A stretch of 32,630 nucleotides of DNA from a bacterium (GTDB lineage: Bacteria; Zixibacteria; MSB-5A5; GN15; FEB-12). Below, one piece after another: positions 1-32,630 of this stretch. The DNA lies in NCBI GenBank assembly GCA_030605565.1, contig JAUWIB010000058.1:1-32630 (forward strand), in the 5' to 3' direction. The translations under genes were made by a program, and so were the position numbers. Within the stretch, counting starts at the first letter, position 1; the number at the start of each line of letters is the position of its first letter. The notes under the pieces are model-generated. The model saw only the letters and a program-made list of their open reading frames with translations, was not told where the DNA came from and searched no databases.

Positions 1-704
1 CGCAGTTCCGGATTCGCCCGGGTATAACTGAGCACCAGTTCATCAAACTCGGTGGCCGAGCGGCTGCGCAGCAAATGCCCTGCCGCCTGATCGGTAATCG
101 TTTTGGTCAGGGCGAACACGGTTTCATCAAGTCGGTCGTGTAGCTGCTGCGAAGTGCGACGGTCAATGTAGTAGAAGGCTCCGGCAATGATCACCGCCAT
201 TATGAGAAAGGTCCAGAAGGAGAACTTGACCCGTAGCGTCAGCATGCGTCTGAGGAATGGATAGCCATCGGTAGATCGCGTTTTGATCCTCTTGATCATC
301 CGCAACTCGTTGCGTCCGGCCGAGGAGATGTACTCCACCGAGTCCATGATCTTCTGAATCATATAGAAGCCAAGCCCACCTTTGCGCCCCGATTCGATCA
401 GTTTCTCAAGATCGACAGCGCCCTTACCCTCCGGCTGGAAAGAGCGCCCGAAGTCGATCAATGAGATGGCTATCAACTTCTTGTAAACGACGATCCTTAG
501 TCTCAGGACACCCTTCTCATAGAGGTAGGCATGCCGAATGATGTTGGTGGCGGCCTCTTCGGTAGCCAGCAATACCGCCGAGACCTCCTTGCGGGCCAGA
601 CCAGAGGTAACGCAACTCTCGCGCACCGTGCGCTGGATGCTGGGAAGGTATTTCTCCTCGGCCGAGAATTCGGCGCTGATCTCTTTTACCGGACGCTTGA
701 ACAT
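1..704 (-). CDS. RsbW-like ATPase with membrane sensor region, C-terminus off the edge
   Basis: Partial gene that continues past base 1; about 234 residues are visible. Residues 1-140 look like an RsbW/SpoIIAB-type GHKL ATPase: ATEEAATNIIRHAY is the N-box, LIDFGRSF the G1 box, and GGLGFYMIQKIMDSVEY the G2 region. A single membrane helix follows (FWTFLIMAVIIAGAFYYI, about 162-180), then the start of a presumably extracytoplasmic region. Known RsbW-like domains bind anti-sigma antagonists or regulate PP2C phosphatases, so a HAMP plus SpoIIE output may follow beyond the edge; that is inference. The ATG at 704 is preferred, though a GTG sits directly before it, and no strong ribosome site is visible. 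It lies 43 nt after the barrel/TPR gene and is probably co-transcribed with it. Having the ATPase domain ahead of the membrane helix is unusual. Confidence 0.8.
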   Translation of the reverse strand, partial: MFKRPVKEISAEFSAEEKYLPSIQRTVRESCVTSGLARKEVSAVLLATEEAATNIIRHAYLYEKGVLRLRIVVYKKLIAISLIDFGRSFQPEGKGAVDLEKLIESGRKGGLGFYMIQKIMDSVEYISSAGRNELRMIKRIKTRSTDGYPFLRRMLTLRVKFSFWTFLIMAVIIAGAFYYIDRRTSQQLHDRLDETVFALTKTITDQAAGHLLRSRSATEFDELVLSYTRANPEL

Positions 705-747
705 CACTAAGAAGCTAATACCGGCCGACAGAGAGTTCCACTAAAAA

Positions 748-2709
748 CTATTGCGTGGAATCCTGGCGCGACCTTAGAAGCATCTGGCGGGCCTCGTTGA
801 TTTCCTTGAGAACCGCCGGACTGTTAGGATAGTATTTCAGAACTTCGTTGAAGGCGTCGATGGCCTGCTGGTATTCTTTCTTGCGATTGAAGTCCATCCC
901 CGACAAGTAATACGGATAGACAGTGGAATCTTTTTCGATGTCATCAAGTGAGGTTGTGTCCGCCTGAATACTAAACGTTCCGACCATGAAGTTCCTTGCC
1001 GACTGAAGTGACGCATCTTTCACCACGGCGGAATCAAAAGCTGTCTGGGCAGCGGCTGGATAGCCCTGTTCGTATAACTGCAAAGCGCGACGGGCATAGC
1101 GCTGAGCCTCAAGTTTGTCCTCGATGCGCTCTTTCCCGGTAGCGCCATCGGTGTGAGTCGAATCCAACTGCAGGATACGCAGGTAGGCCTCGAGAGCTTT
1201 CCCTAACAGTTTTTCCCGTTCAGCACTGTCGGCCAACACCAGACTGAAAACGATCTCCAGGTCACGACCCTTTTGTACATCTCCCTTGAGATTCAGAGCC
1301 TCGGTGTTGGCGGGGTTTTCAGACAGAATCATGTCCAGAAGATCCAGGGCACACTGATAATCACGGCGACGGAAACAGGTGTCGGCTTGGCTGAGCAGTA
1401 ACAGATACATGCTGTCGGTGAACTCACGTTCCTTGTGCAACAACGAATCCAGGAGGGTAACGCGCAAGACCGAATCAGCCTCAGCCCGCAGACGATCCAG
1501 GGCGAGCCGTGATCGTACGATCCCGCTGTCGGCGCGAGCTACGTGATCGCTGCTGTCGGCAAAGACACGAGCGTCATGGAAAAGAACATAGGCGGTATCG
1601 TACTGCCCGGCGTCGAACTGATCCCGGGCCAGGCTGCCGTAATGATCGAATTCTTCACCCCGATAGATCGGGAGTGAGTCGCGCCAATTGACTGTAGGCG
1701 TATGAGCGCCGAACTTGCCCTCAAACCAGGACCAGAATTCCGGCGGATTGATCGACAGGGAAACAGCCTGTCCGTGACCGCATTTCCTCCACGCTGTTTT
1801 GGCCCAATCAAAAGTGACAAAACGCCAGCCGAATCCGAGACCAACGGTCACATGTTCGCCGTCATACCCCACCCGTCCGGCCAGACGGATATCGTAATAT
1901 TCGTAGCAGGCTAACTCACCCCCAATGCGAAACCTCCCCTGTGGGTCATCAATGTAGTCCCGTTCGACGGCTTCCAACTCGGCGGCCAGAGTTGCTTCCC
2001 ACAGACTATCTGTAGTATAGTAGCGTCCTGTTATACCCAACAGAGCCGAGATATCCAGAGCCGTATCACTACCCAGTCGAGAGACTTCCGCCCCCAGGAT
2101 ATCGCGCGCCACCGCGCCCACTACGATATCGACATCGCGCCAACGGGTAGGATAAGCAACGCCCAAGTCCATTTCGACGGTGAAGTCATCCTCACGGTAG
2201 AGCTTCCACCACGATGGTTTGAGAGAAGCACCGACCGCCACTCGCTCGGATACCAGACGGGCAACACCCAGGATCGGCTGAAACGTCCAATTGCGACTGG
2301 TCGATTGAGAACGGGGCCAGCTTCGCCTGTTAGCGCGTATCCAGTCGAGTCCAACTCCATACATCAGTTCCCGCTCAGCATATTCGTTGACCGCGTATAT
2401 TGACAGGCCTTGCACCCGAGTGGACAAGTGTCGGTAATCCAGAATTGAATGCCGTGGTGTCAGGTATGTGAGCAGGGCCGGGTTGCTTGCAGCGGTCGAA
2501 AGATTGTGAGTTGATGTCACCGAGGTACCGCCCATACCCAAGGCTCGCGCTCCCAGGGCAGGCAGGTACAGACTGTCCTCAGCTTCCTGGGCCATAAGGT
2601 GAGATGAGCCGAGTAGCGTGGCAGTGGCAATCGCACAGATTAGGATTCTCCGGCCGAAGGCGCCGAGGTGCGAAGATTCACTTCCTGATGATTTACGAGA
2701 CCAAGCCAC
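748..2709 (-). CDS. PorV/PorQ-like outer-membrane barrel protein with C-terminal TPRs
   Basis: About 653 residues from a GTG at 2709, which has AAGGA roughly 10 nt upstream. The frame is open to a TTG at 2805, but that leaves an implausibly long stretch before the signal peptide. The signal segment RRILICAIATATLLGSS ends near MAQ (about residue 41). The mature start, with YLPALGARALGMGGTSV followed by ASNPALL, is typical of the PorV/PorQ/FadL-like barrel families of the FCB group. The barrel runs to about residue 355 and is rich in short amphipathic strands. The rest is helical with TPR-like units, for example YQQAIDAFNEVLKYYPNSP near the C-terminus. The barrel should sit in the outer membrane with the TPR part in the periplasm. 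Substrate and partners are unknown; a secretion or assembly role is inference. Confidence 0.75.
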   Translation of the reverse strand: MAWSRKSSGSESSHLGAFGRRILICAIATATLLGSSHLMAQEAEDSLYLPALGARALGMGGTSVTSTHNLSTAASNPALLTYLTPRHSILDYRHLSTRVQGLSIYAVNEYAERELMYGVGLDWIRANRRSWPRSQSTSRNWTFQPILGVARLVSERVAVGASLKPSWWKLYREDDFTVEMDLGVAYPTRWRDVDIVVGAVARDILGAEVSRLGSDTALDISALLGITGRYYTTDSLWEATLAAELEAVERDYIDDPQGRFRIGGELACYEYYDIRLAGRVGYDGEHVTVGLGFGWRFVTFDWAKTAWRKCGHGQAVSLSINPPEFWSWFEGKFGAHTPTVNWRDSLPIYRGEEFDHYGSLARDQFDAGQYDTAYVLFHDARVFADSSDHVARADSGIVRSRLALDRLRAEADSVLRVTLLDSLLHKEREFTDSMYLLLLSQADTCFRRRDYQCALDLLDMILSENPANTEALNLKGDVQKGRDLEIVFSLVLADSAEREKLLGKALEAYLRILQLDSTHTDGATGKERIEDKLEAQRYARRALQLYEQGYPAAAQTAFDSAVVKDASLQSARNFMVGTFSIQADTTSLDDIEKDSTVYPYYLSGMDFNRKKEYQQAIDAFNEVLKYYPNSPAVLKEINEARQMLLRSRQDSTQ

Positions 2710-2830
2710 CGTTGAACAATCCTTCTTACCGACCAGTAGTAATCCGCACGACCCAGGGTTAATGTGACGTCTGCTCCGAACATTGCCAGGAGACACTCGC
2801 GCCAATTCGCCGGGGGCTTATGATGCAGCT

Positions 2831-2858
2831 AATATAGGTGCTTTTTGGCAAAACGCAA
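2831..2858 (-). promoter_or_regulatory. Candidate sigma-70 promoter for the barrel/TPR gene
   Basis: On the minus strand, TTGCGT (2858-2853) and TATATT (2836-2831) are separated by 16 nt. The predicted start near 2824 lies downstream of folD and upstream of either possible start of the barrel gene. This fits a transcription break in the 180-280 nt gap after folD. The -35 match is moderate. Confidence 0.4.
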
Positions 2859-2987
2859 CCATTCCGAAGGTGTCTTTGTGAATATTTTGTCATTATCAAA
2901 GAGGAGTCCGGGAAAGCAGGCAGGTTGGACTTCGCCGAGAGACTAACCGGGGCTGAACGTCATCGCCGCGAGTTAGTACACCGACTC

Positions 2988-3869
2988 TCAGGACGTGATC
3001 AACTCAGCAGCCGTAACAGTGTTGACCATCAACATGGCGATGGTCATCCGTCCGACACCACCCGGCACCGGGGTGATCCAGGACGCTTTCTCGGCGCAAC
3101 CGGCAAAGTCAACATCACCCACCAGCCGATATCCTTTGTCAGTCTCGGGAGCGTCCACTCTGTTGACACCAACGTCGATCACTACCGCTCCCGGCTTGAT
3201 CATGTCGGGCGTCACAGTCCCCGGATGGCCGACAGCCGCAATAAGAATGTCCGCCCGCCGTGTGATACTGGGCAAGTCGAGTGATCGCGAATGCGCTACA
3301 GTCACAGTGGCGTTGGCCATCGGTCCTTTCTGCAGGAGCATGGCGGCCACCGGCTTCCCCACTATGTTGGAACGTCCCACCACCACCACTTCTTTTCCGG
3401 CCGGATCAATCTCATAATGCTCCATCAACTTTATGATTCCGAACGGAGTGCAGGGCAGCAGTCGGGGGCGTCCGACCAACATCAGACCGACGTTGTGCGG
3501 ATGAAATCCATCGACATCCTTGTCCGGGTCGATAGCCAGAGTGATGGCAAGTTCGTCAATCTGCTTCGGCAATGGTGATTGTACCAGGATGCCGTGGATC
3601 CTGGGGTTGTTGTTCAACTCGGCCACGATCTCCAACAGTTCCCGCTGGCTCGTTTTACTCGGTCTTGTGATCACCTGTGAATAGAGACGGAGTTTCTCGC
3701 AGGCTTTCGCTTTGGAGTTGACATAGGTGGCCGACGCCGGATCATCACCAACCAACACGGCAGCCAGTCCCGGTTGGATACCGCGCTCGGCTAAAGCGGC
3801 GATTCGCTGCTTCAGCGCCTTGCGAACCGTCTTGGCAACTTCTTTGCCATCAATAATCTGAGCCGTCAT
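2988..3869 (-). CDS. folD: FolD, methylenetetrahydrofolate dehydrogenase/cyclohydrolase
   Basis: 293 residues, the normal length. FolD interconverts 5,10-methylene-THF and 10-formyl-THF in the cytoplasm using NADP(H), supplying one-carbon units for purines and formyl-Met. The family signatures are present in order: YVNSKAKACEKL with the catalytic Tyr/Lys pair (about 50-60), QSPLPKQ and DKDVDGFHPHN (about 100-125), PCTPFGIIKLM, the Rossmann motif VVVVGRSNIVGKPVA (about 160-175), and the C-terminal PVPGGVGRMTIAML. It starts 15 nt after the YmdB-type gene and is probably the last gene of the housekeeping operon. Nothing unusual is seen. Confidence 0.97.
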   Translation of the reverse strand: MTAQIIDGKEVAKTVRKALKQRIAALAERGIQPGLAAVLVGDDPASATYVNSKAKACEKLRLYSQVITRPSKTSQRELLEIVAELNNNPRIHGILVQSPLPKQIDELAITLAIDPDKDVDGFHPHNVGLMLVGRPRLLPCTPFGIIKLMEHYEIDPAGKEVVVVGRSNIVGKPVAAMLLQKGPMANATVTVAHSRSLDLPSITRRADILIAAVGHPGTVTPDMIKPGAVVIDVGVNRVDAPETDKGYRLVGDVDFAGCAEKASWITPVPGGVGRMTIAMLMVNTVTAAELITS

Positions 3870-3884
3870 AAGTAAACTAATGGT

Positions 3885-4712
3885 TTAGGGTTCCTGAAGG
3901 AGTTGGTCCGGTGTGAATTTCTCCAAATCGAAGTCGACCCGGAGCCGTTCAAACTCCTCAGCGCGACCGGTTTCAGGGTCGATGCGGACCAGTACGCCCG
4001 ACAGCTTCACATCGTCGGAAGCCGTAGTGAATCGTTTTGGCATCCCGGTCAGAAAGCGACCCAAAGCCGGGCCTTTTTCCATACCGATAACCGAATCGTG
4101 TGGGCCGGTCATGCCAGCGTCGGTAATGTAGGCGGTGCCGCGCAGAGTTATATGGTCATCGACCGTCTGAACGTGGGTGTGTGAGCCGATCAAAGCGGAG
4201 ACCTTGCCGTTAAGATAGACCCCCATGGCTTGTTTCTCGGAAGTGGCCTCGGCATGAAAATCGACCAGAATCACATTGGTCTGTTTAGCCACAAAGTCGA
4301 CTTCGCGGCGGCCGACCTGGAAGGGGCAGTCGATCTCCTTCATGTAAGTACGCCCCTGAAGGTTGATAACACCTACTTTTACGTCGTTGACGGTATCGAT
4401 ATGGGAGCCGCGACCGGGGCAGCCATACGGATAGTTGGCCGGGCGCAGGAGTTTCGGCTTAAGCTCAAAGTATTCGAGGATGGCGACCCTGTCCCAGATA
4501 TGGTTACCCGAGGTCTGGAGGTCGATACCGTAAGTGAAAGCTTTGGTCGACATCTCAGGAGTAATACCAAAACCACCGGCGGCATTCTCGACATTAGCCA
4601 CCACGTAATCGACCTTGTATTTCTCCCTGAGAGGTTTGATCATGTGCGCGCAGGCCTGTCGTCCGGCTTTCCCGCAGACGTCGGCCACATAGAGGATAGT
4701 GAAAAGAGACAT
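3885..4712 (-). CDS. ymdB: YmdB-type metallophosphoesterase (TIGR00282 family)
   Basis: 275 residues, typical for the TIGR00282/YmdB family. Bacillus YmdB is a cyclic-nucleotide phosphodiesterase that affects biofilm and motility decisions and is often encoded next to rny. Metal-ligand motifs visible are VADVCGKAGR near the N-terminus, ANVENAAGG, TSGNHIWD, DFHAEATSEKQA and IGSHTHVQT. The first motif is usually GDIVGKPGR, so the leading Gly is Ala here while the Asp ligand is kept. The ATG at 4712 gives the expected N-terminus, yet no clear Shine-Dalgarno lies upstream; the start abuts a long inverted repeat (4714-4774) that could limit translation. It lies downstream of rny and upstream of folD. 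The family assignment is firm; the substrate here is unknown. Confidence 0.93.
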   Translation of the reverse strand: MSLFTILYVADVCGKAGRQACAHMIKPLREKYKVDYVVANVENAAGGFGITPEMSTKAFTYGIDLQTSGNHIWDRVAILEYFELKPKLLRPANYPYGCPGRGSHIDTVNDVKVGVINLQGRTYMKEIDCPFQVGRREVDFVAKQTNVILVDFHAEATSEKQAMGVYLNGKVSALIGSHTHVQTVDDHITLRGTAYITDAGMTGPHDSVIGMEKGPALGRFLTGMPKRFTTASDDVKLSGVLVRIDPETGRAEEFERLRVDFDLEKFTPDQLLQEP

Positions 4713-4713
4713 T

Positions 4714-4774
4714 CAGCAAACTTTCTAAGGTGGAATGAATCCCTTCCCAAACCGCTCGCTTCCACCATTTGCTG
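4714..4774 (-). promoter_or_regulatory. Nested inverted repeat abutting the ymdB start codon
   Basis: Read on the minus strand, CAGCAAA (4774-4768) pairs with TTTGCTG (4720-4714), and inside it GGTGGAA (4766-4760) pairs with TTCCACC (4735-4729). Both 7-bp arms are perfect. The base of the structure lies one nucleotide before the ymdB ATG, so the initiation region would be folded. It could be a translational control element or a processing site; function is inference. Confidence 0.5.
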
Positions 4775-4792
4775 AGCGGCGGCAACAACTAA

Positions 4793-4818
4793 GGGTAGAG
4801 TTTAATAAAACTCCACCC
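4793..4818 (-). promoter_or_regulatory. 11-bp stem-loop downstream of rny
   Basis: On the minus strand GGGTGGAGTTT and AAACTCTACCC form an 11-bp RNA stem (one G-U pair) with the loop TATT. It lies 32 nt after the rny stop. Only a weak T-rich tail (TTAGTTGTTG) follows, so it may be a partial terminator, a 3' stabiliser or a processing site. Confidence 0.5.
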
Positions 4819-4849
4819 CGTTGGCAACTCTGCGGCTGCAAATAATCAG

Positions 4850-6415
4850 CTATTTCGCGTATTCAGTGGAACGTCTTTCTCTGATAACAGTAACCTTGAT
4901 CTGGCCCGGATACTGCATTTCGCTTTCGATTTTGGTCGCGATATCACCAGCCAGGATGCTGCTGGCCAAATCATCCAGCGTCTCATGCTCCACAATCACC
5001 CGCACTTCACGCCCGGCCTGAATTGCGTATGCCTTGGACACACCCATGAAACTGTCGGCCAGTTCCTCCAATTGGCGAAGTCGCTTAATGTAAGCTTCAA
5101 GAGGCTCGCGACGGGCGCCCGGTCGCGCCCCGGAGATAGCGTCGGCGGCTTGCACCAGAATTGGATAAGGGCTCAGGGCCGCCACGTCGCCATGGTGCGC
5201 CTCAACGGCATTGACAACGATATCATTCTCGTTATACCGGCGTAGATAGTCGGCGCCGATCTGGGTGTGGGTACCTTCGGTTTCGCGGTCAATCGCTTTG
5301 CCGATGTCATGTAGTAAGCCGCAACGTTTGGCAAGAACGGCATCCAACTCCAGTTCCGCCGCCATCAATCCGCAAAGCATGGCCACTTCTTTGACGTGGA
5401 CCAGGACGTTCTGTCCATAAGAAGTTCGGAATTTGAGCTTACCCAACTGCTGCATACAGTCCGGGTTAAGCCCATGCACACCCAACTCAAAGCAGGCCTG
5501 CTCGCCGGCTTCACGAATGATTACCTCCATCTCCTTCTCAGATTTCTCCACCACTTCCTCGATGCGAGTAGGGTGGATGCGACCATCACTGATAAGTTTT
5601 TCCAGCGCCATACGACCGATTTCACGGCGAACCGGATCATGCCCCGACAGGATGACTGCCTCGGGAGTGTCATCGACGATCACATCAATACCGGTAGCAG
5701 TCTCGAAAGACCGAATATTACGACCCTCACGTCCGATGATCCGTCCTTTCATCTCGTCGTTGGGCAGGCTGACCACCGATACGGTTGATTCAACCGTGTG
5801 GTCGGCGGCACAACGGTAGATAGCCGACAGAATGATCTCCTTGGCTTCTTTGTCGGCCTCACGTTCGGCTTGATCCTTGATCTCTTTGATACGAGCGGCG
5901 GCTTCGATCTTGGCAGCATTGAACATGTTGTCCATGAGCAGTTTCTTGGCCTCTTCCGGTGTCATCTGAGCGATCGTCTGAAGTTTCTCATTCTGCGCAT
6001 TGATGATATCCTCCAGTTCGGCCTCACGCAGAGCGATACCCTTCTCACGCGTATGGGTGCTCTTCTCGCGACTGACCAAATCCCGATCGCGCTGGTCCAG
6101 GACAGATACCTTTTTGGAAAGCCCGGCCTGGCCCTCATGGAGTTCTTTCTCGGCTGCCTCCAGTTCCCGGCGTCTGGCTTCAGCCTCCTGTTCAAACTCC
6201 CCCTTGCGTTTGAGCCATTCTTCTTTGGCTTCGAGGGCGGCCTCGCGACGCTTTATCTTAGCTTCGTTTTCTGACTCGACGATTATTCGTTCGGCTTCAG
6301 ACTTGGAGTGGCTCAACTGACGTTCAACCGAGCGTCGAGCCATGGAGCGAGTCACAAAGTATGAAACCGTCGCGACAATCACCGCGATGGCAACGAAGAT
6401 CACAACATCGTACAT
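4850..6415 (-). CDS. rny: Ribonuclease Y
   Basis: 521 residues, the standard length. RNase Y is a membrane-anchored endoribonuclease that starts mRNA decay. A membrane helix lies at about residues 4-22 ([18 protein letters not shown]), followed by a long charged coiled coil to about 200, a KH RNA-binding domain with [15 protein letters not shown], and the HD catalytic domain with [10 protein letters not shown] and AHHGD. The C-terminal [17 protein letters not shown] block is also family-typical. The ATG at 6415 has GGGAGGA 4 nt upstream. It is followed by two stem-loops and a YmdB-type gene, the usual neighbour. The zapA-rny order with cell-division genes upstream is common in many phyla. Confidence 0.98.
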
Positions 6416-6533
6416 TACATCCTCCCGCCCGACCGGATCAGCCGGACGCGTTATCTATTTATAAACAGTTGGGATTAGTAACTACGCGAGGGACGCAGTA
6501 AATCGGACGGGGCAAACCTGCGAAACAGAGCGA

Positions 6534-6848
6534 TCAGGAAAGCTCGTGCTCCAGGTGGGTCAGAATACTGTCGGCTCGAGAATTGAACTGATCCTTGGCG
6601 CCGGCCAGTTGTTCGTTGGATTCCATTAGCTCCGACGCCAGCGACATGGCGGCCAGAATTGCGATCCGGTCACGACTACGAATACGATTGTCGCCGGCCG
6701 CTTCCTTCATTCTGGCATCCACGAAATCCGCCACCCTGGAAATGTAGGATGGATCAGTTACCCCGGTGATAGGGTAATCCTCCCCGAATATATTCACCAC
6801 CACTTTGTTCTCGCCACGCGTATCAGACATCATCAACCCGATATTCAC
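6534..6848 (-). CDS. zapA: Cell division protein ZapA
   Basis: Up to 104 residues. ZapA binds FtsZ and promotes filament bundling at the division ring. The N-terminal domain carries the signature VVVNIFGEDYPITGVTDPSYISRVADFVDARMKE, split here as VVVNIFGEDYPI, then DPSYISRVADFVD; AILAAMSLASELME and a coiled C-terminal helix follow. The longest start is a GTG at 6848; ATGs at 6833 and 6830 are also possible, and no start has a decisive ribosome site. It lies between the ZapB-like gene and rny. The 118-nt gap to rny shows no clear RNA gene. Confidence 0.92.
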   Translation of the reverse strand: MNIGLMMSDTRGENKVVVNIFGEDYPITGVTDPSYISRVADFVDARMKEAAGDNRIRSRDRIAILAAMSLASELMESNEQLAGAKDQFNSRADSILTHLEHELS

Positions 6849-6923
6849 CTAATCCGGTCGTAATTACTATCCTACCAATTAACAACAATTTACCCAAACA
6901 GCCAGGCACCGTCAAGATAAAAC

Positions 6924-7172
6924 TCAACCAGCCAGTTTTTCCAGTTCGTCCAGCCGATTAAGAACTGATTGCAATTTGGTCCGCACCGCCTCGGACTGAT
7001 CGGCCGCCTTCAGCGACTGGCTCTTCTGCTGCTTGTCCAGCCCGGACATCTCAGCTTTGAGTTGGCGATTCTCGGCCTTGAGCGATGCGTTTTCTGATTT
7101 TAGGTTTTTGACCATCTCCAGGAGTTGGTCAACCTTTTGAGCGATCTGATCCAGAGTATCAGTCACCGTCAC
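6924..7172 (-). CDS. ZapB-like coiled-coil cell division protein
   Basis: 82 residues, nearly all one heptad-repeat coiled coil: LDQIAQKVDQLLEMV, LKSENASLKAENRQLKAEM, then a Gln/Lys-rich hinge and LQSVLNRLDELEKL. The size and pattern fit the ZapB/DUF904 type that bridges ZapA-FtsZ, and zapA is the next gene. The start is a GTG whose last bases overlap the pheT stop (GTGA), indicating translational coupling. Coiled-coil similarity alone is weak evidence, so the name rests largely on context. Confidence 0.75.
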   Translation of the reverse strand: MTVTDTLDQIAQKVDQLLEMVKNLKSENASLKAENRQLKAEMSGLDKQQKSQSLKAADQSEAVRTKLQSVLNRLDELEKLAG

Positions 7173-9553
7173 TTATCCCTAATCTCAGCGTTAAACTGTT
7201 GCTCTAATTTAGACACAACACGTCGTTGTATTTCTTCTACTTGCTCGGTCGACAGACTACCGGATTGCGACCGGTAGTTAATAGACAGAGCTATGGACTT
7301 CCTGCCCTTTTCAATCTGCTTGCCGGTATAGAGATCGAAAACCTCCACCGACTCGGCCAACTTACCGGCGGCCTGGCGAACGCATTCAATGATCTCCCCG
7401 GCCGGTACAGCCACATCGACCAGGACGGCCAAATCGCGCGGCGCTGCCGGATAGACGGCCAACGGCTCAAACTGGATGCGATCCTTGCGGGTGTCAATCA
7501 ATCCATCCAGATCAATCTCCGCCACCAGCACCGGTTGCTTGACGCCCAGAGCGCGTGCCTGGTCGGGCGCGATGAGACCGGCCCAACCGACAGCCCGTTC
7601 CTCAGATTCGATCCTGAATGATATTCTGTCGTCAAGGAACCAGACTTTGTCGGGGACGAAATCGAAGTCGGGCCAGCGAAAGTGCTCAACCAGTCTCTGC
7701 AAAGCGCCGGTGAGGTCATGAAAATCAAGCGGTCGCGCCGTCTCACGCCAGCCTTGAGGTGTGTTACCTGACACGGCCAGAGCTAAGCGCTCCGGCTCCC
7801 GCCAATCGGTGTCGTCACTACCCGCGAAGTAGACCTTACCCAGTTCGAACAAACGCAGGTCGAGCACCCGGTGGGCCAGGTTGTGCGACACGGCCGCGAG
7901 TGCCGACGGTACCAGCGAGTTGCGCATGATATCCAGTTCTTCGGAGACCGGATTCAGTATTCGCACTTGTGGCAGATCAGGATTGAACAACTTCGCAACC
8001 CGACTCGATCCAAGCCCGTGGTCCAGCATCTCATCGAATCCGCAAGCGGTCAAAACCCATCGCGCTTCACGGGCGAACTGATCCTCAGGCAGGGTGCGCG
8101 AGAAAAGCGGGCCGATATTAGTGACCGAGTCCTTAATGCTGTCGAACCCTTCGATACGAACAACTTCTTCGATCAAATCGATTTCGCGTTCCAGGTCGGG
8201 ACGAAAAGTCGGCGCCGTGACCTCGAGCGGATCATCACCGGACACCTGCAGTTCAAGGTCCGTCAATATCTGCTTCATGCGTTCGGTTGAGTAATTGCTG
8301 CCGAGAACGGCGTTGCAACGCGCGGGACGAAGTTCGATAGTGCGCGGTTCGATGCGCTTCGGGTAGCAATCGACGATGCCTGCCTGCACCTCTCCCCCAC
8401 ACAATTCGTGCATGAGCTGCGCCGCTCGGTTGATGGCGTACTTGATGCCGTTGGGGTCGGCCCCTTTTTCAAAACGTGAGGATGATTCGCTCACTGTTTC
8501 CAATTTGCGACGGCTCTTGCGAATAACGCTGGGATTGAAATAGGCCGCCTCCAGCAGGAGGTTGGTAGTGTCGTTCTCGACTTCCGAATTGAGACCACCC
8601 ATCACACCGCCGGCTGCGACTCCGGATTTACCGTTAGTGATCAACAGGACTTGTTCGTCCAGTATATGCTCCTGTCCGTCCAGGGTCGAGAATTTCTCTC
8701 GGTCGTGGGCGCGTCGAACGACCACTTCATCTGAGCCGAAGCGGTCGAGGTCAAAAGCGTGCAGGGGATGCCCACACTCAAGCATAACCAGGTTGGTGAT
8801 GTCGACGACATTGGAGACAGGTCGCACGCCGCAGGCAAGCAACCGCCGGCGCACCCACCAGGGCGACGGTGCGATCTTGACGTTCTTGATAATGCGGGCG
8901 GCATAGCGCGGGCAGGCCTCGGGGTCATCGATGGATACTTTGACTGAATCAGAAGCAGGGGTCGCTACTTCAGTCAGGTCGATCTGCGGACGGCGAAGTT
9001 TGACCGAGGCCAGCGCCGCCAGATCGCGGGCGATCCCGATTGCCGACATCGAGTCCGGACGGTTCGGAGTGAGCTCAAAAGTGAGCATGAAGTCGTCGTA
9101 GTCCAGATGCTCAACCAGAAGCGTGCCGACCGGGGCGTCGTCATCAAGCACTATGATGCCGGAGTGATCGTCCGACATACCCAACTCGCGCTCCGAGCAA
9201 ATCATGCCAAACGATTCGATCCCTCGAATCTTTACTTTCTTTATGAGGAAATCACCGACCAATCGAGCGCCGATGCGGGCAAAGGCAATCTTCTGCTGGG
9301 CGGCGACATTCGGGGCGCCACACACGACATCGACGCGTCCGGTTCCGTCATCAACAACCGCTTTCTGGATCTTGTCGGCCCCCTCGATAGCGCCGAGTTC
9401 GATCACCTGCCCGACTACGACATTATCCATGTACCGGGCGGTCGATTCGATGTACTCACATGAGGCGCCGGACAGAGTCAGGCGGTCACCCATTTCGTCC
9501 GGGGACCAGTCAAGACCGGTGAGTTCTTTGAGCCATTTGTACGAGACTTTCAT
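7169..9553 (-). CDS. pheT: Phenylalanyl-tRNA synthetase beta subunit
   Basis: 794 residues, normal length. With PheS it forms the alpha2-beta2 enzyme that charges tRNA-Phe and edits mischarged tyrosine. Domains in order: an N-terminal lead (MKVSYKWLKEL), an EMAP-like tRNA-binding domain at about 43-150 with VCGAPNV and IRGIESFGMICS, the B3/B4 editing domain at about 210-390 (VSNVVDITNLVMLECGHPLHAFD), B5 with the metal-binding-like PTFRPDLEREIDLIEEVVRI, a catalytic-like core, and a C-terminal FDX-ACB anticodon-binding domain (YPAAPRDLAVLVD). The ATG lies 2 nt after the pheS stop, and the 3' end overlaps the ZapB-like gene. Confidence 0.98.
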   Translation of the reverse strand: MKVSYKWLKELTGLDWSPDEMGDRLTLSGASCEYIESTARYMDNVVVGQVIELGAIEGADKIQKAVVDDGTGRVDVVCGAPNVAAQQKIAFARIGARLVGDFLIKKVKIRGIESFGMICSERELGMSDDHSGIIVLDDDAPVGTLLVEHLDYDDFMLTFELTPNRPDSMSAIGIARDLAALASVKLRRPQIDLTEVATPASDSVKVSIDDPEACPRYAARIIKNVKIAPSPWWVRRRLLACGVRPVSNVVDITNLVMLECGHPLHAFDLDRFGSDEVVVRRAHDREKFSTLDGQEHILDEQVLLITNGKSGVAAGGVMGGLNSEVENDTTNLLLEAAYFNPSVIRKSRRKLETVSESSSRFEKGADPNGIKYAINRAAQLMHELCGGEVQAGIVDCYPKRIEPRTIELRPARCNAVLGSNYSTERMKQILTDLELQVSGDDPLEVTAPTFRPDLEREIDLIEEVVRIEGFDSIKDSVTNIGPLFSRTLPEDQFAREARWVLTACGFDEMLDHGLGSSRVAKLFNPDLPQVRILNPVSEELDIMRNSLVPSALAAVSHNLAHRVLDLRLFELGKVYFAGSDDTDWREPERLALAVSGNTPQGWRETARPLDFHDLTGALQRLVEHFRWPDFDFVPDKVWFLDDRISFRIESEERAVGWAGLIAPDQARALGVKQPVLVAEIDLDGLIDTRKDRIQFEPLAVYPAAPRDLAVLVDVAVPAGEIIECVRQAAGKLAESVEVFDLYTGKQIEKGRKSIALSINYRSQSGSLSTEQVEEIQRRVVSKLEQQFNAEIRDK

Positions 9554-9555
9554 GG

Positions 9556-10569
9556 CTATACAAACTGCCTTAAGAAACGCAAGTCGTTGTTAAAAAATAG
9601 CCGGATGTCGTCGATGCGGTACTTCAGCATAGCGGGACGTTCGACACCGATGCCGAAGGCATAGCCGGTGTATTTTTCAGGATCATGGCCGGTCATCTCA
9701 AGCACGGCCGGGTCAATCATACCGCATCCGAGAATCTCCAGCCAACCGGTTCGTTTGCACACGGTGCATCCGTCGCCGCCGCATAGGAAGCACTGAATAT
9801 CAACCTCCGCTGAGGGTTCCGTGAATGGAAAGTACGACGGCCGAAACTTGAGTTTGAGACCCTCGCCGAAAAACGCCTTACAGAAGGCCACCAAACAGCC
9901 CTTGAGGTCGGCCATGGTCACTCCCTCGTCAATCAGGAAGCCGTCAACCTGGTGAAAAGCGACGTGGGCGCGGGAACTGATCGCCTCGTTGCGGAAGCAC
10001 TTGCCGGGTGTGATAATCTTGATCGGCGGTTTCTGTTTCTCCAGTTCGCGAATCTGCACCGGGGTGGTGTGCGTGCGCAGCAGGCGATCGCCCTCGACGA
10101 AGAAAGTATCCTGCATATCACGAGCGGGATGATCGGGCGGGAAATTCAGGGCGCTGAAATTGTAATAGTCGGTTTCGATATCCGGCCCGCGGGCGATCTC
10201 AAACCCCATACCGTAAAATATGCCGCACATCTCCTCAATGACCTGGGTAGTCAGATGCATCGCACCGACCCGCTGGGCGGTGCCGGGCAGAGTCGGATCA
10301 ATCAGCGGCGCTTCGGATTTCTCTGAGAATTTTCTCTCGGCCGCATCGAAATCATGCTCCAGTTGGACGCGACATTTATTCGCCTCGGCCCCCACTTGCT
10401 TACGCTGCTCAACAGGGAGATCCTTCAGACCCTTGAGGATGGCGGTAAGTCGTCCCTTCCGCCCGAGGTACTGAACGCGGAATTCCTTAAGCGAAGCGAG
10501 CGAATCAGCCGTACTGATCCGCTCCAACGCCTCGTGCCTGAGTCGGGCAACTTCCTCCAGTGGCGACAT
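9556..10569 (-). CDS. pheS: Phenylalanyl-tRNA synthetase alpha subunit
   Basis: 337 residues. An N-terminal coiled coil (about 1-90) is followed by the class II catalytic core: HLTTQVIEEMCGIFYGMGFEI, motif 2 FRNEAISSRAHVAFHQVDGF, and motif 3 GIGVERPAMLKYRIDDIR near the C-terminus. A CFLC-GGDG-CTVC cluster precedes the conserved TGWLEILGCGMI block. This CxxC-x4-CxxC is absent from E. coli PheS but occurs in other lineages and probably binds zinc. It follows rplT by 18 nt and is coupled to pheT. Confidence 0.98.
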   Translation of the reverse strand: MSPLEEVARLRHEALERISTADSLASLKEFRVQYLGRKGRLTAILKGLKDLPVEQRKQVGAEANKCRVQLEHDFDAAERKFSEKSEAPLIDPTLPGTAQRVGAMHLTTQVIEEMCGIFYGMGFEIARGPDIETDYYNFSALNFPPDHPARDMQDTFFVEGDRLLRTHTTPVQIRELEKQKPPIKIITPGKCFRNEAISSRAHVAFHQVDGFLIDEGVTMADLKGCLVAFCKAFFGEGLKLKFRPSYFPFTEPSAEVDIQCFLCGGDGCTVCKRTGWLEILGCGMIDPAVLEMTGHDPEKYTGYAFGIGVERPAMLKYRIDDIRLFFNNDLRFLRQFV

Positions 10570-10587
10570 AGTCAGTCAGCCCTGAGG

Positions 10588-10938
10588 TTAATTGCCGGAG
10601 GCGATCTTTGCCAGGTTGGTGAAGGTGGCCATATCGCGAGCCGCGATATCGGCCAGGGCCTTGCGATTCAGGTTGACACCGGCCTTGGTCAGGCCGTGCA
10701 TAAAGCTCGAGTAGTTGGTATCGCACATCTTCGCGGCGGCCGAGATACGCGCAATCCAGAGCGAGCGAAAAACCCGCTTTTTGGCGCGACGATCGCGATA
10801 GGCATACATCAGACCCTTGTTGACCGTCTCCAAGGCGGTGCGATAAAGACGACCGCGAGCACCGTAGTTGCCGCGGGCGCGCTTCAGTACTTTCTTATGA
10901 CGTTTATGAGCGGCAACGTTATTCTTTGAGCGTGGCAT
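10588..10938 (-). CDS. rplT: 50S ribosomal protein L20
   Basis: 116 residues, the usual length. L20 binds 23S rRNA early in large-subunit assembly, and in several bacteria it represses its own operon. The Lys/Arg-rich N-terminus (RHKKVLKRARGNYGARGRLY) and the C-terminal globular part (FRSLWIARISAAAK, FMHGLTKAGVNLNRKALADIA) are typical. It lies between rpmI (31 nt upstream) and pheS in the classic infC-rpmI-rplT-pheST order. Confidence 0.98.
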   Translation of the reverse strand: MPRSKNNVAAHKRHKKVLKRARGNYGARGRLYRTALETVNKGLMYAYRDRRAKKRVFRSLWIARISAAAKMCDTNYSSFMHGLTKAGVNLNRKALADIAARDMATFTNLAKIASGN

Positions 10939-10969
10939 TTCTTATCTCCTGGTCTATCGGCCGAGCCGC

Positions 10970-11167
10970 CTATATAGTGGGAACCATTCTTCTAACGCGC
11001 GGCAAATCAGCGGCTGATACTAAGCTCGCTTTGCGCAATTGACGTTTCCGTTTGGGCGACATCTTCGTCAGAATATGCGTGCGGTAGGCGTGGTGTCGCT
11101 TGATTTTTCCGGAAGCCGTCTTTTTGAATCGTTTGGCGGCTGCCCGCCTGGTCTTCATTTTCGGCAT
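10970..11167 (-). CDS. rpmI: 50S ribosomal protein L35
   Basis: 65 residues, very basic. It begins [17 protein letters not shown] with the family [28 protein letters not shown] split across the middle, here visible as [14 protein letters not shown] and SPKRKRQLR. Structural large-subunit protein. It lies between infC and rplT. Confidence 0.97.
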
Positions 11168-11207
11168 CGAGACTATCCTTACTATTAACTATGCAAACAA
11201 TACTTTT

Positions 11208-11852
11208 CTATTCTGAACTGGTTGTCGACGGCTCATTTTCCGTAGCATCGACTTCATTCTCGGCCTCAGGTTTGGCTTCGGGCTGGTCCGCCGCACTCTC
11301 TTTGGCCTGCGGTCGAGCTTCACGTAGTTGTTTCAGTATCTCGGCGTTTGGTCCCAGTATCATGCTCATGTTGCGCCCTTCGCGCTTGATCTGAACATCC
11401 ACCACGGCAATGTCGGCCATATCCTTGGCCACCCGCTCCAGCAGGTGACGACCGCGCTCGGTGTACGCCAACTCACGCCCGCGAAACATTACGTAGGCTC
11501 GCACCTTACTGCCCGACTCAAGGAACGCACGAACATGCTTGCACTTGAACGTGTAGTCGTGATCATCGATCTTGGGACGGTAACGCATCTCCTTCAACTG
11601 ATAACTATGCTGGCGTTTTCTGGCCAGCTTGTCCTTTTTGGCCTGTTCGTATTTGAACTTGCCGTAGTCAAGTATTCGACAAACCGGCGGACGGCTGTTC
11701 GGAGATACCTCAACCAGGTCAAGCTCGAGATCCCGCGCCTTGTCCAGAGCCTCATTGATCGGCACAATGCCGAGTTGCTGGCCCTCAGGTCCGATCAGTC
11801 GGATCGGCGAGGCCTTAATCCGGGCGTTAACCCGAAGCGTCTTGCTGCTTAT
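11208..11852 (-). CDS. infC: Translation initiation factor IF-3, apparent AUA start
   Basis: IF-3 binds the 30S subunit, blocks premature subunit joining and checks the start codon and initiator tRNA. The first ordinary start in frame (GTG at 11765) would remove about 29 residues of the conserved N-domain. Upstream the frame continues with LRVNARIKASPIRLIGPEG, a standard IF-3 N-terminus, and reaches an in-frame TGA (the thrS stop) with no ATG, GTG or TTG. The codon ATA at 11852-11850 has AGGAGG 5 nt before it, so the likely start is AUA, giving 214 residues. infC is known in other bacteria to use AUU-type starts that IF-3 itself discriminates against. The N-domain, linker and C-domain (RPKIDDHDYTFKCKHVRAFL, GRELAYTERGRHLLERV) are complete. 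An acidic, Glu/Ala-rich tail of about 35 residues follows. A 6-codon ATG frame (11869-11849) overlaps the start. Confidence 0.95.
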   Translation of the reverse strand: MSSKTLRVNARIKASPIRLIGPEGQQLGIVPINEALDKARDLELDLVEVSPNSRPPVCRILDYGKFKYEQAKKDKLARKRQHSYQLKEMRYRPKIDDHDYTFKCKHVRAFLESGSKVRAYVMFRGRELAYTERGRHLLERVAKDMADIAVVDVQIKREGRNMSMILGPNAEILKQLREARPQAKESAADQPEAKPEAENEVDATENEPSTTSSE

Positions 11853-11876
11853 GAAGCCCTCCTGTTCATTAGTACC

Positions 11877-13805
11877 TCAACTCTCTTTCAATCCTTTAGT
11901 CTCAATTTCCGAAAGCAGCAACGCCGCCGCCTCTTGAACCGACTTCACACCGATATCGCCGACCGTATGCTTGCGCACAGAAACCGAATCGGCTTCGACT
12001 TCCCGTTTGCCGACAATAAACATATACGGCACTTTGAGCAGTTCGGCGTCACGTATTTTCGCACCGACCTTCTCAGAACGAATGTCGAGTTCGGCTCTGA
12101 TGTCACGAGCCTTCAATCGTTCCACGACACCAGCGGCATATTCATTCAGATCGTCAGTAATCGGCAACACCCTTACCTGGCACGGCACCAGCCACAAGGG
12201 GAAATTGCCTGCGTAGTGCTCGATGAGAACTCCAAAGAATCGCTCGATCGAGCCCAGCAGCGCCCGGTGAATCATGAACGGTCGCTGCTGCTGACCATCA
12301 GCACCAATATAATGAAGATCGAACCGTTCCGGCAAGGAAAAATCGAACTGGATCGTCGAACACTGCCAACTGCGGTTAAGGGCGTCCTTTATCTTGATAT
12401 CGATCTTGGGGCCGTAGAAGGCGCCGCCGCCCTCATCGACCTGATAGGCCAGGCCGGCCTTTTTGAGGACTGAGTGCAGACCGTTCTGAGCTCGTTCCCA
12501 ATCGGCCGGATCACCGATTGCTTTCTCCGGCCGAGTCGACAGAAAAACGTCGAAGTCGGAGAATCCAAAAGCCTTGAGTAAGTTGACGCAGAAATCCAGC
12601 AGCCAAACCAACTCCTCTTCCATCCCCTCCTGGGTGACAAAATGGTGAGCATCGTCCTGAGTGAAACCGCGCACCCGCATCAAACCATGCAGAACACCGC
12701 TCGGCTCGAACCGATAGACGGTGCCAAGCTCCGCCCAGCGCAGCGGCAGATCACGATAGGACCATCGGCGCGAACGGTACATGGAAATGTGAAACGGGCA
12801 GTTCATAGGCCGCAACTGGAACTTGCGTCCCTCGGCCTCGAACGGAGCATACATATCGTCTTTGTAGAAATCAGTGTGCCCGCTCTTGTGCCAGAGATCA
12901 AGATTGGCTATGTGCGGCGAGAACACGAGTTCGTACCCGGCCTTGAGATGCTGTTCCCGCCAAAAGTTTTCGATTTCGTTGCGCACCCGGGCGCCGCGCG
13001 GCAGCCAGAGAATCAATCCGGCGCCGACCTCATCGGTGATGGTATACAGTTCAAGTTGCTTGCCAAGCATGCGGTGGTCGCGCTTTTTGGCCTCCTCAAG
13101 CCGGTGAAGGTACTCTGCAAGCATCGACTTCTTAGGGTACGAAACACCGTATATGCGCTGAAGCATCGGTCGTTTCTCGTCACCACGCCAGTACGCCCCG
13201 GAGCTGGAGGTCAATTTGTATGCTTTGATCAGCCCGGTGCGCGGGATGTGAGGACCCCGACAGAGATCCTCAAATCGAGAATGCCGATAGAACGAGACAG
13301 TGTCGTCTTCAAGTTCTTCGACTATCTCGGCCTTGTAGACGTCACCGGCGGCGCGGAACTTCTCGATAGCTTGTTGGCGCGGAAGTTCACTCCGACTGAA
13401 TGATGCATTTTCGGCAATGAGTTCGGCCATCTTCTTTTCAATGCGTTCCAGATCTTCCGGCGAGAACGGCTTGTCGACATCGAAGTCATAATACCAGCCC
13501 TCGTCGATAGGCGGACCGATAGCCAATTTCGCCTCCGGGAACAGTTCCTGCACTGCCTGCGCCATAACATGGGCGCTGGAATGCCAGAACACCTGTCGAC
13601 CCTCGGTTTGCGCAAAAGTCAGGATTTCTACGGGTGCGTCAGCGTCGATAACTGCCGTCAGATCACGCACCGAGCCGTCGACTTTCACCGCCAGCGCCTC
13701 TTTGGCCAGACGCGGAGAAATCGAAGCGGCGACGTCAAGACCAGAGACACCTTTGTCATACTGTCTGGTCGAACCGTCGGGCAAGGTAACCTGAAGCTGT
13801 GACAT
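11877..13805 (-). CDS. thrS: Threonyl-tRNA synthetase
   Basis: 642 residues from the ATG at 13805 (MSQLQVTLPDGSTRQYD), the same length as E. coli ThrRS. The frame stays open to 13931, but that would run through the tRNA-Val gene, so the short start is preferred. Domains: TGS (about 1-62), the editing/SAD domain with HSSAHVMAQAVQELFP and, near its end, FEDLCRGPHI, the class II core with FYKDDMY, RPMNCPFHISMYRS (zinc Cys) and RVRGFTQDDAHHFV, and the anticodon domain with LPITDDLNEYA and VGKREVEADSVSVR. It heads the protein-coding part of the housekeeping operon. No close promoter is seen between the terminator-like hairpin and the ATG, so it may depend on read-through from the tRNA promoter. 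Confidence 0.98.
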   Translation of the reverse strand: MSQLQVTLPDGSTRQYDKGVSGLDVAASISPRLAKEALAVKVDGSVRDLTAVIDADAPVEILTFAQTEGRQVFWHSSAHVMAQAVQELFPEAKLAIGPPIDEGWYYDFDVDKPFSPEDLERIEKKMAELIAENASFSRSELPRQQAIEKFRAAGDVYKAEIVEELEDDTVSFYRHSRFEDLCRGPHIPRTGLIKAYKLTSSSGAYWRGDEKRPMLQRIYGVSYPKKSMLAEYLHRLEEAKKRDHRMLGKQLELYTITDEVGAGLILWLPRGARVRNEIENFWREQHLKAGYELVFSPHIANLDLWHKSGHTDFYKDDMYAPFEAEGRKFQLRPMNCPFHISMYRSRRWSYRDLPLRWAELGTVYRFEPSGVLHGLMRVRGFTQDDAHHFVTQEGMEEELVWLLDFCVNLLKAFGFSDFDVFLSTRPEKAIGDPADWERAQNGLHSVLKKAGLAYQVDEGGGAFYGPKIDIKIKDALNRSWQCSTIQFDFSLPERFDLHYIGADGQQQRPFMIHRALLGSIERFFGVLIEHYAGNFPLWLVPCQVRVLPITDDLNEYAAGVVERLKARDIRAELDIRSEKVGAKIRDAELLKVPYMFIVGKREVEADSVSVRKHTVGDIGVKSVQEAAALLLSEIETKGLKES

Positions 13806-13824
13806 ATCGTCGATTTTCTTTCTG

Positions 13825-13874
13825 CAACAAAACGAAAAGCGGAGATTCGGTCGGGGGCTTCCGCCGACATCCGC
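13825..13874 (-). terminator. Terminator-like hairpin between tRNA-Val and thrS
   Basis: On the minus strand GCGGA (13874) pairs with TCCGC, and inside it GTCGG pairs with CCGAC; TTTTCGTTTTG follows directly. It begins 12 nt after the tRNA 3' end, a usual distance for a tRNA terminator, and ends about 20 nt before the thrS ATG. It could end the tRNA transcript fully, or act as an attenuator that sets thrS operon expression. Confidence 0.6.
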
Positions 13875-13886
13875 TGTCTTCATCAA

Positions 13887-13963
13887 TGGTGGGCGATACT
13901 GGAATCGAACCAGTGACCCCTTGCATGTCAAGCAAGTACTCTAACCAACTGAGCTAATCGCCC
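13887..13963 (-). tRNA. tRNA-Val (GAC anticodon)
   Basis: 77 nt including an encoded CCA. The acceptor GGGCGAT pairs with ATCGCCC and is followed by ACCA. The D-arm is GCTC-AGTTGGTTA-GAGT, the anticodon stem CTTGC/GCAAG encloses the loop TTGACAT (anticodon GAC), and the T-arm ACTGG-TTCGAAT-CCAGT is complete. All cloverleaf parts are intact. It has its own consensus promoter and a terminator-like hairpin. Confidence 0.97.
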
Positions 13964-13987
13964 ATCTGTCAATCGGCGCCGCTTTTT

Positions 13988-14005
13988 CGCGATATCATTA
14001 TCGCG
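13988..14005 (-). promoter_or_regulatory. Small stem-loop in the tRNA-Val leader
   Basis: CGCGATA and TATCGCG form a perfect 7-bp stem with a 4-nt loop. It lies between the predicted transcription start and the tRNA 5' end. It may guide 5'-leader processing; on the opposite strand it has no terminator-like T-tract. Confidence 0.35.
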
Positions 14006-14014
14006 TAATTGATG

Positions 14015-14043
14015 ATTATACTTAGACCTACGTGCTCTGTCAA
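14015..14043 (-). promoter_or_regulatory. Consensus sigma-70 promoter of tRNA-Val
   Basis: On the minus strand TTGACA (14043-14038) and TATAAT (14020-14015) are separated by exactly 17 nt, a perfect consensus. Transcription would start near 14008, giving a leader of about 45 nt before the tRNA. This promoter may also feed thrS and the long operon behind it. Confidence 0.9.
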
Positions 14044-14135
14044 GGACATAATTTTGGGATGACTGATCTCGGGGCGACTGGACGTGAGCCTGGCTAACAT
14101 GGGCCGATCGGCGGGGAACCGCGCACTGATACCGG

Positions 14136-15023
14136 TCACGTAGAGAGCCCGGCCATTTGCATGAAAGTTTCGGCCTTGACGTACTCTTCACGCAGGAGAC
14201 TGCCGAACTCTTCCAGGTCGGGCTCGGTCACGTTCAGATAGTCGGCCACGCCATCTTGAAGCGAGCCGATTATGTAGGTGTCCTGTGGATCGTAGAAAGT
14301 CCGCTTGGCAACAAAATCACCGAGGTGTATTAGATGGGCGATCGGCAACTCGTCCTCGCTCAACATGGGACGATGATGCAAGCTGATTGAGTCGGCGAGG
14401 CGCTTAGGCAGCTTCCACTGGAGGGCCAGAAAGGCGCCGATTTGGGCGTGGTTAAACCCGAGCACATTATCTTCGAGGATATAATCTTCTGTCTCGTTGT
14501 TGCTCTCTCTCGCCGCTTTGAGCATGGCATTTTCGTTCGGCAGGAAACAGGAAATAACCATCTTGCCGACATCATGCAACAGTCCCGATGAGAAGGCTGT
14601 GTCCGGGTCGATCATACCGCGGCTCTTGACTCGTCTGGCCAGCAGTCGACTACAGAAGGCGGTCGCCAGTGAATGACGCCAGAAGGATTCCTGGAATTCC
14701 TGGTCGACATTGTTGCCCTTGAACATATCGAGCACGGAGGCCGACAGGACAAGGTTCTTGATCGCCTCCATGCCAACGATCAACACCGCGTGCTTGACCG
14801 ACTCAATCTCGCGGTTAAGTCCGTAAAATGCGGAATTGGTTAGCTTGAGAACCTTCGCGGACATGGCCGGATCCTCAGCCAGCACGGCGGCAACCCGACC
14901 GGCGGACGAATTCGGGTCGGCCATCACTTTCTGAATCTGGTGAAAAACGATTGGTGGCGTGGGCAGGTTTCGGATATTCGAAACAACCAGCTTTACCTTA
15001 TTGTCGATTGTCGCCGTATCCAT
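14136..15023 (-). CDS. HDOD-domain protein in the flagellar operon
   Basis: 295 residues from the ATG at 15023, or 305 from a GTG at 15053; neither start has a well-placed ribosome site. HDOD domains are HD-like but lack full metal-dependent phosphodiesterase ligands and usually act as protein-interaction or signalling modules. Visible features: LPTPPIVFHQIQKVM, EDPAMSAKVLKLTNSAFYG, the hydrophobic HAVLIVGMEAIKNLVLSAS helix, FWRHSLATAFCSRLLARR, and SGLLHDVGKMVI. This HDOD domain fills the whole protein with no added output domain. It overlaps the 3' end of flgM by 26 nt (56 with the GTG start) and is the last gene of the fliC-to-flgM block, suggesting a motility role. That role is inference. 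Confidence 0.88.
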   Translation of the reverse strand: MDTATIDNKVKLVVSNIRNLPTPPIVFHQIQKVMADPNSSAGRVAAVLAEDPAMSAKVLKLTNSAFYGLNREIESVKHAVLIVGMEAIKNLVLSASVLDMFKGNNVDQEFQESFWRHSLATAFCSRLLARRVKSRGMIDPDTAFSSGLLHDVGKMVISCFLPNENAMLKAARESNNETEDYILEDNVLGFNHAQIGAFLALQWKLPKRLADSISLHHRPMLSEDELPIAHLIHLGDFVAKRTFYDPQDTYIIGSLQDGVADYLNVTEPDLEEFGSLLREEYVKAETFMQMAGLST

Positions 15024-15477
15024 GGTTGTATTCTGAGTCTCCCTGTTCTTCACCGATATCGGTCAGTTTCTCAGCCAACCGGTCGGCGATTTTCTCCCGA
15101 ACATCCGGTTGCTCGTAAAACCCTGATTCCATACGATGTCGTATTGTCTCAAGTCTTGCCTTGTCAAGCCGTCGTCCTCCGGAGTCATTCTGTGCTGCTT
15201 CGACGCGATATCCGTCTGTTGCCCTATGGGCTACACGTCTATCGCGCAACCGCTCACGGTCGTATCCGATCCGGCCGCAAGGTTCGGGGTCGACTGCTCC
15301 ACCGGCCCCGGAAAGCTGTACAATGTCTTGTCGGCTCCGGGCCTGGTCGGCACTCGACCTGGACTGGGCCGGACTTTTCTCAAGATCGCCAGCCTCCCGA
15401 GTTTTTCCGGGTTGCCCCGACGGCGCCTGGCTCGGTCGGCCTAGTACCTGGCTTTCGTGATAGGGTCCTATCTTCAT
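14998..15477 (-). CDS. flgM: Anti-sigma-28 factor FlgM (long form)
   Basis: 159 residues from the ATG at 15477, beginning MKIGPYHES like many FlgM proteins. FlgM binds FliA (sigma-28) and is exported once the hook is finished, releasing late flagellar genes. The C-terminal part shows the sigma-binding pattern: DIVQLSG, then RLDKARLETIRHRMESGFYEQ and REKIADRLAEKL. Typical FlgM is about 90-100 residues; here a charged, low-complexity insertion separates the two conserved parts and a hydrophilic tail follows. The frame is open to 15531, but that start lacks family similarity. It overlaps the downstream HDOD gene. The assignment rests on the motif, size class and flagellar context. Confidence 0.75.
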   Translation of the reverse strand: MKIGPYHESQVLGRPSQAPSGQPGKTREAGDLEKSPAQSRSSADQARSRQDIVQLSGAGGAVDPEPCGRIGYDRERLRDRRVAHRATDGYRVEAAQNDSGGRRLDKARLETIRHRMESGFYEQPDVREKIADRLAEKLTDIGEEQGDSEYNHGYGDNRQ

Positions 15478-15554
15478 AGCATCACCATAAACCTTCCTAT
15501 TTCGGTGACGATCGTCTCGAATCTCATCCACTATACTATAACAGCCACCTGACT

Positions 15555-16022
15555 TCAGTTCTTGCCGTCGACAAACTGCGGCGACGGGTCGCCGTCGTTG
15601 ACATACTGAAGAATCTTGTGACTGTTTTTGAGTTCTCCCAGTTCCTCCCTGATGCGCTCGTAACGCTCTCTCAGATACTCTTCGCTTTCGGATACCAGGG
15701 TCATGTTCTTTTTGACCATGGTGGCAAGGCTGTTCACCAGCTTCTTGATTTCGGGTTTGGCCGCTGCTACGCGGAACATCCGGGGATGTTTGGCCTTCAT
15801 GGCCGCAACTTTGGTTTCAGATTGTTTGATTCGTCGGTGGCAGCGTTCTATTTCGGCGAATATATCCAGCAAGTGTTCGTCACGATTGAACTTGATCGAA
15901 TCTCGCTGTTTGTCCATCGTGATGTAAAGGGACTGATAGAACGAGTACTCTTCCTTGAGAATAAAGACCAACTCTCGTTCCAGCCGACTAATGGCATTGT
16001 AATCCAGGCTATCCATGTTCAT
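15555..16022 (-). CDS. FlgN-like flagellar chaperone
   Basis: 155 residues from an ATG at 16022 that overlaps the fliS stop (ATGA); a second ATG at 16016 is possible. All-helical and charged, with LERELVFILKEEYSFYQSLYITMDKQRDSI near the start, visible as LERELVFILKEE and YQSLYITMDKQRD. This is the typical FlgN opening, where a Leu-rich helix precedes a conserved 'xQ/R' segment. FlgN chaperones the hook-filament junction proteins FlgK and FlgL. Sequence similarity in the family is low, so the call leans on length, helices and its place between fliS and flgM. Confidence 0.75.
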   Translation of the reverse strand: MNMDSLDYNAISRLERELVFILKEEYSFYQSLYITMDKQRDSIKFNRDEHLLDIFAEIERCHRRIKQSETKVAAMKAKHPRMFRVAAAKPEIKKLVNSLATMVKKNMTLVSESEEYLRERYERIREELGELKNSHKILQYVNDGDPSPQFVDGKN

Positions 16023-16450
16023 CCAGATGTTGCAAAGCCGCCGCTTGGAATCGGTTCGGCGGGTGCGGCGGGTGCGGTTTTGACTTCCTGCTGTTTCAAC
16101 TCCGACCAACCGGCTCTGAGATTGGTCAATACATTTATGATATCGTCAATATCGGACAGATCTTTGGTCGCTTCGACGACGTTCGTTTGATTCACTATGA
16201 AGCTATAGAGCTTGCTGAGGTTGTCGGCGATCTCCCCCCCTTGCTCGTTGTCGAGGGTGGTGTAGAGATGCACCACGAATTTCTTGGCCTTTTCCAGGTG
16301 TTCGTAACCGGTTTGGTACTCTTCTTTCCGGTAGCAATCAGCGGCGGCGCGGTAGGCGGCGATGGCCCCATCATAGACTTTTATTATCAACTCTACCTGA
16401 GATTTGCCGAGTGTGTCAACAGTTTCGTACGACTTTAGCGCTCCATCCAT
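16019..16450 (-). CDS. fliS: Flagellar export chaperone FliS
   Basis: 143 residues. FliS binds the flagellin C-terminus in the cytoplasm and prevents early polymerisation. The N-terminal pattern is characteristic: SYETVDTLGKSQVELIIKVYDGAIAAYRAA, seen as ETVDTLGKSQVELI and VYDGAIAAYRAA, followed by helices with EHLEKAKKFVVHLYTTLD and a C-terminal LTNLRAGWSELKQQ. A short Pro/Ala-rich tail (about 15 residues) ends it. It lies 18 nt after fliD and overlaps the FlgN-like gene. Confidence 0.95.
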   Translation of the reverse strand: MDGALKSYETVDTLGKSQVELIIKVYDGAIAAYRAAADCYRKEEYQTGYEHLEKAKKFVVHLYTTLDNEQGGEIADNLSKLYSFIVNQTNVVEATKDLSDIDDIINVLTNLRAGWSELKQQEVKTAPAAPAEPIPSGGFATSG

Positions 16451-16468
16451 GTTGTAGTTTCCTATGTG

Positions 16469-18811
16469 TTATTTGCGGTCTCTTCCTAGTGTCCAGTTGT
16501 TGTTTATACCGGCCAACTGCGTTGTCAGGAATTGCTGCTCAGCAGCCATCCGGCTAAGGGCCATTTCCATCTCGTAAAACTGTTGCAATAAAGTCTCACG
16601 ACGGATAGCCAGCCGTTCATCGATATCTTCGATGCGGCCCTCGAGGGTTTCAATCTGTTTTTCATATGACAAAACGCGCCTGGCGAATGTCCCATCACGG
16701 GGCAGAGTCAAGCTTGTGATAGTATCCGATATCTGAGACGCCACACCCCTGGTAGGCGTGATAGTTCCCTCGACTCCATCGACCAGGTCAGCAGCCGTCA
16801 TAGTTATTAGGAGCCTCAGGCCGTCGGTAGTCTCGTTGTCCTCCTTACCAATCAGGAATTGACCACTTCCGTCCGCCTCTTCCCCGTTTATCGTTCCCTC
16901 AACATCCAGTCCATTGATCGATTCAACACTGGCCAGACCCAGGATGGAGTAGGCGGTGTCCGAAATGGAGGTGTCGCGCGTTATTTCCGAGGATGAACCA
17001 TAGGTGCCGCTGGAGAATTTGAGGTAGCCGGTACCGTCCTCATTATCGACCCATTCCACCGAGATACCACGGTTTCCGATATTGGAATCGGCATCTATCT
17101 GATCCTGCAGTTCTTCGACGAGTGCGGCAGTACTGGAATAGGTACCTTCTCCCAGCAGTATTTCATTGGATTCAAGGCTATCAATTGTCAGTTTCAGTTT
17201 ATTGTTGGTGGCGTCTATTACGATCGCTTCGGTTGCCGGATCGGTAATACCTGATCCGGTCATAGTACCCACTGTCGCTGCCTGGGTGATGTCGACATCA
17301 AATGAGGTTCCAACCTTGGTCTTGGATCCGGAGCCGGAGAATTCGATCAGGCTGTTACTTGACACCCCGGCCCCGGTAAAGAGGTTGATGATATCATCAA
17401 GATTGCCCACCAACGCCTCTTCAAGCTTGGTGTTGTCGTATATGCCCAGCGTGCCGTCAGTTTTGGTTCTGATGCCGATAGTGTAAAGCTGATTGAACTT
17501 CGATTCGACGCCGGCGACGGTTCCGGAAACCACCGACCGCAATGTGCTCTGCATCGACCAGACCGTGACATCACCAAACAAGATTCCGGAGCCACCGGTG
17601 TCACTGTTGTATGTATTCTGGTTATCAATGAACTCTACGACGCCGTTAAAGGCATCGATGAAACCCTTGATCTTGGCTTTGATGGAGGCAACATCGATAT
17701 CCGTCTTGATACTGACGCTATCCCCTGGGTCAGTTTCTTTCTTGGCGTATATCGTCACCCCGGCAATAACGTCCTTCAGGGTGTTCGTATCCGAAGTTAC
17801 CGTAATGGGCGAACCTGAGCCGCCGGATGACCCCAGCGCCAACTTAGCATCCGAGGCCTCCTGAAGCAGCGGCGTGAAGGTCGAGACCTGAAATTCATCC
17901 CCGGCAGTCAGCGTACCGGCGCCAAAAGTAAGGTACAGACCGTCGGCCCCGTCCCCGGTAAGTTGTACTTCGGAATCGGCGGCATCGACATCGATGCTGC
18001 CGGAGTTGGCGCCGTCAGTCCAGTTGATAGTGATCGTCCCACCACCGAGGGTCATCTCTCCTGAGCCCTGGACAGTGAAAGTAAAAGTCTTGTTCTCTGT
18101 GCCGGTATACGATGCGCTGTCGCCGAGGGCGATAGTAGATGTTGACCCGGATGCGCTCTTAACAGTCTCAGGCGAATCAAAACTGCTGGTGGTGTATTCG
18201 AGGTTGAGCCCATCGGTCAAATTACTGGTGATCTCAATTGTATTGGCTCGTCCGGTCTTATCGGCGCTCAATATCAGACGGTACGAATTCAAGTCAGAGC
18301 CATCATTAATGATAGTGGCCGTGACACCAATGTCGGCGTCATTAATGGCTGTTTTTATGCCGATCAGACTGTTGTTTGTTTCGTCGATTGTGATCGTTTT
18401 GGGGGTAGCGCTGCCAACGCCGATCTCTATCGTCCCTGTGCCCAGATCAGACAAGGATTCATCGGAGAAACCCTGGCTGGCAATCTGATGGTTTCGCGCC
18501 AGTGACAAAACCTGAATATCGTAGGAGCCGGTCCCCGTCCGCCCGGTAGTGGTAGCAGTGAGAAAGGCGGAATCCGAAACCGTGACCTTGGACTGCTCGA
18601 AAGTGCTCGTTCTGGTCAAGCTGGAGATTTGGGTCTGAAGCGCCAGGAATCTCGCTTCGAGAGCTTTGAAGGCCGAGACGATGTTGGTTTTTACAGCTTT
18701 GTCGTACTCGAGCAGAACGGCATTCTGGCGTTCCAACTCAATCATCTTGTCTACAATTGAAACGGTATCAAGGCCCGACTGAAGACCTGTAATGGAAGAT
18801 GTGCCCGGCAT
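16469..18811 (-). CDS. fliD: Flagellar cap protein FliD
   Basis: 780 residues, longer than the roughly 450-650 usual. FliD (HAP2) forms the filament cap that folds flagellin subunits. The N-terminal domain has SITGLQSGLDTVSIVDKMIE and a coiled region to about 75, followed by NHQIASQGFSD. The middle is enlarged, with two Thr/Ser/Asp-rich segments (about 215-320 and 500-620) of immunoglobulin-like character and repeats of EIT/DIT pieces. The C-terminal domain (ATIDAFNGVVEFIDNQ-like FIDAFNGVVEFIDNQN at about 390, and LEGRIEDIDERLAIRRETLL near the end) is conserved. The ATG has GGAGG 5 nt upstream. It lies downstream of fliC and upstream of fliS. Confidence 0.95.
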   Translation of the reverse strand: MPGTSSITGLQSGLDTVSIVDKMIELERQNAVLLEYDKAVKTNIVSAFKALEARFLALQTQISSLTRTSTFEQSKVTVSDSAFLTATTTGRTGTGSYDIQVLSLARNHQIASQGFSDESLSDLGTGTIEIGVGSATPKTITIDETNNSLIGIKTAINDADIGVTATIINDGSDLNSYRLILSADKTGRANTIEITSNLTDGLNLEYTTSSFDSPETVKSASGSTSTIALGDSASYTGTENKTFTFTVQGSGEMTLGGGTITINWTDGANSGSIDVDAADSEVQLTGDGADGLYLTFGAGTLTAGDEFQVSTFTPLLQEASDAKLALGSSGGSGSPITVTSDTNTLKDVIAGVTIYAKKETDPGDSVSIKTDIDVASIKAKIKGFIDAFNGVVEFIDNQNTYNSDTGGSGILFGDVTVWSMQSTLRSVVSGTVAGVESKFNQLYTIGIRTKTDGTLGIYDNTKLEEALVGNLDDIINLFTGAGVSSNSLIEFSGSGSKTKVGTSFDVDITQAATVGTMTGSGITDPATEAIVIDATNNKLKLTIDSLESNEILLGEGTYSSTAALVEELQDQIDADSNIGNRGISVEWVDNEDGTGYLKFSSGTYGSSSEITRDTSISDTAYSILGLASVESINGLDVEGTINGEEADGSGQFLIGKEDNETTDGLRLLITMTAADLVDGVEGTITPTRGVASQISDTITSLTLPRDGTFARRVLSYEKQIETLEGRIEDIDERLAIRRETLLQQFYEMEMALSRMAAEQQFLTTQLAGINNNWTLGRDRK

Positions 18812-18871
18812 CGTTACCTCCTGTACCTGCCGACATCAATGTCATTGTCCGGTAGCGTCTGCATAATCGAA

Positions 18872-18901
18872 TTCCGGGGGGAAGTGACCCTCCCCCCGGA
18901 A
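18872..18901 (-). terminator. GC-rich hairpin after fliC
   Basis: TTCCGGGGGGA and TCCCCCCGGAA form a perfect 11-bp stem with an 8-nt loop, between the fliC stop and fliD. No T-tract follows on the minus strand (TTCGATTATG) or on the plus strand. It therefore fits an mRNA-stabilising or partial terminator element that keeps flagellin message above that of fliD. Confidence 0.6.
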
Positions 18902-18925
18902 GTATAGTTCCTATGTACTATTCTA

Positions 18926-21148
18926 CTAACCGAAGAGCGACAGAACCACCTGCGGAACCTGGTTAGCCTGGGCAAGCATGGCCGTGCCGGCCTGCATCAG
19001 GATCTGGTTCTTGGTGAATTCCGACATCTCCGCGGCCATATCGGTGTCACGAATCTGCGACTCGGAAGCCGTAAGGTTCTGAGCGGCAACACGCAGGTTT
19101 CTCAGGTTGGATTCCAGAGTGTTCTTCTGGAAGCTACCGAGAGTACCACGAGTCGTAGACACTTCGTTAATAGCCTGGTCAATGACGCTCTGAGCATCCT
19201 GGGCGCCCTGGGCGGTAGTAACATCAATCCCCGACAGCGATGTGAACATGTTGCCGGCAATGTTATTACCAAGGGCCGTGCTGGCCATGTTGCGCAGAGA
19301 GATGCGAGCTGTCTGGCCGACATTACCACCAATCTGGAAGACCAGTGACTGGTCGAGGTTGCTGATGGTCTCGTTACCGCCTGAGGAAGTCAGGCCGTAA
19401 TTGACCACAATCGACTCTGTCCGATCAGCATTGTAAATCGTCGCATTGACACCGGCCGTGGCGGTAGTCGCCGGACCACCGTCGAGTTGGACAGCATACC
19501 GGATCGCTGTCGCAGTCAACAGCATGTTGCCGGTGTTAATGCCGGTTTCCGTTCCACTCATAGTTGCTTCGGCGTACTGGATCGACAAAGTGCTGCGAGT
19601 GGAGTCACCGATAGCGGCTGAACCCAGAGTAAAGGTCTGCTGAGTACCACCGTCGCTGGCTTTGATCGAAGAGATGGTGTTGCTGTAACCGTTGAAGTTC
19701 ACAAGAGCGTCAACACCGGTCGTTGCCACACTATCGGTACCGCCAAAGCCCAGAACATTCTGGAGTTCTTCGGTGTCGGCGCCAACTGACACCTGGGTGA
19801 CTGAGAAGTCAGAACCTTCGTCAACCGTCTGAATCTGGATCTTGTCGGTTCCTTCCAGAACAGCCTGGATATCACTGGTTGCACTGGCATAAGTGGCGCC
19901 GGCAATCGCGGTGTTAATCGCCGTGATCAGAGTAGCCATGTCGCTGTAGGTACCATTGGCAACTGTGATGGTTTCAGCGGTCAGAGTACCCGCCAAATTG
20001 GTAACGGTTGTGAAATCCAGGGTTGCGTCGGAGATACCACGATCTGACCCCTGCGCAAACGCCACAACAGTGTTAGCCGCAGTCGTCGAAGAGGCTTCGG
20101 TGTGGATCGCGAACTGAGCACCCTTGTTGGCCGCTACGAATTGCAGCGACTGGTTTGCGTCAACAGCAACCGTCAACTGAGAATCGACCTTACCGGCCAG
20201 GTTGGTGTTAGCATCCAAAGCAGCCTGAACAGCAGTTTCAATAGTGGCTGCATCGGCGTCGTCGGCTATGGTGACCGTGATGGCTTCGGTGATTTGCGTT
20301 CCACCATATTCCTGGTAACTGATATTGAAGGTATAGTTACCTGAATAGTCACCGAGGGCGCTGTTGGCGCCTGTGGTTGACATACCCGCTGCCGCCGTCA
20401 GGGTGGCGGTGGCATCGGCATCAGTCACAGCAGCCTCGACTGTAATACCTTGACCCCAGGCATCCGTGATAGCGATAGAATCGGTTGTGCGCTTGGCTAC
20501 ATCAGAAGCCTGAACGACGTCGAGATTGTGAATGCCTTCGGCCAGGTTGTACGGATCGCCATCGGTGTTGTTAAGCGAAATACCCAGCGAAGTCGTATTC
20601 AGGGTGGCAGCTGCGTCGGCTGTTTTCACCGCGGCCAGCGCATAGGTACCGGTCCCGAGCTGAGAATTGGTCAGGGTCACAAGGGATGTGTTTGCGGTGG
20701 TGATAGTGGCCACATTCTCCTTGGTGCCATCCAGAAGGTTCTTGGTGCCAAACTGGGTGTTGACTGCGATACGATCGATGGTCGCAATCGCGTTCTTAAT
20801 CTCCGCCTGGTCGGCAGCCAACTGGTCGGCGTCGTTGAAGCCTTCGTTGGCGGCGTGAATGGCCAATTCCCTCATTCCAGTTAACAGAGTGTTCATCTCA
20901 GTGAGCGCACCCTCAGCAGTCTGAATCATGTTGATACTGCCTTCGGAGTTGCCTATCGCGCGGTTAAGACCGGCGATCTGAGCCCGGAACTGCTCACTGA
21001 TAACCAGACCGGCAGGATCATCTGATCCTTTGTTGATCCGGAAACCGGATGACAGCTTCTGCATCGAACTGGTGAGAGCGTTTACGGTGCCCACCAGGTT
21101 ACGATGCGCGTTCATGGCCGCCAAGTTGTGGTTAATGCGAAGTGACAT
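18926..21148 (-). CDS. fliC: Flagellin with enlarged surface domain
   Basis: 740 residues; typical flagellins are about 270-500. The conserved D0/D1 ends are complete: the N-terminus MSLRINHNLAAMNAHRNL, LSSGFRINKGSDDPAGL and GALTEMNTLLTGMRELA (to about 145), and the C-terminus from about 650 with FQKNTLESNLRNL, ASESQIRDTDMAAEM and the final QVPQVVLSLFG. Between them lie about 500 residues rich in Thr, Ala, Asp and Gly, forming surface domains with repeated 'TLTAxTITVANGTYSD'-like segments that resemble flagellin hook-IN modules. No Cys is evident. A strong AAGGAGGA site lies before the ATG. Expression is expected from the sigma-28 promoter at 21366-21392. Confidence 0.98.
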   Translation of the reverse strand: MSLRINHNLAAMNAHRNLVGTVNALTSSMQKLSSGFRINKGSDDPAGLVISEQFRAQIAGLNRAIGNSEGSINMIQTAEGALTEMNTLLTGMRELAIHAANEGFNDADQLAADQAEIKNAIATIDRIAVNTQFGTKNLLDGTKENVATITTANTSLVTLTNSQLGTGTYALAAVKTADAAATLNTTSLGISLNNTDGDPYNLAEGIHNLDVVQASDVAKRTTDSIAITDAWGQGITVEAAVTDADATATLTAAAGMSTTGANSALGDYSGNYTFNISYQEYGGTQITEAITVTIADDADAATIETAVQAALDANTNLAGKVDSQLTVAVDANQSLQFVAANKGAQFAIHTEASSTTAANTVVAFAQGSDRGISDATLDFTTVTNLAGTLTAETITVANGTYSDMATLITAINTAIAGATYASATSDIQAVLEGTDKIQIQTVDEGSDFSVTQVSVGADTEELQNVLGFGGTDSVATTGVDALVNFNGYSNTISSIKASDGGTQQTFTLGSAAIGDSTRSTLSIQYAEATMSGTETGINTGNMLLTATAIRYAVQLDGGPATTATAGVNATIYNADRTESIVVNYGLTSSGGNETISNLDQSLVFQIGGNVGQTARISLRNMASTALGNNIAGNMFTSLSGIDVTTAQGAQDAQSVIDQAINEVSTTRGTLGSFQKNTLESNLRNLRVAAQNLTASESQIRDTDMAAEMSEFTKNQILMQAGTAMLAQANQVPQVVLSLFG

Positions 21149-21154
21149 GCGTCA

Positions 21155-21162
21155 ATCCTCCT
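21155..21162 (-). promoter_or_regulatory. Strong fliC ribosome binding site
   Basis: AAGGAGGA on the minus strand, 6 nt before the fliC ATG. It supports the chosen start and contains GGA, which could serve as a second CsrA-type site next to the leader hairpin. Confidence 0.8.
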
Positions 21163-21168
21163 TGAAAC

Positions 21169-21190
21169 GTTGGGGGCATCCTTACCCCAC
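21169..21190 (-). promoter_or_regulatory. fliC leader hairpin with GGA loop
   Basis: On the minus strand GTGGGG and CCCCCAAC pair (one bulge) around a loop with TAAGGATG, ending 7 nt before the Shine-Dalgarno. Loop-presented AAGGAU matches the core CsrA-binding pattern. In Bacillus, CsrA represses flagellin (hag) through two such leader sites, one over the Shine-Dalgarno. Function here is inference. Confidence 0.4.
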
Positions 21191-21365
21191 TTTCAGTTTA
21201 TTAGATTGGTTTGTGTTCAATACAAAGTCACTTCCAATGTCTGCATCTATGGAGCCACCGTCCGATATGACCCGTTTCGAGCTACAACAAGCCCGCGTTC
21301 TATCCTCCTTTCCAGGATTCATCTATCTTACCCTATCTCATAGTTCTATCGTTTTCCTAAGTTAA

Positions 21366-21392
21366 TAATCGGCAGAAACTTGAACAACTTTA
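21366..21392 (-). promoter_or_regulatory. Sigma-28 (FliA) promoter of fliC
   Basis: On the minus strand TAAAGTTG (21392-21385), an 11-nt spacer, and GCCGATTA (21373-21366). Against the enterobacterial consensus TAAAGTTT-N11-GCCGATAA this is 14 of 16. Transcription would start near 21358, leaving a leader of about 210 nt. The spacing and flagellin downstream make this a confident call. Confidence 0.88.
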
Positions 21393-21596
21393 TAGGATCA
21401 GTCCAATTCATTATCAGTTCTTTATCGGCGAGTTTGCGAGACGAGTTCTGCAACTGGGTCATTGGGAATTCAGCTTCTTGAATCCTGCCAAGCTTGAGTT
21501 TCAGTACCCATTCAGAGGGATTAGGATAAGGCAGAGCTCATAATCCAACGATTAGCCGCTGTTGGGTTGGTTGACACCAGTTGTGATGGCCGGTGA

Positions 21597-21621
21597 GGAC
21601 GATTTATCGTTCAAATCGTCC
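21597..21621. repeat. Perfect 9-bp hairpin
   Basis: GGACGATTT and AAATCGTCC with the loop ATCGTTC. No T-tract follows on either strand. It sits directly before the first copy of the 26-bp direct repeat. Confidence 0.6.
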
Positions 21622-21623
21622 CG

Positions 21624-21649
21624 ATTAGGTTGCCGTGGTCGCTGGCAGG
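21624..21649. repeat. 26-bp direct repeat, copy 1
   Basis: Starts ATTAGGTTGCCGTGGTCG and continues CTGGCAGG; identical to 21830-21855. The copies are 206 bp apart and enclose three hairpins. Confidence 0.9.
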
Positions 21650-21691
21650 CGTAGGGAGGCTGTCCCACAAGTTGCTTTTTCTGTCGCGTAG

Positions 21692-21713
21692 CGGCGGGGC
21701 TTGTCTCCGCCGG
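21692..21713. repeat. GC-rich hairpin between the direct repeats
   Basis: CGGCGG and CCGCCG with inner G-T/G-C pairs and a short loop, about 8 bp of stem. Part of the hairpin-rich cassette between the direct repeats. Confidence 0.45.
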
Positions 21714-21758
21714 CCACAAGTGCCTTCCATTGGGACGACGCAAGGCTGCCCCCTATGC

Positions 21759-21823
21759 GGTGGACGTCCTCGTCTACCGGGTTCACCCCGAAAAGCTGTC
21801 GGCGCACGGGGACGTACGCCGAC
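21759..21823. repeat. BIME-like inverted hairpin pair, copy A
   Basis: Two hairpins in opposite orientation. The first (21759-21778) is GGTGGACG-TCCT-CGTCTACC. The second (21798-21823), read on the minus strand, has GTCGGCGTAC and GTGCGCCGAC around the loop GTCCCC. Both share the ACGTCC-CGT core with the pair at 31984-32058, and stem differences are mostly compensated. The layout resembles REP/BIME elements of enterobacteria. Confidence 0.65.
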
Positions 21824-21829
21824 GACAAA

Positions 21830-21855
21830 ATTAGGTTGCCGTGGTCGCTGGCAGG
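21830..21855. repeat. 26-bp direct repeat, copy 2
   Basis: Identical to 21624-21649 and in the same orientation. It closes the 232-bp hairpin-rich cassette. Confidence 0.9.
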
Positions 21856-22078
21856 GTCCCGGACCACCAAAGCCTTCAGAGTTTGGTCGTAACTGCCGAC
21901 AAATAGATATATGGACGAAACAATCACCTTTCGTCGGTGAGCCGACTGATTGATAATGGCACAGGCACAGTCGAAGCGACTCAAAGTCCGGCACTTCTGT
22001 CAGAAGGAACCATTGGGCGTGGCTGTCAAGATTGCGCTGGGTATCATCCATCTGAAAACACGGGCAAACGGGCAGGGG

Positions 22079-22107
22079 TTGACATCGGTTCGCGGATAGC
22101 GATTAAG
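22079..22107 (+). promoter_or_regulatory. Weak candidate promoter of the plus-strand receiver gene
   Basis: TTGACA (22079-22084), 17 nt, then ATTAAG (22102-22107). The -35 is perfect and the -10 poor. It lies 35 nt before the ATG. Confidence 0.35.
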
Positions 22108-22141
22108 TTGGCCCGATTTCACGAAAGTGAAGGGATTTGTA

Positions 22142-22654
22142 ATGGGGTCTAATGAGCTTGAGACACAGTTGGAACTTGGACTCAGTCCGGTTCAGAAAGC
22201 AACAACGCCTGACCGTTCGCATGGTTCAATGTCCCAACGGGAAGGGCGCCGGGCCGACAAAACAACCGAACATACGATTCTGATAGTGGACGACGAGAAA
22301 TCGATCCTCAACGCAATTAAGAGGTCGCTGTCCGGCGACAATTACCAGATCCTTACCGCAGACAATCCCCAAGAAGCTTTGGGACTATTAGCCACCAATC
22401 AGTTTTCCGTGATTGTCAGCGATTATACCATGCCGAGCATGTCTGGAGCGGATTTCCTGTGTATCGTCAGGAAAAAGCAACCACGTTGCATTCGCATTAT
22501 GCTGACCGGAGGCACCGAAACCGAAAATGTACCAAACGAAATAGCTGAAAGCATTCTGCACTGTCAGAGGTTCATTACCAAACCGTGGGATGATGACCAA
22601 CTACGGCTGGCCATCCGAGAGTGTATTGTCCAGTACGAGGATTCCGGCAAGTAG
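22142..22654 (+). CDS. Single-domain response regulator (KPW type)
   Basis: 170 residues from the ATG at 22142, which has AAGGGA 6 nt upstream; an in-frame GTG at 22127 is less likely. A poorly conserved, hydrophilic lead of about 43 residues precedes one REC domain: ILIVDDE (acidic pair D50/D51), the phospho-acceptor D94 in VSDYTMPSMSG, T122 in MLTGG and K147 in FITKPWDDDQ. There is no output domain. It is the only plus-strand gene of the signalling cluster and points toward the HDOD gene, which it meets tail to tail. The receiver resembles the four others in the cluster (shared KPW), so it is probably a duplicate acting as a phosphate sink or adaptor. Partner unknown. Confidence 0.88.
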   Translation: MGSNELETQLELGLSPVQKATTPDRSHGSMSQREGRRADKTTEHTILIVDDEKSILNAIKRSLSGDNYQILTADNPQEALGLLATNQFSVIVSDYTMPSMSGADFLCIVRKKQPRCIRIMLTGGTETENVPNEIAESILHCQRFITKPWDDDQLRLAIRECIVQYEDSGK

Positions 22655-22768
22655 ATTCTGTTCTGAAGAAGAACATCGGCACTTCATGGTGCAGCATCCA
22701 TCGCGGCCCTCGAATTTCATCGAAAAGCGCTGCATCCTCCTCCCCAATCCAATGGCTAAGCGGGACCA

Positions 22769-23608
22769 TCAGGGGCTGCTGAAGATATGCTCGGCGTCAT
22801 CGATTTCCGAGAGGGCATCGGTCAGAATGACTTCAAGGTCACTAATCTCCAGATTCAACTGTTGCCATGCAGCACAAGAGAAATCGGTAGCGTAGCTCGA
22901 AGCGCTGAAACCTACGGCCATCGTGTGACACAGCAGGTCCGCCATTGACACTGCCCCCACCAGCAACGAATAAGCTTCCGGCGCCTGTTCGGGACAATGG
23001 TGTTTCCCTATCATGTGTGTAATACTCTTCGGGAAATTCCATTTTTCTGCAAGCAGGGCGCCAACTGTCTGGTGATCTACGCCAAAGAATTCGGCTTCAT
23101 CCTCAATATCGGTGACGGCCGCTCTTTCATAATAGAAAGCATTGAATTTCTCAGCATCAGCGCTGGCAAACACAAGTCTCCCCACATCGTGCAAGAGTCC
23201 CCCCATCATGGCCTCGTTTTGGGTGTCCTTACTCTGGCCCCGACACAGATGCTTGGTGATAGTACCGACCCCAAAACTGTGCCGCCAGAAGTCATTTATG
23301 TCAAGAACCGAATCGCCGGGGGCAAGGGTGTGAAACACCGCAGTCGACAGCGCCAATTGATGTAAGGCGTTGAAACCCAGAATAGCTACTGCCTCTTCGA
23401 TCGAAGATACTCCCTGGCTAATCCCGTAGAAGGGAGAATTCACCAGTTTGAGCACCCTGGCCACAATGGCCGTGTCTTTCTCCAGAATCTGCGCCACTTC
23501 ACGGCTGCCCACATCATCCCGTTTGGTAAGTGACTGCAACCTGATCACAACGCCCGGCATGGCCGGCAGATCCTTGAGTCTTTCAGCTATTGAGTTGCAG
23601 GTTTCCAT
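22769..23608 (-). CDS. HDOD-domain signalling protein
   Basis: 279 residues, the HDOD domain filling the whole protein. Visible: LPAMPGVVIRLQSL, EKDTAIVARVLKLVNSPFYG, SIEEAVAILGFNALHQLALS, FWRHSFGVGTITKHL and GGLLHDVGRLVF. It is a paralogue of the HDOD protein at 14136-15023, sharing RVLKLxNSxFYG and FWRHS. HDOD proteins commonly act next to two-component and cyclic-di-GMP proteins. It is the last gene of the signalling operon; its ATG directly follows the stop of the 57-residue protein, which implies coupled translation. Confidence 0.9.
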   Translation of the reverse strand: METCNSIAERLKDLPAMPGVVIRLQSLTKRDDVGSREVAQILEKDTAIVARVLKLVNSPFYGISQGVSSIEEAVAILGFNALHQLALSTAVFHTLAPGDSVLDINDFWRHSFGVGTITKHLCRGQSKDTQNEAMMGGLLHDVGRLVFASADAEKFNAFYYERAAVTDIEDEAEFFGVDHQTVGALLAEKWNFPKSITHMIGKHHCPEQAPEAYSLLVGAVSMADLLCHTMAVGFSASSYATDFSCAAWQQLNLEISDLEVILTDALSEIDDAEHIFSSP

Positions 23609-23782
23609 CTAATTATTCCTTAGCGTATCGGACGAATCACCCAGCCGCTTGCGAAAGACCTTCTTGGCAATCTCCGCCATCTGCTGAACCTCCTCATGGT
23701 GCAACACCATCGAGAGGTATTTCTCAACATGCTTGTCGAATTCTTCCGCCGTCTTCGGGGCAATCGCCTGTCTTTTCTGCAT
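23609..23782 (-). CDS. 57-residue helical protein of unknown function
   Basis: Predicted 57 residues from the ATG at 23782 (GAGGG 8 nt upstream); a TTG at 23797 would add five. Highly charged, probably two helices: KTAEEFDKHVEKYLSMVLHHEEV and QQMAEIAKKVFRKRL, with no membrane segment or known motif that I recognise. It sits 48 nt after a receiver gene and its stop codon is immediately followed by the HDOD ATG. The tight packing argues it is real. It could be a small adaptor binding the neighbouring receiver or HDOD protein; that is inference. Confidence 0.65.
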   Translation of the reverse strand: MQKRQAIAPKTAEEFDKHVEKYLSMVLHHEEVQQMAEIAKKVFRKRLGDSSDTLRNN

Positions 23783-23830
23783 CTCTTCAACCCTCAATCA
23801 CATCGGTGGTGACCGATGGACCGTTTTCAC

Positions 23831-24337
23831 TCAGTTATCGATAATGTATGCGCCATCCTCTGACAGTCTCTTGTCGGCAATCCCCGGATATTGGCGCTCA
23901 AGGTCACGCAAGGCAGCCTCGCCATCAATAACTTTTTTCTTAAGCTTCTCGTTCTCAAGTAGTACCATGCGATAGGCCAGAGCTTGCTTAACACACACAA
24001 GAAGCTCGAAGTCATCCCAGGGTTTGGTAAAGAAGCGGTAGATTTCGCCGCTGTTGATCGCATTTTTGGCCACCTCGATATCATCCGCCCCAGTAACCAT
24101 GAACCGCACCACAAAAGGATGAGTCTCCCTGACTACCCGCAACAGGTCCGTGCCCGACAGTCCGGGCATGTTCTCGTCCGTGATGATCATATCTACCTTT
24201 TCGTTGGTCATCATCTCAATGGCCTCTTTGGCCGAACCGGCCAGCAACAGGTCGTAGCCTTCAGGACGAAACAGTCGCGCCATGGCCTTAAGGATATTCG
24301 GCGAATCGTCAACCAGGAGCAAAGTAAACTCAGACAT
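23831..24337 (-). CDS. Response regulator with C-terminal helical tail
   Basis: 168 residues. REC domain with LLLVDDS, phospho-acceptor D54 in IITDENMPGLSG, T82 in MVTGADD and K105 in FFTKPWDDFE. A coiled segment (about 120-148) leads to a short tail ending ERQYPGIADKRLSEDGAYI. I recognise this type of tail from other receivers near HD-GYP/HDOD genes, but its role is unclear. The ATG lies inside the 3' end of the REC-HD-GYP gene (8-nt overlap). There is no DNA-binding domain, so any output is through protein contact. Confidence 0.88.
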   Translation of the reverse strand: MSEFTLLLVDDSPNILKAMARLFRPEGYDLLLAGSAKEAIEMMTNEKVDMIITDENMPGLSGTDLLRVVRETHPFVVRFMVTGADDIEVAKNAINSGEIYRFFTKPWDDFELLVCVKQALAYRMVLLENEKLKKKVIDGEAALRDLERQYPGIADKRLSEDGAYIIDN

Positions 24338-25643
24338 GGGCAGACTCTTTCTTTGTAGCCTTTGCCTCTATTATCACTTGTATCATTTCGGGAATGGGGT
24401 CAACCTTTGCAATTTTCCGGATGCGGCTAATCATTCCCTTGGAAAGTTTGGCCCCTTTCGGGACCAGAAACATACCGTTCTTCGTGTAAACATCGGCGGC
24501 TATTGTCATATTTTCGCTGAGGCTATCCGGATCAACCACTTGCTTTTGGGCTATATCTTCGAAGGTGAACTCATTGGCGCCGTCACATTCAATGAACCTC
24601 TTCACGAGTTCCGGGTCGAATTTCGTACCAGAGTTTCGCACCAGGTGAGCCGTTGCTTCCCTTAAGGTATCCTTATTGGGGTAACCGTGGGCAAAAGCAA
24701 AACGTTCAAAGGAGTCGGCGACACGAATCAGTCGAGAACCCAGCGGAATCTGCTGTTCCACCAGTCGATCGGGATAACCTGTTCCATCGTAGTTCTCGTG
24801 GTGGTTTCTTATCAATACGCCCACCTCTTCAAAACCGCTTATCTGATACACCAGGGTCTGGCCAACCTCGGGATGTTTGGCCAGCAGTTCACGGTCCGAT
24901 GGCGTGTATTGCTCCGGCGGTTTCGAAACAATGTTGTCGGGAACTGTTATCTTCCCGATGTCGTGCAGGTATGCCGCCACCACGACGTCTTGCATTTCCG
25001 TTCCCTGCAAATCAAGGCTTCTCGCCAGACGCTTGATTAGGGCGCCCACTCGCTGAGAATGGCTCCCTACTTCTCGGTAACGCAATTCCAGCATGGTCGA
25101 GAAGGTTTTGATGGTTTGCATGAAACTATCGGCGAGTTCCTGATGTCTCTCACGGATTTCCTCTGTCTGCTCCGCCACTCGACTTTCCAGCGACTCATTC
25201 AGTTCCTTGAGTTGATCATTCTGCTTTGTAGTGAGTTGCAACAAGTTGCGGTTTTCAGACTTTATGGTATATAATTCCAGTGATTCCTTGACACGACTCA
25301 ACAGCAGGTTGTTGTCCCAGGGCTTGTTGAGGTAGTAGGCAATTGCCCCATCGTTGATAGCAGCCACGACGGCGTCAATGTCGGCGTAACCGGTTAGTAG
25401 AATGCGCACCGCGTCAGGCTGTGATTCGCGCGATCGATGAAGGAATTCCACGCCGGTCATCTTCGGCATACGCTGGTCGGATATGATCAGAGCCACCTCA
25501 TGCTCAGACAATAGCGTCAGCGCCTCCGGGCCGCTGTTAGCCGAGAGTATTGTAGCGTTAAAGTCCGATAAGGCTCTTCTTAGGGATGCGATGATCCCGT
25601 CTTCGTCATCTACCAATAGAATCGTCGGTTTATTCTCACTCAT
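24330..25643 (-). CDS. REC-HD-GYP cyclic-di-GMP phosphodiesterase (RpfG-like)
   Basis: 437 residues from the ATG at 25643 (GGAG 5 nt upstream); a GTG at 25649 overlapping the previous stop is possible. REC domain at about 1-120: LLVDDED, D56 in IISDQRMPKMTG, T84 in LLTGYAD and K107 in YLNKPWDN. A coiled linker (about 125-175) follows, then HD-GYP: GSHSQRVG, YLHDIGKITVPD with H227/D228, and HHENYDGTGYP near 281-291. These match the family's required residues, so the enzyme should hydrolyse cyclic-di-GMP to pGpG or GMP. The C-terminal part has MTIAADVYTKNGMFLVPKG, a module often found after HD-GYP. It is the only clear enzymatic output in the cluster. Confidence 0.95.
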   Translation of the reverse strand: MSENKPTILLVDDEDGIIASLRRALSDFNATILSANSGPEALTLLSEHEVALIISDQRMPKMTGVEFLHRSRESQPDAVRILLTGYADIDAVVAAINDGAIAYYLNKPWDNNLLLSRVKESLELYTIKSENRNLLQLTTKQNDQLKELNESLESRVAEQTEEIRERHQELADSFMQTIKTFSTMLELRYREVGSHSQRVGALIKRLARSLDLQGTEMQDVVVAAYLHDIGKITVPDNIVSKPPEQYTPSDRELLAKHPEVGQTLVYQISGFEEVGVLIRNHHENYDGTGYPDRLVEQQIPLGSRLIRVADSFERFAFAHGYPNKDTLREATAHLVRNSGTKFDPELVKRFIECDGANEFTFEDIAQKQVVDPDSLSENMTIAADVYTKNGMFLVPKGAKLSKGMISRIRKIAKVDPIPEMIQVIIEAKATKKESAHV

Positions 25644-25645
25644 GT

Positions 25646-26164
25646 TCACTCCACGACTTCCCGGACCAGGTGGTGTCCTGTACCGTCGGTCTTAACACCG
25701 TCCCCGATTTCTACAGCTTTGCTCCTTCTGGCCTCATCAGTCGTTGTATAATTCTCATTTTGACCTGCGTCGCCATCCGGCTTAACGTAAGTCGTCAGAA
25801 GGTGGCGAACCGACTCTGACAAAACCTCGGAATCCCACGGTTTTATGAAAAGCTTCGCAATCCGGGCGCGGTAAATAGCCATATCAAATGCTTCGAGGTC
25901 TGTGTACGCAGTCAGCATTACCCGGACGGTTGCGGGCGCAATCTGTCGGGCTAATGAGAGAAACTGCCAGCCACTCAGCCCGGGCATCTTTTCATCGGAA
26001 ATCACCAAGCTTATTTGCCGTTCCCTTAACACCTTCAGCGCCTCGTAAACATCTGTAAAGGTCATTAACTCGGCGTCGAGCTTATGTAAGTCCCTCCGCA
26101 GTGCGCTCAGCACCTGCTCGTCATCATCAACCAGCATGATCACATGTCCGGTATCTTCAGACAT
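25646..26164 (-). CDS. Response regulator with short unstructured tail
   Basis: 172 residues from an ATG at 26164 that overlaps the REC-PAS stop by 8 nt. REC domain with MLVDDDE, phospho-acceptor D57 in VISDEKMPGLSG, T85 in MLTAYTD and K108 in LFIKPWDSE. After about residue 125 comes a charged, probably disordered tail (GDAGQNENYTTTDEARRSK). No output domain. The frame is open to 26191, but that would put more of it inside the upstream gene. Likely a phosphotransfer or adaptor receiver. Confidence 0.85.
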   Translation of the reverse strand: MSEDTGHVIMLVDDDEQVLSALRRDLHKLDAELMTFTDVYEALKVLRERQISLVISDEKMPGLSGWQFLSLARQIAPATVRVMLTAYTDLEAFDMAIYRARIAKLFIKPWDSEVLSESVRHLLTTYVKPDGDAGQNENYTTTDEARRSKAVEIGDGVKTDGTGHHLVREVVE

Positions 26165-27029
26165 CTTTCGCTCTGCTTTCCTCGACTTCAACCGCTGAGA
26201 GTTCGGTTGTGAGTCCCAAGCCGGTTTCGTTCACCAATAGACAGATCACACCACCCCCATCCGGTAGTGGCCTGGCGATCAGTCCGAGCTTACAAGTCCC
26301 CTGGATCGTGTCCCGGTAGACCTGCTGCGACGATACTGTGGTTACAATGTTGGCTAACACATCGGGCTCGAAGGCGCGATCGGCAGGTCCCTGCAGGCTC
26401 AGTTTCCCTGCCCCCAAATACTTATGAGCCTTCTCATTGGAGTAGACTACTGAGGTCTCAGGATCAATCCCCACCACACCCGCCGGCAAGAGATCCAAAA
26501 TGCGGTGGGCAATAGCGAGGGCGCGGTTCTTCATCCCCAGATCTTTGGTGCGCTCCTGGACCTTGCGCTCCAACTCTTGCGCGACATCCTCCAGCTCTTT
26601 GTTTCGCTTAAGCAGTTCCTCATTGAGGTGCCGGTTCTCCTGCACCAGGCTGTATTGCTCGAATGCTCGCATGACTGTCGTCAGAAGATCCTGGTCATTC
26701 CAGGGTTTGGATATGAACTTGTAAACCTGGCCGTCGTTGATAGCCTCTACGATGGCTATTACATCAGCATAGCCGCTGAGAATAATCCTGATAGTGTCGG
26801 GGTGAAGCTCTTTGACACGTTTCAAGAATTCGACCCCGTTCATTTCCGGCATTCGGTAGTCGGAGACAACAAGCTGTATTGAAGACTCGTTCTCGAACAT
26901 CTTCAGTCCCTCATCGCCTGACTCGGCAGTCAGGACGCGATAGTCTGTCTCAAACAGAAGTCGCTTGAGGGATCTCAGTACATTGCTTTCGTCGTCGACA
27001 ATGAGTAAGGTCTGACGATCGTCACTCAT
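26157..27029 (-). CDS. REC-coiled coil-PAS response regulator
   Basis: 290 residues. REC domain with LLIVDDES, D57 in VVSDYRMPEMNG, S85 in ILSGYAD (where Thr is usual) and K108 in FISKPWND. A long coiled coil follows (about 125-170: ENRHLNEELLKRNKELEDVA), then a PAS-like domain (about 172-268: ILDLLPAGVVGIDPETSVVYSNEKA). This is the same REC-plus-coiled-coil opening as the HD-GYP protein, but with PAS in place of the enzyme. It overlaps the end of the upstream kinase gene by 8 nt, a strong coupling sign. PAS output may dimerise or bind a ligand; which one is unknown. Confidence 0.88.
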   Translation of the reverse strand: MSDDRQTLLIVDDESNVLRSLKRLLFETDYRVLTAESGDEGLKMFENESSIQLVVSDYRMPEMNGVEFLKRVKELHPDTIRIILSGYADVIAIVEAINDGQVYKFISKPWNDQDLLTTVMRAFEQYSLVQENRHLNEELLKRNKELEDVAQELERKVQERTKDLGMKNRALAIAHRILDLLPAGVVGIDPETSVVYSNEKAHKYLGAGKLSLQGPADRAFEPDVLANIVTTVSSQQVYRDTIQGTCKLGLIARPLPDGGGVICLLVNETGLGLTTELSAVEVEESRAKDV

Positions 27030-28551
27030 CTTTTATACCCTTGAGTGGGAGCGAAATCGTAAACTCGGCGCCCTGGCCGATTTCGCTCTTCACATCGATC
27101 TGTCCACCATGCTTCTTGATGATGTCAAAGGCCAGGCTAAGACCCAAGCCGGTCCCTTTGCCGACATCCTTGGTCGTGAAAAAGGGCTCAAAAAGTTTGC
27201 CCATGTTCTCAAGTGGGATTCCCGTCCCGTTATCTGCAATTGACACATACATATTACTATCATCGGCCCATGTCTTGATCCTAATCAGTCCCTGGTCATG
27301 TGTAATGGCATGGCCGGCATTCATAAGCAAATTCATGAATACCTGATTCAACTGATTCGCCATGCAGTAAATGTCCGGAATATCGCCGAATTCCTTCTCG
27401 ACTTTGCACTTGTACTTCAGTTCGTTCCACACAATATTCAGTGTGCTTTGAATGCCGTCATTGAGATTGGCATTCCCCTTTCCAGCCTTATCCACTCGCG
27501 AGAAACTCTTAAGATCCGCCACGATATCCCGGATACGCCCGGCGCCCTCGATCGACTCCTCGATAGCCTCGCCAAAATCGCTTGTTATGTCCTTCATTTC
27601 CTCGTTCAGGGTGTCATTACAGAGCAGGCTTTCAATGTGTTTGATTATCCGTCGCAGGTACTTTTGCATGGTGTTGAGATTGGAGTTGATGAAACCGATG
27701 GGATTGTTGATTTCGTGAGCTACTCCGGCCGCCAGCGTGCCAATGGCCGCAAGTTTGTCCGATTGAACGAGTTGGTCCCGACTTCGGTGGATATCGCTAA
27801 CATCCTGAACGAGACCCACCACCCCATTCACCAAACCCTGACTGTCATGCAAGGGTACCTTTGTGGTGGAGACCCACATAATGTCACCATTATCGTTCCG
27901 TATCTGCTTTTCGTGGTCATCCACTCGACTATCTCTATCCATCACAGCCTCGTCGGCTTTGTGATACTCTTCAGCAGCGTCCCCGGGCAAAATATCATAG
28001 GCTGTCTTGCCGATAATCTCACTGGAGGTCTTCCCGATGGAGTCGCAGAACGCCTTATTGACCGCTACATATCGATGATCGATATCTTTCAAATAGACCA
28101 TTGCAGGCACCGTATCTAACATCGCCATATACTGGAAAACCGTCTGTTGAAATTGTTGTTCGGCGCGCAGACGTTTTGTGATGTCCCTGGCGATGGCTAT
28201 TATATATTCTTCGTGGTCGAGTTCAGTGAGACTTAGTCTGACCTCCACTGGGAAGGTCGTCCCATCTTTGCGTTCGTGCACACTTTCAAGAGTGATTGGG
28301 TTGTGGTTTTTCAATTCCTGCACGTATTTGACAAGAGGCTCCGGAAAGGTGAAATCCGGCACTATGTCAACTACACCCATATTCAGTAGCTCTGTTTGAG
28401 AACAACCAAGGCATTGCCAAGCGCACTTGTTTGCATCCAGAAACTTCCCAGTCTCGGGATCAATGATATAAATAGCATCGCTGGTTCCGTCCAGCAAAGC
28501 TCTCAACAGGCGCAGATCGCATCTCGTGTTTGATTCCATTGTTGCACTCAT
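27022..28551 (-). CDS. Cytoplasmic PAS-PAS sensor histidine kinase
   Basis: 509 residues. PAS1 at about 13-128 (ALLDGTSDAIYIIDPETG), PAS2 at about 140-255 (MLDTVPAMVYLKDIDHRYVAVN), then the dimerisation/H-box with His279 in AAGVAHEINNPIGF, and an ATPase domain with N-box NQVFMNLLMNAGHA, G1 DNGTGI, F-box FEPFFTTK and G2 GKGTGLGLSL. No membrane segment or signal peptide, so it should sense an internal cue. The HisKA-to-ATPase half is closely similar to the PhnD-type kinase upstream (for example NEIVW/NQLKY-like IVWNELKYKCKVEK against IVWNQLKYTCTIEK), a recent paralogue. ATG with AAGGG 5 nt before it; it follows the larger kinase gene by 2 nt. Confidence 0.95.
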   Translation of the reverse strand: MSATMESNTRCDLRLLRALLDGTSDAIYIIDPETGKFLDANKCAWQCLGCSQTELLNMGVVDIVPDFTFPEPLVKYVQELKNHNPITLESVHERKDGTTFPVEVRLSLTELDHEEYIIAIARDITKRLRAEQQFQQTVFQYMAMLDTVPAMVYLKDIDHRYVAVNKAFCDSIGKTSSEIIGKTAYDILPGDAAEEYHKADEAVMDRDSRVDDHEKQIRNDNGDIMWVSTTKVPLHDSQGLVNGVVGLVQDVSDIHRSRDQLVQSDKLAAIGTLAAGVAHEINNPIGFINSNLNTMQKYLRRIIKHIESLLCNDTLNEEMKDITSDFGEAIEESIEGAGRIRDIVADLKSFSRVDKAGKGNANLNDGIQSTLNIVWNELKYKCKVEKEFGDIPDIYCMANQLNQVFMNLLMNAGHAITHDQGLIRIKTWADDSNMYVSIADNGTGIPLENMGKLFEPFFTTKDVGKGTGLGLSLAFDIIKKHGGQIDVKSEIGQGAEFTISLPLKGIKDE

Positions 28552-28553
28552 GA

Positions 28554-31500
28554 TTACCCTTCCACCACATCTGCCTCAGCAGGCTCAACAGCCGTCAGGC
28601 TCGGCTCTATTGGCAGCGAGACTATAAACTCTGTTCCCTGCCCGACCACGCTGTTCACATCGATTCTCCCGCCGTGGTCCTTAATGATATCATGACTCAG
28701 GCTGAGACCCAACCCGGTGCCCTTGCCGACATCTTTGGTGGTGAAGAATGGATCGAATATCTTGTCTATATGCTCCTCAGAGATGCCGCAGCCGTCATCT
28801 TTGATCGCTACATAGACCTGCTCGTCATCTGCCCAGCTTCTGATCCGGATGGTTCCTGAGCCATCCCCAATAGCCTGTCCGGCATTTAGCAGCAGGTTCA
28901 TGAATACTTGATTCATCCTGTTGGGATGGCAATAGACCCCCGGTAATCGGCCGAGGTCTTTTTCAATCGTACAAGTGTATTTCAACTGATTCCACACAAT
29001 ACTCAGCGTGCTTTCAAGCCCGGCGTTAATGTCTGCCAGTTCCATTTCCCCGGTATCGACTCGCACGAACCCCTTCAGATCCGCCACGATTTTTTTCACT
29101 CTGTCGGCGCCTTCGATGGACTCAGCCACAGCATCGCCGAAATCTGTCACTATTTCCGTGATTTCCCTTTGTTCATCTGAGTCGTGGCCACCGTTGCTTT
29201 CCAGGAAGTGCCTGATCTTTGTCAGGTACTTTTTCATGGTGTCAAGGTTTGAAGATATAAAGCCGATGGGGTTGTTGATTTCGTGGGCGATCCCGGCTGC
29301 CAACTGTCCAATGGAGGCCAGCTTCTCCGACTGCACCAATTGGGACTGCAGTGCCGCCCTCGTCTCTTCAGCTTGCTTGCGCTCGGTGATGTCACTAATA
29401 GCCAACAGGGCTCGTACGTGATTGATACCGTTTGTTTCTGTTCGCGTCACAGAGAATCTTATGTCAACATCAATATGTTGACCGGACAGGGTTTTTACCT
29501 CTGCTTCGGATTCAAATCGCGTCCCGCCTTCGGCAAGCGTGATCAATTCTTCTTTAAAAACTTCAAATGAGGCTTCAGTAAATGTTCTATCTATACTGCC
29601 TAATAATTCTTCCTTGCTCTCGGCTTCGTGTAATTCCAGCGTGGATTTGTTGACATCCAAAATCTGGATTTTTTGTGCGCAGGTTGTCAATTCATCAGGA
29701 TTCTCCTCGAAATACTCACGAAAATCTGAGACACCTTTTGTTTTGAGCATATCCATATAAGCTTTGACTTCTGAGAAATCTTCCTCCCACAATGAGATCG
29801 GCGAATCTTCGAATAAGAGATGGTATCGATGCTCGCTTTCTTTCAGCGCCTCCTCAGCCTGCTTGCGTTCGGTGATGTCCTTGAATGCATTGAAGAACTT
29901 GATCATACCGTCTCGAGATTCTTGTTTTACCGAACTGACAGAACACCAGAGCAGACTGCCGTTTCTACGCTTGAGCCGCACCTCGAGATTATGAACCGAG
30001 CCTCCTTTGAACAGTTCAACGAACCGCTCTCTGTCTTGCGGGTCGTAGTAGTGAGCAGTGGCAGACACACTCAAGAAACTCTCCTTCGAATCATAGCCAA
30101 GCATATCAACTGCAAGGTCATTGGCTTCCAAGACCTGACCTTCAGGAGTACTGACGGAAATACCGACGGGAACACTTGACATCAAGTATTTGAGTCTTTG
30201 CTCCGAATCCTGCAGTGCTTTCTCCGCCTGCTTACGCTCGGTGATGTCGAGAATATAAGAGATAAAGTGTAGGGGATTGCCATGCCCATCTCGTACAATC
30301 GTACTGGAAACCTCTCCCCAGATAACATGTCCGTCCTTGTGTATATATCGCTTTATGAACCTTTGATGGTCAATCTTGTCTGATAACGCACTCTGGATGA
30401 ACCGGGGGATAACATCCAAGTCCTCTGGATGAGTGATGTCTTTGACGGTCATACTTTCAAGCTCTTCTTTGGTATAACCGTACATTCTGCACATCTGTTT
30501 ATTGACCGATGTAAAACGGGCATCGATATCCATCAGACAAATCGCTAAATTCGCGGTCTCAAACGCAAGTTGGAAATGCTCATTGGCTTCTCTTGTCGCC
30601 TCCTCCGCCTGTTTGCGCTTGACAATCTCATCCTGAGTTATGGTCAAGGCCTCGCTAAGTCTCAGAGCAAGTCTAAAGACATAAGCTAAGATCATAATAA
30701 CTATGGACACTACAACGATTACCCCTGCGATCCACAGCCAGTACTTCCTAACCACATCTTCTGCTGTTATTTTGCCGTAATCCTTGTAAGGACCGATTCG
30801 GAGCTCTTTGAGGCAATCATGAACAGGTTGATAATTGAGAGGGATTGTCCAGCCAACACACCTTGCTGCTATGGCGGCGGGATCATCGGAAGACATCTCA
30901 AGTAAAGCGACAGAGACTCTCTCTGCTAGTATGTCGGAAGTATGTTTAACCTTGGCAAACGGCCACTCCGGATATGTTTCCGTAGAGTGAAAGAAAGGAT
31001 AGTCGCGAGTGTGCTTATGGATATGATCGTAAGCAATTACTTGAAAGTCCTCCAACCGAATCTTCCCTTCTAACGACATTTGCTCAAGTGTGTTGGTTCG
31101 GACGGAACCGGCATCCACCCTGCCATCACGTACGGCGTACACAACCGCGTCATGTGTGCCGCCAAAACTTAGACTGGCAAAATCTCGGTAGGGGTCAATC
31201 CCGTGTTCTTTCAGTTCCCTCCAACTCGTCTGCCATCCGCCGAATGACTCTTCTTCAACGGCCATGAAGCTTTTGCCCCGGAGATCATCAAAGTATTTGA
31301 TGTCATTGCGATTGGCCCGGGAGAAAATCACTCCGCCAGAGACTGTAAACTCTTCACCTGCATAGAGATATTTTAAGGTTGCTATCCGACTGGACCCATA
31401 ATAATTCTCCAGTGCGACGTAGATAGAGGAATTGGTCAGGACAAAATCAACCTCTCCGCGTTCGACACTTGGGTAGACTTCATCAAAAGTGAGCGGCACA

Positions 31501-31784
31501 ATAGTGAAAGAATATCCGGGGATTCGTTCCGTTAGGTAATCGGCTGTCGGTCCCCATATTTCCTGACATCTTTCCACGCCGCGTTTGGCCAGCACACCAA
31601 CTTTGACAGTTCGATATTCGGCCGCGGTATCTATTCCGGCGGTCTTATGATCCTCGTTTGCATTTGATGTGCTGCTGACAGATGAAAAAGTAAGTGCTAA
31701 AGCTGCACAAAACAGAATAGTAGATCGGAACAACCTACATGGCCCTCTTAGAATCTTGATATTTCTCCTCTTTTGGTATCTCAT
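28554..31784 (-). CDS. PhnD-like periplasmic sensor histidine kinase with three PAS domains
   Basis: 1076 residues from an ATG at 31784 (the frame is open to a TTG at 31817). A signal or anchor segment at about 19-40 (FRSTILFCAALALTFSS) is followed by a PhnD/phosphonate-binding-like domain (about 57-310: VKVGVLAKRGVERCQEIWGP, LTFDEVYPSVERGEVDF, SFGGTHDAVVYAVRDGRVDAG). A membrane helix lies at about 349-371, then PAS1 (400-520), PAS2 (525-640) and PAS3 (650-803), each ending in DITERKQAE, then His834 in AAGIAHEINNPIG, and an ATPase domain with FDPFFTTK and GKGTGLGLSL. Such periplasmic binding-protein kinases (TtrS is one example) sense small oxyanions or other ligands. The ligand here is unknown. 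First gene of the cluster, behind a sigma-28-like promoter. Confidence 0.95.
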   Translation of the reverse strand: MRYQKRRNIKILRGPCRLFRSTILFCAALALTFSSVSSTSNANEDHKTAGIDTAAEYRTVKVGVLAKRGVERCQEIWGPTADYLTERIPGYSFTIVPLTFDEVYPSVERGEVDFVLTNSSIYVALENYYGSSRIATLKYLYAGEEFTVSGGVIFSRANRNDIKYFDDLRGKSFMAVEEESFGGWQTSWRELKEHGIDPYRDFASLSFGGTHDAVVYAVRDGRVDAGSVRTNTLEQMSLEGKIRLEDFQVIAYDHIHKHTRDYPFFHSTETYPEWPFAKVKHTSDILAERVSVALLEMSSDDPAAIAARCVGWTIPLNYQPVHDCLKELRIGPYKDYGKITAEDVVRKYWLWIAGVIVVVSIVIMILAYVFRLALRLSEALTITQDEIVKRKQAEEATREANEHFQLAFETANLAICLMDIDARFTSVNKQMCRMYGYTKEELESMTVKDITHPEDLDVIPRFIQSALSDKIDHQRFIKRYIHKDGHVIWGEVSSTIVRDGHGNPLHFISYILDITERKQAEKALQDSEQRLKYLMSSVPVGISVSTPEGQVLEANDLAVDMLGYDSKESFLSVSATAHYYDPQDRERFVELFKGGSVHNLEVRLKRRNGSLLWCSVSSVKQESRDGMIKFFNAFKDITERKQAEEALKESEHRYHLLFEDSPISLWEEDFSEVKAYMDMLKTKGVSDFREYFEENPDELTTCAQKIQILDVNKSTLELHEAESKEELLGSIDRTFTEASFEVFKEELITLAEGGTRFESEAEVKTLSGQHIDVDIRFSVTRTETNGINHVRALLAISDITERKQAEETRAALQSQLVQSEKLASIGQLAAGIAHEINNPIGFISSNLDTMKKYLTKIRHFLESNGGHDSDEQREITEIVTDFGDAVAESIEGADRVKKIVADLKGFVRVDTGEMELADINAGLESTLSIVWNQLKYTCTIEKDLGRLPGVYCHPNRMNQVFMNLLLNAGQAIGDGSGTIRIRSWADDEQVYVAIKDDGCGISEEHIDKIFDPFFTTKDVGKGTGLGLSLSHDIIKDHGGRIDVNSVVGQGTEFIVSLPIEPSLTAVEPAEADVVEG
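29369..30248. repeat. Three copies of a 25-bp PAS-linker repeat
   Basis: Near-identical 25-bp segments at 29369-29393, 29855-29879 and 30224-30248 encode the DITERKQAE linkers of the large kinase. They share GCTCGGTGATGTC or GTTCGGTGATGTC. They may result from PAS duplication and could recombine. Confidence 0.7.
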
Positions 31785-31885
31785 TTGGCTTTGCACCCTC
31801 TTTTCAGTGAACACCAAAAGGCACTGAAGCCGGTGAAGAACATGTCCACCGCATTCACGATTTACTTATAGACACTCTTATCAGT

Positions 31886-31912
31886 TTATCGGTGAATTGT
31901 GCAAGAACATTA
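31886..31912 (-). promoter_or_regulatory. Sigma-28-like promoter of the signalling operon
   Basis: On the minus strand TAATGTTC (31912-31905), an 11-nt spacer, and ACCGATAA (31893-31886). This matches TAAAGTTT-N11-GCCGATAA at 13 of 16 positions with the exact spacing of the fliC promoter. Transcription would start near 31878, about 95 nt before the large kinase ATG. A sigma-70 TATAAT also overlaps its -35 but has no good partner. Confidence 0.65.
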
Positions 31913-31983
31913 TAGGTGATTGTATTCGGAGTTGGTACAGAGCATGACCCTATTGTTGATTATGTATCGTTCCCGCACTGTGG

Positions 31984-32058
31984 GCGGCAGACGTCCTCGT
32001 CTGCCCCTTGGTTACCTTGGATACGTCCTTCAAACGGGCAGACCGGGAGGTCTGCCGC
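31984..32058. repeat. BIME-like inverted hairpin pair, copy B
   Basis: Hairpin 31986-32005 is GGCAGACGTCCTCGTCTGCC. Hairpin 32037-32056, read on the minus strand, is GGCAGACCTCCCGGTCTGCC, differing at three of 20 positions, two of them a compensated stem pair. Both carry a GCGGCAGAC outer arm, so the whole element is an imperfect inverted repeat. Same family as 21759-21823. Confidence 0.7.
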
Positions 32059-32115
32059 GCACAATACTACTCAAAGTCTAATGAGTCTGGCAGGTCGAAA
32101 CCCCTGGTCCGAAGA

Positions 32116-32139
32116 GTCGTCCTGAGCGCAGTCGAAGGG
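32116..32139. repeat. GTCGTCCTGAGCGCAGTCGA-type interspersed motif
   Basis: GTCGTCCTGAGCGCAGTCGA followed by AGGG. From memory, very similar strings recur in intergenic DNA of many bacterial phyla; I cannot confirm that here. One copy in this window. Confidence 0.4.
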
Positions 32140-32174
32140 CGGATTCCGACATCCGTGGCAGATCAGTCTTGTAG

Positions 32175-32196
32175 GTCAGGTTCCTTGGAACCTGAC
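32175..32196. repeat. Perfect 10-bp palindromic hairpin
   Basis: GTCAGGTTCC and GGAACCTGAC with a 2-nt loop. It sits in the hairpin-rich stretch before the insertion sequence. Confidence 0.6.
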
Positions 32197-32339
32197 AGGC
32201 AAGCCTGCTTTTCGCGCTTCGCGCGCGTCAGGAGCACGCTTCGACTCCCAGGCTGTGTCGCAATAGGTTTTTTAGTTGAGTATGGATTACATAGTCGATA
32301 TGTTGTGGTTCAATCAAGATAGGTAGTGAGGATATTGAA

Positions 32340-32630
32340 ATGGCATATCGATTTGGCAAACGTCATGAGCAGTCTCTTTTGCCGGCGAGCATCGAGGATT
32401 ATGTGTCAGCCGATGCGCCTGTTCGGGCGTATGACGCTTTTGTGGAGGCGCTTGATTTCGGTGAGTTGGGTATCGAGTTGGACAGTTGCAAGGTGGGCAA
32501 TTCATCGTACGATCCGAGGGCGATGCTGAAGTTGTTGGTTTATGGTTATTCCTACGGTATTCGCAGCAGCCGCAAGCTCGAGCGAGCGACGCATTACAAT
32601 CTGAGTTTTATGTGGTTGACGGGTGGTCTC
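32340..32630 (+). CDS. IS1182-family transposase, N-terminal part
   Basis: 97 residues are visible before the window ends. ATG at 32340 with GTGAGGAT upstream. The opening MAYRFGKRHEQSLLPASIED and the block DPRAMLKLLVYGYSYGIRSS, then RKLERATHYNLSFMWL, is the N-terminal (InsH/DUF772-type) domain of IS1182-like DDE transposases. The catalytic domain lies beyond the edge, so activity cannot be judged. Oriented away from the signalling cluster. It is the only mobile-element gene in the window. Confidence 0.88.
   Translation, partial: MAYRFGKRHEQSLLPASIEDYVSADAPVRAYDAFVEALDFGELGIELDSCKVGNSSYDPRAMLKLLVYGYSYGIRSSRKLERATHYNLSFMWLTGGL

Follow-up and report, generated by a model that had tools for sequence, protein, structure and literature searches.

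The window, the whole stretch of 32,630 nucleotides analyzed here, lies on contig C106 of a 3.39 Mb Zixibacteria genome assembled in 152 contigs (G000). Domain matches showed that the kinase/HD-GYP cluster named in the initial annotation is real: eight minus-strand genes run from position 31784 to 22769, overlapping or separated by very short gaps, except for 48 nt before the seventh gene. The first gene (28554–31784) encodes a sensor histidine kinase of 1076 aa containing a PhnD-like periplasmic binding domain (PF12974) together with PAS, HisKA and HATPase_c domains (Pfam). Its open reading frame was listed as starting at TTG 31817; the start is most likely ATG 31784, because the protein read from there has a signal-peptide-like N-terminus and the same start codon is present in G006, a species of the same genus. 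Based on domain matches, the next genes encode a PAS-PAS histidine kinase (27022–28551), a response regulator receiver with a C-terminal extension (26157–27029), a receiver-domain protein (25646–26191), a receiver joined to an HD-GYP domain (24330–25649) and a single-domain response regulator (23831–24337). The seventh gene, an ORF of 57 aa read from the sequence (23612–23782), matched no family in Pfam or NCBIfam, and the packed run ends with an HDOD-domain protein (22769–23608). The fifth gene product is a predicted c-di-GMP phosphodiesterase (HD_5); its HD and HHExxDGxGYP motifs are intact (HDIGK, HHENYDGTGYP), and it scored 444.8 bits against NF053512, the NosR-family response regulator c-di-GMP phosphodiesterases (cut-off 400). 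No recognized DNA-binding domain was found by the domain search in any receiver of the cluster.

The flagellin gene fliC (18926–21148, minus strand, Flagellin_N and Flagellin_C) lies in the same window. A plus-strand receiver-domain gene (22127–22654), convergent with the cluster, is located between the HDOD gene and fliC, and an identical 26-nt direct repeat occurs in this interval at 21624–21649 and 21830–21855, 206 nt apart. At the other side, the contig end (32340–32630) holds the start of a DUF772 transposase, oriented opposite to the cluster, and inverted repeats of the GGCAGAC type (31979–32063) separate it from the promoter block described below. The source genome encodes FliA (TIGR02479, 257 bits, above the curated cut-off). 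The initial annotation had also listed flgM in the window, and this gene is probable: a divergent candidate (14998–15531, minus strand) matched the FlgM family TIGR03824 with E = 0.0016 at 19.2 bits, where the curated cut-off is 40.75; it had no Pfam match and adjoins a weak FlgN match.

In relatives the gene order of the flagellar locus is flgN-flgK-csrA-flgL-fliW-TPR protein-(in some, another gene)-fliC-fliD. G001 and G002 have fliC immediately after the TPR gene, with no insert, and in G006 the kinase comes after the TPR gene. In our window the cluster precedes fliC, and the matching flgL-fliW-TPR genes are found at the end of another contig of the same genome (C15). This gene order indicates that the cluster is an insertion between the TPR gene and fliC in two sister species, in G000 across a presumed contig join. 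The TPR protein on C15 (L106:183–2882), between fliW and the fliC side, carries a family-2 glycosyltransferase domain and may be a flagellin glycosyltransferase. Near the kinase orthologs on the other Zixibacteria contigs examined, no recognized flagellar genes were found. A cluster inserted into a late flagellar locus might simply be transcribed from upstream flagellar promoters, any local site being a relic. Such read-through would fit the position of the G000 and G006 clusters, which sit between fliW/TPR and fliC in an interval that holds no insert in G001 and G002. However, an opposite-strand IS-type transposase and inverted repeats separate the kinase of the window from anything upstream, and orthologs outside flagellar loci still carry sigma-28-like sites; we consider read-through very improbable.

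A sigma-28-like promoter had been proposed about 95 nt before the kinase gene, with the spacing of the fliC promoter. The site TAATGTTCTTGCACAATTCACCGATAA is indeed located at 31886–31912 on the minus strand with an 11-nt spacer as in the fliC site, and 101 nt separate the end of its -10-like box from ATG 31784, which fits the proposed distance. Read as TAATGTTC-N11-ACCGATAA (minus strand, 31912–31886), it has three mismatches to the E. coli sigma-28 consensus TAAAGTTT-N11-GCCGATAA. The -10-like box ACCGATAA (31886–31893; lineage consensus GCCGATWA) is of the GCCGATAA type; this A-for-G variant was also found in the flgN promoter of one relative and is present in the E. coli ycgR and fliDST promoters (PMC4183435, Table 2). 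The spacing, 11 nt between boxes of 8 nt, is likewise that of sigma-28 promoters. The -35-like box TAATGTTC (31905–31912) has the core TAATG instead of the TAAAG type. It departs from the lineage consensus T-W-A-A-G, taken from 27 fliC promoters and the flgN promoters, at position 4, where all 27 fliC and all flgN reference sites have A. Real FliA sites of E. coli include ACCGATAA and imperfect -35 boxes, and sites with other -35 departures were recovered by ChIP; many intragenic sites are bound by FliA, yet the expression of the gene is unchanged (PMC4183435).

The reference for this comparison came from the lineage itself. The fliC promoter of the window, TAAAGTTG-N11-GCCGATTA (21366–21392, minus strand), has two mismatches to the E. 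coli consensus and an 11-nt spacer and is conserved in relatives; in 27 of them, fliC promoters of the form TWAAG-N14-TGCCGAT are strikingly constant and lie at about -200 to -245. The promoters before flgN form a second conserved set, in which TAAAG never changes but the -10 varies (TGTCGATAA, GACCGATAA and others, including ACCGATAA). In G000 the flgN promoter (C15:7747–7773, minus strand) precedes flgN-flgK-csrA-flgL and overlaps the end of the preceding gene (L106). The lineage matrix was built from the fliC and flgN promoters of relatives, leaving out the window's own and the G006 reference sites. A matrix from fliC alone was rejected as too strict, as it penalized -10 variants accepted at flgN. 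The sequence GGCCGATAT, conserved before fliA in many relatives, was not used as a promoter either; it reads as a probable conserved in-frame peptide. The lineage-specific sigma-28 matrix is usable for annotating flagellar regulons in Zixibacteria. Related patterns were seen elsewhere: pilT-like genes of G001 and G013 (L144, L151), loci chosen by that same pattern, have TCAAG-N14-GCCGATAA about 85 nt upstream, and a Tll0287-like/PAS histidine kinase of G007 (L044:565–2496) has TAAAG-N15-GTCGATAT 72 nt upstream and is possibly another sigma-28-linked kinase.

Ranking of the kinase site within its own genome, a check suggested in the initial annotation, did not place it with the flagellar promoters. 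With the fliC-derived matrix the kinase site scored 7.8 and fliC 27, and about 600 positions per genome score as well as the kinase site. With the fliC and flgN matrix it reached 13.1 bits out of 24.5, compared to 22.7 for fliC and 21.8 for flgN, and again does not rank with the flagellar promoters of the genome. The same 13.1 bits were reached by 7 of 208 upstream regions in the genome sample, and about 128 such positions are expected genome-wide, figures for the whole genome being extrapolated from a 399-kb sample and from pattern searches. Regions scoring equally high include those upstream of aspartyl/asparaginyl-type tRNA synthetase and aminopeptidase genes. At up to three mismatches to the E. 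coli consensus, 0.16 matches are expected in the shuffled window; the whole genome contains 36, versus 27 for the reversed control. This is a chance-like level and uninformative for ranking. Searching the genome for patterns with correct spacing gave few extra intergenic flagellar sites; a pattern with a spacer one base too long served as an off-spacing comparison only. The idea that CCGATAA serves as a promoter element throughout this genome was rejected: on the sense strand it occurs in 8 upstream regions, on the other strand in 4. The site is not distinctive on its own. These numbers, together with a -35 that breaks an invariant position, are what would be seen if the resemblance were a background match and the operon were started by another, unrecognized promoter or by read-through. 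We regard such a coincidence as unlikely, since the two boxes are identical in G006, within a block more conserved than coding DNA, and such sites are overrepresented before the kinase orthologs even when that of the window is left out.

The block around the site (31851–31948, minus strand) is identical between G000 and G006 in 87 of 96 gap-free columns (91%); the adjoining coding sequence is 76% identical, and third codon positions 65%. G006 alone shares the arrangement of the window. There the site reads TAATGTTCTTGCATAATTCACCGATAA; both boxes are identical and a single change falls in the spacer. Sigma-28 alone gives no reason for one feature of the block: a TTGCAYAAT stretch within the spacer matches the boxes in conservation, and in the form TTGNAYAAT it is common to G000, G006, G063 and G060. 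In addition, a TATAAT at 31909–31914, which overlaps the -35-like box, is kept in G000 and G006, and G063 retains the block with a spacer 2 nt shorter, a deletion that breaks the sigma-28 spacing. The block might accordingly be a promoter or operator of another kind, with TATAAT as a sigma-70 -10 or with TTGCAYAAT as part of a regulator site, and CCGATAA as part of that. The genome does use TTGACA-N17-TATAAT, with a clear peak at spacing 17; however, the TATAAT lacks a -35 at usable distance, and upstream of the kinase no sigma-70 promoter was found, the best arrangement having 8 of 12 matches. Moreover, in G082, G026 and G061 a sigma-28-like site is present although the remainder of the block is missing. 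A block of this other kind therefore seems improbable to us.

Conservation beyond the sister species was uneven but on balance favorable. With the reduced matrix, the best site upstream of the kinase ortholog scored 20.3 in G082 (TAAAGAGAGAATAGCTCAATGCCGATAG, near-consensus), 15.4 in G026, 13.6 in G061, 13.1 in both G000 and G006, and 10.5 in G060, and all six sites lie 91–138 nt before the kinase start. Low scores were obtained for G054 (6.3), a relative in the same order, and for G063 (5.5), G113 (3.9) and G017 (2.2), and upstream of the kinases of G054, G017 and G113 no good sigma-28-like site was found. The two boxes are exact in G006; in 4 of 9 independent relatives the motif is absent or disrupted. 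All ortholog genomes yielded a FliA except G017 (620 contigs; absence not proven), whose kinase also lacks a site. At least 13 bits were reached by 4 of 9 independent kinase orthologs but by 2.3% of 353 control genes (p = 3e-5; 3 of 8 orthologs and p = 0.0006 without the window's site), in a test for which the motif class had been viewed beforehand, some ortholog starts were picked by inspection, spacers of 10–12 were accepted and n was 9. The scores of orthologs and controls also differed by the Mann-Whitney test (p = 0.0002; 0.0008 without the window's site). Of the 9 independent orthologs, 7 have RYCGATAW on the sense strand and none has it on the opposite one, against a background of about 0.12 per region. 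The relatives suggest, at the level of sequence, that the operon is tied to the flagellar program.

The original proposal that a sigma-28 promoter drives the cluster stands in part. The site itself, the boxes of G006, the enrichment among orthologs, the presence of FliA and the lack of a visible sigma-70 promoter speak for it; the rank with the fliC matrix and the loss of the motif in 4 of 9 relatives speak against it. We consider it about as likely as not that the site works as a sigma-28 promoter. Our leading reading, which we favor only slightly over its negation, is that 31912–31886 is a weak, variant sigma-28 (FliA) promoter driving an eight-gene operon, which is raised with flagellin and lowers c-di-GMP. 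A good -10 (ACCGATAA), the correct 11-nt spacing and the sub-optimal -35 TAATG would together make a weak FliA promoter, and all eight tightly packed genes (31784 to 22769) would be driven from it as one operon. Export of FlgM would free FliA-RNA polymerase, and the operon would be raised together with flagellin. Sensing a periplasmic ligand, the kinases would then regulate the HD-GYP enzyme through its receiver, and c-di-GMP would be lowered. We infer FliA use of the site, co-transcription of the genes, the path of phosphotransfer and a connection to filament assembly. Production of the operon only after hook completion, as initially suggested, would be an extrapolation of this scheme, as would gating of c-di-GMP hydrolysis by the state of the filament.

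A broader and rather doubtful version is that the PhnD-type kinase family of Zixibacteria carries its own sigma-28 promoter and joins the late flagellar regulon wherever the gene lands. In the two sister species it would have landed beside fliC with an HD-GYP/HDOD module, placing ligand-controlled c-di-GMP hydrolysis under the filament checkpoint.

Pairing of PhnD-like sensors with HD-GYP proteins is recurrent in Desulfobacterota, at L217:4920–7619, L206:4863–8354 and other loci. In many of these bacteria a periplasmic binding domain of the window's kind is joined directly to GAF-HD-GYP (L217); elsewhere it opens a kinase gene, or forms part of a hybrid kinase, with a receiver-HD-GYP gene alongside or following. 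In contrast to Zixibacteria, no sigma-28-like enrichment was found upstream of 58 Desulfobacterota PhnD-type homologs. Because Desulfobacterota fuse or pair both, the idea that HD-GYP is the natural output of the sensor is supported; a literature search on PhnD sensors with HD-GYP found nothing. The HD-GYP protein of the window resembles the NosR family (NF053512) in scoring above its cut-off, but the name comes from nitric-oxide systems, whereas the neighboring sensor is PhnD-like.

In E. coli, yhjH encodes an EAL enzyme. FliA drives yhjH (pdeH) and ycgR there (PMC4183435). The likeness to our operon lies in a c-di-GMP phosphodiesterase or receptor being expressed along with the late flagellar genes, under a sigma-28 promoter. 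The yhjH promoter, however, is near-consensus and serves no kinase operon, whereas the Zixibacteria HD-GYP domain is fused to a receiver and encoded by the fifth gene of an operon that opens with a sensor kinase and whose -35 is poor. The c-di-GMP phosphodiesterase gene bifA of Pseudomonas putida also has a FliA site and is partly controlled by FliA, and no such site was found upstream of P. aeruginosa bifA (PMC5300878). It differs in enzyme and context, and its FliA dependence was tested experimentally. Since yhjH, ycgR and bifA are known, the tie between c-di-GMP breakdown and the late flagellar class is already established in E. coli and Pseudomonas, and a sensor-kinase/HD-GYP operon in Zixibacteria would be a new example. 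If true, it would suggest that the wiring may travel with the gene, and FliA control of c-di-GMP breakdown, known for individual enzymes, would reach an entire sensor-kinase/HD-GYP operon of an uncultured phylum.
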